From Planctomyces sp. SH-PL62 (GTDB lineage Bacteria; Planctomycetota; Planctomycetia; Planctomycetales; Planctomycetaceae): a DNA stretch of 64,000 nt. The notes under the pieces are model-generated. The model was not told the DNA's origin, did not search any database, and saw only the letters and a program-made list of their open reading frames with translations. A program made the translations under genes and the position numbers. Below, in pieces: positions 1 through 64,000 of this stretch; within the stretch, counting starts at the first letter, position 1, and each line of letters begins with the position of its first letter. The stretch is taken from assembly GCA_945893045.1 (NCBI GenBank), contig CAMDEA010000011.1, positions 1 to 64,000 on the forward strand. Reading direction: 5' to 3'.

Positions 1-71
1 GGAGTCTTTTTCCTGCCGCAAGTCTTGGCTGGGAATGCTCCGAGAAACGCCGGCGGCAGGAAAAAGACTCC
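1..71. repeat. Palindrome inside uvrA (19-bp perfect arms)
   Basis: Bases 1-19 and 53-71 are perfect reverse complements separated by 33 bases. The uvrA frame stays open through the whole structure. The left edge may lie outside the window. The sequence just to its right (gactcccgaccccgtc) resembles an insertion in the PSD1 gene near 7110 (ggtctcctgaccccgtc), so the two may be one family. Confidence 0.75.
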
Positions 72-1167
72 CGACCCCGTCGGCTGGGACTGGCCAACTC
101 GCAATCACCTCCGCCGCATCACCCACCGTTTTGCCAAGCAACTCCGGCAGCGTGAGCTCTCGAAAGCGAACTCCACGTGCGAACGGATTCAGCCGCGAGC
201 CACCACAATCGGGACACAACTCTTGTCGTTCGCTTTGCCGCGCGGAGATCGCGTCGAAATCAACCTCTTCCGAGACGACCACACCCAAGCCGCGACAACT
301 CAGACACGCACCGTGTGGGCTGTTAAAGCTGAACGTGCGCGGTTCGAGTTCGGCAAAGCTGACGCCGCAGTCCGCGCACGCGAAGCGACTGCAGTAGGAG
401 TGATCTTCCCAGTCGTCGCCGGTTTGTTCGCTGAGCACGACGGTGCCGTCTCCGTGTTTCAGCGCGAGTTCCACCGACTCGCGCAGCCGAGCCTGCAAGC
501 CGGCCTTCACCACGATGCGGTCCACGATCGCCTCAATCGTGTGCGGCTTCGTCTTCGCGAGCGTTGGCGGCGGCGACGCTTCGATGATGTTGCCGTCCAC
601 GCGAACTCGCACGAAGCCGGCCTTGGCGATGAGCTCAAACGTTTCGCGATGAGCCCCTCGTTTGCCGCGCACGAGCGGGGCCAGAATCATCACTTTGCGG
701 CCAGCCTCCAACGCGAGAATCTGTTCGACGATTTCTTGCGAGCTGCGAGCCGAGAGCGGGCGTTGGCATTTCGGGCAATGCGCCTCGCCACAGCGAGCGA
801 ACAACAGACGCAAGTAATCGAGAATCTCGGTCGTCGTCGCCAACGTACTTCGCAACGAAGCAGACCGCGAAGATTGTCCAACGCTGATCGTCGGAGGCAA
901 CCCGTCGATGACATCGACATCTGGCCGCTGCCACACGCCGACACGAGCTCGCGTCTCGGACGAAAGACTTTCGAGATACCGCCGCTGGCTCTCCGCATGA
1001 ATCACATCGAACGCCAGCGAACTCTTGCCGCTGCCGCTGACGCCGGTGATGACCGTCAGCCGTTGCCGTGGAATATCCACATCCACGCCGCGCAGATTAT
1101 GCACGCGAGCACCACGCACGCGGATCTGCCCGGCAGAGAGGTTCGGCGATTGAGCAGGGTCGGACAT
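1..1167 (-). CDS. uvrA: UvrA, excinuclease ABC subunit A (N-terminal part; runs off the left edge)
   Basis: This is the DNA-damage sensing ATPase of nucleotide excision repair, which acts as a dimer and loads UvrB. Reading leftward from the ATG at 1165-1167 the protein starts MSDPAQSPNLSAGQ. It has a Walker A motif GVSGSGKSS at residues 42-50, and a cysteine pair CGEAHCPKC followed by further CxxC pairs (CADC, CLSC, CPDC), as expected of the zinc-binding modules of UvrA. The frame stays open to base 1, so the C-terminal half lies outside the window. It is transcribed away from the CBM9-like gene. The last residues in the window are encoded by a perfect palindrome (1-71) that looks like an in-frame insertion, so the local sequence (LFLPPAFLGAF) does not look like UvrA. 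The family call is secure. Confidence 0.93.
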   Translation of the reverse strand, partial: MSDPAQSPNLSAGQIRVRGARVHNLRGVDVDIPRQRLTVITGVSGSGKSSLAFDVIHAESQRRYLESLSSETRARVGVWQRPDVDVIDGLPPTISVGQSSRSASLRSTLATTTEILDYLRLLFARCGEAHCPKCQRPLSARSSQEIVEQILALEAGRKVMILAPLVRGKRGAHRETFELIAKAGFVRVRVDGNIIEASPPPTLAKTKPHTIEAIVDRIVVKAGLQARLRESVELALKHGDGTVVLSEQTGDDWEDHSYCSRFACADCGVSFAELEPRTFSFNSPHGACLSCRGLGVVVSEEVDFDAISARQSERQELCPDCGGSRLNPFARGVRFRELTLPELLGKTVGDAAEVIASWPVPADGVGSLFPAAGVSRSIPSQDLRQEKDS

Positions 1168-1253
1168 AGCGTCTCGAATCTGTAGTCGATCCGCGCGAGC
1201 CGCGATACTCTCTCGCCTCGCTCGTGGCGCACGCGGCTCGCGTGCGACCGTCG

Positions 1254-1309
1254 CCGCGTTTCGCCAGAACGCGGGTGGTTCGAATTCCCCGCGTTCTGGC
1301 GAAACGCGG
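1254..1309. repeat. Palindromic element, 22-bp perfect arms, between divergent genes
   Basis: Arms 1254-1275 and 1288-1309 are perfect reverse complements around a 12-base loop, and the right arm continues into CTACG. It lies between uvrA and the divergent CBM9-like gene, so it sits in their shared promoter region. Confidence 0.8.
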
Positions 1310-1337
1310 CTACGGTTTTGCAATCGATTACATCCAC

Positions 1338-2009
1338 ATGCCCGAAGTCGTTCCACCTCCGTTTCTCTTTCGCTTCGCGCTCCCCGTGCGCCGCTGTGAC
1401 GGCCTGCCGAAACGGGGCCAGCGATTGCTCGGACTTTCTGCTGAGTTCGCGTTACCCGACCTCAGCGAACTGCGTGGCGCGCGACCGCTGGGCGAAGTGC
1501 GAGCCGCTTGGAATGACGACGGTTTGGGGTTCAGCGTTCTCGTGCGCGGCAAGAAGCATCCGCCGGTCGCTGAAGAGCGAGCGCCGACGATGCCTGACGG
1601 CGTCCAGTTGTGGATCGACACACGCAATACGCAGTCGATTCACCGAGCCAGCCGCTATTGCCATCACTTTTGTTTCGCCCCGGTCGGCGGCGGAAGCAAC
1701 GGCGAGCAATCCTTCGGCACGCAGTTGCACATCGCACAAGCTCGCGAGCCGACGTCTCTGGCCGCGAAAGGAAGTTTGCTCGTCAACGCGGAATCATTGT
1801 CCGATGGCTACCGCTTGGAGATCTGGTTGCGGCGCGACCAACTGCAAGGCTTCGATCCCGCCGCCGATCGCGAAGCGGGGACTCCCACCAAGCTCGGATT
1901 CTTCTACGAGATTCGCGACAGCGAACTCGGCGACCAAACGCTGACGGTCGATGCCAGCTTCCCATTCGCCTACGACCCCAGCCTATGGAGCACGTTGGAG
2001 CTCACGTAG
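1338..2009 (+). CDS. DOMON/CBM9-like carbohydrate-binding protein
   Basis: This is a 223-residue protein without a recognisable signal peptide from the chosen start (MPEVVPPPFLFRFALP). The pattern DGLGFSVLVRGK followed by PDGVQLWIDTRNTQSIHRAS resembles the beta-sandwich of CBM9/DOMON-like proteins common in planctomycetes, where such a domain binds sugars or heme. No catalytic motif is visible. The open frame reaches back to 1224, but that part crosses the palindrome at 1254-1309, so the ATG at 1338 is preferred. The TAG stop (2007-2009) is made by the GTAG that begins the palindrome at 2006. It is convergent with ftsY. The family call is moderately sure; the ligand is unknown. Confidence 0.65.
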   Translation: MPEVVPPPFLFRFALPVRRCDGLPKRGQRLLGLSAEFALPDLSELRGARPLGEVRAAWNDDGLGFSVLVRGKKHPPVAEERAPTMPDGVQLWIDTRNTQSIHRASRYCHHFCFAPVGGGSNGEQSFGTQLHIAQAREPTSLAAKGSLLVNAESLSDGYRLEIWLRRDQLQGFDPAADREAGTPTKLGFFYEIRDSELGDQTLTVDASFPFAYDPSLWSTLELT

Positions 2010-2117
2010 GTCAGGCTTTCCAGCCTGACCGGCACGCTTCACACGGCTCTGCTTGTTAGGCCGGCATGCACTTCAACGTCGTTTGCCAATTGGGTCAGCC
2101 TGGAAAGGCTGACCTAC
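2006..2117. repeat. GTAG...CTAC palindrome between convergent genes; supplies both stop codons
   Basis: The 25-bp arms 2006-2030 and 2093-2117 are reverse complements (family core GGTCAGGCTTTCCAGCCTGA). The TAG of the left GTAG ends the CBM9-like gene and the TAG of the opposite strand ends ftsY. It could also act as a bidirectional terminator, which is inference. The same family recurs at 21914-21986 and inside a gene at 35059-35157. Confidence 0.9.
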
Positions 2118-3052
2118 GCGAACAGCGCGTCGACGAAGTTGTCCGGGCTGAAGACTTGCAGGTCGTCGATCCCTTCGCCGACTCCGACGTACTTCACGGG
2201 GATGCCCATCTGCTGGCGAATGGCCACCGCGACTCCGCCCTTCGCGGTGCCGTCGAGTTTGGCGAGAACCAGGCCGGTACATTGCGTCGCTTCGGAAAAA
2301 TTCTTGGCTTGGCTGATTCCGTTCTGACCGGTGGTGGCATCGAGCACCAGCAGGCTTTCGTGCGGCGCACCGGGAATCTTTTTGGCGATGACGCGATGAA
2401 TCTTCGTCAGTTCTTGCATCAGGTTTTGTGAGGTCTGCAAACGGCCGGCGGTATCCACGATGAGGATGTCTTTGCCGGTGTTGAGCGCGTGCTCGCAACC
2501 CGCGAACGCGACGCTGGCGGGATCGGTGCCGCTGGGCTTGGTCACGATGTCGCAGCCAAGGCGTTGGCTCCAGAGAGTCAATTGCTCGACAGCCGCCGCG
2601 CGAAACGTGTCGCCTGCCGCCAGCACCACCGAGTTGCCGGTGCTCATCAGCAGCTTGGCGAGCTTCGCAATCGACGTCGTCTTGCCGGCTCCGTTGACGC
2701 CGGCCACCAGGATGACCGACGGCTTCGTTGTCGAAAGCTTCAGGGGCGAGAGCGGATTGTCGGAATCCCAGCTTGAATTGCCGTCGCCACGCAGCAGTTG
2801 CTTGAGCTTGTCTTTAACGGTCTGCCAAATCGCGTCGAGATCCACGGTGCGGCCGAGATGTTTGATTCGCAGTTCCGCCAGGATGGCATCTGCGGCGATG
2901 ACACCCATGTCAGTGCGCAGCAGCCGTTTTTCAAACTCGACCAGTTTCGGCTCGTCGAGGATTTCGCCCGCTTTGAGCAGGTCACGAATATCGGTTTGCA
3001 GCAGTTGCTTGGTCTTAGCCAAGCCGGCTTTGAGTTTGTCGAAGAAGCCCAT
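2114..3052 (-). CDS. ftsY: FtsY, signal recognition particle receptor GTPase
   Basis: FtsY docks SRP-ribosome complexes at the inner membrane for co-translational insertion. The 312-residue protein begins MGFFDKLKAGLAKTKQ, followed by the helical N domain. The NG GTPase signatures are clear: P-loop GVNGAGKTTSIAK (about 118-130), DTFRAAAVEQL (148-158), DTAGRLQTSQN (200-210) and LAKLDGTAKGG near the C terminus. The acidic A domain of E. coli FtsY is absent, as is usual for short FtsY proteins. The open frame extends upstream to 3166 but that part is palindrome sequence, so the ATG at 3050-3052 is chosen. Its TAG stop belongs to the palindrome at 2006-2117. Confidence 0.95.
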   Translation of the reverse strand: MGFFDKLKAGLAKTKQLLQTDIRDLLKAGEILDEPKLVEFEKRLLRTDMGVIAADAILAELRIKHLGRTVDLDAIWQTVKDKLKQLLRGDGNSSWDSDNPLSPLKLSTTKPSVILVAGVNGAGKTTSIAKLAKLLMSTGNSVVLAAGDTFRAAAVEQLTLWSQRLGCDIVTKPSGTDPASVAFAGCEHALNTGKDILIVDTAGRLQTSQNLMQELTKIHRVIAKKIPGAPHESLLVLDATTGQNGISQAKNFSEATQCTGLVLAKLDGTAKGGVAVAIRQQMGIPVKYVGVGEGIDDLQVFSPDNFVDALFA

Positions 3053-3080
3053 GAGGTTTTCTGTTTTCCATTGAGTCTTT

Positions 3081-3159
3081 GGCGAGCGGGGCGGCGTCAG
3101 CCCCCCGGTAGTCTGCGAGCGATGCGAATCACCGGGGAGCTGACGCCGCCCCGCTCGCC
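3081..3159. repeat. GGCGAGCGGGG...CCCCGCTCGCC palindrome
   Basis: Imperfect inverted arms begin GGCGAGCGGGGCGGCGTCAG and end with its complement. The same family occurs at 8934-8995 and 50477-50548, and split by another element at 4372-4496. Confidence 0.85.
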
Positions 3160-3261
3160 AGAACATGACGCGCTCGGAGTGTGGTGGGGCGGAGAATGTC
3201 TAATGTCGAGGCTCCAATGTCCAACGCAGGCCCACGGAAACTCAACCGATGCGTGATAACC

Positions 3262-3359
3262 GTAGCCTGACTTTCCGAGTCGGGCCGAAACCCCGTAGCC
3301 TGACTCTCTGAGTCGGGCAACCATGCCGTCGATTCGCCCGACTCGGAGAGTCGGGCTAC
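3262..3359. repeat. GTAG palindrome plus an adjacent half copy
   Basis: Arms 3295-3318 and 3336-3359 form an almost perfect palindrome (GTAGCCTGACTCTCTGAGTC against its complement). A lone half copy at 3262-3286 precedes it directly. A GTG at 3360, the last base of the element, opens the dus frame but is not the preferred start. Confidence 0.85.
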
Positions 3360-3407
3360 GTGTTGGAGTCGCGTGCTTTGAATGTCGGACATCGTCATCC
3401 TCTCGAC

Positions 3408-4364
3408 ATGCAACTCGGCCCGCTTCGCATTTCGCATCCGTTCGCATTGGCTCCGATGGAGGAGCATACCAACCCGCCGTTTCGTCAATTGATGCGGCAG
3501 TTGGGCGCGGGCCTTCTCTGCACCGAACGAATTGACGGGTCGGATGTCGCGAAGCGAGATCGTCGGGCCATGCGTCTGCTGGAGACTGCACCGGGGGAAT
3601 CCCCCTGCGCGGGACAGATCAGCGGAGTCGATCCGGCCGAGTTGGCGGAAGCCGCGCGAGTTGTCGAAGAACGCGGATTCGCGATCGTCGATTTGAATTT
3701 CGAGTGTCCGATCCGTCGCCTGGTGGATCGCGGCGAAGGAGGTGCGTTGCTGGCCGATCCAGCGGCGATCGGTCGCATCGTCGCGGCGGTGGTGCGAGCG
3801 GTCTCGATTCCGGTGACGCTCAAAATTCGGACCGGTCCCGATGAATCGAACGAGACGTGTCTCGATGTCGCTCGTGCGGCCGAGCAGGGCGGAGCGGCGG
3901 CGGTTGATCTGCACGCTCGGAGTGTGCGACAGGCGTATGTCGGTGAGGCGGACTGGTCGGCCGTCGCGCGATTGAAACAAGCGGTGACGATCCCGGTGCT
4001 CGGTAGTGGCAGTGTCCGCTCGCCGGCGGATGCAGTTCGCTTTCTCCGCGAGACCGGTGCGGATGGAGTCGCCATTGGGCGCGGATGCCTTGGCCGACCG
4101 TGGATCTTCAAGCAGTCGCGCGAACTTTGGCAGACCGGTGTCGCCAGCCATGAGCCTTCTCCTGCCGAACGAGGTCGCGCGCTGCGGCAACTCATCGAAG
4201 GGGAGTTTCGTTATTACGGGGCACCAGTCGCACTGCGGCGGCTCGCGCGGACGAGCTGCTACTTCGCGAAGTTTGTTCCGGAGTTCGAGTCGTTCAAACG
4301 ATCGATTCACGAAGTCCGCGATCTGGCCGCGTTCCGCCGATTGGTGGCGGAACACTTTCGTTAA
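3408..4364 (+). CDS. tRNA-dihydrouridine synthase (Dus family)
   Basis: This FMN enzyme reduces specific uridines in the tRNA D-loop with NADPH. The 318-residue TIM-barrel protein shows the N-terminal FALAPMEEHTNPPFRQL signature, the catalytic-cysteine segment LNFECPIRRLVDRGEGGALL, LKIRTGPDES, the LHARSVRQAY segment with the phosphate-site histidine, and the FMN-phosphate loop VLGSGSVRSPADA followed by GVAIGRGCLGRPWIF. Start ATG 3408 gives MQLGPLRISHPF, which fits the family. A GTG at 3360 on the edge of a palindrome is an alternative. I cannot assign it to DusA, DusB or DusC. Confidence 0.9.
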   Translation: MQLGPLRISHPFALAPMEEHTNPPFRQLMRQLGAGLLCTERIDGSDVAKRDRRAMRLLETAPGESPCAGQISGVDPAELAEAARVVEERGFAIVDLNFECPIRRLVDRGEGGALLADPAAIGRIVAAVVRAVSIPVTLKIRTGPDESNETCLDVARAAEQGGAAAVDLHARSVRQAYVGEADWSAVARLKQAVTIPVLGSGSVRSPADAVRFLRETGADGVAIGRGCLGRPWIFKQSRELWQTGVASHEPSPAERGRALRQLIEGEFRYYGAPVALRRLARTSCYFAKFVPEFESFKRSIHEVRDLAAFRRLVAEHFR

Positions 4365-4371
4365 TGAAACA

Positions 4372-4496
4372 GGCGAGCGGGGCACCGTAGCAGGCACATT
4401 CCATGTGCCGTCCGCAATTCTCAGGCTGACGGCACATGGAATGTGCCTGCTACTTTCTAAAGTCAGTGCCAATGGGCTGACGCCGCCCCGCTCGCC
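4372..4496. repeat. Nested palindromes: a GTAG element inside a GGCGAGCGGGG element
   Basis: The inner element has perfect 26-bp arms at 4387-4412 and 4428-4453 (GTAGCAGGCACATTCCATGT and its complement). It lies within an outer element whose left arm is cut to GGCGAGCGGGGC (4372-4383), while the right arm is long (GGGCTGACGCCGCCCCGCTC, ending at 4496). This is what insertion of one element into another would leave. Confidence 0.85.
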
Positions 4497-4567
4497 AAGC
4501 GGTTTCGGTATGAATAGATTGCGAGCGTCTGCTGTGCCTGTTGTTTGACCCGCCCAAGGATTCGCTC

Positions 4568-7500
4568 ATGCCCCGCCTCGCATTGCTCGCTGCAACGGTT
4601 CTGATTTGCTCGGCCGCCACGCTGATCCCCGCCGCTGATCCGCCGAAGGAGCCGGTCGATCCCGCTCATGCCAAGCAACGCGCGGCGGGGTTGGAACTCT
4701 TCAGGAAAGAGGTCAAGCAAATCCTGGTCGGCCGCTGTCTGAAGTGTCACGGCGGAGAGAAGACGGAAGGGAAGCTCGACCTGACGACGCGCGAGGGATT
4801 GCTCAAGGGGGGCGAGACGGGCATCGTCGCCGAGACAGGCAAATCGAAAACAAGTTTGCTGATAAAGCTCATCAAGCAAGAAGAAGAGCCGCACATGCCG
4901 GCCGATGGAGCGAAGCTCTCGGACCTGCACATCGACGCAATCGGCAAGTGGATTGATCTCGGTTTTCCGTATGACAAGCCGCTGAAGGAAGAGGCCAAAG
5001 ACCCGAAGGCGTGGACTCGCCGCGAGGTGCCGCCGGAAGCTCGCGAGTTCTGGTCGTTTCAGCCGCTGAAGGTGGTCGCTCCGCCGCCGGTTTCGGGAGA
5101 CGCAGCGAAGTGGGTCCGTTCGCCGATCGATCTTTTTGTCGTGGCGAAGCTGAGCGAGAAGGGTCTGTCGCCCAACCCGGCGACGGACCGCCGCACGCTG
5201 ATTCGCCGAGCGTACTTCGATCTGATCGGCCTGCCGCCGACGCCCGCCGAGATCGAAGCGTTCGTGAATGACGCCGCTCCGAATGCGTTCGAGAAGGTGC
5301 TCGACACGCTGCTGGATTCACCGCAGTACGGCGAGCGTTGGGGCCGGCACTGGTTGGACGTCGCACGGTTCGCGGAGAGTCATGGCTTCGAGCAAGACTA
5401 CGATCGGCCGTTCGCGTATTGGTTTCGCGACTTCGTCATCAAGGCGCTCAACGCCGACATGCCGTTCGATCAATTCGTGAAGTGGCAATTGGCTGGCGAC
5501 GAGTTCGAGCCGGGCAATCCGCTCGCCATGATGGCGACTGGGTTCCTCGGAGCGGGAGTGTTTCCGACTCAGATCACAGCGAACGAAGTCGAGCGGACCC
5601 GCTACGACGCGCTCGACGACATGACGGCCACAACCGGCACGGCGTTCCTCGGCCTGACGGTCGGGTGTGCTCGCTGTCACGATCACAAGTTTGATCCGAT
5701 CCCGGCGGCCGATTACTACCGGATGCTCTCTTCGTTCACGACGACGGTGCGCAGCGAGATCGACCTCGACCTCGACCCGGCGACGTTCAAGCGTGAGAAA
5801 TCCGCATTCGATGCCGAGCACGCGCCGCTCGCGGCTTCTCTCGCATCGTTTGAGAAGGACAAGTTGCCGGGACGGTTCGCCGAGTGGGAGAAGGCGAACG
5901 GGGCTGGCGTGCTCAGGATGGGGGATGCGGGTCAGTGGATGATTCTTGATGTTGCCGAAGCGAAGTCCTCCGGCGGCACGACGCTGACCAAGCAAGACGA
6001 CGGCTCGATTCTCGCGAGTGGAAAGAATCCGGACTTCGACACGTACACGCTCGTCGCGAAGACCGATTTGGTGGGACTGACCGCGCTGCGACTGGAGGCG
6101 CTGACGCATCCGAGCATGGTGAAGAACGGTCCGGGACGCGCGGATAATGCGAACTTTGATTTGACCGACGTGAAGGTTGGGATTACGGCCATCAGCCCAC
6201 AGCCATCAGCCGACAGCCAGAAGGCGCAACCCGTCAAACTGCTCAACCCTGTTTCGACGTTTGATCAGAACGCGGGGCTGTCGGTGAAGCTGACCATTGA
6301 TGGCGATCCGAAAACCGGTTGGGCGGTCGATCCGCAGTTCGGCAAAGATCACGCGGCGCGGTTCGAGTTCGAGAAGCCGATCGGATTTGAAAGCGGCTCG
6401 ACGATCACGGTGACTCTGGCGTTCAACGGCAACAACAAGCACAACCTCGGCCGTGTGCGTTTGAGTGTCGCGACCGCAAAGGAGGCGGTGCCGCTCGATG
6501 CGGCGGCGACGTTCGGTGACATCATCGCCGCGCTCAAGAAGCCGGATGAGCAACGCTCGCCGCGCGAAGTCGAAAAGCTGCTGACGTGGTATCGCGGACG
6601 CGACGACGAATGGAAGAAGCTCAACGCCGTCGTGCAGGAACACTCGGCGAAGGAGCCGAAACCGAAGCTCGCGAAGGTCATGGTGTGCAGCGAAGGGGTG
6701 AAGCCGATCCGGCATCACACTCAGGGAGCGGACTTCTTCGAGCAGTCGCACTTCCTGTATCGCGGCGACACAACTCAAAAGATTGATGTCGCGCCGCAAG
6801 GCTTCCTGCAGGTGCTGATGCGCGCTCCCGACCGCGAGAAACGCTGGCTCGAAACCGCACCGGCCGGGGCGACGACCTCGTACCGTCGCAAGTCGCTGGC
6901 GAATTGGATCACCGACACCGAACAAGGCCCCGGCCACTTACTGGCGCGAGTGATTGCCAATCGAGTTTGGCAGCATCACTTCCATGTCGGGCTGGTCTCC
7001 ACGCCGAATGATTTCGGCGCGATGGGGCAACGGCCGACGCATCCGGAATTGCTTGACTGGCTGGCGGCCACGCTGATGGCACCCCCCAGCGCAGGGCGCG
7101 GGTCTCCTGACCCCGTCCACGGAGCCGGCTGGCGACTGAAGCCGCTGCACAAGCTCATCATGTTGAGTGCGGTCTATCAGCAAGGTTCGGCGTTCGATGC
7201 GGCGAAGTCGAAACTCGATCCGCAGAATCAGTTTCATTGGCGACACTCACCGCGCCGGCTGGAAGCGGAAGTCATTCGCGATTCGATGCTGGCGGTCAGC
7301 GGCGAGCTGGATCGAACGCAATTCGGCGCGGGGACGCTGGATGATGGCCACAAACGCCGCAGTATCTATTTCATGGTCAAGCGCAGCCGGCTGGTGCCGA
7401 TGATGCAACTCTTCGATTCGCCAGAACCGCTCGTCAGCGTGGGCGAACGGCCCAGCACGACGATCGCTCCGCAAGCGCTGCTGTTCCTGAACAATTCCCA

Positions 7501-7759
7501 TGTGCGAGCTTGGGCGATGTCGTTCGGCCGACGCCTGGCTCCGCTCGCGGAGAAGTCGCCGGCCGACGCGATCCGACAGGGTTATCTGGCCACAGCGGGC
7601 CGGCTGCCCTCGGAGGCAGAGTTGTCCGAGACAACGGCGTTTGTCCAAGCTCAGTCCGCAAGCTATCAGTCCGCCGGTCAAGCGCAGGTGCGCGAGTTGG
7701 CCTGGGCCGATTTCGCGCAGGTGTTGATGAGCCTGAATGAGTTCATCTACGTGGAGTGA
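4568..7759 (+). CDS. Secreted PSCyt1 / DUF1549 / DUF1553 (PSD1) protein
   Basis: This is a 1063-residue planctomycete protein. It has a signal peptide (MPRLALLAATVLICSAATLI), then a cytochrome-like PSCyt1 domain with the heme motif CLKCH (C57, C60, H61), a DUF1549/PSCyt2 domain (RRAYFDLIGLPPTP, YGERWGRHWLDVARFAES) with a second CARCH motif, and a C-terminal DUF1553/PSD1 domain (FDSPEPLVSVGERPSTT, QALLFLNNSHV). The family is abundant in planctomycetes, often beside sulfatase or DUF1501 genes; its role is unproven but probably extracytoplasmic polymer breakdown or redox. Two in-frame inserts look like repeat elements: AISPQPSADSQ (6187-6220) and PPSAGRGSPDPVHGA (about 7080-7125). A TTG at 4541 extends the frame, but the signal peptide fixes ATG 4568. 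Confidence 0.9.
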   Translation: MPRLALLAATVLICSAATLIPAADPPKEPVDPAHAKQRAAGLELFRKEVKQILVGRCLKCHGGEKTEGKLDLTTREGLLKGGETGIVAETGKSKTSLLIKLIKQEEEPHMPADGAKLSDLHIDAIGKWIDLGFPYDKPLKEEAKDPKAWTRREVPPEAREFWSFQPLKVVAPPPVSGDAAKWVRSPIDLFVVAKLSEKGLSPNPATDRRTLIRRAYFDLIGLPPTPAEIEAFVNDAAPNAFEKVLDTLLDSPQYGERWGRHWLDVARFAESHGFEQDYDRPFAYWFRDFVIKALNADMPFDQFVKWQLAGDEFEPGNPLAMMATGFLGAGVFPTQITANEVERTRYDALDDMTATTGTAFLGLTVGCARCHDHKFDPIPAADYYRMLSSFTTTVRSEIDLDLDPATFKREKSAFDAEHAPLAASLASFEKDKLPGRFAEWEKANGAGVLRMGDAGQWMILDVAEAKSSGGTTLTKQDDGSILASGKNPDFDTYTLVAKTDLVGLTALRLEALTHPSMVKNGPGRADNANFDLTDVKVGITAISPQPSADSQKAQPVKLLNPVSTFDQNAGLSVKLTIDGDPKTGWAVDPQFGKDHAARFEFEKPIGFESGSTITVTLAFNGNNKHNLGRVRLSVATAKEAVPLDAAATFGDIIAALKKPDEQRSPREVEKLLTWYRGRDDEWKKLNAVVQEHSAKEPKPKLAKVMVCSEGVKPIRHHTQGADFFEQSHFLYRGDTTQKIDVAPQGFLQVLMRAPDREKRWLETAPAGATTSYRRKSLANWITDTEQGPGHLLARVIANRVWQHHFHVGLVSTPNDFGAMGQRPTHPELLDWLAATLMAPPSAGRGSPDPVHGAGWRLKPLHKLIMLSAVYQQGSAFDAAKSKLDPQNQFHWRHSPRRLEAEVIRDSMLAVSGELDRTQFGAGTLDDGHKRRSIYFMVKRSRLVPMMQLFDSPEPLVSVGERPSTTIAPQALLFLNNSHVRAWAMSFGRRLAPLAEKSPADAIRQGYLATAGRLPSEAELSETTAFVQAQSASYQSAGQAQVRELAWADFAQVLMSLNEFIYVE
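6187..6220. repeat. CAGCCATCAG-type repeat inside the PSD1 gene
   Basis: The stretch ccatcagcccacagccatca and its continuation match the repeat family that forms a palindrome at 38620-38721 and is also in frame in the flippase gene at 46505-46541. Here it encodes AISPQPSADS without breaking the frame. Confidence 0.6.
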
Positions 7760-7769
7760 GCGGCACGGC

Positions 7770-7826
7770 GCTAGCCACCGGTTTTTTGTCGCACGGACAA
7801 GCGCCGCCACGACACCGATGGCTAGC
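7770..7826. repeat. Short inverted repeat GCTAGCCACCGGT / ACCGATGGCTAGC
   Basis: Arms 7770-7782 and 7814-7826 are inverted with one mismatch. It lies immediately after the PSD1 gene and abuts the composite element that follows. The core GCTAGCC also occurs in the palindrome at 24649-24713. Confidence 0.6.
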
Positions 7827-7828
7827 CG

Positions 7829-7953
7829 AGATTATTCATGGCCTACTCTTTGGAGAGAGCAGCGTGCTGCGATGTAACCCGAAGCGTCAGCGAGTGAGTG
7901 TGTGATGACTCCCTCGCTGACGCTTCGGGTTACATCGCGGCCATGAATAATCT
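7829..7953. repeat. Composite nested palindrome (copy 1 of two in the window)
   Basis: The outer arms AGATTATTCATGGCC (7829-7843) and complement (7939-7953) enclose an inner perfect 24-bp palindrome (7871-7894 and 7913-7936, core GTAACCCGAAGCGTCAGCGA). The whole unit recurs with few differences at 23454-23590. Its size and structure are MITE-like, but I see no target duplication. Confidence 0.85.
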
Positions 7954-7981
7954 GAATTAGCGCCATTCCGCTCAAAGTCAT

Positions 7982-8845
7982 TCACTTCCGGCTGGGATAG
8001 AGCGGCTGGCCGCTCCAACCGAGTTTGCGTTGCAGCGTCGTGTAGTAGCTGCGGCCGGGGAGCTTCGCGAGTTTGAAAGTCACCGGAGCGCGGCGAATCT
8101 CGACCGTGTCGCTCACCCGCATCTCGCAGCGGTACTGGCCATCAATGACCAGCAGAGCGTCGTTGGACGTGTCGGCCAGCTTGAGCGAATAGAGGCCGTC
8201 GGCCCCATCGACCAGCGGCCGATTCGTCAGCGTGTGCGGGCAAATGGGCGTGATGACGAACGCCTGCAAGTTTTGTCGCAGCATCGGGCCGCCGGCGCTC
8301 AGGCTGTGTCCCGTCGAGCCGACGGGCGTGCTGATGATGAGGCCGTCGCAACTGTAAGCCGTGACCGATTCCCCGTTGATCGACAACCGAGCCTCGATCA
8401 TCTGCAAGGGACTCGCCGCGCTGATGATCGCCTCGTTCAGCCCCAGATACTTATCGACCGATCCATCGGCATGACGCAGCGAGCACTCAAACATCAGATG
8501 TTCGACGACGCGAAACTCGCGCTGGACCAGTTGCGGGAACATCTCGCGGAATTCATCCGGCGTCAGATCGGCGAGGAAGCCCAAACGGCCGAGATTGACT
8601 CCCAAAACGGGCCGCTGATTCCGGCCGAGCTGATGACAGGCGCGGAGGATCGACCCATCTCCACCGAGCACCAGCACGAGGTCCGCTTCAATCTCGTCGA
8701 GCGAAACCGCTTCCGATTCGACATACGCGGCGACCTGCACGCCCGGCTGAGAACGCAGAAATTCGACCAGTTCTTCGCCGGCACGTTGGAGCCGCTCAAC
8801 GTCGCCGCGAACCAGCACGATCAGTCGTAGGGGTGTGTTGCTCAT
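7982..8845 (-). CDS. nadK: NAD kinase
   Basis: This enzyme phosphorylates NAD to NADP in the cytoplasm. The 287-residue protein has the catalytic GGDGS motif (about residues 61-65), NLGRLGFLADLTPDEF, the NEAII segment, and the C-terminal DGLIISTPVGSTGHSLSAGG signature. Length and motif order fit the bacterial PpnK family. The frame is open to 8956, but ATG 8843-8845 gives MSNTPLRLIVLVRG, which begins right at the Rossmann-like strand. It is convergent with the PSD1 gene, separated by palindromes, and divergent from the transglutaminase-like gene. Confidence 0.94.
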   Translation of the reverse strand: MSNTPLRLIVLVRGDVERLQRAGEELVEFLRSQPGVQVAAYVESEAVSLDEIEADLVLVLGGDGSILRACHQLGRNQRPVLGVNLGRLGFLADLTPDEFREMFPQLVQREFRVVEHLMFECSLRHADGSVDKYLGLNEAIISAASPLQMIEARLSINGESVTAYSCDGLIISTPVGSTGHSLSAGGPMLRQNLQAFVITPICPHTLTNRPLVDGADGLYSLKLADTSNDALLVIDGQYRCEMRVSDTVEIRRAPVTFKLAKLPGRSYYTTLQRKLGWSGQPLYPSRK

Positions 8846-8933
8846 GCAGCCAGAATAAACGGCGTCTGTCCGGAACGGTAGCACGCCACGGTTGCGATTC
8901 GCGACGCAAACACTCATCGTCTTGGCGAGCGGG

Positions 8934-8995
8934 GTGGCGTCAGCCCCCCGGTGCATTCGCTATGGGACCGGGGGGCTGACGCCGCCCCGCTCGCC
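8934..8995. repeat. GGCGAGCGGGG-family palindrome
   Basis: Inverted arms run from GGCGAGCGGGGTGGCGTCAG at 8934 to its near complement ending at 8995. It is in the shared upstream region of nadK and the divergent transglutaminase-like gene. Confidence 0.85.
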
Positions 8996-9024
8996 TGTCA
9001 CTCGAAGGGTCGCGCGAGGTTTCC

Positions 9025-10173
9025 GTGAAAATCATCCTGACTTTTATGTGCGCTCTGTGCTTGGCTTCGCCCCTGCGAGCGGACGACGCGCCGAAACTCG
9101 ACCCTCGGCAGCCGTACTCGGCGGAACGGCGGAATCCCGTCACGTATGACGTCGAGTTCTTGGTCGCTGTGACCGCTCCCTACAAAACAAAGAAGCTGCG
9201 CGTCTGGCTGCCGATCCCACCCAGCGATCACGGTCAGGAATTGCTCGCGACCGAGTTGACCGCGTTCCCAGATGCCGTGAAACCACAGATTGCGGACGAG
9301 TCATTGTTCGGCAATCGGTTCGCGTATTTTGAGTTCGCCAATCCGCAGGGAGCGCAAGTCATCCGGCACAAGTTCCAGGTCCGCGCTTGGGAACTACGTT
9401 GGCAACTGGACCCCGCTCGCGTGCAATCCGTGACACAGTGGCCTGAGAGTTTTTCCGCATATCGCCGCAGCGAGTCGCAAGCGGTTGTGTCCGACGCGCG
9501 TTTTGAAAAACTCCTCGCCGAGATCGTGCCGCAACGCCGCGGACCACTTCAGGACTTCGACACCGTGCTGACGTGGGTCGATGGCCACTTCGCCTACGAT
9601 CACTCCAAGGCGTCCTTAAAGGCCAGCTCCGTTCATGGACTCGAAAACCTGCGCGGGCATTGCAGCGACTATCACGGGTTCTGCGCCGCGATGGGACGCT
9701 TGCTGGGGCAGCCCACGCGAGTCACCTATGGACTCAACGCTTTTCCCAAGAGTTCGCCGTCACACTGCAAACTGGAAGCGTTCCTGCCACCGTATGGCTG
9801 GGTGAGCTTCGATGTCTCCGAAACTCAAAAGATGACGCAGGCGATTCGCTCCAACAAAGAGTTGTCGGACTCGGAACGCACCGAACTGCTGACCGCCGCG
9901 CGACGCCGATTGGCGAGCGGCTTTCGCGACAACACTTGGTTCGTGCAGACACGCGGCACGGATTACGACCTCGTCCCCAAAGCATCAGCTCGCGTTCCGG
10001 TCGTTCGCACGATCTACGCCGAAGCCGACGGTCAGCCGCTGCCCGACCCCGATCCATCCAGCGGAGAACAAACTACATTCGCGTGGATGACAGCCCATCG
10101 CTTCGAGTCAGATCACGCCGTGAAGCATCCCTTCACGGACCTCGACAGCCTGCGCGAATGGGCGAAGCCTTAA
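9025..10173 (+). CDS. Secreted transglutaminase-like cysteine protein
   Basis: This is a 382-residue protein with a signal peptide (MKIILTFMCALCLASPLRAD). The C-terminal half carries the transglutaminase-like triad: Cys in LRGHCSDYHGFCAAMGRLLG, His in SPSHCKLEAFLPPYGW, and Asp in VSFDVSE. Such bacterial proteins are usually proteases or amidases acting in the periplasm or on the cell surface, and the substrate is unknown. The N-terminal part (YDVEFLVAVTAP, LRVWLPIPPSD) resembles the beta-sandwich that often precedes this domain. The TAA stop overlaps the first bases of the palindrome at 10172. Confidence 0.82.
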   Translation: MKIILTFMCALCLASPLRADDAPKLDPRQPYSAERRNPVTYDVEFLVAVTAPYKTKKLRVWLPIPPSDHGQELLATELTAFPDAVKPQIADESLFGNRFAYFEFANPQGAQVIRHKFQVRAWELRWQLDPARVQSVTQWPESFSAYRRSESQAVVSDARFEKLLAEIVPQRRGPLQDFDTVLTWVDGHFAYDHSKASLKASSVHGLENLRGHCSDYHGFCAAMGRLLGQPTRVTYGLNAFPKSSPSHCKLEAFLPPYGWVSFDVSETQKMTQAIRSNKELSDSERTELLTAARRRLASGFRDNTWFVQTRGTDYDLVPKASARVPVVRTIYAEADGQPLPDPDPSSGEQTTFAWMTAHRFESDHAVKHPFTDLDSLREWAKP

Positions 10174-10228
10174 AGTAGACGAGTCACTCCGTGACTCGAT
10201 TCGAGTCACGGAGTGACTCGTCTACTTT
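10172..10228. repeat. Perfect 28-bp palindrome with a 1-base loop, between convergent genes
   Basis: Arms 10172-10199 and 10201-10228 (AAAGTAGACGAGTCACTCCG and complement) form a near-continuous hairpin on both strands, bounded by AAAG and CTTT. It lies between the transglutaminase-like gene and glgC, so a bidirectional terminator role is plausible. Relatives are at 61414-61470, 36119-36177 and 37510-37568. Confidence 0.9.
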
Positions 10229-10283
10229 GCTCGCGTCCCGGCGACAATTGCGGCAATAACACTGGAACGTTGCTGGCGACCTG

Positions 10284-11594
10284 TCAGGTCGCGGTCAAAC
10301 CGGTGCGAATGGCTTCACGAAGCGGCTTTGGCTCCAGGCCCACGGGAATCTCGGTATCGGCTCGTTCGGTGCGCGGCGGGAATTGGTATCCCTTGGGGAC
10401 CACCACCACGCCGTTGTCCGACACGGTGAAGCGTGCTTCGTCGCTCGCGCGGTCGAAGCCAATCCGCTCGCCCGGCGGAATATGGACATTCTTGTCAACG
10501 ATGCAGTTTCGTAAGCGAGCATCAGCCCCGACCGTCACTCCCTCAAACAGGATTGAGCGTTCGACAATCGCCATCTCTTCGACTTTGACGCTGGAAGACA
10601 GAATCGAATTGCGCACCGAGCCGCCTTCGATGACGACTCCCGCGGCGAGCATCGAGTTGGCCAACTCGCCGGCATGACCGGACGGACCAGAGACGGTGCG
10701 GGCGGGCGGAACTTGCGGCTCGTAGGTGCGGATCGGCCAGTTGGGTTGATACAGGTCGATGGGCGGCTTCGGTTCCAACAGGTCCATGTTCGATTGAAAA
10801 TAGGCGTCGATCGTGCCGACGTCGCGCCAGTAACGGTCGCAAGAAACTCGGCCCCGCTGGCCGCCGAAGCTGTAGGCGTAGACGTCGTGTGAATGAATCA
10901 GCTTCGGCAGGATGTCTTTGCCGAAATCATGTGACGAGATTTCGTTGCCGTGATCGCGCTTCAACAGATCGCACAGCAACGGCAGCGAGAAGACATAGAT
11001 GCCCATCGAGGCACACGCGCTCGTCGGATCTTTGGGCATCGGTCGCGGTGACGCCGGCTTCTCCTGGAAGTCGATGATCCGGCTCGCTTCGTCAATCGCC
11101 ATGACGCCGAACGACCGAGCCTCCTCCAGCGGCACGTCCATGCACGCGACGGTGCAGTCGGCCGCAGATTCGCGATGAAACTCCAGCATCCCCTGATAGT
11201 CCATGCGGTAGATGTGATCGCCGGACAAAATCAATGCGTATTCAGCACCGCTCCGCTCCAGTAGATACAGGTTCTGATAGATCGCGTCCGCCGTGCCGGA
11301 ATACCACGAGTCGCCGGTCCGCATCTGTGGTGGGACCGGAGTGATGTATTCATGGAGTTCTGGATTAAAGATCGACCAACCGTCGCGCAGGTGCTTCTGC
11401 AACGAATGGGATTTGTATTGAGTCAGTACCAGCACGCGTCGCATCCCCGAATGCAGACAGTTGCTGAGCGTGAAGTCGATGATCCGATACTTACCGCCGT
11501 AAGGCACCCCTGGCTTGGCCCGCTCGGCAGTGAGTGGATGCAGCCGCGACCCAATGCCGCCGGCCAACAAGATCGTGAGAGTTTGGCTCTGCAT
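10284..11594 (-). CDS. glgC: Glucose-1-phosphate adenylyltransferase
   Basis: GlgC makes ADP-glucose from ATP and glucose-1-phosphate, the committed step of glycogen synthesis. The 436-residue protein starts MQSQTLTILLAGGIGSRLHP, with the nucleotide-binding loop, RAKPGVPYGGKYRIIDFTLS, the sugar-phosphate segment LSGDHIYRMDY, FQEKP, and a C-terminal left-handed beta-helix (ILSSSVKVEEMAIVERSILF, CIVDKNVHIPPGERIG). Length fits the family. The frame is open to 11768, but ATG 11592-11594 matches the canonical N terminus. No other glycogen gene is adjacent. Confidence 0.94.
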   Translation of the reverse strand: MQSQTLTILLAGGIGSRLHPLTAERAKPGVPYGGKYRIIDFTLSNCLHSGMRRVLVLTQYKSHSLQKHLRDGWSIFNPELHEYITPVPPQMRTGDSWYSGTADAIYQNLYLLERSGAEYALILSGDHIYRMDYQGMLEFHRESAADCTVACMDVPLEEARSFGVMAIDEASRIIDFQEKPASPRPMPKDPTSACASMGIYVFSLPLLCDLLKRDHGNEISSHDFGKDILPKLIHSHDVYAYSFGGQRGRVSCDRYWRDVGTIDAYFQSNMDLLEPKPPIDLYQPNWPIRTYEPQVPPARTVSGPSGHAGELANSMLAAGVVIEGGSVRNSILSSSVKVEEMAIVERSILFEGVTVGADARLRNCIVDKNVHIPPGERIGFDRASDEARFTVSDNGVVVVPKGYQFPPRTERADTEIPVGLEPKPLREAIRTGLTAT

Positions 11595-11941
11595 GGTGAA
11601 GAAGTTCGGTGGTGAGAGGTGGGCACCGTTGCGTGAGGCGAGACTTGTCCACGATCGCACGCCGCGTGCCATTTGGTGAATCGATTCGCAAACAATCACG
11701 AATCCAACATTTGATCGGAGAAATGATTGAGCCTCTGTCGGCTCGCATTCTGCCGGCAGTCGGCACATGCCAGCAACTCAGGCGTTGTTCGATGCGCGTT
11801 TGAGCAAGACTCCGGCCGCAACCGAGGCAAGTCTCGATCAACGAGTGGTTCTGATGTTGGAATGCTTGCGAGTGTCCGCTGGCCCCGGTACTTTCCGCCC
11901 TCGATCGACGCAGCCGTTTTTCGCGAGCCGCGTCCCCCAAT
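11595..11941. other. Gene-free stretch between glgC and tRNA-His
   Basis: These 347 bases hold no open frame with protein-family character and no clear palindrome. They must contain the upstream signals of glgC (leftward) and of the tRNA (rightward), but I cannot point to convincing -35/-10 boxes. Confidence 0.5.
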
Positions 11942-12016
11942 GGTGGTCATAGCTCAGTTGGTTAGAGCGCCGGATTGTGGATCCGGAGGTCGGCGGTTCA
12001 AGTCCGCTTGGCCACC
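11942..12016 (+). tRNA. tRNA-His (anticodon GTG)
   Basis: The cloverleaf folds cleanly. The acceptor is GTGGTCA (11943-11949) with TGGCCAC (12009-12015), preceded by the extra G-1 (11942) that is diagnostic for tRNA-His. The D-loop is GCTCAGTTGGTTAGAGC, the anticodon stem CCGGA/TCCGG encloses loop TTGTGGA with anticodon GTG at 11977-11979, and the T-arm has GGTTCAAGTCC. The discriminator is C (12016), pairing opposite G-1 as expected. CCA is not encoded. Confidence 0.97.
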
Positions 12017-12022
12017 CTCAAC

Positions 12023-12059
12023 AACGCTCGCTGTTTTCCTCAAACAGCGAGCGTTTTTT
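12023..12059 (+). terminator. Rho-independent terminator of tRNA-His
   Basis: The arms AACGCTCGCTGTTT (12023-12036) and AAACAGCGAGCGTT (12042-12055) form a 14-bp stem, and T6 follows (12054-12059). It begins seven bases after the tRNA. This is the clearest intrinsic terminator in the window and, unlike the dispersed palindromes, has a T-tract. Confidence 0.93.
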
Positions 12060-12236
12060 GTTGCTCTGTCGGCAGATGCGTCGAGCGTGTTGGCGAAGTC
12101 GGCGGTCTGTCCAAATGCGTGCCGAGCGACAGCCGCTGACTGCGAATCTCTCGAAAAGTCAGCGATTGGTGTCACGGACAGTGACATCAAACTCTCGGCC
12201 TGATTCGCTTCTCTTTCACAGACGAAGGAACATTCC

Positions 12237-13136
12237 ATGAAGTCGGTTTTGAAATGGTGTTGGATGGGATTGGTCGTTGTTCTGGGCTTGGGCTTCGGCC
12301 TCACGATGGGACAGGAGAAGGTCGAACCCCAGCGGATCGGGCTTTGGAGCGGTCGGGCCTCGCTCGGTGAGGGGCAGGTTCAAGAAACCGAGGTTTGGCT
12401 CACCGTGTATCGTCCAGCGAAGGCCAATGGCACGTCGCTGGTGATCTGTCCCGGCGGTGGATACGGCGGTCACGCCATCCAGCCTGAGGGACATGGCATC
12501 GCGGCGTGGCTCAACGGTCACGGCATCACCGGCGCGGTGCTCGAGTACCGACTCCCTGCGGGACGCCATCAAGTTCCATTGCTCGACGCTCAGCGTGCGA
12601 TCCGCGCCGTGCGAGCGAATGCCAAGGACTGGCAGATTGATCCGGCGCGGATCGGCATCATCGGGTTCTCGGCCGGAGGTCATCTGGCCTCAACCGCCGC
12701 GACGCATTTCGACGACGGAGACTCGAAGGCGGCTGCCCCGGTTGATCGAGTCAGTTGTCGGCCGGACTTTGCCATCCTGATCTATCCCGTCATCACGATG
12801 GATGCGACGACGCATCAAGGTTCGAGGAACAATCTGCTTGGGAAAGATCCCTCACCGAAGCTGATCGAACTCTTCTCCAACGAAAAGCAGGTGACTGCCA
12901 AAACTCCGCCGACGTTTCTCGCACACGCCAAGGACGACAAGGTAGTCGTCCCCGCCAACAGTCAGATGTTCTACGATGCGCTGCAAAGTCACAAAGTGCC
13001 GAGCAAGTACCTCGAACTGGCCTCCGGCGGCCACGGCCTCAATGGTTACAAAGGCCCGATGTGGGATGCCTGGCAAGAGCAGTCCCTCGCGTGGCTCATG
13101 GAACGGAAGCTGCTTCCTCCCCCGACAACGAAGTAA
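12237..13136 (+). CDS. Secreted alpha/beta hydrolase (esterase, BD-FAE/acetylxylan-esterase-like)
   Basis: This 299-residue protein has a hydrophobic signal segment (KWCWMGLVVVLGLGFGLTMG). The fold signatures are the oxyanion segment VICPGGGYGGHA, the nucleophile elbow GFSAGGHLAS, and late Asp and His in HAKDDKVVV and ASGGHGLNGYKG. This matches the family of planctomycete esterases that remove acetyl or feruloyl groups from polysaccharides. The substrate is inferred, not shown. It is convergent with the metzincin-like gene, the two ending seven bases apart. Confidence 0.85.
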   Translation: MKSVLKWCWMGLVVVLGLGFGLTMGQEKVEPQRIGLWSGRASLGEGQVQETEVWLTVYRPAKANGTSLVICPGGGYGGHAIQPEGHGIAAWLNGHGITGAVLEYRLPAGRHQVPLLDAQRAIRAVRANAKDWQIDPARIGIIGFSAGGHLASTAATHFDDGDSKAAAPVDRVSCRPDFAILIYPVITMDATTHQGSRNNLLGKDPSPKLIELFSNEKQVTAKTPPTFLAHAKDDKVVVPANSQMFYDALQSHKVPSKYLELASGGHGLNGYKGPMWDAWQEQSLAWLMERKLLPPPTTK

Positions 13137-13143
13137 TTGGAAC

Positions 13144-14424
13144 TCAAGGTTGATACGGGACCAACGGCGGAAACAATTCATTGTCACCGGAGAAAAACCG
13201 CAGACCACGTAGGACGACCATCTTGCTGGGGCCTGCCTGAAAGTCGAATTGCCAGATGCAGCCTTTCGTTTTCTTCAATGCGACAGTCGCGTCTGTGCTT
13301 TTCAATGGTGCCGCGACAACCTCACGAAAGGTGCTGGTCTTGCCCTGGACGGCAATCCGAGTCGCGATCGCGGCGTGGTACTCGCCACTGTGTTGGGAAT
13401 GAATTCCAATTTTCGTGAGTTCCACCTCGACGGGAAAACGAATCTCTAATGACACCCATCCCGTTTTCGTCTCGCCCGACGACCACATCTTGCGGCCGTC
13501 AAATGTCACCTGGCCGGTCTTGAGGTTGGGGAGAATCTCTCCTTGCGCGCAATTGCTGACCTTGCTGCCGAATGTTTCGCCTGAGGACGTGGTGACTTCG
13601 ATTCCGGCAGGCTGCCCCTCAAGTTTCATCGGACCAAGGGGGATGATCCTCTTCGCGATCGGGTAGTCGGGTGGAATATCTCGTTTTGGATCGAATACGA
13701 GCTTGGGAAACACTCGTTTGTTCAAAGCCAATCCACGGAGATCCTCTGGGATGATCGCTCCCGGAGATTGGCTGGCATTGAAGCTGCTGGTGCGATGAGC
13801 TTGGTTGTAAGACATGAATGACGCATTCGATTTCATGTCGTAACCGTAAACATCCACATGAGGCAGTCCGAACGAATGGCCGAGTTCGTGTTGCAAGGTG
13901 GACTGGAAGTTGGGGACTTGATCGAGAGCGAAGGACGATAAAACGATAAGTCCGCCTCCAGTGTTGAATCCGCCATTCAGGGGCCGACCGCCGCCGACCG
14001 GAAAATCATCCTTCGGATTCATCATGACGGTCAGCAAGACATACGGGCACGTGTAGCGGTTGAATTTCAAGTGGGCCAACAGTTCTTCGACAACGCGAGG
14101 TCCGAAGTCTTCACCCAACGCTCGAAAGGAAGTCAGATCGCGATCCGATTTGATGACCGTTGCCTGCCGCTCGGCAATCGCGAAGGTGTTCTTACCCGGC
14201 AGCAATTCGGAGTATCGAGTTTGAGACCATTCAAGATGTCGAATTAACTTTTCAGACTGCTGCGACGTTTGCTCCGTCTCGCCGCGAGGCACCAAGAAAA
14301 TCGAAAGAACCTTGACGTGCATTGGGGGAGCCACATCCTGATCCTGCCCCAAGGCTGTCGTACTTAACACACCAACCACAGCAAGCACGCGCACGAACCG
14401 AGATGTCATCGCAATCACTCGCAT
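13144..14424 (-). CDS. Secreted metzincin-like metalloprotease
   Basis: This 426-residue protein has a signal peptide (MRVIAMTSRFVRVLAVVGVL...ALGQ). The zinc motif is HELGHSFGLPHVD, the extended HExxHxxGxxH of metzincins, followed by the Met-containing FMSYNQAH that could be the Met-turn. The C-terminal part (GSKVSNCAQGEI, WVSLEIRFPVEVELTKIGIHSQHSGE) resembles a discoidin-like beta-sandwich. Start ATG 14422-14424 is chosen because GAGGA lies eight bases upstream; the frame also opens at a TTG at 14439. The extracellular substrate is unknown. Confidence 0.82.
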   Translation of the reverse strand: MRVIAMTSRFVRVLAVVGVLSTTALGQDQDVAPPMHVKVLSIFLVPRGETEQTSQQSEKLIRHLEWSQTRYSELLPGKNTFAIAERQATVIKSDRDLTSFRALGEDFGPRVVEELLAHLKFNRYTCPYVLLTVMMNPKDDFPVGGGRPLNGGFNTGGGLIVLSSFALDQVPNFQSTLQHELGHSFGLPHVDVYGYDMKSNASFMSYNQAHRTSSFNASQSPGAIIPEDLRGLALNKRVFPKLVFDPKRDIPPDYPIAKRIIPLGPMKLEGQPAGIEVTTSSGETFGSKVSNCAQGEILPNLKTGQVTFDGRKMWSSGETKTGWVSLEIRFPVEVELTKIGIHSQHSGEYHAAIATRIAVQGKTSTFREVVAAPLKSTDATVALKKTKGCIWQFDFQAGPSKMVVLRGLRFFSGDNELFPPLVPYQP

Positions 14425-14474
14425 CAAATTCGTCCTCAACGTAATTCAAACGCTACGGCAGGCCGGAGGCTGTG

Positions 14475-17400
14475 CTACTTAAATGGAAAGTCGTCCTTCA
14501 GCAGGATGCGCTTGGCTGGTGAAGGCTTCGATGGCTTGTCGTCTGTGCCGGTCGAGGTCACGAAGAGATACAGCGCGACATTGGCGGGGAGGCCGGTGAG
14601 GAGTTGGCCGGGTTGGGGCCAGGCGATGGCGAGGCGGATGGCACCGCGGCCGTCGGGATAGGTGCTCACCCAGAGGTCGTAGCTTTTGGCTCCGGCGATC
14701 GGCTCGAAAAAAACGTGACAGCGTGTGCCGTCGTATTCGCGTTCGGGCGGGGCGACTTTCGTGATCCTCGTCGGTGCGCCGACTCCGGTCTCGGTCAGCT
14801 TTTGAATTGGGTTGTCGAGGGCCGGGGCGTCCTTCGGTTGTGGCATTCGCAAGCGGGAGAGGCGGACGGTCTCGTCGGTACGATGAGCTTCGGTCTCATA
14901 TTCGGCGAAGAGATCGGCAAGCAGCACGTCGGCAGGGTTCGCGGGGATCAGGTCATCGACTTTGATGACGTGCGTGCGACGCTCGACGATGATCTTTTCG
15001 AGCGAAAGCGGCAGATCGACGATGCCGTCTCCTTCGCCGTAGTTGCCCCAGAAGCTGGAACCCGCGTCGCGATAGCAATCCCACGGCTGGTTGCCGGGCA
15101 ACTCAAATCGCAGATAGCGCCAGCCGTCGAAGTTGAAGGCGCTCCAGCAATGCGTGTCATCGACGTTCCATTCCCCTTTCTTGCCGACGCTCAGCCAGCG
15201 TTCGCCTTTCGCGTCGCGCAGACAATAGACGAAGCGGCCCCAATCGCTGGCGGCACGTGCCCACAAGCCGAGATGACTTGGCTTGCCGGCGATTGTGATC
15301 GGCTTCTCCGGCACCAGCGTTGTGTAGAACGGCATCGTCTTGCGTTCTTTGGTGGGTGGATCGAGATGCACGGACAACGCCTTGCCGCCGTGTTTGGCAG
15401 CGGCTTCAACGGATTGTGTGGTCATCTTCGACGGAAACTTTTTGACGAAGTCGATGTGACACGTTTCGTAGTCGGCGTCGCGTTCTTCAGAAAGTTTCCA
15501 CGAAGCATCGCCGAGATTGCCGAGCCGCATCGCGACCGGCGCAATCTTTGAATCCCTATGATCCGGCTCGCCCAGCGACATCTTCGCATCCGCGGTTAAA
15601 CCGCGAACGTAGCTGACCGACGACTCTGCGGTGAGCGTGACGATCCCACCTTGCTCGGTCAGCTCGGCCGGGTTGTCCATTTGATCGAAGACGACGACCT
15701 TCGCGCCGGCGGGGACGTTCAGCGAGATCGGCCGCTTGCCGCGCAGCGTCCAGAAGACGTGCAGCAATTCGCCGGTCTTGTAGTGCTGGAACTGCAAACA
15801 GAAGACCGACGTGCTGCCGGTCTCGATGGCCTTCACGTAGTTCATACGGTTGAGCTGCCGAGTCATCGCGGCGTGTGCGGCGAACGCGACCTTCGGCGTG
15901 TTGAGCGGCAAGCGTTCGATCAGACCGCCGCCGTAGTGTTGCTCGCCCCAGGCTCCAGCACAGCGGAACAGCGAGGGCCAGCCGAGATGCCGAGTCACTC
16001 CGAACGCACACAGCAGCAGTTCGCCGCGAATGCTGTGATCGGCTTCCTGATCTTGAGTCAGCCCGCCTGGAGTCGCGGGCGACGGCAGGCCGCCCCCTTC
16101 AATCGTGACGAGCTTCGGCGGCCACTTCTTGCCGGCTTCGACCCAGGCTTGTTTGAACTGCCACAGCGTCGATGCGAACGTGACTTGATGCAGTTGCATC
16201 TCCGGCAGCCGTTCAAACAACACTTGATCGACGGCCGGGCCGTCCATCAGTTCGGTCGCTTCCTTGCTGTGTTTCAGGAACGGAATCGGAAACGACGAGA
16301 TGCCCCACGGCATGTAGCACTTGGCATTCGGCCAAGTCTTCTTGATAGCTCGTGCTCCGATGACGAATTGGTCGTGGAAGCTCTTGTAGTTGGCTTGCTC
16401 GGCTTCGGTCATTTGGTACGGCGGATCGCCATAGAACTCCGGCAAGCTCATTACTGAGACGTTGCCGATGATTGGCTCGGCGAAGAAGAGTGCGAGTTCA
16501 GGACGATTGATGCGTGTCGGCGTGACGTACGGTGTCTTGCGGAGTGCTTCGATGTATTTGGATTCCATCTCGGCTGGCTTCGAGGGATCGAAGTCGACGC
16601 CGAGCGTGCTCTTGTTCAAGCTCGTTTGGTACGCGAGGTAATGCGTTTGCCAGCCGTATTTCTCCATCAATGCCAGCTCTTCGGGAGGTTCGCCTGATCC
16701 TTGAGCATCTTTGGGCAAGAGCGGTCGCATGGCCGATTCGATTCCGGCCGCGTAAGCCACTTCGATGCGTGGCAGGCCTTTGGGAGTATCGTGGCCGCCG
16801 TTCCAATCCCACATACCCCACAACGGGCCTTTGCCTTCTTCCCAACTGCCGCGTTCACGCGTGTCGGGATGCAGATAGGCAAGGCTGCGCGTTTGCGTGC
16901 GCGTTCCTTGCTGGTCCTGAATGACCAACTTGACCTTGTGATAGCCATATCGCTGCGGCGTCATCGGCAGCTTGTACGTGAATTGCCAGCGACCATCATG
17001 GAGTGGAATTTGCGAAAGATTCGGTTTTGGAAGCAGATGGTCGTAATTCTCACGAGTACGATGACCATGTGGGTCTAGCGTGATGATCTTTTCGAGGGAA
17101 GTAGTGACCCTGCCATCGTGACTCTCGGTTGTCATGATGAGTCTTACCGTTTGCTCATGCGGCGAACGATTGATGAGCTTCACCGAGTAATACGGCGTGT
17201 CCGGCGCGGTCCAGATGTGGGCGAAGCGATCCGGCTGAAACTCGACTTCGACCGCCGGCCGCTCGAGCGTCATCCCGAAGACACGCACGCCGCTGGGCAA
17301 GCCGGCTCCGTGCTGGCTGTAGTAACACGGATCGGGAAATGCGCGATAGACCTGCACTTCTTTGGTCAACTCGAAGTCCAAGAATTCGAGATCGGAGAAA

Positions 17401-18656
17401 CTTGCCAGCCCTTCGGGTTCCAGCGGAATGGTGACGAGATGAAGCTGCGCGTCCGCGCCACTCGCAAGCTTGATCGGCACGACCGCATCCGACTTGGCTG
17501 TGAAGAGCGGCACTCGCGTGCTGAAATGAACCGGATGCCCCGCGCTGGGCCGATAGAACTGCGCCGAGACGATCGGTGTCTTGTCCGGTTCTCCATCGAA
17601 CGCTGCGAGCAGATGCAGTCGGCTGTATTGCCCGTTGCGGACGCGAAAACAAATCCGTCCCGCCTCACCGTTCATCAACCCAGTCCAGCGCGTGACTTCG
17701 CCGGACCACGGATCGTATTGACCCTCCAACATTCCGAACCGCATCCATGAGCGTCCGACATCAACGTGGTCGTTGCCACGTTCATCGGGCATCGGGATGA
17801 CGAACGGCACAGCGTTGACGGTCGTCGGCCCCTCGCTGACGTCGCGGGTGACTTTCAGCGAAGCGTTGACGTGATGATCGAGTGCGACCGTCTCAAACAC
17901 GGCATCTTCTGGCGGCAGTTTGCGAATGCGAATCGAGGCCAGTTGCGATGCCTCAAACACGCTCAGCCGCAGGTGTCCTTCCGGTTCGATGCCGATGCCT
18001 TTCGCGTCTCGCAGCAACCGGCCATCGGCATAGACCTGCGCCGAGTTCTTGCGGATCACGTACCGCACCGTCAGCCAGCGCTTGCCCAAGGACGGCACCG
18101 AGCCGACATCCTGTTCGACTCGCGAGCGAATCATCTCCGGCCACGTCAGCCGGTTCTTCGGCAGAAATCGAGCCGTGTAGGGAAAGTAAACCCCTTGCGA
18201 CTCGCCCGGCAGACCGGGCATCTGACAGACGACCGTCTCTTGCTCAGTTCCGGGCGCGACATACAGGTTGAGAAACAGAGGACCGTGCGACAGGTCATCG
18301 ACAGTCTTCGCTCCGGCCGAGCAATAGACTGAAGTTGGCTTCCCGTCCGCCGCACCGAGCCGCAGACGGATCGTCACTTCCGAATCGGCCACGATCTTGT
18401 TGACACTGGCCAGCACCGCCGCGTTCGGGCCTGCGACGAGCACCGGCTGACCGCTCATGTCCACCAGCTTGAAGTCATCAGTTGTGCCGGAGTAGTGGCC
18501 GACTCGCCACTCAGCCGTGGCTGAACCAAGAATGGTTTCCAACTTTTGTCGCGCCGCGTCATCGGTGAGTTGCGCGAAACCAGTTGCCAGAGAACAACTC
18601 GACACGAGGACTGTCAGAAATCCGAGTCGTGCAAAACGGCGAGCCAATACTTTCAT
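14475..18656 (-). CDS. Large secreted protein of unknown activity, glycoside-hydrolase-like central region
   Basis: This 1393-residue protein has a signal peptide (MKVLARRFARLGFLTVLVSS...GFAQ). I do not recognise a defined family. The N-terminal third contains concanavalin-like strand patterns (VTIRLRLGAADG, LTVRYVIRKNSAQVYADGRL). The centre has barrel-like blocks with acidic residues (LWGMWDWNGGHDTPKG, ELALFFAEPIIGNVSV, CYMPWGISSFPIPF, KLVTIEGGGLPSP). The C-terminal part looks like a carbohydrate-binding sandwich and then a fibronectin-like end (AGAKSYDLWVSTYPDG). A secreted polysaccharide-acting enzyme is plausible but inferred. Start ATG 18654-18656 follows a strong GGAGGTG. Confidence 0.72.
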   Translation of the reverse strand: MKVLARRFARLGFLTVLVSSCSLATGFAQLTDDAARQKLETILGSATAEWRVGHYSGTTDDFKLVDMSGQPVLVAGPNAAVLASVNKIVADSEVTIRLRLGAADGKPTSVYCSAGAKTVDDLSHGPLFLNLYVAPGTEQETVVCQMPGLPGESQGVYFPYTARFLPKNRLTWPEMIRSRVEQDVGSVPSLGKRWLTVRYVIRKNSAQVYADGRLLRDAKGIGIEPEGHLRLSVFEASQLASIRIRKLPPEDAVFETVALDHHVNASLKVTRDVSEGPTTVNAVPFVIPMPDERGNDHVDVGRSWMRFGMLEGQYDPWSGEVTRWTGLMNGEAGRICFRVRNGQYSRLHLLAAFDGEPDKTPIVSAQFYRPSAGHPVHFSTRVPLFTAKSDAVVPIKLASGADAQLHLVTIPLEPEGLASFSDLEFLDFELTKEVQVYRAFPDPCYYSQHGAGLPSGVRVFGMTLERPAVEVEFQPDRFAHIWTAPDTPYYSVKLINRSPHEQTVRLIMTTESHDGRVTTSLEKIITLDPHGHRTRENYDHLLPKPNLSQIPLHDGRWQFTYKLPMTPQRYGYHKVKLVIQDQQGTRTQTRSLAYLHPDTRERGSWEEGKGPLWGMWDWNGGHDTPKGLPRIEVAYAAGIESAMRPLLPKDAQGSGEPPEELALMEKYGWQTHYLAYQTSLNKSTLGVDFDPSKPAEMESKYIEALRKTPYVTPTRINRPELALFFAEPIIGNVSVMSLPEFYGDPPYQMTEAEQANYKSFHDQFVIGARAIKKTWPNAKCYMPWGISSFPIPFLKHSKEATELMDGPAVDQVLFERLPEMQLHQVTFASTLWQFKQAWVEAGKKWPPKLVTIEGGGLPSPATPGGLTQDQEADHSIRGELLLCAFGVTRHLGWPSLFRCAGAWGEQHYGGGLIERLPLNTPKVAFAAHAAMTRQLNRMNYVKAIETGSTSVFCLQFQHYKTGELLHVFWTLRGKRPISLNVPAGAKVVVFDQMDNPAELTEQGGIVTLTAESSVSYVRGLTADAKMSLGEPDHRDSKIAPVAMRLGNLGDASWKLSEERDADYETCHIDFVKKFPSKMTTQSVEAAAKHGGKALSVHLDPPTKERKTMPFYTTLVPEKPITIAGKPSHLGLWARAASDWGRFVYCLRDAKGERWLSVGKKGEWNVDDTHCWSAFNFDGWRYLRFELPGNQPWDCYRDAGSSFWGNYGEGDGIVDLPLSLEKIIVERRTHVIKVDDLIPANPADVLLADLFAEYETEAHRTDETVRLSRLRMPQPKDAPALDNPIQKLTETGVGAPTRITKVAPPEREYDGTRCHVFFEPIAGAKSYDLWVSTYPDGRGAIRLAIAWPQPGQLLTGLPANVALYLFVTSTGTDDKPSKPSPAKRILLKDDFPFK

Positions 18657-18765
18657 GATCCACCTCCGTGACATCCGCGCCCTCCGTGCAATCTGCGTTC
18701 GCCCTGAGCCACAGTCTCCAAGTTGGGAACACGGATGACACGGAACACACGGATCAGCACTGAAA
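18657..18765. repeat. Repeat of the CCGTGAAATCCGTG type upstream of the 1393-aa gene
   Basis: The stretch has recurrent blocks such as cctccgtgacatccgcgccc and aacacggatgacacggaaca, arranged roughly inverted. It resembles the repeat lying in frame at 35336-35412. The GGAGG ribosome-binding site of the downstream gene lies at its edge. Confidence 0.5.
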
Positions 18766-18805
18766 CCGAGTTGAGAGACGAGCGGAAGTGACTCACTCTC
18801 GGCGT

Positions 18806-19513
18806 TCATTCCTTGACCGTCAGCAGCTTGTCTTCTGGGAACGTCTCTAGTTCCAGTCCCTTCCACTGCACTTCTTGCGGCTCTTTGTTCGAGTGCAGTT
18901 GCAGCCCGATCGGCGCTTCCTTGATGCGCTCTGGTTCCGGTTCGCGCCAATCAGAGATCAACTGCCCGTTGAGCACGAAGCGAATGCGGTTGCCCTGAGC
19001 CAGGATTTCCATTTTGTTCCATTCGTGTTGTTTGCCGACCGTTTTCGCCTTGTCGGCGTTTTGATGCAGCATGTTGCGACCGTACAAGTCATAGAAGCCA
19101 TAGCCGGACGGATACATGACGAGATGCCCAGCGTAGGTGAACTTGTCCATTTTCTCCGGCGCGAGCCGACCCCACATCGCGATCCCGGAGTGCATCTCGG
19201 ACGTCACCAGCTTGGACTCGAAGACCAGCCGAAAGTCGGAGAACTTTCGCTCGGTCAGCAAGTACGTGCTGACCGGCACCGGCTCGGTATTCTTGCCGAT
19301 GATGACGCCGTCTTTCACCGACCAATACTTCTCGTGCCCGATCCAGCCGGTCAAATCTTTGCCGTTGAAGATTTGGACTTTCTCACGCTTCCCCTCGCGC
19401 GGCGGCACGACTGGGGCTTCCTTCTTCTCTTGAGCATTCGTCTCCGCAACCAACGACGCGATCAATGCAACGGAGAACGCAAAGCACACACACCGGCACA
19501 GCAAGTGACTCAT
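18806..19513 (-). CDS. Secreted DUF1080 (3-keto-disaccharide hydrolase-like) protein
   Basis: This 235-residue protein has a signal peptide (MSHLLCRCVCFAFSVALIAS). DUF1080 hallmarks are IFNGKDLTGWIGH near the N terminus, WSVKDGVIIG, FSDFRLVFESKL, HSGIAMWGR, EWNKMEILAQGNRIRFVLNG and PIGLQLHSN. The fold is a concanavalin-like jelly roll, and some members hydrolyse 3-keto-glycosides. It lies upstream of the 1393-aa gene on the same strand, 149 bases away, so cotranscription is possible. The frame is open to 20023, but that part is antisense to hpnH. Confidence 0.88.
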   Translation of the reverse strand: MSHLLCRCVCFAFSVALIASLVAETNAQEKKEAPVVPPREGKREKVQIFNGKDLTGWIGHEKYWSVKDGVIIGKNTEPVPVSTYLLTERKFSDFRLVFESKLVTSEMHSGIAMWGRLAPEKMDKFTYAGHLVMYPSGYGFYDLYGRNMLHQNADKAKTVGKQHEWNKMEILAQGNRIRFVLNGQLISDWREPEPERIKEAPIGLQLHSNKEPQEVQWKGLELETFPEDKLLTVKE

Positions 19514-19678
19514 GGCAGGCTCCTGGTTGAGTGAGGCAAAGTCCGAGAAGGCGAGATGATTCAACTCTCGCTGGACAGCGTCAAGCAGCAGCAAGCATCT
19601 TGGGGCTGACAGATTGATCGCCGACTTGCTATCACCTGCCTCGGTTTGAGATTTGAGATTTTGCAGGGAGGCGGTTTC

Positions 19679-20794
19679 ATGGGTGTTCCGATTTCGCAAA
19701 TGTGGACTGTCGCCACGTACGTGCTTGGCCAAAAGCTGCGCGGCGTGAAGCGGTATCCGTTGGTGCTGATGCTCGAACCGTTGTTTCGCTGCAACCTGGC
19801 GTGTGCCGGTTGCGGGAAGATTCAGCACCCGGCCGAGATCCTTCGCAAGCAACTGACGCCGGAAGAGTGCTTCCAGGCGGTCGAAGAGTGCGGTGCTCCG
19901 ATGGTCTCGATCCCCGGCGGTGAGCCGTTGCTGCATCCGCAAATTGGTGAGATCGTGAGTGGCTTGGTGGCTCGCAAGAAGTACGTCTACCTTTGCACGA
20001 ACGCGTTGCTGCTGGAGAAGCATCTTTCGAAATTCACGCCGTCAAAATATCTGTCATTCTCTGTGCATCTTGACGGACCTGCCGAGGAACACGACTTCGC
20101 AGTCTGTCGCGACGGCACCTACGAGATCGCCGTCAGTGCGATCAAGGCTGCGATCAAGGCCGGTTTCCGAGTCACGACGAACTCGACGCTGTTCAACAAC
20201 GCTCAACCGGAACGCTATTACCAGTTCTTCGACACGCTGATGGAGATGGGGGTCGAAGGGATGATGGTCTCGCCGGGGTATCCGTATGAGAAAGCTCCCG
20301 ATCAAGAACACTTCCTGCATTCGCGCGAGACGGTCAGCTTATTTCGCCGATTGCTCGACGGAGCGAAGCGAAGCTGGCGGTTCAATCAGTCGCCGTTGTT
20401 TATCGAGTTCCTCAAAGGGAACTGGGATCTCGAATGCACGCCGTGGGGCAGCCCGGCCTACAACATCTTCGGCTGGCAAAAGCCGTGCTATCTGCTCAAT
20501 GAGGGCTATGCTTCCAGCTTTGGCGAACTGATGGAATTGACCGAGTGGCAGCGCTACGGCCGAGCGAGCGGCAACTCGAAATGCACCGACTGCATGGTCC
20601 ACTGCGGCTACGAACCGAGCGCGGTCGCCGACACGTTTGGTTCGATGCACGGGTTAATGACAGTCGCGAAGCTGTTCCTGTTTGGGCCCGGCAAGAAGAA
20701 TAGGCCGCTTACGGAGCCGGACTCGATCGTTCCGAAGCCGCATTTCAGCGAACCGCGACGCTCAAGCCTCGTCGAATTGACGGTGCTTGATTGA
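19679..20794 (+). CDS. hpnH: HpnH, adenosylhopene-forming radical SAM protein
   Basis: HpnH attaches the 5'-deoxyadenosyl radical to diploptene, the first step toward side-chain-extended hopanoids. The 371-residue protein has the radical SAM cluster motif CNLACAGC, MVSIPGGEPLLHP, LSFSVHLDGPAEEHD, and a C-terminal part with CTDCMVHCGYEPSAV. The start MGVPISQMWTVATYVLGQ is typical of HpnH, and GGGAGG lies seven bases upstream of ATG 19679. The rest of a hopanoid operon is not next to it; the following gene is an isoaspartyl peptidase. Confidence 0.92.
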   Translation: MGVPISQMWTVATYVLGQKLRGVKRYPLVLMLEPLFRCNLACAGCGKIQHPAEILRKQLTPEECFQAVEECGAPMVSIPGGEPLLHPQIGEIVSGLVARKKYVYLCTNALLLEKHLSKFTPSKYLSFSVHLDGPAEEHDFAVCRDGTYEIAVSAIKAAIKAGFRVTTNSTLFNNAQPERYYQFFDTLMEMGVEGMMVSPGYPYEKAPDQEHFLHSRETVSLFRRLLDGAKRSWRFNQSPLFIEFLKGNWDLECTPWGSPAYNIFGWQKPCYLLNEGYASSFGELMELTEWQRYGRASGNSKCTDCMVHCGYEPSAVADTFGSMHGLMTVAKLFLFGPGKKNRPLTEPDSIVPKPHFSEPRRSSLVELTVLD

Positions 20795-20795
20795 T

Positions 20796-20865
20796 GTGGG
20801 GCACGTTTTCAACGTGTCCGCCATAAATTGGCCAGCCGAGCGAGCACGTTGAAAAGGTGCTCCAC
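20796..20865. repeat. GTGGGGCACG...GTGCTCCAC palindrome
   Basis: Inverted arms (GTGGGGCACGTTTTCAACGT against its near complement) lie just after hpnH and before the iaaA start. Relatives lie in frame at 33522-33583 and 47178-47264. Confidence 0.8.
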
Positions 20866-20882
20866 GAGAAGGGGGAGGAATC

Positions 20883-21917
20883 ATGTTTCGAGCAATTGGG
20901 TTCGGGCTGTTGGTTATTGCCGTCACTCACGCAGTTCGAGCGGAGGATGCCGTGGTTGAGAACGTCGTGTTCGCCATTCATGGCGGGATCGGCTTGGACA
21001 AAGTCGAGATGACTCCGGAAATCGACAAGCGGGTCCGTACCGAATTGGAGCAAGCGTTGCGAGCCGGTTTCGCCGCGCTCAACAAACCGAACGCGACTGG
21101 ATTGGATGCGGTCGAGGCGGCGATTCGGCTGATGGAAGACTCACCGCAGTTCAATGCTGGGCGAGGCGCGGTCTTCACGCATGATGGGCGGAACGAACTC
21201 GATGCCTCGATCATGGAGGGCAAGACGCTCAAGGCCGGCAGCGTTGCGGGAGTCTCGACAGTGAAGAACCCCATCACGGCCGCGCGAGCGGTCATGGAGA
21301 AGTCGAAGCACGTATTGCTCGTCAGTCGCGGGGCCGAGGCATTCGCGGCGGAGAGGGGATTGGAGATCGTCGATCCCAAATACTTCCGCACCGAGGAACG
21401 CTGGCAGCAGCTTCAGAAACAACTTGAGGAAGAGAAGAAGAGATCAGAGGTCAGGGGGCAGAGGCCAGAGGGAATCTCAGAGCGTTATCTGCCGGGATTT
21501 TCTTTCGGTACCGTCGGAGCGATTGCACTCGACAAAGCCGGTAACCTTTCGGCGGGAACATCCACCGGCGGCATGTCGAATAAACGCTGGGGCCGAGTTG
21601 GCGATTCTCCGATCATTGGAGCCGGCACGTATGCCGATAACGAAGCGTGCGCGGTCTCGGCGACGGGGCATGGCGAATACTTCATCCGGTACAGCGTCGC
21701 TCACGATATTGTCGCCTTGATGAAATACAAAGCATTGCCGGTCAACGCTGCCGCTGATGAGGTGATCCGCAAGAAACTTAAAGCCGCTGGCGGTGAAGGG
21801 GGCGTCATTTGTCTCGATCATCGGGGCCGCTTCTATCCGTCGTACAACACCGAGGGGATGTATCGCGGTTGCATCACTCGTGACGGCCAGGTGCAGGTCC
21901 GAATCTTCGAGCAGTAG
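20883..21917 (+). CDS. iaaA: Isoaspartyl peptidase / plant-type L-asparaginase, Ntn hydrolase
   Basis: The precursor cleaves itself to expose an N-terminal threonine, then hydrolyses beta-aspartyl peptides or asparagine. The 344-residue protein has a putative signal peptide, then FAIHGGIG, GLDAVEAAIRLMEDSPQFNAGRG (the family motif), ELDASIMEG, the cleavage site GTVGAIALD with the nucleophile Thr, NLSAGTSTGGMSNKRWGRVG and GTYADN. A Lys/Glu/Arg-rich linker (KKRSEVRGQRPEGISE) before the cleavage site is partly made of repeat-like DNA at 21441-21480. The TAG stop is the TAG of the palindrome that follows. Confidence 0.88.
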   Translation: MFRAIGFGLLVIAVTHAVRAEDAVVENVVFAIHGGIGLDKVEMTPEIDKRVRTELEQALRAGFAALNKPNATGLDAVEAAIRLMEDSPQFNAGRGAVFTHDGRNELDASIMEGKTLKAGSVAGVSTVKNPITAARAVMEKSKHVLLVSRGAEAFAAERGLEIVDPKYFRTEERWQQLQKQLEEEKKRSEVRGQRPEGISERYLPGFSFGTVGAIALDKAGNLSAGTSTGGMSNKRWGRVGDSPIIGAGTYADNEACAVSATGHGEYFIRYSVAHDIVALMKYKALPVNAAADEVIRKKLKAAGGEGGVICLDHRGRFYPSYNTEGMYRGCITRDGQVQVRIFEQ

Positions 21918-21986
21918 GTCAGGCTTTCCAGCCTGACACGGAGCGTCAACGACCATTGAAGTGTCAGCCTGGAAAGGCTGACCTAC
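21914..21986. repeat. GTAG...CTAC palindrome with perfect 26-bp arms
   Basis: Arms 21914-21939 and 21961-21986 are perfect complements (core GGTCAGGCTTTCCAGCCTGA). The left GTAG supplies the TAG stop of iaaA. It is the same family as 2006-2117. Confidence 0.92.
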
Positions 21987-22058
21987 AGTTTGCCGATCCG
22001 AACAGGCACGGCTACATTGGTCCAGAATTCAGAAACGCCAGAGACCACAGGTTCCAGC

Positions 22059-23345
22059 ATGAAACGTCGAGTTGTCGTCACGGGCATGGGCTGCATCACG
22101 CCGATCGGGAATACCGTCGGCGATATGTGGAACTCGCTGAAAGAATGCGCCAGCGGCGTCGGGCCGATCACCCATTTTGATGCGGCCCAATTCCCGACCA
22201 AATTCGCCTCGGAGGTCAAGAACTTTCGTCTCGGCGATTATGTCCCGAACCCGGACTTCTACGGTCACTGCGGCCGCAACATCAAATTCGCGATCGGAGC
22301 GGCGACTCAAGCGATGCGCGACTCCGGATTGGAAGAACAAGACATCGACCCCACAAAGTTTGGCGTCTACCTCGGCTCCGGCGAGGGGCAGCAGGACTTC
22401 CCGAAGTTCATGGGGATGATCGCCCTCTCGAAACTCAGCGACGGAAGCTTGGACGTTGAGAGGTTCACCAAGCTCAGCCTCGAACGTCTGATCGGCGAGA
22501 AGGAAAAACAACAAGAGCCGAACATGACCGCCGCCCATTTGGCGGCGTTGTTCAACGCTCAAGGTCCGAATTTGAATTGTCTCACCGCCTGCGCGGCCAG
22601 CAGCCAGGCGCTGGGTGAGGCGACCGAACTGATTCGTCACGGCGATGCCGACATCATGCTCAGCGGCGGCGCTCACAGCATGATTCACCAGTTCGGAGTG
22701 ACCGGATTCAATCTGCTGACCGCGCTCTCGACTCGCAACGACGAACCCCAGCGAGCCTCCCGCCCGTTCGACCGCGAACGAGACGGCTTCGTGCTGGGCG
22801 AGGGAGCCGGCATCCTGGTGCTGGAAGAATTGGAACACGCGAAAAAGCGCAAGGCGAAAATCTACGGCGAGGTGGTCGGTTATGGCTCGAGCGCGGACTC
22901 GTACCGGATCACCGACATCCATCCCGAAGGACGCGGCGCGGCAGCCTGCATCAAGATGGCGATGGATGATGCGCAGGTGAATCCGGACGACATCGACTAC
23001 ATCAACGCTCACGGCACCAGCACCTCGGTCAACGATCGCACCGAGACAATGGCGATCAAGCGGGCGCTCGGCGAAGTCGCTTACAAGACGCCGGTCTCCA
23101 GCACCAAGAGCATGATGGGACATCTCATCGCCGCCGCCGGAGCCGTCGAAGCCATGACCTGCCTGTTGGCGATCAGCGACGACGTGCTGCCGCCGACGAT
23201 CAACTATGAAAATCCCGATCCCGATTGCGATCTGGATTACATTCCCAATCAGCCTCGCGAGGGCAAAGCCAAGGTCGCGCTGTCCAACAGCTTCGGCTTC
23301 GGCGGCCAGAACGTGTCGCTGATTCTGCAAGAGTTTCGGGACTGA
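22059..23345 (+). CDS. fabF: Beta-ketoacyl-ACP synthase II
   Basis: FabF condenses malonyl-ACP with acyl-ACP in fatty-acid elongation. The 428-residue protein has the catalytic Cys178 in LTACAASSQ and histidines in NAHGTSTSVND and STKSMMGHLIAAAGAVEA, giving the C-H-H triad, plus GFGGQNVSLIL at the end. It is slightly longer than E. coli FabF, with extra sequence before the cysteine (KLSDGSLDVERFTKLSLERL). Start ATG 22059 gives MKRRVVVTGMG, the standard N terminus. No acyl carrier protein gene is adjacent. Confidence 0.93.
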   Translation: MKRRVVVTGMGCITPIGNTVGDMWNSLKECASGVGPITHFDAAQFPTKFASEVKNFRLGDYVPNPDFYGHCGRNIKFAIGAATQAMRDSGLEEQDIDPTKFGVYLGSGEGQQDFPKFMGMIALSKLSDGSLDVERFTKLSLERLIGEKEKQQEPNMTAAHLAALFNAQGPNLNCLTACAASSQALGEATELIRHGDADIMLSGGAHSMIHQFGVTGFNLLTALSTRNDEPQRASRPFDRERDGFVLGEGAGILVLEELEHAKKRKAKIYGEVVGYGSSADSYRITDIHPEGRGAAACIKMAMDDAQVNPDDIDYINAHGTSTSVNDRTETMAIKRALGEVAYKTPVSSTKSMMGHLIAAAGAVEAMTCLLAISDDVLPPTINYENPDPDCDLDYIPNQPREGKAKVALSNSFGFGGQNVSLILQEFRD

Positions 23346-23453
23346 TCCCGTGGGTTAGGCATGGCTGGCCTGACCATTCCCTCAAAGGAGCATTGTCCCA
23401 TCAGCCGGAACGCGCGAGCGTCCGGTTGCCCGATGTTTTCGCGAACCGAACTC

Positions 23454-23590
23454 TAGCCGAGATTATTCATGGCCTACTCATTGGGGAGAGCAGTTTGCTG
23501 CGATGTAACCCGAAGCGTAAGCGAGGGAGTGTGTGATGACTCCCTCGCTTACGCTTCGGGTTACATCGCTGCCATGAATAATCTCGGCTA
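23454..23590. repeat. Composite nested palindrome (copy 2)
   Basis: The outer arms 23454-23473 and 23571-23590 (TAGCCGAGATTATTCATGGC and complement) are perfect. The inner arms 23502-23528 and 23541-23567 are perfect over 27 bp. It is very similar throughout to 7829-7953, including the sequence between the outer and inner arms, so the unit moved or was copied as a whole. Confidence 0.9.
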
Positions 23591-23641
23591 GCGCGTGCCG
23601 GCTGATTTCCAGACATCGAATGCCACCAGGAAGTAACCACC

Positions 23642-24652
23642 GTGATTTGGACGATTGGCGGATTGCTGGCCGTATTTTTGATTGCAGAGGTGCTGGTTCA
23701 ATGGCACGCCATTCGGGTCGTACTGGCGTTGATCGAGAACTCGCCGCCGTTCCGTGTCGAATCATTGCCTCCCGATCCGGACGCCGAACCATTCTCGGCC
23801 CAAACCTCGGATGGCATCACTCTGCGCGGTTGCCTGTATCGCCACACGGAACGGACGCCGCGCGGGTTGGTCGTGTTCTGTCCGGAGTTCGCCAGCAATC
23901 ATCGGTCAGCGATGCTGTATTGTTCGGCGTTGTCGCGCGCCGGCTTCCATGTGCTGACGTTCGACTTCCGCAACCACGGCGACAGCGACAAGCTCGATGG
24001 CTACGAACCGCTGCACTGGCTGACGCACTACGAGATCACCGATCTGAACACGGTCATCAACTATGTTTATTCGCGTCCCGATCTCAACGAACTGCCGCTG
24101 GGTCTGTTTGGTATCAGCCGGGGCGGAGGTGCGGCGCTGTACGTCGCCGCACAACGTCCCGAAGTATTGCGTGTCGCCGTCGAAGGTGCGTTCGGCACCG
24201 AGATGATGATGATGGCTCACGCCTATCGCTGGATCTCCATTGCCGCACCCGCGCCGCTGGTGAAGGTCATCCCCGAATGGCACATCAAATGGACCGTCAC
24301 GCTCTCGCGTTGGGTCAGCCAGCGGCGACGGCGCTGCCGCTATGCAATGCTGGAACGAGTCCTGCCGTTACTCGCCAACAAACCAGCGATGGTCGTCGCC
24401 GGTGAGCGAGACACTTATGTCCTGCCGGAAGTCTCGCAGGAAATCGTCCGCTTGATCGGCCAGCCCGATGCCTTGTGGATGGTCGCCAAGGCGAAACACA
24501 ATCTCGCCCGGCCCGTCGATCCCGATGAGTACGACCGCAGGTTGATCGCGTTCTTCTCACAACTCGATCAACCGGCGGATTCCGTCACCGAGAATCCGGC
24601 TCACAATCCGGAGACGGCAGCGCATCAAGCGATCCGGCGCAAGAGTCGGTGA
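23642..24652 (+). CDS. Membrane-anchored alpha/beta hydrolase
   Basis: This 336-residue protein begins with a transmembrane segment (IWTIGGLLAVFLIAEVLVQ). The fold markers are VVFCPEFASNHRS, FDFRNHGDSDKLDGY, the nucleophile elbow LFGISRGGGAAL, and late acid and histidine candidates (VAGERDTYVLP, AKAKHNLARP). It may be an esterase or lysophospholipase acting at the membrane; the substrate is unknown. The start is a GTG at 23642 with AGGAAG eight bases upstream. Its TGA stop is within the first bases of the palindrome at 24649. Confidence 0.8.
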   Translation: MIWTIGGLLAVFLIAEVLVQWHAIRVVLALIENSPPFRVESLPPDPDAEPFSAQTSDGITLRGCLYRHTERTPRGLVVFCPEFASNHRSAMLYCSALSRAGFHVLTFDFRNHGDSDKLDGYEPLHWLTHYEITDLNTVINYVYSRPDLNELPLGLFGISRGGGAALYVAAQRPEVLRVAVEGAFGTEMMMMAHAYRWISIAAPAPLVKVIPEWHIKWTVTLSRWVSQRRRRCRYAMLERVLPLLANKPAMVVAGERDTYVLPEVSQEIVRLIGQPDALWMVAKAKHNLARPVDPDEYDRRLIAFFSQLDQPADSVTENPAHNPETAAHQAIRRKSR

Positions 24653-24713
24653 GCCGCAAGGCGCTAGCCGCGGGTTGTGTTCAGCGACCCGCGGCTAGCG
24701 CCTTGCGGCTCAC
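24649..24713. repeat. GTGAGCCGC... palindrome, perfect 27-bp arms
   Basis: Arms 24649-24675 and 24687-24713 are perfect complements around an 11-base loop. The GTGA foot supplies the TGA stop of the upstream hydrolase, paralleling the GTAG elements that supply TAG. Confidence 0.9.
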
Positions 24714-24772
24714 GAATTCGTCATTCAATACGGATGGCGAAGAAATGGATTTCCCAAACATCGGGGACTTGG

Positions 24773-27700
24773 ATGTCTCAAATGCGTCGCCATCACGGTT
24801 CAATTCTCTGGTTCGTCTTGCTGATCGCATCGGCTGCCACGTCGCCGGCCGCCGAACCGTCGCTCAAGGCTCCTGAAGGGTTCCAAGTCGCGCTGTTCGC
24901 GGACGACGACCTCGCTCACGACATTCATTGCATGACGATCGACACGCGCGGACAGATCACCGTCGCGGGAAACGGATTCATCAAGCTCTTGATCGACTCG
25001 GACGGCGACGGCGTGGCCGACAAATCCGAACTCTTCGCGGAAGGCCCGGCCATCGGTGTGCAGGGAATGTGCTGGCACGGCTCCGATTTGCTGGCCGTCG
25101 GCGGCGAAGGTCTGCTGAGATTCCGCGACCGCGATGGCGATGACAAAGCGGATGGCCCGCCGGATGTGTTGCTCAAGCTCAAGTGCGGCGGCGAGCATCA
25201 AGCGCACTCGATTCAGCGCGGTCCAGACGGTTGGTGGTATCTGATCGCCGGCAACGATTCCGGGGTGGATGCCAAATACGTCACGCTGCCCAACGCTCCG
25301 ATCAAGCAACCGGAAGCGGGCGTGCTGTTCCGTCTCAAGCCAGACATCAGTGGTGGCGAGGTGGTCACGCATGGAATGCGGAACGCTTACGACTTCGCCT
25401 TCAATCGGATGGCCGATCCCTTCACGTTCGACAGCGATGACGAGCGGGATGTCTCGCTGCCGTGGTATCGACCGACGCGCGTGATTCAGTTGCTGCCCGG
25501 CTCGCACGCCGGTTGGGTGACACGCAGTTGGAAGCGTCCCGACACGTTCCTCGACATGCCGCCGGTCGTAGCCGCCGCGGGACGAGGTTCACCGACCGGC
25601 GTCGTCTGTTATCAACATCGGCAGTTCCCGGAGAAGTATCGCGAAGCGTTGTTCGTGCTCGACTGGACGTTCGGCCGAGTCCTCGCGCTGCCGTTGGTCC
25701 GCAACGGTTCCGCGTGGAAGACCGAGTCCGAAGTGTTTCTCTCCGCCGCTGGAGATCACGGTTTCGCACCGACCGACGCCGAAGTCGACCCGGACGGCAG
25801 CTTGTTCGTCAGCGTCGGCGGCCGAGGGACTCGCGGCGGCATCTGGCGCGTGTCGTATCCAGCCGGCTCACCCGCCGCCGATCAGCTTCCTGAAGACGCC
25901 TCCGCGACTGACAAACTCACCGCGTGTTTGACCGCTCCGCAACCGCTCGCCAGTTGGTCGCGAGCACGCTGGCAACCGCTCGCTCGGCAACTGGGCCGCG
26001 AGCCGATTCTCGAAGCTGCGAACAACGATGCCTTGTTGCCGGCCGTTCGCTTGCGAGCGATCGACATCCTGACGGAATTGTTCGGCGGACTCGATCCCGC
26101 GGAAGCGACGGAATTGTCAAAGGCGACTCCCGCCGAAGTTCGCGCGAAGGCCGTTTGGTCGCTCGGTCGCACGCATGGGAATCCGCTCGACGTGAATGTC
26201 GCGAAGACGTTTCTGAACGACAGCGATCCGCTCGTGAACCGCACAACGCTCGAAGCGATTCTGTCGGCTGACATCGGCAACGATTGGTCGCCGCTTGTGG
26301 AGGGACTCGTTCATCAACTCGGCAGCGACGACCGCTTCAATCGGCTGACCGCCTCGCGATTGCTGGCGCGGCTCGACCCAACCAGCTTTCAAGCGCTGTC
26401 GCAAGCAGTCGTGAAGGGGGGCTGGCAAGCGACGTTGATGTACGCGGTCGGCTATCTACCGCGCTCAACGGCCTCGACCAAGTACGCCATGAAAATCAGC
26501 CTGACCATCCTGGAAGGCCAGCATCCGCCGTCGCTCAAACTGCAAGCCGCGCGATTGCTGCAACTGGCGCTCGGCGACATGGTGCCGGCGTCAGGAGTCC
26601 CGGCCTTTGAGGCGTATTCGACGAAGCTCGATCTGTCCCCCTTTGAACGCGACCTCGATCCGCTGCGAGTGAAGCTCGCCGATACGTTCCCGACCGGAGA
26701 CGCCGACGTCGATCGCGAGCTGTCACGAGCCGTCGCGATGCTGTCGCTCGCGAACACCAAGCTGCTCGACAAAGTGCTGGCCAAGATCACCGACGACAGC
26801 GATCCGGTCGAAGACATTCATTACTTGCTGGTCGCGACCCGCATCCCGATCCCGCGCAATCGAGCTCAAGCCGAAGCGATCGCACGCGGACTCGTGCGGC
26901 TGGAACCGAAGATTGTCGCGCGGAAGATGACGCAAGACCTCAACTGGGACGACCGCGTCGGCGAGCTGTATCGCGAAGCCGCGAAACTCGACAACGAACT
27001 CGCCGATCAACTCGTCGCGCAGCCGGAGTTCGGCCGGCCGGGGCATGTGTTGTTTCTCTCGCAACTGCCGCAAGACCTGCTGCCGAAAGTGATCGACTCG
27101 TATGTGAAAGCCGTCTCGGCCGATCCGGACTATTCGTGGAACAACGACGTCGTGTTTCTGATTGGCGAATCGAAGCTGCCGGAACATCGCGAGTTGCTGC
27201 GGCGGCAGTTCGAGCAATTCAAGATTCGCGGCGCGGTGCTCGTCATCCTCGCTCAACAACCGGAAGAGCGGGACCGCGACAAGTTCGTCGAAGGCTTGGA
27301 GGAATCACGCCTGGAAGTCCTGACCGCGTGCGCCGACGCGCTGCTGAAATTCGCACCGAGTCAAAGTCCTGCCGAGCAGATCGCGTTGTTGCGAGCACTC
27401 CGACGGCTCGGCAGCGACGCGAAGGAATTCCCGATCCGCGACAAGATCGCGAAGCTGCTTTCTAAAAACTTCAACCGCGATTTTGGTTTTGTCTTCGGCC
27501 AACCTGGCTATCGACCGCAACCCGAAGCGATCCAACGCTGGACGGAGTTCCTAACCGAGAAGTATCCGACAGAAGCCGCGTCGGCGCTCGGCGGCGATGC
27601 GGAAACGTTGACGTGGCTGACCGAACAACTCGCCGGTGTCGATTGGCCGTCAGGCGATCTCGAACGGGGCCGCAAACTCTTCGAGAAGCGTTCGTGCGCT

Positions 27701-28084
27701 CAATGCCACGGCGGCCGGCAAGGACTCGGCCCGGACTTGGCCGGAGCCACCAGCCGTTTTTCACGCAACGATGTGTTCGTCGCGATCGCTCTGCCCAATC
27801 GCGACGTTTCGACGCGCTACCAAACGACGCTCATCGAAACCAAGCAAGGCAAAGTTCACACCGGCCTGATCGTCTACGAATCGACCGAGGGAGTCCTGCT
27901 CCGCAACACGACCAACCAGACGCTCCGCATCGAAACCCGCGACGTCGAAACCCGCCGCACGCTGCCGCAATCGCTGATGCCGGGTGGATTGCTGAAGGAC
28001 TTTCGCTCGGCCGACTTCGCCGACCTCTTCGCGTACTTGAAAAGCCTGAGTGGGCCAGTGACCTCCACAACAACAGCGCGATGA
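24773..28084 (+). CDS. PVC-type heme-binding CxxCH protein (secreted dehydrogenase-like)
   Basis: This 1103-residue protein has a signal segment (HHGSILWFVLLIASAATS). The N-terminal half is a propeller of the membrane-bound dehydrogenase type (APEGFQVALFADD, DSDGDGVADKSELF, MRNAYDFAFN, FGRVLALPL). A long HEAT-like helical region follows, and the C terminus is a cytochrome c domain with CAQCHGG and GPDLAGATSRFSR. Such proteins are thought to carry out periplasmic sugar or polyol redox; the substrate is inferred. ATG 24773 is preferred, with earlier ATGs at 24734 and 24782 nearby. It is followed by a convergent HExxH gene seven bases on. Confidence 0.88.
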   Translation: MSQMRRHHGSILWFVLLIASAATSPAAEPSLKAPEGFQVALFADDDLAHDIHCMTIDTRGQITVAGNGFIKLLIDSDGDGVADKSELFAEGPAIGVQGMCWHGSDLLAVGGEGLLRFRDRDGDDKADGPPDVLLKLKCGGEHQAHSIQRGPDGWWYLIAGNDSGVDAKYVTLPNAPIKQPEAGVLFRLKPDISGGEVVTHGMRNAYDFAFNRMADPFTFDSDDERDVSLPWYRPTRVIQLLPGSHAGWVTRSWKRPDTFLDMPPVVAAAGRGSPTGVVCYQHRQFPEKYREALFVLDWTFGRVLALPLVRNGSAWKTESEVFLSAAGDHGFAPTDAEVDPDGSLFVSVGGRGTRGGIWRVSYPAGSPAADQLPEDASATDKLTACLTAPQPLASWSRARWQPLARQLGREPILEAANNDALLPAVRLRAIDILTELFGGLDPAEATELSKATPAEVRAKAVWSLGRTHGNPLDVNVAKTFLNDSDPLVNRTTLEAILSADIGNDWSPLVEGLVHQLGSDDRFNRLTASRLLARLDPTSFQALSQAVVKGGWQATLMYAVGYLPRSTASTKYAMKISLTILEGQHPPSLKLQAARLLQLALGDMVPASGVPAFEAYSTKLDLSPFERDLDPLRVKLADTFPTGDADVDRELSRAVAMLSLANTKLLDKVLAKITDDSDPVEDIHYLLVATRIPIPRNRAQAEAIARGLVRLEPKIVARKMTQDLNWDDRVGELYREAAKLDNELADQLVAQPEFGRPGHVLFLSQLPQDLLPKVIDSYVKAVSADPDYSWNNDVVFLIGESKLPEHRELLRRQFEQFKIRGAVLVILAQQPEERDRDKFVEGLEESRLEVLTACADALLKFAPSQSPAEQIALLRALRRLGSDAKEFPIRDKIAKLLSKNFNRDFGFVFGQPGYRPQPEAIQRWTEFLTEKYPTEAASALGGDAETLTWLTEQLAGVDWPSGDLERGRKLFEKRSCAQCHGGRQGLGPDLAGATSRFSRNDVFVAIALPNRDVSTRYQTTLIETKQGKVHTGLIVYESTEGVLLRNTTNQTLRIETRDVETRRTLPQSLMPGGLLKDFRSADFADLFAYLKSLSGPVTSTTTAR

Positions 28085-28091
28085 GTGACGA

Positions 28092-29462
28092 TCACGGCTT
28101 CGGATATTCCCGTTCGCAAAACGCTCGCCAATCGGCCGTCAGCTTGTCGAAGTCGGTCTGCCACACCGATTCCAAATGTGGGCCGAGGTCGTTGCTCTTC
28201 GAATCACGCAGCCGTTCGAGAAGGACGGGGAAGCCGGCTTGATATCGTTGATCAGTCATCAGCATTTGGCAGATCGTCGCCGCTTGCCAGTAGCGATTGC
28301 TGGCGACAAGGCGGCCGTCGCACAGGTCTTTGAGCGGGTCGTGAGCCTGGGGTGTCCTCAGCCCCTCCTGGATGATCTGATTGACGTTGGCTTGTGGATG
28401 AAATTTGAGTTGGTAGCGACAGGCCAGTCCTTGATGCACCCAATCGCCGCGACTCGCGAGCCGCATCGTGCTGGAGAGATAGCCGTGAACGAACTCATGC
28501 GTGTAGACGGGACGCCGAGTGCCGTAGTGATCGCTCCAGCTTGACGTGCTCGCGCCTTCGATCGTGAAGCCGGCTGACTCAGGATGGCTCGCCACGGCAT
28601 TGAGATGCTGGGCATATCGCGGGACGAATTCTCGATACTCATTGTGCGAATAGAAAATCACGAGCACCGGACCTCGATCCGGTTCCGGCAAGAAAGGCAT
28701 TTCGCGACGCATCTCCTTGGCGACCGAAGCCAGATGCCCTGCCAAAGACTCCAAATCGAGCGACGGGGCATTGGTCAGCAACTGCACATCGCGGGTCTCC
28801 AACGAGCGGACCTTCGTCGTGAGATCGTCCTTTGGAAAGGCGATCGACGCGATCAACTCGGCGGACGGAAAATCTCCACGAGTCGTCTCCGTGGGCACTG
28901 TCCACACGGTGTCGATCGTCAGCGCCGCCGGGCCTCGCAGCAGGAACGCGAGACTCCGCACCTTATCCCAACGCGGGATGCGACTGTGACTCCAGCGAAA
29001 CCAAACCAGCGGCAATTCGACCTTCAGCCAGCCAGAGTGATGCAATTCGAGCTTCCGCCAGAAGTAAGCCTTGCGATCTTCCTCGACCAAGTGCACGTCG
29101 AGCGACGCCGTCGGATGTTTCTGAGCCTCCTCGGCGGAACGATGCACCCAAAACGCCAGCGTCGCCGACTTGCGCCAATCGACAACGTTCAGCGCCGTCG
29201 AGGTGAGTTCAAAACTGCTTCCAGCAGCACCCCACAACCGCAGCGCTTGTCCGGCCGGTGCAGAGCCTTGGCCCAAGATCGCTGCATCTGGCCGCCAAAA
29301 CTCCAGTTGGCCCCCCGCGAACGCCGTCACCTGTTCGTCGCCAGTGGCACTGTCAAACGTCAGCAACTCACGAGCGCAGACCGCTGCTGGCATTGAACCG
29401 AAGTAAACAATGCTGGCAGCCGCCAAGAACGCGGCCGCTCGCAAGCTTAGGAACAATCTCAT
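28092..29462 (-). CDS. Secreted HExxH protein (peptidase-MA-like)
   Basis: This 456-residue protein has a signal peptide (MRLFLSLRAAAFLAAASIVY). The N-terminal half resembles a carbohydrate-binding sandwich (STALNVVDWRKSATLAFWVH). The C-terminal half has YTHEFVHGYLSS, an HExxH motif in the manner of gluzincin/MA-like peptidases, followed by WVHQGLACRYQLKFH, where Gln sits in the position often held by the third ligand Glu, so activity is uncertain. AGGAG lies eight bases before the ATG. It is divergent from the radical SAM gene. Confidence 0.75.
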   Translation of the reverse strand: MRLFLSLRAAAFLAAASIVYFGSMPAAVCARELLTFDSATGDEQVTAFAGGQLEFWRPDAAILGQGSAPAGQALRLWGAAGSSFELTSTALNVVDWRKSATLAFWVHRSAEEAQKHPTASLDVHLVEEDRKAYFWRKLELHHSGWLKVELPLVWFRWSHSRIPRWDKVRSLAFLLRGPAALTIDTVWTVPTETTRGDFPSAELIASIAFPKDDLTTKVRSLETRDVQLLTNAPSLDLESLAGHLASVAKEMRREMPFLPEPDRGPVLVIFYSHNEYREFVPRYAQHLNAVASHPESAGFTIEGASTSSWSDHYGTRRPVYTHEFVHGYLSSTMRLASRGDWVHQGLACRYQLKFHPQANVNQIIQEGLRTPQAHDPLKDLCDGRLVASNRYWQAATICQMLMTDQRYQAGFPVLLERLRDSKSNDLGPHLESVWQTDFDKLTADWRAFCEREYPKP

Positions 29463-29603
29463 CGTCCGCTCCTGGAGGTTCGATCTTCTTCTGTCTTGCG
29501 CCGTTTGGTTTCGTCGTTCGTCATTCCAGCAGATCCACCCTAGAATGTCACCGTAGATTGTCTGACGTGCTGATTTCTGAACTCTGATTTGCAAAGCCCT
29601 GCC

Positions 29604-30842
29604 ATGTATCTGCGAATGGCCAAACGAGTGCTGCTGGAAACCGATAAGCGGTTGGTCGCCAAGTTCCTGTGGAACATGGGGGTCAAAGGAACGCTGTCGG
29701 TCGTCAAATACAAACGCCGGATGAAGCAAGGAAAATTCTTTCCGCCGTTCTTGTACGTCTCGATTCTCAACACCTGCAACCTGCGCTGCCAGGGCTGCTG
29801 GGTCGATGTCTCCGCCAAGCAGGAGAAGATCAGCCTCGAAGCCTGGAATCGCCTCGTCAACGAGGCCAAGCAGATGGGTAACGTCTTCTTCGGCATCGTC
29901 GGCGGCGAGCCGTTCATGCACCCGCAGTTGCTCGACATGCTGGCCGCGCATCGCGACTGCTACTTCCAAGTCTTCACCAACGGCCACTTCATCACCGACG
30001 AGGTCGCTCGCGAGATGCGCCGCATCGGCAACGTCACACCGCTGATCAGCGTCGAAGGGAGCGAGATCGTCAGCGACGAACGCCGTGGCCGAGGAGGAGT
30101 GCTCAGCAAGACCATGCAAGGCATCGAAGCCTGCCTGCGAAACAACCTGCTAACCGGCGTCTGCACCAGCGTCTGCAAAACGAACATTGACGATCTCGTC
30201 ACCGAGAAGTGGGTCGATCGCCTGATTGAGATGGGCGTGTTCTACACTTGGTTCCACGTCTATCGCCCAATGGGCCCAGATGCCTGCCCCGACCTCTGCC
30301 TGACTCCGGAACAGCAACTTCAAATCCGCAAGTTCGTCGTCGAGATGCGAGCCAAGAAGCCCATCGCCATCGTCGATGCCTACTTTGACGGTGAAGGCCA
30401 GGCCCTCTGCCCCGCCGCGACCGGTATCAGCCACCATATCAACCCGTGGGGCGGCATCGAGCCGTGTCCGATCATCCAATTTGCGAAGGAGTCGATCCAC
30501 GACGAATCGCGCACGCTGGGCGAGAAGATCATGGGCTCGGAATTCCTGCGCGACTTCCGCTCGCTGGCTCAGAAGACAACGCGCGGCTGCATCGTGCTCG
30601 AACGCCCCGACCTGCTGCACAACCTCGTCGTGCTCCACGAAGCGAAAGACACGACCGCTCGCCAAACCGCAATGGCCGAACTGCAAGCGATGACGACTCG
30701 CACCTCGCAGTACAACCCTGGCCACGCTATTCCAGAGAAGAGTTGGGTCTACCGCCTGCTCAAGCGGTACTTGTTCGCCGACTTCGGCGTCTACGACGGA
30801 CACGATCACAGCCAAAGCGCGGCTCCGGCACGAGTCCTGTAG
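29604..30842 (+). CDS. Radical SAM protein (SPASM-like), function unknown
   Basis: This 412-residue protein has the cluster motif CNLRCQGCW, FFGIVGGEPFMHPQLL and FQVFTNGHFI, as in HpnH-type and other class-I radical SAM enzymes, and C-terminal cysteines (ALCPAATGISHH, GGIEPCPII, RGCIVLERPD) that may hold a second cluster. It shares broad layout with HpnH ten kilobases upstream but is not the same family. Start ATG 29604 is preferred over TTG 29589. The TAG stop is provided by the palindrome at 30839. The substrate is unknown. Confidence 0.82.
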   Translation: MYLRMAKRVLLETDKRLVAKFLWNMGVKGTLSVVKYKRRMKQGKFFPPFLYVSILNTCNLRCQGCWVDVSAKQEKISLEAWNRLVNEAKQMGNVFFGIVGGEPFMHPQLLDMLAAHRDCYFQVFTNGHFITDEVAREMRRIGNVTPLISVEGSEIVSDERRGRGGVLSKTMQGIEACLRNNLLTGVCTSVCKTNIDDLVTEKWVDRLIEMGVFYTWFHVYRPMGPDACPDLCLTPEQQLQIRKFVVEMRAKKPIAIVDAYFDGEGQALCPAATGISHHINPWGGIEPCPIIQFAKESIHDESRTLGEKIMGSEFLRDFRSLAQKTTRGCIVLERPDLLHNLVVLHEAKDTTARQTAMAELQAMTTRTSQYNPGHAIPEKSWVYRLLKRYLFADFGVYDGHDHSQSAAPARVL

Positions 30843-30917
30843 CCCGACCCCTTGTGGGTCGGTCGATGATTCATTTCCAACTGCAGGAATCACCCGACCC
30901 ACAAGGGGTCGGGCTAC
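30839..30917. repeat. REP-like palindrome upstream of the RAYT gene
   Basis: Perfect 24-bp arms 30839-30862 and 30894-30917 (GTAGCCCGACCCCTTGTGGG and complement). The first GTAG gives the stop of the radical SAM gene. The same unit lies downstream of the RAYT relic (31516-31593), and one arm lies inside asnB (47979-48002). Confidence 0.93.
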
Positions 30918-30945
30918 AGATTCCAGTCAGATTCCAATCCCTCAC

Positions 30946-30969
30946 GTAGCCTGACCCCTTGTGGGTCGG
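30946..30969. repeat. Single REP-like half element before the RAYT gene
   Basis: One 24-base arm of the same family (GTAGCCTGACCCCTTGTGGG) with a single base change. It stands alone, without a partner arm, 28 bases before the RAYT start. Confidence 0.85.
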
Positions 30970-30997
30970 ATGATCCAAACCTCCGGAGGCAATTCGG

Positions 30998-31519
30998 ATG
31001 TCAATCCGCCCCCGTAATCAGCGATTGGATCGAGCGGTTTATCGCGATCCAGAACGAATGACCTTCTTCACCATTCGGGCGACCGAGGACTCATCGCCAT
31101 TTGCAACAGTTCGCCACAAAGACGGTAAAGTCCCCGTGGTCGAATTTCAGGAAGTACTCTGTCAGCAGACTATGGCCTGTTAGTGGGAATCAAAAGAGAA
31201 GCTCGGCTGTGACGTGTTGGTGGCTTGCTTGAAGCCCGACCATTTGCATTTGATGGCGAGGCCACGCACACACGCCGCAGACGTGCAGACGTTGGTCGAC
31301 CAATTCAAAGGCAAGGCGACGAACGGATCATGGGAGCACGGACATGACGGTCGATTGTGGCAACCCCGGAGCTACGACCACGTCTTGCGTCATGATGAGT
31401 CCGTTTTAGACGCGGCCGAGTACATCGTCTTGAACCCCGTTCGGAAGCATTATGCTTTGAATTGGGAAGACTGGCCTTACACCGTCCGCTGGGACGCGGA
31501 TGCAATGCCGTGGCTGTAG
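30998..31519 (+). pseudogene. REP-associated tyrosine transposase (RAYT, Y1/HUH type), interrupted by one in-frame TAG
   Basis: Codons 1-61 and 63-173 are in one frame, separated only by TAG at 31181-31183 (codon 62). The second part has the HUH motif in LKPDHLHLMARP and the active-site tyrosine block LDAAEYIVLNPVRKH typical of RAYTs; the first part has the MTFFTIRA strand. RAYTs cut single-stranded DNA at REP palindromes. A GGAGG lies about eight bases before ATG 30998, so translation signals are intact. The gene is bracketed by identical palindromes, and its own stop is the TAG of the downstream one. It is probably recently inactivated, because only one lesion is seen. Confidence 0.85.
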
Positions 31520-31593
31520 CCCGACCCCTTGTGGGTCGGAGGAATCCGCTTTTGAACCGCAGGAATCATCCGACCCACAAGGGGTCGGGCTAC
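31516..31593. repeat. REP-like palindrome downstream of the RAYT gene
   Basis: Perfect 24-bp arms 31516-31539 and 31570-31593, the same sequence as at 30839-30917. Part of the loop is also similar (aggaatc next to the right arm). Its GTAG ends the RAYT frame. Confidence 0.93.
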
Positions 31594-31608
31594 GGGCAAA
31601 ACAACAGA

Positions 31609-34600
31609 TCAAGGATCGGCCGTCGCACTTGGAACCGTTTGCAAGAAATGCCACACCGCCTCGAACTGTTGGCGGGCATCGCCGTCGAAGACGTTCTTGA
31701 CTTTGGTGGTGCGGCCGTCGACGACGAGCTTGGGCATGCGCGTGGTGACGTCGTAGCGCGGCGGATCGAGCGTGAAGCGGCGATAGAAATCGTGGCGGAT
31801 GCGTTCGCGAGTCTGAGCGAAGTTGATCCCTGGCGCGAGCAGCGTGCTCTTGTCGCCGGTCGGTGGCAGCGGGCCGATCGCGTGGCATTGGCGGCAGTCG
31901 AGCAATCCCGCTCGCGTGGCGAGGGCTTCGCCGATTTCGGCGAGGTCTGGTTCGATGCTCGGTCGCGGCAACGGTTCGCGCGACAAGCCGTGCTCGTGCG
32001 CGAGGCCGTTGGCCAGCAGAAGCGCACGTGCGGGGAAGCTTGGCATTCGCAGCTTCATCCAGGGACGCGGTCGCTCGGCAATCTGACCGGCCAGCAGCGA
32101 TTGAATCCACGGCGCGTGCAGTTTCTCGCCCGCCCAGGTGAGGTTCGGAACGACTTCGGGGGGCAAGCCGGTTTCGCTTTCATCGGCGAGGATTTCCGAG
32201 AGCGAGTTTCGGCGGCCGTCGCGCGGGTGACAGACGGCACATTGCAAGTCGGTCATCAAGCGGCGCGACATGTCTGTGAACGAGTCGGCAGACAGTTTCC
32301 GCTCATCACTGCGAAGCAAAGTCCGCAGCGCGGATTGTTCCGCCGGGTTCAAATCGTAATTGGGCCAGCGATCCGCGGGAGCTTGCTCAGGGACGGCGAG
32401 ACAGCCGCGTACAGGGGCTTTCCCAAAGACCGACGGCAAATGCGGTTTCGGCAGCGGTTCGTTGTGTGACACGCGATGACATTGCCGGCAACCGAGCGAC
32501 GCGAACAACTTTTGCCCGCGAGCGACATCGCCATTGGCTCGAATGGCTGGCAAGGCACTGGCCGTGTCGGCTGGTTCGGTCAGCAACTGCGTGAGCGATG
32601 CCGCCTCCGCGTCCGAGAGTCCGAAGTCCGGCATTCGACTCCAGGCGTGATGCCGCTGTGGCTGTTGGAGGAAGTGAGCTAATTCGCCAGGCAAGAACTT
32701 GTCGCGTGCGAAGAGCAATGAGGTTCGGTTGTCGGTCAGTTCGTCTTTCATCGGCTGCAATCGGTGGCAACCGATGCAGCCAAGGTCTTCCCACAGTCTC
32801 AAGGATTGCTGGCGAACGGGAGGCTCGGCGTAGCCACGCTCGCCAGAACGTGGAGCTGGCGACGATGCACCCACGCTCTTGGCGAGCGTGGCTACTGACA
32901 AATACGCGGCGATGTCAGCCGCCTGTTGTCGATGTTCGTCGGTTGGCGATTGCGGGAAGAGTCGCGGCATTCGCGCGTCGGCTCGCATCTGCGAAGGGTT
33001 GAGTACCCACTGAGCGATCCACTCGCCGCGCAATCGTGAGCCGATGCCAGTCAGGTCCGGCGCTTCGGCATGCAACTCCGGCATCGCGCGCTTCGATTGC
33101 AGAACCTCATCCGAGACACGGTGGCAGCGGAAGCATTGATGATTCGCGAACAACTCGCCGCCGAGTCGCAGCGAATCGACTACTTCCGGCAACCGTTCGC
33201 AGAACAGTGATGTCGGTGGGATCGGTTCGGTTTCAAAATCCAAGCCGCTCCAGAGCAATCGCAAGGAGGTGAGTTGATTGGGGGCCACTCGTTGCACAAT
33301 GCGCAATCGATTGTAGCCGCGCACGAGTTCCACATCGGCCGGTTTTTCATCAGACGATCGCCACACGATTCGATCGCCGATCGAGACATCTGTTGCGCCA
33401 CTTCCCTCGGCCGAGAAGCGATACTTTCCGCGCCGCGGTGCGACGAGGTATCCATCGGCAACGATCTGGCGAGTGCCGGCAAGCTCGTCAGGTTCAAACC
33501 GCCAAGCAGCCATGCGCCGCACGTGGGGCACGATTTCAACCTGCCCGTTTTTCTGGTCGGGCACGTTGGAAACGTGCCCCACGAACTCGCAACGAATGCC
33601 GGGGACCAGCTTCTCGACTTCCGCTTCCGCAAGCAGTCCGGGACGTGCTCTCGGCGGACGATTCGGAACCTCGTAGCGCCCTTTGCCGACCGCGTTGATG
33701 GTCGCGTCGATCCGCCGCTCGATTGGCCGGCCGTCGGCGGACTTGAGGCTTAGGCTGATCGAAAGCTGATGCACCGGCTGCATATTCGACAACTCCAAGA
33801 ACACCGTCGGCTCAGCAAAGCCCGGCATCATTGTCGCCGAGATAACCTCAACCTCATCGCGTCCTTCTTGAGTCGGGGCGGAGACCTTGAACTCTGGCGA
33901 GCCATACGCGGCTGACCAGCGGTAATTCCATTTCTGGATGCGGTAGTTGTCAGGATCTTCGGCCTCCTTCGGATCGAGCGGGTCCGTGAAGGTCAGGGCC
34001 ACGCCATTCTCAAAGGCCACGATCTTGAGTGGCAGGTCGAGCGGACGTTCGTTGTAGCGCACTCGCTGGAAGCAGCCGTCCTTCGCGGCGTTGCTGACCC
34101 AGCCGCGCAATCCGCTGACGTAAAGGTGCTCGTCCGAACGGCGGAAGCGGCCGCGCATCACGCCAGATTCAAACGACAGCGGCAGCGGAACGGTCGCACC
34201 GTTCCAGATCGTGACGTCTTTGTCTGGCTCCCTCGCATCAGGCCGAACCGAGAGACCACCACCCGAGGCGCTCTGCGAAACCAAACTGCGAATGTGGCTG
34301 TGCCGCAGCAGCAAAAACAATTGGCTGGTGCCGTAGGACAAGTGCAGCGGCAGCCCCGCGAGTTTGCCCCAGTTGCGATCGGGAATCCACACTTGCCCGC
34401 CGCTGGAGTTGTCTTGAAGCCGCGGAATCCAACACAGCGGCGCGCTGAACTCTGTTGGTGGTGTCGCTCGATGAGCCGACGGCGTGTATCCGTAAAACCG
34501 GCCCTGGTTCACCTGAAAGATTGCCGAACCCGGCGTCCATTCCCCTTCCTGCGGAGCGACCGTGAAGATGTCGCCAGGATTGAGAATGTTTTCGACCTGC

Positions 34601-36120
34601 CCTTCTTTCCGCACACCGGGCAACAGATCGGACATCTGTCGAACCCCCAATCCGTTCGCGTTGCGAAACCCGGTCGCGAAGACCTCCAGCTTTTGTCCGT
34701 CGGGAGAGACTCGCAGCAAGCAGCCGTCGTGATCGGTCGCTCCGTCGGCGTTTCCTTTCAGGAAATAGAACCAGCCCAGTGAATCCGTTTCGAGACACGT
34801 CACGTACTCGTGACCGTTGGCGGTGACTTGGCCGTCGTTGTTGAAGTTCTCGTACCAGTCCGCTTCGCCATCTCCATTGAGATCGTGCAGCCGAGTGATC
34901 TGGTCCCGGCCGACGACGTAGATTTCGCTCTTGACGATCTTCAGGCCGAGCGGCTGGAACAATCCGGTGGCGAACCGCTTCCATTTGAGCTTCTCCAGCT
35001 TGTCATCAATGCCGCTAACGAGCCACACGTCGCCATGCAAAGTACAGATGGCCGCGTCGTAGGCCAGCCTTTCCAGGCTGACCCGAACGTCGCTCGACTC
35101 TGATCGCGCAGCCGACGTTGGTGAAGCGTTCGGGTCAGCCTGGAAAGGCTGACCTACGAAGAAGTCATGCCCGCCGACAAACATCAGCGCCTTGTACGGG
35201 TTGTCGAACGGCAGCGTGAGCGTATCGACGACCAACGGTTCGTCTTTGTCGGATACGGCTCCGCGCGTCGTGATCTCGTGAGTCCAACGGGTCGGTCCAG
35301 GTTCGACGAGTTGTTGGAGCGCTGTTTTCTCCGTGCCCTTCCGTGAAATCCGTGGCGTCAATGTTCGCTCATCCAACTTTTGGAACACGGATGACGCGGA
35401 TTTCGCGGATGCGGGAAAGTAGAGCGTCAGACGGACGGGTTGAGCGTGCGGCGGCACTTTGACCGTGATCGGTCCTTTGTCGTCGTACCGTTCGAGCGTC
35501 GCGGCGTTCGGCTCATGGATCAACTTCACCGGTGTTCCCGGCTCGGCCACGAGCAATTCCAAGTCCGAATCGCTCGGCGCGATTTCGAGTTCACGCGAGA
35601 AGACTTTTTCGCCTTCAATCGTCTCCAACCACGGACTCTCCCACACGACGACTTGCTGCGGCCCGACGGTGTATTCAAAGACCACTCGATCGCCGTGCAA
35701 GTGCAGGCCGCGATACTTGGCCCACTCGCGCGGCAGCGGGCCAAACGGTTTCGGACGCGGGTCTTTGAATTCACCCTCGCGTGACCATCCGGGCTGTCTC
35801 GGCGAATGAAACGCGATCTCTTTGCCCACCTTCGGCGGGCCGATGATGCCGTAGCGCGCCGGATTGAATTCGAGAAACTCGCCGGTCCAACCGCAGACGA
35901 CGCGCAGCAGTTCCGTATCGAACAAGATCGACGCTTCCGACTTTTCGCCGATGCGCACGGCGATCCCTTTGAGCGTCATCTCCTTCGGCGTCCAAATCGT
36001 CGCCGAGTAGAACCGACCGACATCCATTTGCTGCAAGCGATTATCGACCGAATCTTGTTCGGTCCACTTGAATCCGACGGCATCCTCGCCCCAATGGCCG
36101 GTGATCTTGCCTGGTTTCAA
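31609..36120 (-). CDS. Multiheme cytochrome-motif protein with propeller region (DUF6797-like N terminus)
   Basis: About 1503 residues. The N-terminal part (YSATIWTPKEMTLKGIAVRI, VCGWTGEFLEFNPARYG) resembles DUF6797. A propeller follows (FATGFRNANGLGVR, DLNGDGEADWYENF), then a sandwich domain, then a C-terminal part with five CxxCH motifs (CFRCH, CIGCH, CRQCH, CAVCH, CRQCH). It should be periplasmic, yet it has no signal peptide and no good start. The frame is open to a GTG at 36288, but that part is the ThuA gene in another frame. TTG 36118-36120 is only a placeholder. It may be made by -1 frameshifting from the ThuA gene. Four in-frame repeat elements interrupt it and a fifth crosses its start. 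Confidence 0.75.
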   Translation of the reverse strand: MKPGKITGHWGEDAVGFKWTEQDSVDNRLQQMDVGRFYSATIWTPKEMTLKGIAVRIGEKSEASILFDTELLRVVCGWTGEFLEFNPARYGIIGPPKVGKEIAFHSPRQPGWSREGEFKDPRPKPFGPLPREWAKYRGLHLHGDRVVFEYTVGPQQVVVWESPWLETIEGEKVFSRELEIAPSDSDLELLVAEPGTPVKLIHEPNAATLERYDDKGPITVKVPPHAQPVRLTLYFPASAKSASSVFQKLDERTLTPRISRKGTEKTALQQLVEPGPTRWTHEITTRGAVSDKDEPLVVDTLTLPFDNPYKALMFVGGHDFFVGQPFQADPNASPTSAARSESSDVRVSLERLAYDAAICTLHGDVWLVSGIDDKLEKLKWKRFATGLFQPLGLKIVKSEIYVVGRDQITRLHDLNGDGEADWYENFNNDGQVTANGHEYVTCLETDSLGWFYFLKGNADGATDHDGCLLRVSPDGQKLEVFATGFRNANGLGVRQMSDLLPGVRKEGQVENILNPGDIFTVAPQEGEWTPGSAIFQVNQGRFYGYTPSAHRATPPTEFSAPLCWIPRLQDNSSGGQVWIPDRNWGKLAGLPLHLSYGTSQLFLLLRHSHIRSLVSQSASGGGLSVRPDAREPDKDVTIWNGATVPLPLSFESGVMRGRFRRSDEHLYVSGLRGWVSNAAKDGCFQRVRYNERPLDLPLKIVAFENGVALTFTDPLDPKEAEDPDNYRIQKWNYRWSAAYGSPEFKVSAPTQEGRDEVEVISATMMPGFAEPTVFLELSNMQPVHQLSISLSLKSADGRPIERRIDATINAVGKGRYEVPNRPPRARPGLLAEAEVEKLVPGIRCEFVGHVSNVPDQKNGQVEIVPHVRRMAAWRFEPDELAGTRQIVADGYLVAPRRGKYRFSAEGSGATDVSIGDRIVWRSSDEKPADVELVRGYNRLRIVQRVAPNQLTSLRLLWSGLDFETEPIPPTSLFCERLPEVVDSLRLGGELFANHQCFRCHRVSDEVLQSKRAMPELHAEAPDLTGIGSRLRGEWIAQWVLNPSQMRADARMPRLFPQSPTDEHRQQAADIAAYLSVATLAKSVGASSPAPRSGERGYAEPPVRQQSLRLWEDLGCIGCHRLQPMKDELTDNRTSLLFARDKFLPGELAHFLQQPQRHHAWSRMPDFGLSDAEAASLTQLLTEPADTASALPAIRANGDVARGQKLFASLGCRQCHRVSHNEPLPKPHLPSVFGKAPVRGCLAVPEQAPADRWPNYDLNPAEQSALRTLLRSDERKLSADSFTDMSRRLMTDLQCAVCHPRDGRRNSLSEILADESETGLPPEVVPNLTWAGEKLHAPWIQSLLAGQIAERPRPWMKLRMPSFPARALLLANGLAHEHGLSREPLPRPSIEPDLAEIGEALATRAGLLDCRQCHAIGPLPPTGDKSTLLAPGINFAQTRERIRHDFYRRFTLDPPRYDVTTRMPKLVVDGRTTKVKNVFDGDARQQFEAVWHFLQTVPSATADP
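32830..32895. repeat. In-frame palindrome in the multiheme gene (66 bases)
   Basis: Inverted arms from GTAGCCACGCTCGCCAGAAC (32830) to CTAC (32895). At 66 bases it adds exactly 22 codons (around KSVGASSPAPRSGERGYAE) between two heme segments. Confidence 0.8.
33522..33583. repeat. In-frame palindrome of the GTGGGGCACG family
   Basis: The arms CGTGGGGCACGATTTCAAC and GTTGGAAACGTGCCCCACG are inverted with two mismatches. It encodes VGHVSNVPDQKNGQVEIVPH in the multiheme gene. Confidence 0.8.
35059..35157. repeat. In-frame GTAG...CTAC palindrome (99 bases)
   Basis: Imperfect 31-bp arms at 35059-35089 and 35127-35157, of the same family as 2006-2117 and 21914-21986. The 99 bases equal 33 codons and encode a low-similarity stretch (VGQPFQADPNASPTS and onward) in the propeller region. 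Confidence 0.85.
35336..35412. repeat. In-frame repeat of the CCGTGAAATCCGTG type
   Basis: The sequences ccttccgtgaaatccgtggc and gatgacgcggatttcgcgga are roughly inverted and related to 18657-18765. They encode SASSVFQKLDERTLTPRISR in the multiheme gene. Confidence 0.55.
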
Positions 36121-36177
36121 AGTAGCCGCGTCACTCCGTGACGCGAGTTTCGGGTCACGGAGTGACCCGTCTACTTT
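36119..36177. repeat. 59-base palindrome at the ThuA/multiheme junction
   Basis: Imperfect 28-bp arms at 36119-36146 and 36150-36177. It is identical in sequence to the copy inside the ThuA gene (37510-37568). On the minus strand its TAG (36173-36171) ends the ThuA gene. In the -1 frame it reads VDGSLRDPKLASRSDAAT, leading into the multiheme protein. Confidence 0.92.
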
Positions 36178-36183
36178 TTTTTT
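36171..36183 (-). promoter_or_regulatory. Possible -1 frameshift site: A AAA AAG followed by TAG
   Basis: On the minus strand the ThuA gene ends GCA AAA AAA AAG TAG. The heptamer A AAA AAG (36180-36174) is in the correct phase, the same as the slippery site of E. coli dnaX, and a hairpin-forming palindrome lies immediately downstream. A -1 shift enters the multiheme frame. The A9 run could also allow transcriptional slippage. The hairpin foot overlaps the heptamer, which is closer than usual. Function is inference. Confidence 0.5.
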
Positions 36184-38549
36184 GCAGACGCCGGCATCCC
36201 ATCGGCACTGCCGGGGAGCCACGCCTTGAGCTTGTTCGCCGACAGATCCACGAAGCTGCCTCCGTCGCTCAGCGTGTCGAAGTTCCACAACGCGATCGCC
36301 GAGTCGTCGGCTTTCAACGCTTCAGTCGGTACGTCTTTGATCGGACGCAGACCGCGTGAGATGCGCAGGTCGTCGATCACTCCGTCGCAGCCAATCACCT
36401 GATCGACCAGCGAACCGATCGACAATTCCTCCTGCGCCGGCTTCAACACAGAACCGAACGCTCCCTCTTTCGTCTTCACTTCTTGATCGGCGACCTGCTT
36501 GCCGTCCACAAACAAGCGGAGACGAGCTGGCTCGAACTGCATCGCCACGAAGTGCCACTTGCCGTCAGCGACGTCAGTCGCGGCGCGGACGTGATCGGGA
36601 GTCAGGCCCGGCGAGTAAACCGTCAGATGTCCGGAACCGGGCATCGTGAAAAGTTCCCAGTGAGTCGGCGACGACTTCAGTTCGTTGGCAACAAGGATGT
36701 TGTACGAGCCTTTGCTGTCGAGCTTCGTCCAGAGTTCGACGGTCAGCGGCAGCTTGCGGAAGTCGTCGCGGTGATTCACGAACGCGCCGCCGAATCGCGT
36801 ATCGAGGGCTTTTCCAAACTTCCCCTCGGCCGTCGCGGAACCAGATTTGCGCGGAGCCTTCTCGGCGGCAGTCACTCCACCCCGCTTCAGCGAATCTTCG
36901 AGCGTCCACGGACTGCCGGCGCGAAACAGCGTGTTCTCGGTAATCGCCACCGGCGGATCGAAGCTGAGCGGATCGCGTCGCGCGGCCCAGACTGTCCCTC
37001 GACGGATTAACGCTCCGGCTTTGCGAATCGAGACGTCCGCGTGGCCGAGCACCGTTTGGAAGACGCGAGCCTTCGATTGCTCATAAGCCCACGCGAGTGG
37101 TTCGTTTTCTTTAGTCACCTTCGATTGAGCTGTGACGAGCGGCACGATCGGCAACGCCCCTTGCTGGCGGAAGTAGAGTTCGTCATCCGTCTCGAACGGC
37201 AGCAAACCGGCCGTGATGGAATGCTTCTCGCCAGCGGCGGTGAGATCGACTTGGAACTTGCCGAACGCATCGTGACCGCTCAGTCCCGGCTTGTGATCCC
37301 AAATGCGGCGGACGATCTGCGTGCGGAACTCCGGCCAGTCCGCCTCTTTGTTCGGCAATGTGTCGGTCCAACTGCCGTTCGCGAAGTGAATGATCGACAG
37401 CCCACCGCCATCGTCGATGAATTTCTTGAGCCTGACTTTCGCGGCGTCGCTCAATCCGGGGCGATCCCAACTGCTGTAGTTGAGGACGAGGGCGGCGTAG
37501 GTGTTCGCCAAAGTAGCCGCGTCACTCCGTGACGCGAGTTTCGGGTCACGGAGTGACCCGTCTACTTTGATCTTCGCCATGTCGTCCGGGTTTTCGATGA
37601 CGTCCACCCACACGCGTGGGTCTTGTTCGAGGATTGGGATCAGCGCGGCGGTCGTCTTGCGCCAATCATGAGCCGGATGATTGTGCCCCGTGACGATCAG
37701 TACGCGGATCGGCTCTTCCATTGCCGAGACCACGCCGCCTGCCGGCACATCGCCGCCGGCCGTCCAGACGATTGCGTTGAGGATCGTGCGGCGAAAATTC
37801 TCGTCCCACCAGTTTTGGAAGAAGTGTCCGCCGGTCGTGCCGAAGCCTCGGCCGCCGTCTTTGCGTTCGACAGCCCAGGCGACGACGTGGTCCTTCTGCT
37901 GCCCAGGCGGCTTCGTCAGCCAGATCGGTTTGACTCGGTCATCGCCGTCGCGAAAGCGGAGGTTGAAATAGAACTCTTCGCGAGCGGTGAATGGCTTCAC
38001 GCCGCGCGCGACCGGATGCTCGGCGTTGCCCAGCGTCACGTTTGCGTCCCAGGTACTGATCGCCGAGAACCATTTGTTGGCGGCCGGTCCTTTCTCGTAA
38101 TCGAAATAGCCGCCCACCCATTCGGTGATCTGATCGTGAACTTGGCTGGGGTTGAACGTGGTCCAGTGGAATTGGACGAACCCGCAACCCCGTTTCATCT
38201 GTCGTTCGAGCGTTTGAAATCGCTCGCCGACATACAGCGGATGATCGGCTGCATTACGGTCGCCGCCGTCAGAGATCATCACGATCGTCGCGGCATCGTC
38301 GAGCGTTTTCTCGTCCGTCGGCCAACCTTTGAAGTGCGTCTCGACGGCAACCTTGCCCTGCGTGCTCGGTGACGTATCGAGCAAATGCTTCAGCAGGATC
38401 ACGCTCTTTTCGTACTCGTGCGTGTGCTTGCCGTGGCCGGTGATCGGCCCGGCGATGAGCACGATCTTCTTCGGAACGGCTGGTTCGGCGGCATTCAATA
38501 GGCCCGATGACAGCAGCAGGCCAATCGCAATCCAGTACCAATTTCGCAT
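36171..38549 (-). CDS. Secreted tandem ThuA-domain protein with C-terminal LamG-like domain
   Basis: This 792-residue protein has a signal peptide (MRNWYWIAIGLLLSSGLLNA). Two ThuA (class-I-amidotransferase-like) domains follow: the first (IVLIAGPITGHGKHTHEYEK...FVQFHWTTF) covers about 25-280, the second (VLIVTGHNHPAHDWRKT...SIIHFANGSW) about 295-520. A concanavalin/LamG module follows (VELWTKLDSKGSYNILV, GKWHFVAMQFEPARLRLFVD). ThuA relates to trehalose/sugar use; the exact role is unknown. A repeat element (37510-37568) is in frame in the second ThuA domain. The stop is the TAG of the junction palindrome, right after an A9 run. Confidence 0.88.
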   Translation of the reverse strand: MRNWYWIAIGLLLSSGLLNAAEPAVPKKIVLIAGPITGHGKHTHEYEKSVILLKHLLDTSPSTQGKVAVETHFKGWPTDEKTLDDAATIVMISDGGDRNAADHPLYVGERFQTLERQMKRGCGFVQFHWTTFNPSQVHDQITEWVGGYFDYEKGPAANKWFSAISTWDANVTLGNAEHPVARGVKPFTAREEFYFNLRFRDGDDRVKPIWLTKPPGQQKDHVVAWAVERKDGGRGFGTTGGHFFQNWWDENFRRTILNAIVWTAGGDVPAGGVVSAMEEPIRVLIVTGHNHPAHDWRKTTAALIPILEQDPRVWVDVIENPDDMAKIKVDGSLRDPKLASRSDAATLANTYAALVLNYSSWDRPGLSDAAKVRLKKFIDDGGGLSIIHFANGSWTDTLPNKEADWPEFRTQIVRRIWDHKPGLSGHDAFGKFQVDLTAAGEKHSITAGLLPFETDDELYFRQQGALPIVPLVTAQSKVTKENEPLAWAYEQSKARVFQTVLGHADVSIRKAGALIRRGTVWAARRDPLSFDPPVAITENTLFRAGSPWTLEDSLKRGGVTAAEKAPRKSGSATAEGKFGKALDTRFGGAFVNHRDDFRKLPLTVELWTKLDSKGSYNILVANELKSSPTHWELFTMPGSGHLTVYSPGLTPDHVRAATDVADGKWHFVAMQFEPARLRLFVDGKQVADQEVKTKEGAFGSVLKPAQEELSIGSLVDQVIGCDGVIDDLRISRGLRPIKDVPTEALKADDSAIALWNFDTLSDGGSFVDLSANKLKAWLPGSADGMPASAKKK
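37510..37568. repeat. 59-base palindrome in frame in the second ThuA domain
   Basis: Identical in sequence to 36119-36177, lying in the same orientation relative to the genes and read in the same frame, encoding KVDGSLRDPKLASRSDAATL between DDMAKI and NTYAALVLNYSSW. Confidence 0.92.
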
Positions 38550-38619
38550 GTGCTTTATCTCCGGGAATTGAAGTCCACATCAAGGTAACGCGCCGCTTCC
38601 CGAAGTTGCAGTCGCAGCA

Positions 38620-38721
38620 GGCTGATGGCTGATGGCCGAAAGCTGATGGCTGTCGATCACAAATTGTTCGCGCGAGGATTTGAGATGACAGCCATCAGCT
38701 TTCAGCCGACAGCCTTCAGCC
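38620..38721. repeat. CAGCCATCAG-family palindrome
   Basis: Roughly inverted arms 38620-38654 and 38687-38721 built of GCTGATGGC-type units. In-frame relatives lie at 6187-6220 and 46505-46541, and a fragment lies at about 52450-52471 between carA and tgt. Confidence 0.75.
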
Positions 38722-38800
38722 GGACAGGGTGAGTTGCGCGGCTTGAGGACTCTGACGCTTTGGGCTTAGCATGACCGGAAACCCTTCAGGAGATTCTTTC

Positions 38801-40534
38801 ATGTTCCCGACGATGATTCTGATGATGGCTCTTGTGGGAGCGGATGCTCCCGTTTCGACTCCCGCGGACAAAGCGTTTCAGGCGGCGGCGGATGAATTCC
38901 TCTCCGGGTACTTCGCCTTCCGACCGCACACCGCGCTCGAATTGGGGATGCACGACTATGACGGAAAACTGGCGGACTATTCCCAAGACGCGATCGCTCG
39001 CGAGCTGCAGCGGCTCAAGATTTTTGAGGAACGATTCGCGAAATGGCCGGTCAACGAACTCACACCAGCGACGAGAGCAGATCGCGATGTTCTGCTGGCC
39101 GGACTGCGCAAAGCCAAATTCGAATCGGACGGAGCCGAAGCGTTTCAAAAGAACCCGATCACCTATTTGCTGGCGATCCAGATCGACAACTATTTGCTGC
39201 GTGAGTATTCGCCGCTGGCCGATCGCGTCCGGTCAATCATTGCGGTTGAAAAGCAACTCCCACGCCTGCTGGCCTCGGCCCGAACGAACTTGCAACCGGT
39301 GCTTGGAAAACCGATCGTCGAAACGGCGATCAAAGTCGCGAACGGGGGTGCCAACTTTCTCCAGAACGATCTGCCCAAAGCGATCACCGATTTGAAGGAC
39401 GATGCGCTGCGAGCCGAATTGAAGATCGCCAACGATGCCGCGATCGCCGAGATGCGCAGTTACGCGAAATGGTTGGAAACCGAACGGCTGCCGAAGGCCG
39501 ATCACCGTTTCGGGATCGGCAAAGAAAAATACGCGCGGATGCTGCGCGAATTGGAGCTTGTCTCGCAGTCACCGGAAACGATTTTGGAACTCGGCATGAA
39601 GGAACTGCGCCGCGAGCAGGCGGTCTTTGCCGAGACCGCCAAGCAAATCAATCCGACAAAGCCGGCGATCGAAGTCTTTACCGCGATTCAGGAAGACCAT
39701 CCAACCGCGGAAGGTTTGATTCCCGACACGGCTCGCGGTCTGGAAGCGATCCGGCAATTCGTCATCGACAAGAAGATCGCGTCGATGCCCTCCGACGTCC
39801 GCTGCAAAGTGGACGAGACGCCGCCGTTTCGCCGTGCCACCAGTTTCGCGTCGATGGATTCCCCCGGCCCGTTCGAGAAGGGTTCGACCGAGGCGTTTTA
39901 TTACGTCACGCCGGTCGATGCCGCGTGGTCGGCGACTCAGAAGAACGAATGGCTGACCGCGTTCAACTATTACACGACCGATGTCGTCTCGATCCACGAA
40001 GCGTATCCCGGCCACTATCAGCAGCATCTGCACTTCAACGCCTCGCCGCTGAGCCGGACGCGAAAATGTTTCTACAGCTACGCCTTCGTCGAAGGCTGGG
40101 CGCACTACACCGAGCAGATGCTGCTCGACGAAGGTTTCCCCGGCACCGGCGACCGCCTGCGAACGGCGAAGTATCGGCTCGCTCAGTCGGATGAAGCGCT
40201 GCTGCGGATCTGCCGCTTGTGTTGTTCGATCAAGATGCACTGCGACGACATGACCGTCGATGAGGCCACGAAATTCTTCCAAGACAACTGCTACTATCAG
40301 GAACAACCCGCTCGGCAAGAGGCGGTGCGCGGCACCTACGATCCGGGCTATCTGCACTACACGCTGGGCAAGCTGATGATCCTGAAACTCCGCCGCGACT
40401 GGCAGCAGCAAGAAGGGGCTTCGTATTCGCTTCAGAAATTTCACGATTCGATGCTGCATCACGGCTCGCCGCCGTTGCCGTTGCTGCGCCAGATCATGTT
40501 GAAGGATCGCAAGCTGTGGGACGCGGCGCTGTGA
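38801..40534 (+). CDS. DUF885 family protein, putative zinc peptidase
   Basis: This 577-residue protein starts with a short hydrophobic segment (MFPTMILMMALVGADA). The hallmark HEAYPGHYQQHLHF, the HExxxGH-like zinc motif of DUF885, is followed by YSYAFVEGWAHYTEQMLLDEG, which holds the likely Glu ligand, and ARQEAVRGTYDPGYLHYTLGKLMILKLR at the end. The family is predicted to be metallopeptidases; the substrate is unknown. ATG 38801 has AGGAG eight bases upstream, and ATG 38771 is an in-frame alternative. Confidence 0.87.
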   Translation: MFPTMILMMALVGADAPVSTPADKAFQAAADEFLSGYFAFRPHTALELGMHDYDGKLADYSQDAIARELQRLKIFEERFAKWPVNELTPATRADRDVLLAGLRKAKFESDGAEAFQKNPITYLLAIQIDNYLLREYSPLADRVRSIIAVEKQLPRLLASARTNLQPVLGKPIVETAIKVANGGANFLQNDLPKAITDLKDDALRAELKIANDAAIAEMRSYAKWLETERLPKADHRFGIGKEKYARMLRELELVSQSPETILELGMKELRREQAVFAETAKQINPTKPAIEVFTAIQEDHPTAEGLIPDTARGLEAIRQFVIDKKIASMPSDVRCKVDETPPFRRATSFASMDSPGPFEKGSTEAFYYVTPVDAAWSATQKNEWLTAFNYYTTDVVSIHEAYPGHYQQHLHFNASPLSRTRKCFYSYAFVEGWAHYTEQMLLDEGFPGTGDRLRTAKYRLAQSDEALLRICRLCCSIKMHCDDMTVDEATKFFQDNCYYQEQPARQEAVRGTYDPGYLHYTLGKLMILKLRRDWQQQEGASYSLQKFHDSMLHHGSPPLPLLRQIMLKDRKLWDAAL

Positions 40535-40537
40535 CAT

Positions 40538-41341
40538 TCACGGTCGCGTCGGCTCCAATCGGCTGTATCCACATGGAGCGCCCCGCGCCTTCGGCCGGAG
40601 CCGTCCATCGGCAATCTCTTGGAAGTACTTCCAAGGCCGTTCCCCGCGGCCTTCGATCGTGAGCAATGCTCTCACGACATCTGACGGCGTATCGGTGGGG
40701 ATCACCTGGACCGTTCCGTTGAGCAACAATCCCGCCGGAGGGTCTAGCCAACTGCTGATGCCGTTGGGTGCGTTGACCGTGAAGTTCATCGAATCAAATG
40801 CCAGGTCGCGTGGCTCCATCCAATGCACGCCGGCGTCGATGTTCTCAACGATGAACAACGGGCTGAACCACTCATCGGCGATGTCAAGCTGCTCCAAGGG
40901 GCGGCTTGGTGGCGATGCGGTCTGATCGCCGACGACTCGCAAATAGTTGGTCGTCACGTTCCCCGACTTCTCACAGCCATGCAGTGCGTATTGCGTCGGC
41001 ATCTGGTCGGCGAGTTTACGGTTATTCGGCCCGTCCCACGGTTCGTCAAAGCGATATTGCTGGTACAGGTCATTCCGCTCCAGGAATGGCAACACCAAGA
41101 TCCGCCAACTGTGCATCGGCTTGCCGTCGGCATCGGCAATGAACGGCGGCGGATAGCACTTGTAAGTGTCGTGATAGTTGGCGACCGCCAACCCCAGTTG
41201 CTTGAGGTTTCACTTATCCTGCGACTTCTTCGCCGAGTTACGTGCCTGCTGCATCGCCGGCACCAGCATGACGGCACCAACCACCATCACCAGCGTGACA
41301 CTTCCCAGCAGCCATCGGCACCAACGCGGAATGCGAGACAT
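40538..41341 (-). pseudogene. DUF1559-type pilin-like protein with a nonsense codon at position 44
   Basis: From ATG 41339-41341 the frame reads a hydrophobic N terminus (CRWLLGSVTLVMVVGAVMLV), then PAMQQARNSAKKSQDK, a TGA at 41212-41210, and then NLKQLGLAVANYHDTYKCYP, which is the DUF1559 consensus. The rest (HSWRILVLPFLERNDLYQQY, FDEPWDGPNN) continues to the stop at 40538. One base change (CGA or AGA to TGA) would explain it. DUF1559 proteins have a type-II/IV pilin-like N terminus and are hugely expanded in planctomycetes. A restart downstream would lose the membrane segment, so it is probably inactive. Confidence 0.82.
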
Positions 41342-41389
41342 GACATACCTCCCGATCGGAACTATGGAACTTGGTGCGTGATCGCTTTT

Positions 41390-41464
41390 GTAGCGGATCG
41401 GCGCAAGCCGTCCGGTGTCGGCGGAGCGTCTCCCGAAACCGGAGGGCTTGCGCCCTGCCGCTAC
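41390..41464. repeat. GTAGCGG...CCGCTAC palindrome
   Basis: Imperfect inverted arms from GTAGCGGATCGGCGCAAGCC to GGCTTGCGCCCTGCCGCTAC. It lies upstream of the DUF1559 pseudogene and downstream of the esterase gene. Confidence 0.75.
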
Positions 41465-41473
41465 CGCTGATTC

Positions 41474-43567
41474 CTATTTCGGCTCGCCATCATCCGAGAG
41501 GACGCCATCCGGCCGCACTCGGAAATTTCCTGTGGCCGAATGTTTGGAGAAGACGTCTTGAGTCACTCGAAACTGCTTGACCAAATCATCGCCGTGAATC
41601 GTCTGCCCACCGCCGGTGACACCACCCACGATGGTGACTCGGCGCGGAGCGATCAGCGCCGCGATGTGCGGGATGTCGCCGACGTCGCGCAGAATGCTGG
41701 GAACCATCAGGCCGAGGCGTTGATTGCGGTACGGTTCGTTGGTGACGTAGCTGGCCAGCGAGTTGATCGTCACCGCGTGCGTGATGCGTTCGTCGAGTGC
41801 CGCCGCACAGAGTGCGACGGGGCCGGCTGTGCCGTTGCCCACCAGCATGACCTCCGACGGTAGTTTCGAGAGACGTCCAGCAAGGACGTCGAGCACACGG
41901 CGGACATCCCACGTCCATTGGCCGAGCAACGGGCGGCCGATCCACAGTGACCACTCGGCGGAGTTGTGATCGGGAGCATTTCCGATCTTGTCGCTCGGCA
42001 GCGCCAGTCGGCCGGTCGCTCGCAGTTCGAGAACTGCGACGGCCCAGCCATCGGCAAGGAGTTTAATCGCCTGCTCGCCGCCCAATGTTTTGTCCACACT
42101 CTGTTCGAGGTCCAATAGCACGGCCAGCCGATTCACCTTCGGCGGCTGTGAAGTCTGCGGCACACCGCGCAACAGCACCGAGAGCTTGATGCCTGGCTCG
42201 CTCTCGACACTTAGAATCACGGTCTCACCTTCCGCCAATTCGAGGACGTCCGTCGCCTTCACTGCTCGTGGAGTTGCTCCGCCCAACACGGTGTCGAGAG
42301 CTTTGATCCGCGCCGTCTTTTCCGTCTTCCACGCATCGAGGCTGTCGGGAGCCTTCCGGTTCTCCAACAGCCTGCGAGCCTCGGCCCCGGCGAAGCGCGG
42401 GATCGTCAGATAGTCGTCCGGTCGTGAGTCTCCGGGAAAGCAGCGCAGCGATTCGGGTTCTTCGGTTTTGATTTCGGGATCGGGCAGCGGTGAGCCGTCG
42501 CCGGTCCCTTTGAGGTGCCGCGTCATCCAGCCGTACATGGCTTCGCGCATCGCCTGGTTGTAGTCGTGTCCCGATTCGATGATCGTGTGTTTGACTCCGT
42601 CCGGTTTGCCGAGCAGCTTCGCGAGCGACTCGACACGAGCGAACGTCTTCTTCGCTTCGCCGACCGAGAACTGGAAAGCGTCGCGAGTCGCGCTGGTGAT
42701 CATCGCTCCGCGACCGGCGGCGAGGCCGAGCACGTCTCCCTCTTCGGTGAATCGCACGGCTCCGGGGACGACCTCGCACATGCAGCAGGCGGCTCCGAGG
42801 TACGAATCGTAGGTGCCGACCGAGCAGGTCGGGACGACGCAGCCGAATCGTTCGTCGAACGCTCCGGCGTACATCGTTTGATTGCCGCCGCCGCTGGCTC
42901 CGGTGATGCCGATGTGTTTGCCGTCCACCTCCGGCCGAGTCTGCAAGTAATCGACCGCGCGCATATTTTCATAGACCTGCATGCCGGAAAGCGGCAGGCC
43001 GATCGGGAACAGCGTCGCGCCGGTCATCTCGCCGTGATATTCGCCGAGCTTCTTATTGATGCCGCGCTCGCCGGCTCCCATCGCATCGACGACCAGCACG
43101 AAGAAGCCGTGCTTTACCGAGCCGATGCAGCGCGACTGCACAACGCGATCTTGTTTCGCTCCCGCCCAATGCCCGTGAACGTGCAGGATCGCCGGCACTT
43201 TTTCAGTCTTAGCTTTGTCGGGGACGTAAGCGTTCGCGGTCATCCACACGCCAGTTCGAGTTTGAAAGACGAGCTTCTCGACGCGATAGCCGTCTCGTTG
43301 AATCTCACCGAGCTTTCGCGGAGCGAGTTCGCACGGTGTCTCCGGGAATCCGCCCCAAGCCTTGAGCAAGTTCTCACGCAGCTTGTTGCGCCGCTGTTGC
43401 CAGTCGGCCGCGTCAGCCGGAGGATTGTCGTTCGCTCGCAGCGCGGCACCTTGCGACTTGATGAATGCCAAAAACTGCTGCTCCGGCTTGGGAGCTTCCT
43501 GAGCTTGCGACGCGACACCAACTCCGAGCATGAGACCAATCACTACGAGCCAAGATTGCCAGCGCAT
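41474..43567 (-). CDS. Secreted acetylxylan-esterase-like protein, two alpha/beta-hydrolase modules
   Basis: This 697-residue protein has a signal peptide (MRWQSWLVVIGLMLGVGVAS). The first module has ILHVHGHWAGAKQD, VDAMGAGERG, the nucleophile elbow ITGASGGGNQTMYAGA, and a likely acid/His (ESGHDYNQAM). The second repeats the fold pattern, but its elbow reads LVGNGTAGPVALC with no serine, so it is probably non-catalytic. Members are deacetylases of hemicellulose or related secreted esterases. ATG 43567 begins the signal peptide; the open frame further upstream is palindromic DNA. Confidence 0.82.
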   Translation of the reverse strand: MRWQSWLVVIGLMLGVGVASQAQEAPKPEQQFLAFIKSQGAALRANDNPPADAADWQQRRNKLRENLLKAWGGFPETPCELAPRKLGEIQRDGYRVEKLVFQTRTGVWMTANAYVPDKAKTEKVPAILHVHGHWAGAKQDRVVQSRCIGSVKHGFFVLVVDAMGAGERGINKKLGEYHGEMTGATLFPIGLPLSGMQVYENMRAVDYLQTRPEVDGKHIGITGASGGGNQTMYAGAFDERFGCVVPTCSVGTYDSYLGAACCMCEVVPGAVRFTEEGDVLGLAAGRGAMITSATRDAFQFSVGEAKKTFARVESLAKLLGKPDGVKHTIIESGHDYNQAMREAMYGWMTRHLKGTGDGSPLPDPEIKTEEPESLRCFPGDSRPDDYLTIPRFAGAEARRLLENRKAPDSLDAWKTEKTARIKALDTVLGGATPRAVKATDVLELAEGETVILSVESEPGIKLSVLLRGVPQTSQPPKVNRLAVLLDLEQSVDKTLGGEQAIKLLADGWAVAVLELRATGRLALPSDKIGNAPDHNSAEWSLWIGRPLLGQWTWDVRRVLDVLAGRLSKLPSEVMLVGNGTAGPVALCAAALDERITHAVTINSLASYVTNEPYRNQRLGLMVPSILRDVGDIPHIAALIAPRRVTIVGGVTGGGQTIHGDDLVKQFRVTQDVFSKHSATGNFRVRPDGVLSDDGEPK

Positions 43568-43678
43568 GAAGTTGCTCCTACCGAGTGCGGATTGGGAATC
43601 GGCGTTCTTGTATCGGTCCCGTTTGCCAACGCCAACCAGAGCGAGCCGTGTGGGATGCACTTCGTCCTGAGTTCCCAT

Positions 43679-43749
43679 TTTCCGCCCTTCATTTTTCGCC
43701 AGCTCTTTTGACGATTGGTCAGGCACGGGGCGGCGGAAAATGAAGGGCG
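43679..43749. repeat. Inverted repeat TTTTCCGCCCTTCATTTT / complement
   Basis: Arms near 43679-43697 and 43732-43749 are inverted. It lies in the shared upstream region of the divergent esterase and methyltransferase genes. A smaller inverted pair (gggaggatcacgctccctcc) follows. Confidence 0.65.
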
Positions 43750-43845
43750 AAAGATGGGGAGGATCACGCTCCCTCCCAATTTTCGGTCGAGGGCACAATC
43801 ATTCAAACGTGTTGCAGGCCAGCCAGTTTTACAAAGGGATCACTG

Positions 43846-44982
43846 ATGACTTCGGGAACCTGTTGCGGTGAATTAAACGTCGAGTCGGCCGTGCGTGAGC
43901 GATACAGCGCGGCGGCGCATCAGGCTGAAGCGGCGCTCTGTTGCCCGGTCAGCTATGACCGAAAGTTCTTGGAGATCATTCCGCCGGAGATCCTGGAACG
44001 AGACTACGGTTGCGGTGATCCCTCGAAGCATGTGCGGGCCGGCGAGACGGTGCTCGATCTCGGCTCTGGTGGTGGCAAGATCTGTTACATCGCGGCACAA
44101 GTGGTCGGAGCGGCGGGCCAAGTCATCGGTGTGGACAGCAATGACGAGATGCTGAATCTGGCTCGCGAGTATCAAATCGTCGTCGGCGACCGGCTCGGCT
44201 TTCACAACGTCGAGTTTCGCAAAGGGAAGATTCAAGACCTGAAGCTCAACCTGGAACGCTTCGAGAAGTTCCTCGCCGAGAATCCGGTTCGAACCAGCGG
44301 CGATTGGCTGCGGGCGGAGGAACACGCGAACTCGCTGCGAGTTTCGGCACCGCTGATTGCTGACAGCTCGGTCGATGTCGTGGTCTCGAACTGTGTGCTG
44401 AATCTGGTGCGGAGCGAAGATCGACGGCAGCTCTTCGCCGAGATCTTTCGTACGCTGAAGCCCGGCGGTCGAGCGGTCATCAGCGACATCGTCAGCTGTG
44501 ACGACGTGCCGGTTGAACTGCAAGCAGACGCAAAACTCTGGAGCGGTTGCATCAGCGGAGCATTTCGCGAAGACCGGTTTCTGACAGCGTTCGAGTCGGC
44601 GGGGTTTCACGGCATCGAGATTCTCGAACGGCAAACCGAACCGTGGACGACCGTCGGGCCGCTGGAATTCCGCAGCCTGACGGTGCGCGCCTTCAAGCCA
44701 CAGCCGACCACCACCAGTGAATTTCGTCACGCCGTTGTTTATCGCGGGCCGTGGAAAAGTGTGACGACTGACTTCCGACAAGATTTGATCCGCGGTGAGC
44801 GTGTCGATGTCCGCGAGGCCGAGTTCGCGATGCTCGCGCAGCCGCCGTATTGCAATCAGCTCGTGCTGCTGCCGAACGCGAACGTCGAGATCGGCGCGGC
44901 TCCCAGCGGCTCGATGTTTGTGTCTCTCGATCTGGCAGCGGATGCTGGCGGATGTTGTTCTCCCGGATCGAAGTGCTGCTGA
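43846..44982 (+). CDS. SAM-dependent methyltransferase, ArsM-like
   Basis: This 378-residue protein has the SAM-binding motif VLDLGSGGGKICYIAAQ and GVDSNDEMLNLARE, preceded by a cysteine-containing segment (EAALCCPVSYD, RDYGCGDPSK). VLNLVRSEDRRQLFAEIFRTLKPGG is typical of ArsM-type methyltransferases. The C terminus is cysteine-rich (ADAGGCCSPGSKCC), suggesting thiol or metal binding, as for arsenite or another soft metal. Substrate assignment is inferred. No ars operon genes flank it. A GAF gene starts eight bases after its stop. Confidence 0.75.
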   Translation: MTSGTCCGELNVESAVRERYSAAAHQAEAALCCPVSYDRKFLEIIPPEILERDYGCGDPSKHVRAGETVLDLGSGGGKICYIAAQVVGAAGQVIGVDSNDEMLNLAREYQIVVGDRLGFHNVEFRKGKIQDLKLNLERFEKFLAENPVRTSGDWLRAEEHANSLRVSAPLIADSSVDVVVSNCVLNLVRSEDRRQLFAEIFRTLKPGGRAVISDIVSCDDVPVELQADAKLWSGCISGAFREDRFLTAFESAGFHGIEILERQTEPWTTVGPLEFRSLTVRAFKPQPTTTSEFRHAVVYRGPWKSVTTDFRQDLIRGERVDVREAEFAMLAQPPYCNQLVLLPNANVEIGAAPSGSMFVSLDLAADAGGCCSPGSKCC

Positions 44983-44990
44983 GGTTGGTG

Positions 44991-45482
44991 ATGCCGCAAG
45001 AGGAAGCTGCATTGGTGCGCGAAGTTCGCGAGGCGTGGTCGCGTGCGTCGGCCGATCGAGCGGACGCGGTCATGTCGTCCTTGCTGTCGGCCACTGGCGC
45101 GCGAGCGGTTGGTTGGTGGCGACGAGTCGGTGAAGAACTCGAACAGATCAGCTTCCAAGCCGTCGCCGACATGCCGCAGGAAGTCCGCATCGGCTTCATG
45201 GCGGCAACCGGCCGAGTCGCGATGTCACGCATTGAACTCGGCTGCGTGCGCGCGGCGGCGGAACTCCGGCCGGTGGTCGCTCGCGAAGACGCGGTTCAGC
45301 GCGGACTGACCGGCTCGGCCTCGTGGCTGACTCGCTTCGGTGCCAGTCAATCGCTGGCGCTGCCGATCGTCCGAGACGGCCTTGCCGTGGGAGTGCTGGC
45401 GATCGCGACGGAGAAAGTGTTCGACGACGACTCGCCCATCTGGCGGATGATGGCGGCGATCGTCGCCGAACTCGCGAACTAA
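44991..45482 (+). CDS. Small GAF-domain-like protein
   Basis: This 163-residue protein looks like a single GAF domain: ALVREVREAWSRASADRADA, then ARAVGWWRRVGEELEQISFQ, ASQSLALPIVRDGLAVGVLA and IATEKVFDDDSPIWRMMAAI. GAF domains bind small ligands or sense redox. No output domain is fused. It begins eight bases after the methyltransferase stop, so the two are probably an operon. GAGG precedes ATG 44991. A longer open frame from 44850 overlaps the methyltransferase and is not used. Confidence 0.68.
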   Translation: MPQEEAALVREVREAWSRASADRADAVMSSLLSATGARAVGWWRRVGEELEQISFQAVADMPQEVRIGFMAATGRVAMSRIELGCVRAAAELRPVVAREDAVQRGLTGSASWLTRFGASQSLALPIVRDGLAVGVLAIATEKVFDDDSPIWRMMAAIVAELAN

Positions 45483-45872
45483 TCGCGCAACGCCGCTCGT
45501 GAGTTTAGCCGCCCCCATCCAGCTCGCCTGGATGGAGCGAACGATGGCCAGCTAAAGGAGTGGCCTGTCCTCCTTTTTCAGACCCCATCCGCCTCGTGCG
45601 GATGGTGAAGAAGATCGCTCGGCGACGCATCTGATTCACCATCCGCGCGAGGCGGATGGGGTCTGACAACAGATCGGGGAGTCGCTGATTAGCCAGCCAT
45701 CTTTCGCTCCATCGACGTGAAGTCGATGGGGGCGTGGCCTGAACCGGTGCCAGCGAAAGCTGCTCTTGGCGAAACGGGCTGGCTGGACTACATCGCCGCC
45801 GCATTCTCCTCGCGAATGGGTCGCTCGACCTGCTTCCAACCAACTCCGCGTTCCCTTCTCTCCGAACTTCTC
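45483..45872. other. Gene-free stretch holding nested palindromes
   Basis: These 390 bases between the GAF gene and the flippase are mostly occupied by one composite repeat (45505-45738). I see no coding sequence. The rest (45739-45872) must hold the promoter of the polysaccharide genes. Confidence 0.65.
45505..45738. repeat. Composite nested palindrome, about 234 bases
   Basis: The outer arms (TTAGCCGCCCCCATCCAGCT onward, ending at 45555, against 45689-45738) match except for a variable hairpin tip. The inner arms 45581-45609 and 45635-45663 (GACCCCATCCGCCTCGTGCG and near complement) form their own hairpin. Confidence 0.75.
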
Positions 45873-47285
45873 ATGCCAACGCTGGACCCACGCACCACGG
45901 ATGGGCGACCGGCACCTCTGTCGGTGCGGAGCAACTTCGTTTGGTCGTTGATCGGGAATGTGCTCTACGCCTTCTGTCAGTGGGGCGTGCTGGTCGTGCT
46001 GGCCAAGATGTGCTCGCTGGAAACAGTCGGGATGTATGTCCTCGGCATCACGGTAACGTCGCCGATTTTTCTGTTCGCCGGTTTGCAACTGCGGCGGCTG
46101 CAAGCGACCGATGCGAATGAGGAGTTTCAGTTCGGGCACTATCTCGGCCTGCAACTCTTGGCGTGTGGCGTGGCGATGTTGGCCTGTTGGGGAGCGGGTT
46201 GGTTCTCCGGATATCACGACGCTTCGCTGGCGGTGATTCTGCTGGTTGGATTCAGCAAGGCGGTTGAGACGCTGTCGAACACGTTCTACGGATTGTTTCA
46301 GCAGCGAGAACGATTGGATCGGATCTCGAAGTCGATGGTGTTCCAGAGCGTCCTGTCGGCGGCAGGGTTGTGTGGAGGCGTCGTTCTGACGGGCGACATT
46401 GTTTGGGCCTGTGCTTGGTCAGCAATCGCTCGGCTGGCAGCCGTTCTCTTGTACGACGTGCCGAGCGTGTTGTGGTTGGCGGGTGATGATTCGAGTTTGG
46501 AACGACAGCCATCAGCCATCAGCCATCGGCTTTCAGCCTGCATGCCAACGTGGGATCGTGAGCCGCTCTGGCGGTTGGCGATGCTCGGTGTTCCGCTGGG
46601 TGTGACTGGCATGTTGGTTTCGCTGAACACGAATTTTCCGCGGTACTTCGTCGAGCAGTTCGGTGGCAAAGCGGAGTTGGGGATCTTCGGAGCGTTGTGC
46701 GCTCCGCTGTATGCGATGCACACGCTGACGAAGTCGCTGGAGTCTTCGGCCAGCGCTCAACTGGCTCGGCTGCACGCCAGCGGGGATATGCGCGGCTTCC
46801 GGAGGTTGCTCGGACGATTGATGGCGACACACACAGCGGTCGCGTTGGCGGGAGTCGTCGTCGCCTGGCTGTTCGGTCGGCCGCTGCTGACTCTGTTGTT
46901 CAACGCGGACTATGCCGAGCACGTCGATGTCTTCGTGGCGATCATGTGGGCGACGCTCGTGGCGACATCGGCCGGCGTGATGATGACCGCGCTGATCGCC
47001 GCTCGATTCATTCAGGTTCAACTGCCGCTGATCGCGGCGACGTCGCTGGCCGCACTGGTCGCCTGCTGGTGTCTCGTGCCGACATTCGGAATGCACGGAG
47101 CCGCGTGGTCGCTGGCGATCAGCAAGCTGCCGTATCTGGCCGTCGGCCTATGGTTGATCGTGCGGATGCGGCCGAAGGTGGGGCAGGTTTCCAACCTGCC
47201 CGTCCCTACGCGGCCAATTCTCGATGCGAGCCACAGCCACTGGCAGGTTGAAAACCTGCCCCACGAGCGGAAAGGAGCGGCGTGA
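45873..47285 (+). CDS. Polysaccharide flippase (Wzx/MOP-like membrane protein)
   Basis: This 470-residue polytopic membrane protein has many hydrophobic segments (NFVWSLIGNVLYAFCQWGVL, GVPLGVTGMLVSLNTNFP, TAVALAGVVVAWLFGRPLL). The MOP-type order SLIGN...TFYGLFQQRERLD fits a lipid-linked oligosaccharide translocase. It begins the three-gene surface-polysaccharide block. Two in-frame repeats are present: RQPSAISHRLSAC in the middle (46505-46541), and the last 30 or so residues (QVSNLPVPTRPILD...QVENLPHE), which are a palindrome (47178-47264). Its TGA overlaps the ATG of asnB (TGATG). Confidence 0.82.
   Translation: MPTLDPRTTDGRPAPLSVRSNFVWSLIGNVLYAFCQWGVLVVLAKMCSLETVGMYVLGITVTSPIFLFAGLQLRRLQATDANEEFQFGHYLGLQLLACGVAMLACWGAGWFSGYHDASLAVILLVGFSKAVETLSNTFYGLFQQRERLDRISKSMVFQSVLSAAGLCGGVVLTGDIVWACAWSAIARLAAVLLYDVPSVLWLAGDDSSLERQPSAISHRLSACMPTWDREPLWRLAMLGVPLGVTGMLVSLNTNFPRYFVEQFGGKAELGIFGALCAPLYAMHTLTKSLESSASAQLARLHASGDMRGFRRLLGRLMATHTAVALAGVVVAWLFGRPLLTLLFNADYAEHVDVFVAIMWATLVATSAGVMMTALIAARFIQVQLPLIAATSLAALVACWCLVPTFGMHGAAWSLAISKLPYLAVGLWLIVRMRPKVGQVSNLPVPTRPILDASHSHWQVENLPHERKGAA
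46505..46541. repeat. CAGCCATCAG-type repeat in frame in the flippase gene
   Basis: CAGCCATCAGCCATCAGCCA and the following bases match the family at 38620-38721. It lies in a loop-coding region between hydrophobic segments. Confidence 0.7.
47178..47264. repeat. GTGGGGCAGG...CCTGCCCCAC palindrome encoding the flippase C terminus
   Basis: The arms GTGGGGCAGGTTTCCAACCT (from 47178) and its near complement (ending 47264) enclose about 40 bases. The protein tail after the last membrane segment is formed by this element. Confidence 0.8.
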
Positions 47286-49189
47286 TGTGCGGCATCGCGG
47301 GATTTGCATTGCGACATCCAGCTCCGTGGGGCGAGCCGATTGTCTCCGATATGACCGACGCGATCGCGCATCGCGGACCGGATTCGGACGGGCATCTGGC
47401 GAGTCCCGATCAGCGCGTCTGGCTGGGCTTTCGCCGGCTGGCGATCCGCGATCTCGACCCGCGCGCGAATCAGCCGATGGTCAGCGCGAGCGGTCGCACG
47501 GCGATCATTTTCAATGGCGAGATTTACAACTCGGTCGAGCTTGCGGCAAAGCATTGCCGTGATCTCAAACTGCGCACGACCGGCGACACCGAAGTCTTTC
47601 TGGAAGCGTTTGAACGCAGCGGTTCGGCGATCTTCGAGCAAGTCAACGGGATGTTTGCCGCCGCGTTTCTGGATCTCCCCTCCGGCGAAGTCACGCTCGT
47701 GCGCGATCGGATGGGGAAGAAACCGTTGTTCCTGCATGAGACGCCCAGCGGGTTCGCGTTCGGTTCGGAGCTGCGAGTGTTTCGCCGCTTTGGACTGCAA
47801 CCTGATCCGTCGTCGTTGTCGTTGTATTTGCACTTCGGGTACTTCCCGTCTCCGCACACGTTCTTTCGCAACACCACGCAGGTCCGCCCCGGTGAGTTCG
47901 TCGTGTTGCATCGGGGTGAGATTTGCCGCCGGCAGAAATACTTCGATGTGACGCAGTGGGACTGGGGACACGGATCGACCGACCCACAAGGGGTCGGGCT
48001 ACCGGAGTTACTGTCGGACGCGGTCTCGATCCGCACGTTGAGTGATGTTCCGATTGGTGGGTTCCTCAGCGGCGGCATCGACTCGTCGTTGGTCGCGGCG
48101 TTGCTGAAGTCCACCGGGCGCAGCGATCTGCCGATGTTCACGGTCTCGTTTCGGGACGGCTCGGCGGACGAAGCGCCGTTTGCGGCGGAGATCGCCAAGC
48201 ATCTGGGGCTGAGCCATCGGGTTCTGTCGCTCGATGAGCGCCGGCTGCCGGAGATGATTGACGATTACCTCGACTGCTACGAGCAGCCGTTTTCCGACAG
48301 CAGCGGCCTGCCGTCGATGCTGTTGTGCGAAGCGGTCAAGGAGCATGTCACGGTCGCGCTGTGCGGTGACGGCGGCGATGAGTTCTTCGGCGGCTACTCG
48401 CGCTACGGCTGGCTGCGTCACGCACTGCAAGCTCAACGAGTGCCGCGACTCGCGCGATCATTTCTCGGACGGATGCTGCCGGTACTCGACCGGCAGCGCG
48501 GGCTGCGATTGCAACGGCTGTTGGAGACGCGCGATGCCGCCGGGCTGTATGCACAGCTCATCGGCGGTTCGGCGTTTGCTTCACCCAGCGAACTTCTGTG
48601 CGACGTCCCCGCGACTGCCGACAACTCGGCCGAGCAACTGGTGCGCGACTTGTTCGCGCGAGTGCCAGTTGATCCGCTCTCTCAGGCGGCATGCTTCGAC
48701 GCGGCCTATTACATTCCCGATGACTTGCAGGTGAAGATGGACCGGGCGTCGATGCGTGTTTCGCTCGAAGTCCGTTCGCCGCTGCTCGACCACCGTGTCG
48801 CGCGGTTCGGAGCCGAACTGGCGACACACGCCAAATTTCGTAACGGCCCGAAGACGATTCTCCGTAATGCCCTTGCCGGTTTCATGCCGCGCGGGTTGTT
48901 TGAACGACCAAAGCACGGCTTCTCGGTTCCGATGCGAGCATGGCTTTCCGGTCCGCTGCGAGACGTCGTTCATGAAGCGTTCCGGCAACGCTCGGTGGTC
49001 GAATGCGGCTGGTTGAACTCGGCAACGTTGCTGCGGCTCGAACGTGATTACCACGCCGGGCGCACCGAGTTGTCAGCGATGTTGTGGCTGTTGTTCGTGC
49101 TCGCACGCTTTGTGGACCGCACGGCGGCGGACTTCGGATCTGGTGTCTGCTTCCAGCCGAAAACTGTGGAACTTTTCAAGGCCGCATGA
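47285..49189 (+). CDS. asnB: Asparagine synthase (glutamine-hydrolysing), AsnB family
   Basis: The family amidates aspartate or, in polysaccharide clusters, may amidate sugars or peptides. The 634-residue protein starts MCGIAGFA with the catalytic Cys2, then IAHRGPDSDG, FNGEIYN, and the synthetase PP-loop FLSGGIDSSLVAALL, ALCGDGGDEFFGGYSRY and PLLDHRVARF. Its start overlaps the flippase stop, so the two are translationally coupled. A REP-like arm is in frame between the two domains (DPQGVGLP, 47979-48002). Its place between flippase and polymerase suggests a role in surface polysaccharide rather than general asparagine supply, which is inference. Confidence 0.88.
   Translation: MCGIAGFALRHPAPWGEPIVSDMTDAIAHRGPDSDGHLASPDQRVWLGFRRLAIRDLDPRANQPMVSASGRTAIIFNGEIYNSVELAAKHCRDLKLRTTGDTEVFLEAFERSGSAIFEQVNGMFAAAFLDLPSGEVTLVRDRMGKKPLFLHETPSGFAFGSELRVFRRFGLQPDPSSLSLYLHFGYFPSPHTFFRNTTQVRPGEFVVLHRGEICRRQKYFDVTQWDWGHGSTDPQGVGLPELLSDAVSIRTLSDVPIGGFLSGGIDSSLVAALLKSTGRSDLPMFTVSFRDGSADEAPFAAEIAKHLGLSHRVLSLDERRLPEMIDDYLDCYEQPFSDSSGLPSMLLCEAVKEHVTVALCGDGGDEFFGGYSRYGWLRHALQAQRVPRLARSFLGRMLPVLDRQRGLRLQRLLETRDAAGLYAQLIGGSAFASPSELLCDVPATADNSAEQLVRDLFARVPVDPLSQAACFDAAYYIPDDLQVKMDRASMRVSLEVRSPLLDHRVARFGAELATHAKFRNGPKTILRNALAGFMPRGLFERPKHGFSVPMRAWLSGPLRDVVHEAFRQRSVVECGWLNSATLLRLERDYHAGRTELSAMLWLLFVLARFVDRTAADFGSGVCFQPKTVELFKAA
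47979..48002. repeat. REP-like arm in frame in asnB
   Basis: The 24 bases match the arm of the palindromes flanking the RAYT relic (CCGACCCACAAGGGGTCGGG...). No partner arm is obvious, so this is a half element. It encodes DPQGVGL at the join between the glutaminase and synthetase domains. Confidence 0.85.
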
Positions 49190-49201
49190 ACGAGACTCCC
49201 G

Positions 49202-50551
49202 ATGTCTTTCGCTTCCAACCACGATCCACTCACGACGGCCAAGAACGCGGCACGAACCCTCGCGTTCCGCGCACCACGTTCTTCAACGCCGCATTCCTTC
49301 ACGCCGGCACCCGTGACGCTGACCATGCAGATTCAATCGTTCTGCGCGCAGGCAGCGTTGTTCTTCTTGCCGTTGCCGGCGATCAAGTACACCGAAACGA
49401 GTCTGACTCTGGCGGATCTGTTTTTGATTCCGGCCATTCTGCTGAACTTCAGCCATGCACTGCGACTGCGGGCGTTTCAGATTCCCTTTCTGCTGGCGCT
49501 GCCGCTCAACTTGGTGTCGCACATGCTCGACCCGGACGGGAAATTGGTTCCGATCTTGCAGGTGGTTTACTTGTGGGGCTTCTTGATTCCGTTCGGCTGG
49601 TGCGCGTTCGTGAATTTGTCGTCGCAACGGATTGCCTACCTGCTGTTGATTGCCAGTGGGCTGAGTTGCCTCGTCGCCATGGGACAGTTCACCGGTGTTG
49701 TGCCGACGCTGCCGACTCAGAAAATCATCGACCTCAAAGACAGCAGCCGCGCGGCCGGGTTAGTGTTGCAGTGCAACTCGCTGACGATGGCGCTGACCCC
49801 CTGCTTTCTGTTTCTGCCGGCGGTGCGGCAGGCATCGTTGCGGATTGTGCTGCTGCTGCTGCTGGGAGGCATCGCCAGCACGGTGTCGAAGTCGGCGATC
49901 CTGGCCGTCCCCGGATTGCTGTTCTACTTCTTCTGGCGCGAGCCTGAGAAAGGCCGCGTGCTGCGCTGGCTAGTCGCGGCGAGCGTATTGGGGTTGCTCG
50001 TATTCAATCGCGGAGCCAGCTTGGCCGAGTTGGTGGACAAGCTCAATGCCGTTGTGGAATTCCGACTGTCCAACGCCGACACGTCCATTGACGACCGAGC
50101 CCACTTGGCTCAAGTGGCGTTCGATCATTCCAGCGAATGCCTGCTGCTGGGCTATGGCACGGAGGGCACCTACACCGTGATGACCAGCCAAGGTGCCATG
50201 GGCCAGACCGTGCATGTGTTTTATCTGGGCCTGCTGCTGATCGAAGGCTGGACCGCCGTCAGTCTGACGATCCTGGGCTTCTTGGGATTGCTCGCGTCGT
50301 TGTGGTCGCTGCGAAAGTACAACGACGCGATCATGCTGGGGACACACTTGTTGGCGATCTCGGTGACGACGGTGCTTTATCTGAGCTATCAGTATTACCC
50401 GTTCGTGATCGCCGCGGCCGCGATCGTGCGTGCTCAATCCGAACGCGCGGCAAGTTCACAGGCCAGGAAAAAGACAGGCGAGCGGGGCGGCGTTAGCCCC
50501 CCGGTTTCGCGGCGAATTCACCGGGGGGCTAACGCCGTCCCGCTCGCCTGA
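49202..50551 (+). CDS. O-antigen polymerase/ligase-like membrane protein
   Basis: This 449-residue protein has about ten hydrophobic segments (ALFFLPLPAIKYTETSLTLA, IVLLLLLGGIASTVSKSAIL) and a periplasmic-loop pattern (LLGYGTEGTYTVMTSQGAMGQTVHVFYL) as in the Wzy/WaaL superfamily. It probably polymerises or ligates the polysaccharide exported by the flippase gene. ATG 49202 gives 41 extra non-hydrophobic residues; ATG 49325 (MQIQSFCAQA) is an equally possible start. The last residues (TGERGGVSPPVSRRIHRGAN) come from the palindrome at 50477. Confidence 0.72.
   Translation: MSFASNHDPLTTAKNAARTLAFRAPRSSTPHSFTPAPVTLTMQIQSFCAQAALFFLPLPAIKYTETSLTLADLFLIPAILLNFSHALRLRAFQIPFLLALPLNLVSHMLDPDGKLVPILQVVYLWGFLIPFGWCAFVNLSSQRIAYLLLIASGLSCLVAMGQFTGVVPTLPTQKIIDLKDSSRAAGLVLQCNSLTMALTPCFLFLPAVRQASLRIVLLLLLGGIASTVSKSAILAVPGLLFYFFWREPEKGRVLRWLVAASVLGLLVFNRGASLAELVDKLNAVVEFRLSNADTSIDDRAHLAQVAFDHSSECLLLGYGTEGTYTVMTSQGAMGQTVHVFYLGLLLIEGWTAVSLTILGFLGLLASLWSLRKYNDAIMLGTHLLAISVTTVLYLSYQYYPFVIAAAAIVRAQSERAASSQARKKTGERGGVSPPVSRRIHRGANAVPLA
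50477..50548. repeat. GGCGAGCGGGG palindrome encoding the C terminus of the polymerase-like gene
   Basis: Inverted arms run from GGCGAGCGGGGCGGCGTTAG to its complement ending at 50548, directly before the TGA stop. It lies between convergent genes (polymerase-like and ndk). Confidence 0.85.
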
Positions 50552-50571
50552 ATGTCTCACGAGAATTCGTT

Positions 50572-51054
50572 CTACCTCGTACCGAAGGTCAGCTCATCCG
50601 CCGCGCAGACCCATTGGGCGAGCGTCGGCACATAGTCGATCAGCTCGGTCGGCTTGAAGTAGATCTTGAGCTCCCGCTTCGCCGCTTCCACGCTATCGCT
50701 GGCATGCACCAGATTCATCTGGCGGCTGACACCGTAGTCGCCGCGAATCGTGCCGGGGGCGGCGGTCCGTCCATTGGTCGGGCCAAGCATCGCGCGCATG
50801 ACCAACACGGCCTCCGGTCCTTCGACCGCGAGCGCGACCACCGGGCCGGCCGTGATGAACGATTCGAGCAACGGATAGAAATCCTTCAAGACGTGCTCGA
50901 CGTAATGCTTCTTCGAGAGTTCCGGGGTGACTTGCAGCATCTTCAGGCCGACGATCTTCAGCCCTTTCTTTTCGATGCGACTGAGCAACTCACCGCAAAG
51001 GCGGCGTTGGACGGCGTCGGGCTTGAACAGAATCAATGAGCGTTCGGCAGGCAT
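50572..51054 (-). CDS. ndk: Nucleoside diphosphate kinase
   Basis: Ndk transfers the gamma-phosphate between nucleoside triphosphates and diphosphates by a phosphohistidine. The 160-residue protein has ERSLILFKPDAVQRRLCGE, GPVVALAVEGPEAV, GPTNGRTAAPGTIRGDYG and the active-site His in NLVHASDSVEAA. It is somewhat longer than E. coli Ndk because of a C-terminal extension (FKPTELIDYVPTLAQWVCA) typical of this longer form. ATG 51052-51054 is the clear start; upstream sequence is repeat DNA. Confidence 0.95.
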   Translation of the reverse strand: MPAERSLILFKPDAVQRRLCGELLSRIEKKGLKIVGLKMLQVTPELSKKHYVEHVLKDFYPLLESFITAGPVVALAVEGPEAVLVMRAMLGPTNGRTAAPGTIRGDYGVSRQMNLVHASDSVEAAKRELKIYFKPTELIDYVPTLAQWVCAADELTFGTR

Positions 51055-51089
51055 GGAGTGGGAATCCTTTCGAGATTGATTGGGGCTTA

Positions 51090-51237
51090 TTGGAGAATGT
51101 CCAAGGTCCAAATCTCAATGTCCAATAAATGTCCAATTCTCAAAACTCAATGTCCAAGACGACTGCGGATGGCGCATTTGGGATTTGGAACTTGGTCATT
51201 CCTTAGACATTGGAATCTGGACCTTGGGATTTTGTCA
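51090..51237. repeat. Imperfect inverted repeat rich in gtccaa/ttgggac blocks
   Basis: The left part (gtccaaggtccaaatctcaa) and the right part (attggaatctggaccttggg) are imperfect reverse complements filling the ndk-carA gap. A short relative is near 3196-3226. Confidence 0.6.
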
Positions 51238-52392
51238 TCACGCCATCATCTTCCGAAACTCGGCGAACAGATAATGACTGTCGTGCGGGCCGGCCGAGGC
51301 TTCCGGGTGATATTGCACACCGAAAGCAGGCACGTCTTTGCAACGGATGCCTTCGACCGTTTGATCGTTCAAGTTGATGTGCGTGATCTCAACGCTCTTC
51401 GGCAGCGAATCGGCTTGCAGCGCGAAGCCGTGGTTCTGCGACGTGATTTCGACGCGGCCGGTGTCGCGATGCAGCACCGGCTGGTTCGCTCCACGATGTC
51501 CGAATTTCAGTTTGTAGATTTCGCCGCAGAGCGCGAGTCCGAGCAGTTGATGTCCGAGACAAATCCCGAAGACCGGCTTTTTGCCGAGCAGTCCGCGAAT
51601 CGTGTTGATCGCGTAATCCAGCGGACGCGGATCGCCCGGCCCGTTCGAGAGGAACACGCCGTCCGGATTGAGGCTGAGCACTTCGTCGGCAGTCGCCGAA
51701 CCGGGGACGACAGTGACTCGGCAACCAAGCTGCCGCAGATGACGCGGGATGTTCCACTTCATGCCGTAGTCGATCGCGACCACATGCGGACCGGCCGAGT
51801 TGTCGGCGAGCGGCTTGTGCAGCGACTCGTAGCCGGGAGTGATTCGCTCGCGCACCAGGCTGTTGACTCCCTGATCCCACTCGCGACTCTGCTTGGGCAT
51901 GACCTCTTTGACGAGATCCAGACCCACGATGTCCGGGCTGCGTCGAGCCTTCTCGACCAGCGACGCATCGTTGAGGTCCGTCGTCGAGAGCACACCGGTC
52001 ATGACGCCGTGAACTCGCAGCCGGCGGACCAACGCGCGGGTGTCGATTCCTTCGAGTCCGATGACGTTGTTCTTTTTGAGATAATCATCCAGCGACCACG
52101 TCGAACGATAATTGCTGGGGAAGCGACACAGCTCGCGGACGATGAAACCGGAGAGCGACAGACCGCCGCTTTCGACGTCCTCGGCGTTGCTGCCGTAGTT
52201 GCCGATCTGCGGGTAGGTCATGGTCACGATCTGACCGCAGTACGACGGATCGGTCAGGATTTCCTGATAGCCGGTCATGCTCGTGTTGAACACAACCTCG
52301 CCGAAGATTTCTCCGTCGGCTCCGAAGGCTCGGCCGGTGAAGACAGTGCCGTCGGACAAAGCCAGTTTCGCGGGACGAATTGGGATGCTCAT
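51238..52392 (-). CDS. carA: Carbamoyl-phosphate synthase small subunit
   Basis: CarA releases ammonia from glutamine for carbamoyl phosphate synthesis by CarB, feeding pyrimidine and arginine synthesis. The 384-residue protein starts with the N-terminal domain (ALSDGTVFTGRAFGADGEIF, VVFNTSMTGYQEILTDPSY) and ends with the class-I amidotransferase domain: SNGPGDPRP, the nucleophile Cys in VFGICLGHQLLGLA, and the His/Glu pair in QYHPEASAGPHDS. carB is not adjacent. ndk lies downstream on the same strand, with the repeat in between. Confidence 0.95.
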   Translation of the reverse strand: MSIPIRPAKLALSDGTVFTGRAFGADGEIFGEVVFNTSMTGYQEILTDPSYCGQIVTMTYPQIGNYGSNAEDVESGGLSLSGFIVRELCRFPSNYRSTWSLDDYLKKNNVIGLEGIDTRALVRRLRVHGVMTGVLSTTDLNDASLVEKARRSPDIVGLDLVKEVMPKQSREWDQGVNSLVRERITPGYESLHKPLADNSAGPHVVAIDYGMKWNIPRHLRQLGCRVTVVPGSATADEVLSLNPDGVFLSNGPGDPRPLDYAINTIRGLLGKKPVFGICLGHQLLGLALCGEIYKLKFGHRGANQPVLHRDTGRVEITSQNHGFALQADSLPKSVEITHINLNDQTVEGIRCKDVPAFGVQYHPEASAGPHDSHYLFAEFRKMMA

Positions 52393-52484
52393 AGTGGGCG
52401 GCCTTGTAGCGAAGACCCGCGCGGATTTGAAGGATTCGACCAGCCCGGGCGAATGCCGAGAGCCGATGGCCGAAAGCCGTTATC

Positions 52485-53618
52485 TCACTGTGTTCCGTCG
52501 CTCCAGCGAGCAATCTGCTGTGCTCGATACTCCGCCGCCGCCCCGCGTTCGATCGCCTCGCGCAACCCGCGCAGCAGCCGCTGATAAAACGCAATGTTGT
52601 GCCACGAGACCAACACCGGGCCGAGCATCTCACCGGTCATAAATAGATGCCGCAGATACGCGCGGCTGAACTGCGTGCAGCAGGGGCACTCGCACTCGGC
52701 ATCGAGCGGACCCGGATCGCGCTGATGCTTGAGATTGCGCAATCGCACCGGCCCACTGCTCGTGAAGGCGAGCGCGTTACGGCCATTGCGGGTCGGCATC
52801 ACGCAGTCGAACAAGTCGATGCCGCGGCAGACCGCCTCCAACAAGTCGGCCGGTGTTCCGACCCCCATGAGATAGCGCGGTTTATCGACCGGCAGCAGCG
52901 GAGCGGTGAAGTCGAGCGTCGCATACATCTCGGCCGGAGCTTCGCCAACGCTCAGACCGCCGATCGCATAACCGGGAAAGTCGAGCGGCAGCAGTCCCGC
53001 CGCCGAGCGTTCTCGCTGCTCGCGATCGGTCGCACCCTGCACGATGCCGAATAGCGCCTGATCGTCGCGTTGATGAGCTTCTCGGCACCGCGCCGCCCAG
53101 CGCGTCGTGCGGTCCACGGCGTCGATGAGCTTCTCGCGCGGAGCATCGGCCGGCGGGCATTCGTCGAGACACATGATGCAGTCTGCGCCGAGCAACTCTT
53201 GAATCTGCATCGCTCGTTCGGGGGAGAGTTCCAGCAATCTGCCATCGAGATGCGATTTGAAGACGACCTTCTCGTCATCGAGCTTTCGCAACGACGTCAG
53301 CGAGAAGACTTGAAACCCGCCGCTGTCGGTCAGGATCGGGCCATCCCAACCCATGAACCCGTGCAGCCCGCCCAATTCGGCGACAACCTCCGGCCCCGGG
53401 CGCAACGCCAAGTGGTATGTGTTCGCCAACACTTTCTGCACGCCGACTCGGCGAAGCTGCTCCGGCGTCAAACCTTTGACACTGGCCTGCGTTCCCACCG
53501 GCATGAACGCCGGCGTATCCACCACTCCATGCGGCGTCGACCAGCGACCGCGGCGAGCGGCGGTCGAAGTGTCCGATTTCAAGAGTTCAAACCGAAACTG
53601 ATCCAACTTGAGTCTCAT
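52485..53618 (-). CDS. tgt: tRNA-guanine transglycosylase (queuine tRNA-ribosyltransferase)
   Basis: Tgt exchanges guanine 34 for preQ1 in GUN-anticodon tRNAs. The 377-residue protein has the active-site blocks [64 protein letters not shown] with the aspartate region ([16 protein letters not shown]), and the zinc site [18 protein letters not shown]. Length is normal. The [13 protein letters not shown] start follows the consensus. Among the substrates would be the tRNA-His (GTG) encoded in this window. Confidence 0.95.
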
Positions 53619-53886
53619 TTCGGCTCGATCACGAGCGGGTGGCGGACTGACATTTCGCGGGGTCGGTCAAGGGTTGGAAACGTTGCCGCCAAGACTGATA
53701 ACCAATTCGCCGTCCGTAGTCGATCCGACGCAGACGAGTTTGGCGGCTGCGAACGAATCAACGCCGCCCGATTCCGTTGATCGTCTGTCGCGGCGATCCG
53801 CTGACCCAGTCTCTCGGATCGTTGTCATCGTCATCTTTTGAAAGTCGTTTGTCTTCGGGAAAACTACTTCAACCATTTCGTGCAAC

Positions 53887-55281
53887 ATGGACCGAGAACG
53901 CTGCCGATACAGCCAGGACGTGCGTTTCTCGCTCAGGCATTCGGACTGGTCGCAGAGTTTTCCAAGGAACTCTCCGTTGGTTTTCAAGCTGACACTCTGT
54001 TTGTTGACCGTTGGAGCATTGTTGGTTCCGGCCAGCGTCTTTGCTTGGCAGTCGCCGGCGGATCTTTCGGCCGGCAAGTTTGAATTCGCCGACGCGGAAC
54101 CTGGAACTGACGCCGAACTCGTCCTTCAGGACAAGACACCGCCATCGGCAAAGCCTACGACGCCCGCAAAGCCAGCGCCGGCGCCCGCTCCTCGCCCCGC
54201 AGCTCCCCCGATGCCGGCTCCGCCTCCACCGCAATTCAACCCGTTCGCGAACCAACCAGGAAATCAGCGGTCCTTGGCGCGGCTGTCACGCGCGCCGGAT
54301 ATGTTCGGAGACTCGTTTGGTTCTTTGTCCGGAATTACGTTTACGACGGTCACGGACAACGGCGACTTCTCTTCAACGTCTGCACCCGGAGCGATTCGAT
54401 TACCGAGAACCGGAGGTGCGCGAGTCTTCAAGAATGAGCAATCCCGAGCGCTGCCGACCGACCGCGTCTTTGGACTGTATCACCATTTCGAGAACGCGCT
54501 GCAATTAGAAAACGCCGACGCCAACGTTGATGTCTATACGTTGGGCGTCGAAAAGACTTTTCTCGAAGGGAACACCTCGATCGAGTTGCGAATGCCGTTG
54601 AACAATCCCGTGGGACTCTCCTCGGGAGCAACTGGCCAGAGCTTTCAAACCCATGCGGCTGGCGATCTGATCGTCACCTTCAAAGCCTTGCTCTTCTCTG
54701 ATGATTCTCAAGGTCTTTCGCTCGGCCTGGCCGTCAACACGCCCACGGGAAGCGACCTGACGGTTCACCAAAACGATGATTTCGGTGATTCCTTCTTTAC
54801 GCTGAAAAATAATGCCACGCACTTGATCCCGTTCATCGCGTATCAGGCCGCCCCGAACGATGACTTTTTCTTCAACGGCTTTTTGCAAGTCGACACTCCC
54901 ACCAACGCGAACACGGTCAATTCCAAGTTCCTCACCAATCGCAGAACGGCGTCCGTCCGAGATCAGACGCTGATGTATGTCGACGCCTCTTTCGGTTATT
55001 GGTTGTTCCGCGATGATGAGGCGGAATTCCTCACCGGATTGGCTGGACTGTTCGAACTGCACTACACGACGGCTTTGAATCGAGCTGACAAAGTCGATCT
55101 GAACTTTGTTCATTTCGGCGACGGCTCCGGCCGATTTGACGCCATCAATCTGACCACCGGCGTGCAGGCCAACATCGGCCGCTCGACGATGGTCCGGGCG
55201 GCCTTTGTGGCTCCGCTTCGGAGCGATCCAAACCGCTTCTTTGACAGCGAAGTCTCACTGGCGATTGTCTTTCGCCTGTAA
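53887..55281 (+). CDS. Probable outer-membrane beta-barrel protein, function unknown
   Basis: This 464-residue protein has a hydrophobic signal segment (LVFKLTLCLLTVGALLVPAS) preceded by about 33 residues, longer than usual, so the true start may be further in. A Pro/Ala-rich linker (AKPAPAPAPRPAAPPMPAPP) follows. The C-terminal 300 residues alternate in barrel-like strands (TSIELRMPLNNPVGLSSGAT, GLSLGLAVNTPTGSDLTVHQ), and the chain ends VSLAIVFRL, with an aromatic two residues before the last. This resembles the transporter/phenol_MetA_deg-like barrel proteins of planctomycetes, but I cannot name a substrate. No Shine-Dalgarno is obvious at ATG 53887. Confidence 0.65.
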   Translation: MDRERCRYSQDVRFSLRHSDWSQSFPRNSPLVFKLTLCLLTVGALLVPASVFAWQSPADLSAGKFEFADAEPGTDAELVLQDKTPPSAKPTTPAKPAPAPAPRPAAPPMPAPPPPQFNPFANQPGNQRSLARLSRAPDMFGDSFGSLSGITFTTVTDNGDFSSTSAPGAIRLPRTGGARVFKNEQSRALPTDRVFGLYHHFENALQLENADANVDVYTLGVEKTFLEGNTSIELRMPLNNPVGLSSGATGQSFQTHAAGDLIVTFKALLFSDDSQGLSLGLAVNTPTGSDLTVHQNDDFGDSFFTLKNNATHLIPFIAYQAAPNDDFFFNGFLQVDTPTNANTVNSKFLTNRRTASVRDQTLMYVDASFGYWLFRDDEAEFLTGLAGLFELHYTTALNRADKVDLNFVHFGDGSGRFDAINLTTGVQANIGRSTMVRAAFVAPLRSDPNRFFDSEVSLAIVFRL

Positions 55282-55311
55282 CTCAGCCACGAAGACGCCG
55301 GACGCCACTGG

Positions 55312-55809
55312 TTACCGGATGAACCGCCGGACATAGTCCGCACCGAGTCCCACGGTCTCGAAGTGCCGGCAGCATAAGTCGATCTTCGTGTGGACGTCGT
55401 CGTAACCGCAGGCTTGGTGCTGGTCGTCGAAGTAGATCAGCGCTCCACAGACGTGAAACAGCGTGATCATCTCGTCGTCGGAATCGACCGTCAGCGTGTG
55501 GACTTCGCCGGGAGGCTCAAAGACATAGTCGCCCGCCTTGGCAATCCAGTTGTGTTCGAGATACCGCCACGTCCCTTTGATGACGTAGCCATGCACCGGT
55601 GCCGGATGCCGGTGCCGGCTGAGCACTCCCGATCGTCGTACACGCAGCAGGTTCACCCACTCGCCTTGCACCGTGTTGAAGAACAGCGGACGAAACCAAA
55701 TGTTCGGAGCCTGCGGCACCCACAACCGCTCGTCATCGGGGATCGCCGTCGTGACCAAATCGGACACGGCATACGGCGGAGGTGGCAGCGGTTCGGTCAT
55801 GACACTCAT
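55312..55809 (-). CDS. Cupin, 2,4'-dihydroxyacetophenone dioxygenase-like
   Basis: This 165-residue single cupin has metal ligands in RHRHPAPVHGYVIKGTWRYL, a glutamate/histidine in PPGEVHTL, and a final strand ITLFHVCGALIYFD. This is close to the dihydroxyacetophenone-dioxygenase-like cupins, but the substrate is not shown. The ATG overlaps the stop of the upstream large gene (ATGA, 55806-55809), so the two are translationally coupled. Confidence 0.8.
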   Translation of the reverse strand: MSVMTEPLPPPPYAVSDLVTTAIPDDERLWVPQAPNIWFRPLFFNTVQGEWVNLLRVRRSGVLSRHRHPAPVHGYVIKGTWRYLEHNWIAKAGDYVFEPPGEVHTLTVDSDDEMITLFHVCGALIYFDDQHQACGYDDVHTKIDLCCRHFETVGLGADYVRRFIR

Positions 55810-58800
55810 TCCGCTTTCGGTTTGTCGGCAGAGTCTTCCTTCTTGTCCTCTTTGGCCGGCTTCACTTCAGCCGGCTTTTCAGCGGCGGCCGGTTTCGCCG
55901 GTTCCGGCTTCACGGAGGCGGCCAATTCGGGCACGAACGATTCGACGTGTTGCAGGCTGCCGTCGGCGGTGAGGACGACCAGCAGATTGCCCAGACGGAG
56001 CGGGCCGTGTGTGGCGATCTGGCCGAGAGGAAGTTTCTTTTCCACCTGGCCGGTCTTGGAGTCGATGCGGAGCACATCGCCCGACTGCTGCACGGCGATC
56101 AGGGTGTTGCCGATCAGCAACGGACTGCCGACCAAGCCGACTCCTGCGAGGTTCAGGGTCCACAACGGCTGCTGGGGCTTCGCGGCGTCGAAGGCGATCA
56201 GCTTCTGTCGCGCGACTTCCGCCAGTAACAACGGTTCGGCGATCCACAGCGGTTTCGACGCTGGGCCGCCCAAGGGGACTTCGCGAGTTTCCCCCGCGGT
56301 CACGTCGAGCACGCGCATCGTGCCGGCCGCGTCAGCCGTGATGAGCCGGCCTTTGTGCAGCGTCGGCGCAACATCAATCGGCTGCGGCGAGTCGAACAAC
56401 GAGACACCTTGGAAGAAGGTCTTTTCGCCGGTGCGGTATTGCAGCTTCGACATCTTGCCGACGCTGTCGATCACGATCAGAGTGTCGTCATCGACGGCGA
56501 TGAGGTGCTTCCATTTGCGAACTGGACCCTCGTTGTTGGTGTTGACCGGCGCGAGGAAATCATCGCACACCGGAGTTCCGGTACGGGCCAACTTCAAACG
56601 GCCGGGCAGTGGCAGCAGCACGCCCCCCGCGAATCGCAGCGGCGGGCAGTCGAGCGCCTGAGCCAACGGGACTTCGAATTGCGGCAGCGCGCTGGGGCCG
56701 ACCACCCACAGCTTCCCATCCGGGCCGTTCGTCCAGACAGCGGTGCGGCCCTCGGCCAGCGATGCGGCTTGCAAGGGTTCCAGCATGTTGTCGGGGAGTT
56801 TGAGTTGTTGCTCGCTGCGTGAGCGGAATCCGCCAGTGGTAATCTCGTTGGCACTGAGCAAGAACGTGTCTCCGCCTTCGGTCGCGCACACGAGTTGTCC
56901 ATCCGCGCCGAGACTCGCGGCGAGGATGCTTGCGCCGAAGACGGTCTTCCAGTTGCTCTGCATCGACTCGCCGTCCGCCTGCGTGAGATGTACCGCCTGC
57001 CCGACGGGAAGCTGCCGGCCGACATACAGATTGCGGCCGATCGCTTGCATCGGCTGCGTGCTCTGCCCGACCGCGATCTTGTCTTGCGAATCTAACTGCA
57101 ACACATCGGTCTTGAGCTGCACCTTGCGCAGCGCCCCGACTGCCAACCAAATCTGGTCGTCGGCTCCAGCGGCCAGGTGCGCGGCACCGGAGTGACTGGT
57201 GGGGATTTGCAGCGTCGCGACCGGTGCCAGCGTGCGTTGATTTTGGTCGTCGGAGACGTTGAACACGCTCAGCCGCGGCCCGGCCGAGACCACATATAAG
57301 CGGTTGCCGCGCAGGATCATGTCGTCGCGAATGTGACCTTCGACGCGACTTTCCGCGACATCGGTCAATCGCTGTTCCGCCTTCGAGGCATTGATGACTC
57401 GCAAGCGGGACGTCGTGGCTTGGTCGTTCTCGGCAATCAGCACATGCTGTCCCATCATCAGCGGCGCTGCTTCGATCATGCCGGCTTGATGGCCAATCTG
57501 CGTCGCCAGTTGGCACTCCAGCGGATCGAGTCCCAGCGTGTAGGCGAATTCCGAATCGCCGATCACCAGGATATGTTTTCCGTCGGCCATCGCCAGCGGG
57601 GGAGCGAAGAGCCGTTGCGGGAATTTGAGCCGCGACGTGATGCGGCCGGAATCGGCATCGATGCGATACAAAGAACCTTCCACGGTCGGCAAGTAGATTT
57701 GTCCTTCCACAACCAGCGGCGGACCGGCCGCCGGTTCGAGGACTTGCCGCCAGGCCAGTTCTCCCGTGCGGCGATCGAGCAGCATCAATTGATTCTGAGT
57801 CGTGTCGAAGACCAACACGCCGGAGCGCGACGTTTCGACCGGGACGGCAAAAAAGGGAGTGCCGATTCCGACCGTGCGCCGCCACAGCGGTTCGCCGGTG
57901 ATGCTGTCCGCCGTGAAGCAACTGTCCTGGCCCAGCGCGAAGACGACACGATTGGCCGATTGTTCGTCGCTGAGCGATCGCGTGCGCACGGCCAACGTCA
58001 GCGGTTTCGGCAGCAACTTGGCGGGATCGTCTGTCAGCGCGTCGCGCTGAAATTCCTCGCGGACCGCCTGCTTCTTGGCCAACTCCAACGCTCGTCGCAG
58101 CGCGGTGTCGAGCCGGCGGTCCGACTTCAGATCGGAATACCGCACGACCAACTTCTGTCGCGTGGCAACCGCTCCCAACGGCAATTCTTTTTTCAGCGAG
58201 TCGTTGATGGAGGCGAGTGCTTCGTCCAGCACGCTGGCTTTGAGGATCGCGGATTCGGCTTCCTCACGGGCCTTTGCGATTTCCTTCTTGGCTTCGGTGG
58301 GGGGCGCGTCGGGAGGGCTGTACCGCTCCATCATTTGCTCGGCCTCGGCCGAGATCTTCAACAGGTCGCGTTGTTTGTTGACCGCCGCGGCCTTCGGCGC
58401 TTCCAGTGCGATCTTTTTGGAGAAGACCACCAGGTCGTCGTTCAAGTCCGGAAAGTATTTCTGCTCGCGATGCTCAGCGACGAAGTCCTGCAGAGCCTTG
58501 AGTCCATTGGCGAACGCGGGGGAGCCGATGAGTTCCTTCTCGATGCGGGCCTTCCCCAAGAGCACCCTCGCGCCTTTGGAGCCGTTCGACAAATCGTGAT
58601 CCGGGTGTGCCTTGATGAACTCTTCAAATTTGGTGATGCCGGCGGCGAATTGCGCCTGCTTGATCTCTTTTTCGGCGTCGGAGAATTGGCGTTGAACTTG
58701 TTCACGCACATTCAAGAACCAGAAGACCAAGGCCACGATCGCCATCAAACCGCTGCCGCCAGCCAGTGCCAGCACCAGCGGCGAACGCATCACCGTTTGC

Positions 58801-59858
58801 TCTTTCAGACGTTCGTTCTTGGAGAACATCGTCCGCAGCGAAGTGACCGGGCCATCTTCCTCGGTGACAGCGTCCTGGCTGGCCGGCAGGTCGTCCGCGG
58901 AATCGTAGTCTTCTCCGGCGGCCTCCGGGAATTCGTCCGCGGTCGCCTCGTCGATGAGCTCGGCCATCGTGAGTTCGGAAGTCGGCGGCGAGCCTTCGAA
59001 TTCGAGGTCCGAATCGCGCGGCGGCACTTCACCGGCCTTGAGAGCTGGTGGTTCCGACGGCTGCCCCGATCCTTTCGTGCTGGATTGGCGACGGCGTTCG
59101 ATTTGATCCAGCTCGTCGTGCAGATCGTCCATGTCGAGCGGCGGATCGGACGGCTTGTCCGATTTCAGAGCCAAACCGGAACCCGTGCCCGATTTCTTCT
59201 GCGGTGCCGCGGGTTCCTCAATCAAAAACACGATGTCGAAACTGCCGACGCGGATCGTGTCGTCATCTTCGAGAGTCCGTTGTTTCACCAGCGTGCCGTT
59301 GACTTCGATTCCGTCTTTCCCCGCGGCGGTGAGTTCAAACGCCGAGCCGTCCCAACTGATGCGGCCATGCAGCGACGCGACGCCGTCTTCGTCGATGATG
59401 ACGTCGTTGGTCATGTGCCGGCCGAACAAAGTGGGCTGCGTCTTGGTGAGGTCTCGCACAATGACATTGCCATTGGCATCGTGAATTTCGAGCTTCGCGG
59501 GAGCCTGCACCGGGACGTGAGACTTGGGAATTGAAAACACGCTCCCCACCCGAACATTCGCCGAAGGATCGGCATCTTCGTCGTCGACGAGTTGCTCTTG
59601 AGGTGGCTCTTCCTGTTCCTCAGCGGTGCGGAAGGCGTCGAATGCGGCCCTGACGAACGTATTCTGGGGCGGGTTCCGAACCGGCGGCACGGCGCTGGCT
59701 GATCCAAGATCGGCCGAGGCTTCCGCGGCGGCGACATCATCTTCCGCGGTGACCAGCGTTTCCTGACCACATCGCGGGCAGCGCACGGTCTTCCCCGCCA
59801 TGCGGCTGGAGATGCTGTTGCGCTTGCGGCACTTCTGACACAGAAAACGAATCGGCAT
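55806..59858 (-). CDS. Large membrane protein: zinc ribbon, FHA domain, transmembrane segment and PQQ-like propeller
   Basis: This 1350-residue protein has an N-terminal zinc ribbon (CQKC...CPRC, residues 7-30). An FHA phosphothreonine-binding domain spans about 122-215 (TLFGRHMTNDVIIDEDG, SLHGRISWDG, DDTIRVGSFDIVF). A long acidic linker, one transmembrane helix (about 360-383), a helical region, and then PQQ-type beta-propeller repeats (LLDRRTGELAWRQV, GSLYRIDADSGRITS) follow. The tail is Lys/Ala/Pro-rich. With this topology the FHA end is cytoplasmic and the propeller outside. It is divergent from the ExbB-ExbD genes, whose second ExbD has a similar zinc ribbon. No kinase is visible. Confidence 0.85.
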   Translation of the reverse strand: MPIRFLCQKCRKRNSISSRMAGKTVRCPRCGQETLVTAEDDVAAAEASADLGSASAVPPVRNPPQNTFVRAAFDAFRTAEEQEEPPQEQLVDDEDADPSANVRVGSVFSIPKSHVPVQAPAKLEIHDANGNVIVRDLTKTQPTLFGRHMTNDVIIDEDGVASLHGRISWDGSAFELTAAGKDGIEVNGTLVKQRTLEDDDTIRVGSFDIVFLIEEPAAPQKKSGTGSGLALKSDKPSDPPLDMDDLHDELDQIERRRQSSTKGSGQPSEPPALKAGEVPPRDSDLEFEGSPPTSELTMAELIDEATADEFPEAAGEDYDSADDLPASQDAVTEEDGPVTSLRTMFSKNERLKEQTVMRSPLVLALAGGSGLMAIVALVFWFLNVREQVQRQFSDAEKEIKQAQFAAGITKFEEFIKAHPDHDLSNGSKGARVLLGKARIEKELIGSPAFANGLKALQDFVAEHREQKYFPDLNDDLVVFSKKIALEAPKAAAVNKQRDLLKISAEAEQMMERYSPPDAPPTEAKKEIAKAREEAESAILKASVLDEALASINDSLKKELPLGAVATRQKLVVRYSDLKSDRRLDTALRRALELAKKQAVREEFQRDALTDDPAKLLPKPLTLAVRTRSLSDEQSANRVVFALGQDSCFTADSITGEPLWRRTVGIGTPFFAVPVETSRSGVLVFDTTQNQLMLLDRRTGELAWRQVLEPAAGPPLVVEGQIYLPTVEGSLYRIDADSGRITSRLKFPQRLFAPPLAMADGKHILVIGDSEFAYTLGLDPLECQLATQIGHQAGMIEAAPLMMGQHVLIAENDQATTSRLRVINASKAEQRLTDVAESRVEGHIRDDMILRGNRLYVVSAGPRLSVFNVSDDQNQRTLAPVATLQIPTSHSGAAHLAAGADDQIWLAVGALRKVQLKTDVLQLDSQDKIAVGQSTQPMQAIGRNLYVGRQLPVGQAVHLTQADGESMQSNWKTVFGASILAASLGADGQLVCATEGGDTFLLSANEITTGGFRSRSEQQLKLPDNMLEPLQAASLAEGRTAVWTNGPDGKLWVVGPSALPQFEVPLAQALDCPPLRFAGGVLLPLPGRLKLARTGTPVCDDFLAPVNTNNEGPVRKWKHLIAVDDDTLIVIDSVGKMSKLQYRTGEKTFFQGVSLFDSPQPIDVAPTLHKGRLITADAAGTMRVLDVTAGETREVPLGGPASKPLWIAEPLLLAEVARQKLIAFDAAKPQQPLWTLNLAGVGLVGSPLLIGNTLIAVQQSGDVLRIDSKTGQVEKKLPLGQIATHGPLRLGNLLVVLTADGSLQHVESFVPELAASVKPEPAKPAAAEKPAEVKPAKEDKKEDSADKPKAE

Positions 59859-60210
59859 TGGGTGAGTTCTCAAAAGTGAGGCTGGCCAGCCAACGGCGCA
59901 AGTGCCTGTTGAAAAATGGAGAACTATGTAACCCGAAGCGTCAGCGAGGGTCGGAAACGTCGAGAACTTTCCAATCGAACTCCCTCGCTGACGCTTCGGG
60001 TTACATTTTTCAACAGGCTGGCAAGAGAGGCGGCAGGAATCTATCCCACAAATTTCCGAAGCGAAACCCTGTTGGAGCCTCGCAACCGACAACTTTCTTC
60101 ACTCGCCCCTTGATTCCGTACGCCGTGGCGGATACGCCTTTGCCAACTGACGCGAAGCCGTGCTCACGTTCGCGAGACAGTTTTTCACATCGCTCGGAGG
60201 AATTCGCTCC
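59859..60210. other. Gene-free stretch between the FHA gene and exbB, with a nested palindrome
   Basis: The 352 bases hold the palindrome at 59904-60018, then about 190 bases without recognised features before the exbB GGAGG. Divergent promoters are expected here, but no clear boxes are seen. Confidence 0.55.
59904..60018. repeat. Nested palindrome (GTAACCCGAAGCG family inside another inverted pair)
   Basis: The outer arms GCCTGTTGAAAAATG (59904-59918) and CATTTTTCAACAGGC (60004-60018) are perfect. The inner arms 59928-59950 and 59982-60004 are perfect over 23 bp and share the inner core of the composite elements at 7871 and 23502, but with different outer arms. Confidence 0.9.
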
Positions 60211-60933
60211 ATGAACATCAACGCTCTCTTCCAGAATTTCAGCCATAGCGACTTCAGCACGCTGGCGGCCAGCGGCATGCAGATGAATGATCTCGCGCAG
60301 CAGTTGGGCCACGCCTGCTTCGCGTTCTTGGGATTCAATTTCTTCTGGGGACTGTACTGTGTGATCGTGTCGTGGCGACGGACGAAGCAGTTGCGGTTCC
60401 GCAGCCATCAAGATCAGGAAGAGTTCCTCAACGAGCTGCTGCCGAAGTTGAAGGCCGGCGCGTTCGATGAAGCGACGGAAATCTGCGAGGCCAAATCTTT
60501 GCGGGCCTTGCCGCGACTGATACTGACTGTGATCGCCAACCGCCGCATTGGTCATGACGCCTTGCGAGAACAAGTCGGCGAATTGATCCAGCGCGACCTG
60601 ATGGGGCCGCTCGAACAAAAGTTGGGCTGGGTAGCGACGACGATCAAGACTGGCCCGTTGCTGGGACTGTTCGGCACGGTGTTGAGCATGATTGCGGCGT
60701 TCGGTCGCATCGGTACTGGCGAGAAGGTCGCGCCGCACATGATCGCGCTCGACATCAGCATCGCGCTGATTTGCACGGCGTTGGGCTTGGCCACCGCCAT
60801 CCCCTTCAGCTACCTCCTGAACAACCTCAACATCAAAACGCGCGAATTGCTGGAAGGAGTCAGTTCCGGCATGACGCATGTTCTGAGCAGCCTCCGTCCG
60901 TCCAAGAATAAGGTCGCCGCAAATGCACGGTGA
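60211..60933 (+). CDS. MotA/TolQ/ExbB-type proton channel protein
   Basis: This 240-residue protein is the motor subunit that energises outer-membrane processes together with ExbD. It has a first membrane segment (ACFAFLGFNFFWGLYCVIVS), a cytoplasmic domain, then the conserved block GWVATTIKTGPLLGLFGTVLSM and MIALDISIALICTALGLATA for the other membrane helices. The ATG at 60211 has a strong GGAGG upstream; the frame opens earlier at 60160. It overlaps the next gene by 11 bases, so they are an operon. Confidence 0.88.
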   Translation: MNINALFQNFSHSDFSTLAASGMQMNDLAQQLGHACFAFLGFNFFWGLYCVIVSWRRTKQLRFRSHQDQEEFLNELLPKLKAGAFDEATEICEAKSLRALPRLILTVIANRRIGHDALREQVGELIQRDLMGPLEQKLGWVATTIKTGPLLGLFGTVLSMIAAFGRIGTGEKVAPHMIALDISIALICTALGLATAIPFSYLLNNLNIKTRELLEGVSSGMTHVLSSLRPSKNKVAANAR

Positions 60934-61399
60934 ATCGGATTCCAAATTCGGCACGGGTTTCGGCCCCAAGCGCAAAGCGGTCGAAGACCCGGAATTCGAC
61001 GTCACCGCGATGGTCGATCTCGTCTCGCTGATGAATATCTATTTTCTCGTCGCGTGGGTCATGGCGATGCAGAACGAAGTGAACCTGCCCGCCGCGAAGC
61101 ACGTCGTCCCCGGTGATCCCGATTTGTCCGTGATTGTGGTCGTCAAGAACACGGACCAAGGTGGCATGGAAGTGAAGATCGGCGAAGACAGCGACGTCCA
61201 ACCGCTGACCGATCGCGCCGAGATTCTCAAACAAGTCGAAGCCGCCGTGAAAGCCGGCTCGAAAGAGCGCAAAGACACTCTGCTGCTGAGGGCCGAGAAG
61301 GAAATCGCGATGAAAGACATCTCGTTCATCGCCGGCGCGGCGGCCGCCGCAGAGGGCTTCAAGATTCGATTGGCGGTTCTGGAAAAGGACAAGAAATAA
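60923..61399 (+). CDS. ExbD/TolR-type protein, first copy
   Basis: This 158-residue protein has the ExbD signature DVTAMVDLVSLMNIYFLVAW, with the membrane aspartate that conducts protons, and a C-terminal periplasmic domain (LPAAKHVVPGDPDLSVIVVV...). ExbD proteins form the channel with ExbB and drive TonB-like proteins. It starts inside the exbB frame (11-base overlap), implying coupled translation. Confidence 0.85.
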   Translation: MHGESDSKFGTGFGPKRKAVEDPEFDVTAMVDLVSLMNIYFLVAWVMAMQNEVNLPAAKHVVPGDPDLSVIVVVKNTDQGGMEVKIGEDSDVQPLTDRAEILKQVEAAVKAGSKERKDTLLLRAEKEIAMKDISFIAGAAAAAEGFKIRLAVLEKDKK

Positions 61400-61413
61400 T
61401 GCGGCGTCGCCGC

Positions 61414-61470
61414 AAAGTAGCCGAGTCACTCCGTGACTCGATTCGAGTCACGGAGTGACTCGGCTACTTT
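61414..61470. repeat. Perfect 28-bp palindrome with a 1-base loop
   Basis: Arms 61414-61441 and 61443-61470 (AAAGTAGCCGAGTCACTCCG and complement). Same family as 10172-10228. It sits between the two ExbD genes, in the middle of an operon. Confidence 0.92.
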
Positions 61471-61503
61471 GCTCGCGGCGGAACGATGTGACGGAGTTTT
61501 CTC

Positions 61504-62139
61504 ATGCCGGTGCGAGTCCAATGTCCGGAATGCGGAGAGCAGTTGCTCGCCGGCGACGACCGCATCGGCAAGAACTCAACGTGTCCGAAGTGCCGCACGA
61601 AATTCGCCGTGCGAGCCGAGGACGAGTCCGCCGAAGAGGCCGCAGAGTTCGAGGAAGTCGATGACGAAGACGACGGAGGAGGCGGAGGGAGCGGATTTGC
61701 TCTGCCACCCAATGACGATGAAAAGTATGCCGATCTGGTCGATATGACGGCGATGGTCGATATCGTCTTCTTCCTGCTGGTCTTCTTCATGATCACGACG
61801 GTCTCCGGAGTCCTCTCGTGCATCGGCATGCCGCCGCCGAAACAAGATGGCGCGCCGGCCGCCGCCAAACGAGCCGCCGATTTCGATCAAGACAGCGAGT
61901 GCGTCACCGTCCGCATCGACGAACAGAACCGCATCTTCATTGACGACGTCGAATATCCCACCGAAGCCGACCTCCACAACCGCTTGTTCATCGCGCGCAA
62001 CGCTCAAGCCAAGAAGCTGATGGTCAAAGCCCACGGCAACGCGCACAACGGCACTTACGTCATGGTGCAGGATCTCGGCTACGAAATCGGCTTCGAGGAA
62101 TTCCTGCTGTCGGTCGCGAAGGAAGAAGAACCGCAGTAG
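61504..62139 (+). CDS. ExbD/TolR-type protein with N-terminal zinc ribbon, second copy
   Basis: This 211-residue protein has a zinc ribbon (CPEC...CPKC, residues 7-31), an acidic Gly-rich linker (AEEAAEFEEVDDEDDGGGGG), then the ExbD segment DMTAMVDIVFFLLVFFMITT with the conserved aspartate, and a periplasmic domain. The cytoplasmic ribbon is unusual relative to E. coli ExbD and matches the N terminus of the FHA protein encoded divergently, hinting at shared partners. CGGAG lies upstream of the ATG. Confidence 0.85.
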   Translation: MPVRVQCPECGEQLLAGDDRIGKNSTCPKCRTKFAVRAEDESAEEAAEFEEVDDEDDGGGGGSGFALPPNDDEKYADLVDMTAMVDIVFFLLVFFMITTVSGVLSCIGMPPPKQDGAPAAAKRAADFDQDSECVTVRIDEQNRIFIDDVEYPTEADLHNRLFIARNAQAKKLMVKAHGNAHNGTYVMVQDLGYEIGFEEFLLSVAKEEEPQ

Positions 62140-62179
62140 CGCAGGACCTGACCCCTGATCGGTTCCTCGGAGATTCGTC

Positions 62180-63013
62180 ATGCGCATCGGTCACTCTCAA
62201 GTCGACTCGCAGTTGGGAGATTTCGAGGGCAACCTCGCCAAGGTGGTCGCCGGCCTGGAGCGCGCTGAACGGGAACGGGTCGAGATCGTCAGCTTTCCGG
62301 AGTGCTTCTTGACCGGATACCCAGACACCGAAGAGTTGGCTCGGCGGGATGCGTTCACCATCGACTCGGCCAAGCTAATGAAGGTGCTGGATGCGACGAG
62401 CCGCTTTGAGCCGCTGCTCATCGTCGGCTTCAACGAACTGCGCGGACCGGATCTCTACAACACGGCGCTGGTCGCTCACAAAGGGCATTTGCTGGGCACC
62501 TACAGCAAATGCAGCGCGTACCAGCGATTTCATAAGCAAGGCCGCGAGTTCCCGGTGTTCCAGCACAACGGCGTGACGTTCGGCATCGTGATCTGTTCGG
62601 ACGGTGGCTACATCGAGCCGACTCGTTTGCTGGCGTTGCAGGGGGCGAAGGTCGTGTTCGCTCCGCACTTCAACTACATCGGCAAAGAGGGCTTAATCAG
62701 CCACTTCATGAAAGTGCGAGCCGACCACACCGCTCGCGCGGTCGAGAACGGTGTGTACTTCGTGCGCGGCAACAACGTGTCGCTCGGCAAGGAAGAGTGC
62801 ATCACCAAGAACGACGGAGTCGGCTACGGCGACAGCTACATCATCGACCCGCACGGCGAGATCGTCGTCCGCAGCCGTCGCCATGTCGAAGATTTCCTCT
62901 TCGCCGACATCGACCCAAACATCTCCGATCGAAGCTGGAATGTCGGCCGCTCGATGTGGAGCGCCCGCGAGTTCGGTCAGCAGTTGCTGAAGCTCGCGAA
63001 TCAGCAACGGTGA
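62180..63013 (+). CDS. Carbon-nitrogen hydrolase (nitrilase superfamily)
   Basis: This 277-residue protein has the catalytic triad in VSFPECFLTGY (Glu), GTYSKCSAYQRF (Lys) and GIVICSDGGYIEP (Cys), matching the amidase branch that includes N-carbamoylputrescine amidase and related enzymes. The substrate is not resolved. It follows the ExbD gene by 40 bases on the same strand, so it may be part of that transcript, but a functional link is not evident. Confidence 0.87.
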   Translation: MRIGHSQVDSQLGDFEGNLAKVVAGLERAERERVEIVSFPECFLTGYPDTEELARRDAFTIDSAKLMKVLDATSRFEPLLIVGFNELRGPDLYNTALVAHKGHLLGTYSKCSAYQRFHKQGREFPVFQHNGVTFGIVICSDGGYIEPTRLLALQGAKVVFAPHFNYIGKEGLISHFMKVRADHTARAVENGVYFVRGNNVSLGKEECITKNDGVGYGDSYIIDPHGEIVVRSRRHVEDFLFADIDPNISDRSWNVGRSMWSAREFGQQLLKLANQQR

Positions 63014-63155
63014 GAGAGCTCAACTTGGTGCGGCGATCGACACTGGATGGTGCGCCGCGTCGTGCTTGGAAGGCTCCTTTCCATCGCTGAAGAGCGGCAC
63101 TAAGGTTTGGCCGCGAGTGAAGAAAGTGTTCTTGAACCTGCCGGAGACGAGCGGA

Positions 63156-64000
63156 TGCGGATTTACTGGCTGTTGGTGATGGTTCCCGTGTCCTTGGTGC
63201 TGGACTGGTTTGAAGCAGCGCCCTGGTTGGTGTTCCTCACGTCGGCCTTGTCGATCGTGCCGCTGGCGAGCTTGATGGAGCGGGCGACGGAGAGTCTCGC
63301 GCATGTGCTGGGACCGAATCTGGGCGGGCTGCTCAGCGCGTCGCTGGGCAACGCACCGGAAATGATCATCGCCATCTCCGCGCTGTATAAGGGGCTGGAC
63401 GAGATCGTGAAGGCGTCGATCGTCGGGTCGATCTTGGGGAATCTGCTGTTTGTGTTGGGCGTGGCGATGATCGTCGGCGGAACCGGCCGCAGCGTGCAGT
63501 ACTTCAATCGGGAAGCGGCTTCGCTGAGTTCTGGTCTGCTGTTTCTCGCGGTCTCGGCACTGATGGTGCCGGCGTTGTTCTTTCACTCGGCGACCGCCCC
63601 CACGCGCGAGATCAGCGTCGAGATCGCCGTGATCTTGTTTCTGGTCTATGGATTGAGCCTGCTGTTCTCGCTCAAGACACACAAGCACCTGCTGGGCGAG
63701 CGGACGCCGGACGAGACGGAGCACACCGAATCACTCTGGAGCGTCCGCGTCGCGACTGCGGTGTTGGTGGGAGTGACAGTGGTCATTGCCGTGGTCAGCG
63801 AAGTGCTGACCGGTTCGGTGGAGGCGACCGCGAAGCAGATGGGGTTGTCCGACGTTTTCGCAGGCGTGATTTTGCTGGCCACCGTCGGCAATCTGGCTCA
63901 ACTGATCAACTCCGTGCGCTTCGCCCGCAAGGACAAAATGGATTTAGCTTTGAGCATCACGGTCGGTTCGAGCACTCAGATCGCCTTGCTGGTGGCACCG
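63156..64000 (+). CDS. CaCA-family cation exchanger (Ca2+/H+ antiporter-like; runs off the right edge)
   Basis: The first 281 residues show many hydrophobic segments and the two alpha-repeat motifs: SASLGNAPEMIIAISALYKG (first) and ITVGSSTQIALLVAP (start of the second). This is the pattern of Cax-type Ca2+/H+ antiporters, which export calcium at the cytoplasmic membrane. GGAG lies nine bases upstream of ATG 63156. The C-terminal end is outside the window. Confidence 0.85.

Follow-up and report, generated by a model that had tools for sequence, protein, structure and literature searches.

The nested palindromes at 4372-4496 of the window, the whole 64,000-nucleotide stretch of DNA that was analysed, consist of three layers, in which an outer GAG-type REPIN holds in its hairpin apex an IS4-type MITE with 16-bp ends CAATGGCACTSACTTT, and the MITE carries a GTAG REPIN as cargo. 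With a probability of roughly 85%, the MITE inserted together with its GTAG REPIN into an older GAG-type REPIN and a deletion on the left side followed. This history is built on the transposon ends, 10-bp duplications around other copies, sites free of the insert, uninterrupted outer REPINs in sister species and an IS4 transposase encoded in an element with the same ends. The window copy, whose left end is lost, presumably arose in the same way as its intact siblings, with the left deletion as a probable last step.

The nest would have started as a simple GAG-type REPIN, made of two inverse REPs GGCGAGCGGGGCGGCGTCAGCCCCCCGGT, between the dihydrouridine synthase and PSCyt/PSD1 genes. A 113-bp non-autonomous IS4-type MITE with CAATGGCACTSACTTT ends, already carrying the GTAG REPIN, would have inserted in the apex GGCTGACGCC of one REP arm, with 10 bp being duplicated and an IS4-family DDE transposase being supplied in trans. 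With the later deletion, the transposon end and the target copy on the left would have been lost along with most of the REP arm on that side, and GGCGAGCGGGGC-ACC would have come to adjoin the cargo.

Layout of the nest

The coordinates and letters given for the nest in the original prediction are exact. The 67-bp GTAG palindrome (4387-4453), which starts with GTAG and has perfect 26-bp inverted arms (4387-4412 and 4428-4453; given as an arm pair of 29 nt at 97% in the inverted-repeat listing of the window), is enclosed by the ends of a GGCGAGCGGGG palindrome, whose two 12-bp pieces (4372-4383 and 4485-4496) are exact reverse complements of each other (Table 1). The outer arms had been assigned to the GGCGAGCGGGG family, and since simple copies of this family occur in the window at 3081-3159, 8924-8995, and 50477-50548, they are indeed related to it. 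The nest is located between a Dus gene (dihydrouridine synthase, PF01207) and a PSCyt1/PSCyt2/PSD1 gene. A known structured RNA was considered for the nest and rejected, as Rfam at gathering scores gives tRNA only in the window.

Table 1. Parts of the nested element and their positions in the window.
Feature	Position	Strand	Basis
Outer GAG-type REPIN, left-arm remnant GGCGAGCGGGGC	4372..4383	+	Longer left arms in L040, L046, and L054; simple copies in the window
ACC between arm remnant and inner REPIN, read as a deletion scar	4384..4386	+	Type-A siblings have about CAATGGCACTGACTTTACCCGCAAA before GTAG
Inner GTAG REPIN, MITE cargo	4387..4453	.	Inverted GTAG-tagged REPs 4387-4409 and 4431-4453
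TTTCT, MITE-internal spacer from cargo to end	4454..4458	+	Side-by-side comparison of copies
Right terminal inverted repeat of the IS4-type MITE, AAAGTCAGTGCCAATG, 1 mismatch	4459..4474	-	16-bp end search of the genome
Insertion target (10 bp), right copy, GGCTGACGCC; outer REP hairpin apex	4475..4484	-	10-bp direct repeats of two-ended elements
Outer GAG-type REPIN, distal right arm GCCCCGCTCGCC	4485..4496	-	Sequence and copies side by side

Copies of the composite in the genome of the window

The genome of the window is a draft of 251 contigs and 89% complete. The query 4350-4510 detected 40 distinct places in it, the window included (40 scored of 324 first-look candidates), and all 40 match past the GTAG palindrome into the right flank. 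The 39 places besides the window were aligned side by side and compared by eye. The right side is common to nearly all copies and comprises the GTAG palindrome, a short spacer, AAAGTSAGTGCCATTG, and GGCTGACGCCGCCCCGCTCGCC, with some copies decayed. The left side is the mirror image in type A (GGCGAGCGGGGCGGCGTCAGCC followed by CAATGGCACTGACTTTACCCGCAAA), consists of GGCGAGCGGGGCGGCGTCAAT immediately 5' of GTAG in the many copies of type B, and has ACCGGGGGGCTGACGCC ahead of CAATGGCAC in a third form. The window copy has GGCGAGCGGGGC-ACC on the left and is otherwise type A in its right side and inner spacer; it lacks the left MITE end and the remainder of the outer left arm. Siblings L045 and L046 retain the left MITE end. 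The left arm had been described as cut by the insertion after 12 bases, but that point is not the insertion junction, because siblings have a longer left arm at that place, together with the left MITE end; the junction surviving in the window copy is on the right (4474/4475). Since the window copy lacks both the left end and the left target copy, its own duplication is not visible.

Type B, which is without the left MITE end, accounts for 22 copies, 16 of them exactly 131 bp long, and their flanks look by eye unrelated to one another. One GGCGTCA repeat lies in the REP arm and another in the spacer next to GTAG, and a deletion from one to the other would be expected to produce type B; an exact count of spacers at the type-B junction gave 21 deleted versus 7 undeleted. 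Slippage may have recurred at this junction, and gene conversion between REP arms could look alike. The window copy would require a left deletion other than that of type B.

The original prediction that one element had inserted in another, and that such elements move, holds in this comparison, but the element that moved is the 113-bp IS4-type MITE with GTAG as cargo and not the GTAG element. It is highly improbable that the GTAG REPIN moved alone, driven by a RAYT, into the GGCGAGCGGGG palindrome and cut its left arm after 12 bases, as all 40 copies in the genome of the window show by eye at least part of the right MITE end. The window copy is one of dozens and therefore records no separate insertion of a GTAG element.

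Chance is excluded for the inner arm, which has 86+86 matches in the genome of the window against 0+0 for a reversed-pattern control (≤3 mismatches). Similarly, the junction GTGCCATTGGGCTGACGCCG has 90 matches against 2 in the control (≤3 mismatches). Named GTDB contigs contain the junction AAAGTVAGTGCCATTGGGCTGACGCC without mismatch in 82 stretches, and all 80 that are listed are titled as planctomycete MAGs.

Ends, target duplications, and cargo of the MITE

The 16-bp MITE end is present at 124 sites in the genome of the window and at 3 in the control (≤2 mismatches). Among the loci scanned for pairs, the ends form 105 two-ended pairs, 92 of them distinct, and 86 were counted after six had been dropped (L209, 814 bp; L240, L243, L244, and L278, >1 kb; and an overlapping alternative of 150 bp in L166). 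A 10-bp direct repeat with ≤2 mismatches flanks 61 of the 86 elements and is exact in 35; an inverted repeat flanks 18 and neither flanks 7. In 57 of the 61 elements, the target differs by ≤1 mismatch from the apex sequence of the GAG-type REP hairpin (GGCTGACGCC or its complement); it is GGCGCTAGCC of a sister REP family in 3 and further off in 1. Direct repeats are rarer in the genome of the window (13/28) than in the other genomes (48/58).

REP targeting is overstated by selection in these counts, as most loci were found with a query containing REP flank, and 16 further places from a search with the end only were fetched for this reason; that search lists 100 of the 124 sites in the genome of the window. 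Three of these places (L315, L317, and L329) are 113-bp units with the GTAG REPIN of the window in non-REP DNA, each with 10/10 duplications. Among the 94 loci scanned in the genome of the window, 36 have both ends: 14 have direct repeats at REP-labelled sites, 11 inverted repeats, 8 neither, and 3 lie in non-REP DNA. One of the 14, L316, is flanked by GCCGGAAGCC and GGCGGAAGCC (one mismatch), which is not a GAG-type REP. The insert is absent from the L329 site in the congener G004, where a gapless 118-nt alignment has 80% identity and the target itself has diverged, and likewise from the L315 site in the same congener (82% identity; the alignment has a gap of 10 nt upstream of the junction).

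The units in non-REP DNA bear on two of the alternative histories. They are bounded by MITE ends and 10-bp duplications and not by GTAG, which argues against movement of the GTAG REPIN alone. It is also unlikely, although less so, that there were few MITE insertions and that the composite interior was afterwards copied to other REPINs by gene conversion between REP arms of ~20 bp. One junction is common to type-B copies at many sites, and their right side varies (..GTGAG and ..GTCAG spacers), as such copying could produce, but 20 bp is a short homology, a junction between two GGCGTCA repeats can recur by slippage, and true transposition is needed to account for the perfect duplications outside REP DNA.

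The sizes of the 86 elements cluster at 113 bp (33 elements) and 123 bp (27 elements). The same ends hold at least four types of palindrome as cargo, by motif count: GTAGCAGG in 29 elements, the GAG-B/GTAGCGG group in 47 (the motifs do not separate these heads), GAGCCGGAACGC in 4, GTAACCC in 1, and GTAGCAGG together with the GAG-B/GTAGCGG group in 1 (L264). None of the counted motifs is present in the other four, namely L220, which holds another palindrome, L106, and two 53-bp elements. Besides the GTAG palindrome, loci with the junction GTGCCATTGGGCTGACGCCG in the genome of the window hold within the same ends GAGCGGCAAGGCGCTAGCC (L100 and L172), GTAGCGGCACGGCGC[AG]AGCCG (L108 and L112), and a different one in L115. 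The GTAG family had been called the younger one, and this may be so at the locus of the window, but it does not extend to the families, because GAG-type REPINs are also cargo of the same MITE. An ancestral empty MITE was not found among the loci examined; the 53-bp L222 was considered as one and rejected, since by eye it resembles a 123-bp element minus ~70 bp between CACGG repeats.

Single loci show further arrangements. A GAG-B REPIN and a GTAG REPIN stand in tandem within one MITE (L264:2292-2488), and the same MITE ends surround a GTAACCCGAAGCGTCAGCGAGGG palindrome, a cargo without the GTAG head (L232:1607-1726). Four layers are present at 484-692 of L202 (G008:C400:1300-2200), i.e., a GAG REPIN, an IS4-type MITE, a GAG-B REPIN, and innermost a 92-bp palindrome TGTCCTGAGTTGT..ACAACTCAGGACA with a CTAG direct repeat.

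Order of events in sister species

The outer element is older than the insert, as had been proposed, and both the site of the window and the type-B sites bear this out. Eleven syntenic intergenic regions were compared, that of the window included; G001 and G009 have no close Dus orthologue. At the orthologous site, G008 and G006 have an uninterrupted palindrome GGCGAGCGGCAGGGCGTCAGCCC..GGGCTGACGCCCTGCCGCTCGCC. Its flanks are similar and can be aligned as far as the element itself. A further palindrome of this kind is located in a second, paralogous region of G006, and a related one in G010. The outer palindrome is absent from the site in G002, G004, G005, G011, G003, and G007, and the inner element is absent from it in all ten relatives compared.

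The G008 and G006 palindrome belongs to a diverged subfamily (GGCAGGGCGTCAGCCC). The arms of the G008 element differ in sequence from those in the genome of the window, so that the two outer elements probably, though not certainly, descend from one. G002 and G004 are closer by coding identity, yet have no GAG palindrome at this site, and would have to have lost it if the outer element is of common descent. In many of the congeners compared, the repeats in the dus-PSD1 intergenic region (4365-4567 and its orthologues) are different ones, and the region is a place of repeat turnover.

For 12 of the 22 type-B copies, the joined flanks were searched in 12 genomes, including that of the window, and 20 orthologous regions (both flanks matched, or a spanning match) were fetched for 10 sites, with no region for L055 and L057. 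A simple GAG-type REPIN stands at the same position in 9 of the 20 regions, which represent 8 of the 10 sites; the composite therefore arose within standing REPINs. Among the other regions, L295, L296, and L300 are without any REPIN, L301 has a REPIN plus a MITE with a different REPIN, L309 has what looks like a decayed REPIN below the threshold, and six hold other sequence, including L303, in which a single REP arm is present. The L069 site is in a different state in each of four species: no element, a REPIN, a REPIN plus a MITE with other cargo, and type B.

These sites also weigh on the improbable alternative that the composite moves as one large REPIN, with a RAYT mobilising GGCGAGC...GCTCGCC and its contents. 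The number of type-B copies, their recurrent length and their unrelated flanks would fit such movement, but at the sites where a sister holds a simple REPIN at the same position, the outer element was there without its contents.

The IS4 transposase

The end AAAGTAAGTGCCATTG borders longer interiors in the congeners G001, G004, and G008, mostly near contig ends. Both ends are present in a 1515-bp element (L244:554-2068) on contig CANJQC010000108.1, titled Planctomycetaceae bacterium. Its open frame of 408 residues from stop to stop (L244:807-2030, minus strand) matches the IS4 family transposase NF033592 of NCBIfam at 118.2 bits (cut-off 115) and PF01609 at 47.4 bits (cut-off 23). The flanks of L244 are alike at only 6 of 10 positions. 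Similarly, a G008 fragment (L205:1324-1866, minus strand) matches PF01609 and PF13701. The YREK signature Y-2-R-3-E-6-K is complete in the G008 fragment YRHRGDVEVDIRNLK and has Q at its last position in L244. Two N-terminal transposase fragments, from G001 and G008, have no Pfam match, the transposase has no sequence match in the PDB, and L204 of G004 has one end only and no intact IS. The 181-residue G008 transposase fragment is matched in 5 of the 12 genomes searched (E≤1e-10), and at this threshold not in the genome of the window, a draft that is 89% complete.

Subgroup IS4 is described with ends of the form -AATR--------WTW, lengths of 1400-1650 bp, direct repeats of 10-13 bp, and the YREK signature (PMC2266710). 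The end CAATGGCACTTACTTT fits this pattern, the length of 1515 bp and the 10-bp duplication are also in the range given there, and the elements described here are like the subgroup in ends, length, and duplication size, but unlike it in that most copies are miniature and without a transposase (PMC2266710). The MITE would be moved in trans by an IS4-family transposase.

Relation to known elements

Each layer of the nest is of a kind already known, and the REP-homing MITE with exchangeable REPIN cargo is a new form of these; the literature search found no published description of such an element. Planctomycetes are among the groups already known to have GTAG REPs, and REP dimers regularly lie inside palindromes in A. 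variabilis, T. roseum, and H. neapolitanus (PMC3733652). That study presents the enclosing palindrome as a consensus sequence, leaves it unexplained, and did not find unlinked copies of it in two of the three genomes (PMC3733652). The palindromes described here differ from these in that the inner part consists of transposon ends with 10-bp duplications, the outer part is a second REPIN, and unlinked outer copies exist. The unexplained palindromes around REP dimers in other phyla could be the ends of similar elements, which offers a testable answer to the remark made in that study (PMC3733652). ISRm22, an IS4-family element that targets REPs, is reported with 10 of 10 copies in REPs (PMC1525189). 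Insertion of an IS4-family element in REPs is common to both cases, but here it is mostly a 113- or 123-bp MITE with REPINs of its own.

It stands at about even odds that these are REP-homing transposons in a wider sense, in which IS4-type ends repeatedly captured at least four kinds of REPIN and turned supposedly RAYT-dependent elements into DDE-transposase MITEs. If so, REPs are both target and cargo, and nests can grow layer by layer (compare L202 and L264). A REP-homing MITE would be a simple cause of nested palindromes, and its precise junctions, together with the alleles of sister species, constitute a record of insertions that is open to ordering.

REPINs and RAYT-like genes

REPINs are usually explained by RAYT transposases. 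The family described here appears to spread mainly as cargo, carried by a DDE transposon whose homing targets are other REPs, which would be a second route. The GTAG-type REPIN is like the REPIN/RAYT systems in its GTAG-tagged hairpin REPs, inverse pairs, and many copies (86+86 arms), and in the location of a Y1 transposase gene between related REPs, here in a congener; it is unlike them as a cargo between IS4-type ends that is rarely free in the genome of the window (PMC3116915; PMC2817692).

Listed places cover 100 of the 86+86 GTAG arms, and 12 of them without a listed MITE end were fetched (L372-L383; L384 repeats L165). A GAG-type REP arm adjoins 11 of these 12 REPINs, so among the places listed the GTAG REPIN of this genome occurs almost only inside the nest, which again weighs against its moving alone. 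The exception, L372, is a GTAG REPIN without an adjoining GAG-REP arm and favours such movement, as do two observations in other genomes. Matches in G051 and G054 lie mostly within about 31-109 of the query, the GTAG part, and these match ranges alone suggest GTAG REPINs without the MITE ends. In the congener G006 (L158), a Y1_Tnp (RAYT-like) gene has GTAGYAGGCACACTCCGTGTGCC on both sides, and these REPs are 2-3 mismatches from the GTAG REP of the window (at 1066+, 1172-, and 1976- around the Y1_Tnp match). No GTAG REP was found beside Y1_Tnp at the 11 Y1_Tnp loci of the genome of the window, three of which (L015, L018, and L019) have REPs of other families on both sides.

The GAG-type REPIN is a repeated inverse pair of hairpin REPs, with three simple copies in the window. 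Its REPs have the head GGCGAG and no GTAG-type head, and the outer element is therefore REP-like by structure and not a GTAG REP. No RAYT with the exact outer REP on both sides was found in 60 of the 91 Y1_Tnp matches of the genus, which argues further against the composite as one large REPIN. Single degenerate matches of the outer REP lie close to L131 and L150; in L157, a pair of related REPs is located ~800 bp to one side. The related REP GAGCGGCACGGCGCTAGCCGC is located on both sides of the Y1_Tnp gene L018 in the genome of the window and beside one in G008 (L146 and L148).

Other palindromes and RAYT-like sequences were observed besides those of the nest. A Y1_Tnp (RAYT-like) match with an internal TAG at 31175-31366 of the window has GTAGCCCGACCCC REPINs on both sides (30837-30919 and 31511-31598). 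The palindrome families GTAGGTCAGGCTTTCC, GTAGCCGAGTCACTCC, and GTAACCCGAAGCG occur in the window at 2002-2121, 35048-35168, 10172-10228, 61412-61472, 23497-23572, and 7866-7941, and GTAGGTCAGGCTTTCC palindromes also flank the Y1_Tnp gene of L015 on both sides.

Follow-up and report, generated by a model that had tools for sequence, protein, structure and literature searches.

A conserved nine-adenosine tract as a probable recoding site between ThuA-LamG and multiheme cytochrome frames in a group of Planctomycetes

The window, by which we mean the whole 64-kb stretch of DNA that was analyzed, carries on its minus strand a gene whose product is composed of ThuA domains plus a concanavalin-like LamG domain, and this gene runs directly into a second, longer open frame that encodes a multiheme protein and lies at -1 relative to ThuA. 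The features that surround this join are as follows.

38487..38549 (-): putative ThuA signal peptide, MRNWYWIAIGLLLSSGLLNAA, as read from the sequence by eye
36171..38549 (-): ThuA-LamG ORF, the zero-frame product of 792 aa (Pfam ThuA 5e-33, Laminin_G_3 3e-16)
37509..37568 (-): copy of a 59-bp element, identical to the one at the join, in frame inside ThuA and encoding the same peptide
36175..36183 (-): candidate A9 slippage tract, GC-A9-G, codons GCA AAA AAA AAG, identical in 10 members of the genus
36171..36173 (-): zero-frame stop TAG adjoining the tract, present in 10/10 members of the genus and absent in a sister genus
36119..36177 (-): 59-bp element resembling a GTAG-tagged REP pair, AAAGTAG...CTACTTT, which overlaps the last A residues and the stop
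31609..36174 (-): after-shift part in the -1 frame, 1521 aa, with DUF6797, a propeller-like region and a cytochrome c region

The ThuA-LamG gene ends with TCT GCA AAA AAA AAG TAG. An initial annotation of this DNA had called attention to the heptamer A AAA AAG in phase with an adjoining stop, and the codons found in the 36171-36183 region of the minus strand bear this out. The same annotation had held that a -1 shift enters the multiheme frame, that the multiheme protein carries five CxxCH motifs and lacks a signal peptide of its own, and that a palindrome lies just downstream. Each of these points is confirmed: the -1 frame is open through the join, from before the A-run as far as a stop at 31609; the five CxxCH motifs reside in the cytochrome c region; no signal peptide was found in the sequence of the heme frame; and the palindrome is real, being the GTAG...CTAC element of 59 bp. 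The propeller-like region of the after-shift part is recognized only by a weak match to DUF7133. By eye, the N-terminus of ThuA, MRNWYWIAIGLLLSSGLLNAAEP, reads as a signal peptide, and most ThuA orthologues have similar N-termini. On the basis of this signal-like N-terminus, the zero-frame product would be a secreted ThuA-LamG protein. An AGGAGG-like motif upstream of the tract, which might have served as a Shine-Dalgarno-like stimulator, was not noticed by eye.

The A9 tract is the sole run of A or T of eight or more residues in the window (60% G+C) and, in genome-wide scans made by pattern and protein searches, one of only 10 such tracts in the 7.83 Mb genome. A protein search of relatives uncovered nine further close orthologues, making ten with the window gene; the named genomes of the genus were assembled from metagenomes. 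At the nine further loci, re-fetched from the named records, A9 is likewise the only A run of at least eight within 11-12 kb. The 18-mer TCTGCAAAAAAAAAGTAG is unchanged in all ten orthologues, each with its heme part at -1, and the 13-mer AAAAAAAAAGTAG occurs once in each of the 10 genomes of the genus, always at the join, compared to a single occurrence of its reversed control pattern across twelve genomes.

The linker that extends from the tract to a conserved KITGHWGED motif ranges from 62 to 170 nt and is widely divergent in sequence between species. Its length is constant modulo 3 at all ten loci of the genus, its -1 frame is free of stops in every one, and frame 0 is always stopped. In the genes of the genus, GCA accounts for 11% of Ala codons and AAA for 39% of Lys codons, and of the Val codons used by the ten genes 2.6% are GTA. 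Because GCA and AAA are the less likely choices by this measure and species differ by a dS of about 0.5 or more, a tract that remains unchanged is not expected without selection. The after-shift part, for which dN/dS is 0.16-0.20, is under purifying selection. Taken as a comparison of sequences, these observations make it very likely that the A9 tract with which ThuA-LamG ends is a conserved site of recoding.

A second genus, represented by G118-G120 in a family-wide search, carries GTAAAAAAAAAG at the join, again with its heme part at -1. These genes are about 45-58% identical to those of the window's genus in the parts compared. The codons of their tract are GTA AAA AAA AAG, there is no immediate stop, repeat or hairpin, and the zero frame ends 35 codons past the tract. 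A9 thus marks the frame change in 13/13 split orthologues (ten genomes of the genus and three of the sister genus), and A8 or A10 is never found at the ThuA-heme join in these separately assembled genomes. The concern that resequencing might reveal A8 or A10, which had been named as a way for the initial annotation to fail, can be laid to rest by this consistency.

A search of relatives for a single fused gene had also been recommended, and in more distant relatives the ThuA/LamG and heme parts do form one continuous ORF. The unsplit form is present in G117, in seven members of genus g72 that were included in the tree, and in others. Moreover, two stand-alone heme homologues (G128 and G122) have their own signal-like N-terminus, and since the split heme parts have none, the split form would need the join for export. 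The tree assigns each of the two split genera to its own well-supported clade, close to fused genera, and does not resolve the deep forks; the split form may have arisen once and later been lost, or arisen twice. In G173 (L107), which belongs to another genus, A9-G occurs in frame at position 1485, within the linker of a ThuA-multiheme gene that is not split, and such an arrangement is a possible step before the split.

Two further genes of the family carry A9 tracts that bear on how the ThuA site might work.

G000:C120:11776-11784 (L167, L179; relatives L180-L208, L210-L228): secretin-like/TPR-like split pair
G000:C105:24755-24763 (L165, L248-L259): DUF1080-ThuA fusion with A9 in frame in the linker

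In the first of these, an uncharacterised upstream ORF is joined at -1 to a TPR-like ORF, whose product is found in 156/170 genomes of the family. The upstream ORF looks secretin-like in our own reading of the sequence, which Pfam leaves without an assignment. Among the split members, 48 of the 49 tracts examined are A9 and one is A10, and nearly all stand in a -1 relation (one is +1 and one is not assignable). The codon phases vary, with AAA AAA AAA C.., GCA AAA AAA AAG and CTA AAA AAA AAC all represented, and the structure predicted downstream is no stronger than chance would give (median z -0.6). The pair is fused in one frame in G162, which belongs to the family, and in G040, from another family. 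The +1 relation is seen in G036 (L227), which has A9, and slippage that loses one A or gains two would serve there. In the DUF1080-ThuA fusion, the tract lies in frame; of twelve genomes of the genus, nine have A9 there and one has A10. Slippage at this linker would give a shortened DUF1080 protein. An A9 between TatC and mtnA was considered as a third split and rejected, as these are two ordinary genes.

The 59-bp element exists in about 40 copies in the genome. Read in the -1 frame, the copy at the join encodes the peptide KVDGSLRDPKLASRSDAATL, and of seven further copies examined, four lie in long ORFs, in a common reading frame that yields a similar peptide. The element looks like a GTAG-tagged REP pair, and such REPs are known also from Planctomycetes (PMC3733652). 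Other species of the genus have different palindromes after A9. The multiheme protein, too, includes in-frame palindromic inserts (window 35050-35160, near 33500 and near 32700, minus strand), which read VGQPFQADPN..., GHVSNVPD... and SPAPRSGERG... and vary between species.

The proposal that the site was built by a repeat element is probably wrong, because A9-G-TAG is the same in species whose linkers carry quite different repeats downstream, and we have rejected the REP as its creator. The idea that palindromes are confined to the join was likewise dropped: another ThuA linker has them in 7/10 species, which cannot be distinguished with this sample from the 10/10 at the join (one-sided exact p about 0.1). 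The REP is probably a passenger in a tolerant linker. It may have a stimulating role at the join, since a strong structure is predicted past the stop for most of the ten orthologues.

Several explanations other than recoding deserve consideration. Homopolymers are error-prone and are also classic contingency loci, and this would fit a sequencing error, a decaying gene, or an A-tract made phase-variable by slipped-strand switching in DNA. All of these are very improbable given the invariant length of the tract in 13 assemblies from two genera and the low dN/dS that persists after the join. We give even less weight to the view that these are two independent genes, with the heme protein initiated internally, for example at a GTG or ATG 16 codons before the join. 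Such a codon is present at -16 in 10/10 members of the genus, but its presence follows from a conserved Trp codon, and initiation there leaves the heme protein without the type of signal-like N-terminus with which the stand-alone homologues begin. Moreover, the heme frame of G118-G120 has no start codon in the interval from its last upstream stop to the tract, fused homologues have both parts in one frame, and two separate genes would leave A9 unexplained. Because A9 and the -1 relation are conserved and distant relatives are fused, we set aside error, a pseudogene and an independent second gene. The earlier claim that recoding joins the two frames into a ThuA-LamG-multiheme fusion is upheld, insofar as the conserved tract and frame relation can speak for it.

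More serious competition comes from the mechanism originally put forward, wherein programmed -1 ribosomal frameshifting of the dnaX type would occur on A_AAA_AAG and would be stimulated by a hairpin formed by the inserted palindrome. The heptamer is in the zero-frame phase (GCA AAA AAA AAG TAG) with the stop adjoining, and folding of the 70 nt that follow predicts a stable structure in most of the ten orthologues of the genus: z lies between -3 and -9 in eight, and the structure is weak in G002 and G008, where the palindrome extends beyond the folded stretch. However, A9-G in the sister genus is followed by neither an adjoining stop nor a hairpin, and similar palindromes in the other ThuA linker indicate that hairpins are not specific to the join. 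The heptamer would need only A7, yet A9 is always kept, and other A9 sites lie in phases that lack A_AAA_AAG. Furthermore, frameshifting in E. coli dnaX depends on a single tRNALys that pairs weakly with AAG, whereas in Thermus, which has two lysine tRNAs, polymerase slippage takes place at a nine-base tract instead (review, PMC5009743). Both tRNALys genes, UUU and CUU, occur in the genome examined here, which is not restricted to the sole tRNALys(UUU) to which high efficiency on A_AAA_AAG is attributed. A tRNALys-CUU gene of at least 95% identity is present in 7/12 genomes of the genus; the other five are incomplete assemblies with weaker matches only. The heptamer and its phase stand as originally described, and the ribosomal mechanism attached to them has become doubtful, although we retain it as a tentative alternative. 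As a separate observation, a dense array of 31 tRNA genes for most amino acids lies at G000:C16:63119-68666 (L158), beside a scattered chromosomal set.

Slippage by RNA polymerase is favored at the ThuA site because of the two tRNALys species, the sister-genus tract that lacks stop and hairpin, and the other A9 sites that ignore phase. As A9 is kept whatever the phase, the next base or the structure, slippage on the RNA-DNA hybrid fits these patterns and the heptamer does not. We accordingly rank polymerase slippage above ribosomal frameshifting, with the qualification that the additional A9 sites are themselves read from sequence. We propose that most ThuA-LamG messages would be read to the TAG codon and would yield the exported ThuA-LamG protein. 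RNA polymerase would slip on the nine A residues to produce a fraction of messages with A10, and ordinary translation of these would run on into the multiheme frame. The resulting product, some 2,300 aa long, would be exported and would fuse ThuA-LamG to DUF6797 and the multiheme cytochrome. Some of it may also come from ribosomal -1 slippage on A_AAA_AAA/A_AAA_AAG. We infer slippage itself, its level, its mechanism, and export via the ThuA signal peptide; overall, it is probable that A9 is a recoding site which yields the fusion mostly through RNA polymerase slippage.

The closest parallel is dnaX of Thermus thermophilus, which shares the nine-base tract, the two lysine tRNAs and the production of two product lengths per gene. 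There, the full-length protein is encoded in one frame and slippage truncates it, whereas here the genomic frame truncates and slippage would extend; slippage in Thermus has been measured, and that in planctomycete ThuA is deduced. The dnaX gene of Escherichia coli has the same heptamer and phase, and the downstream hairpin is matched in the window's genus. It differs in having one lysine tRNA to serve it rather than two, and in that the planctomycete site conserves A9 rather than A7 and is missing the hairpin in the sister genus. In slippage-rescued genes, as with endosymbiont homopolymers and Citrobacter rodentium tssM (PMC4256274), a conserved frame break beside poly-A is also tolerated. 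In contrast, the lineage studied here has 60% G+C and is not an endosymbiont as far as is known, and it exhibits a conserved stop after the tract, involvement of several gene families, and fused outgroups. Like GTAG-REPs (PMC3733652) and Rickettsia palindromic elements, the 59-bp element is a GTAG...CTAC palindrome with many copies that adds a short peptide in frame; unlike them, it overlaps the candidate slippage site itself in this species, and other palindromes take its place in other species.

The domain composition suggests that a set fraction of a sugar-related enzyme or binding protein likely carries an electron-transfer module. The main text of the survey that we found on recoding in Planctomycetes mentions neither ThuA nor a cytochrome. 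A nine-A site is fixed in two genera for ThuA, in nearly the whole family for the second pair, and in the in-frame linker of a third gene. To our knowledge, there are few cases of productive recoding in ordinary bacterial chromosomal genes, and most are found in mobile elements, phages and endosymbionts. If slippage does occur as proposed, then automatic annotation splits these genes wrongly, and the frequency of polymerase slippage could be gauged cheaply from the lengths of A-tracts in existing metatranscriptome reads. It is conceivable, though we consider it unlikely, that this is a lineage-wide device wherein exact A9 tracts set the share of an exported protein that bears an additional domain, and that mobile palindromes were co-opted in the window's genus as interchangeable stimulators at one such site. 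Judged by comparison of sequences, the ThuA A9 site of this uncultured planctomycete group probably lets one gene yield two proteins, and the recurrence of the nine-A run in at least two other gene families suggests a genuine device that extends beyond this gene.
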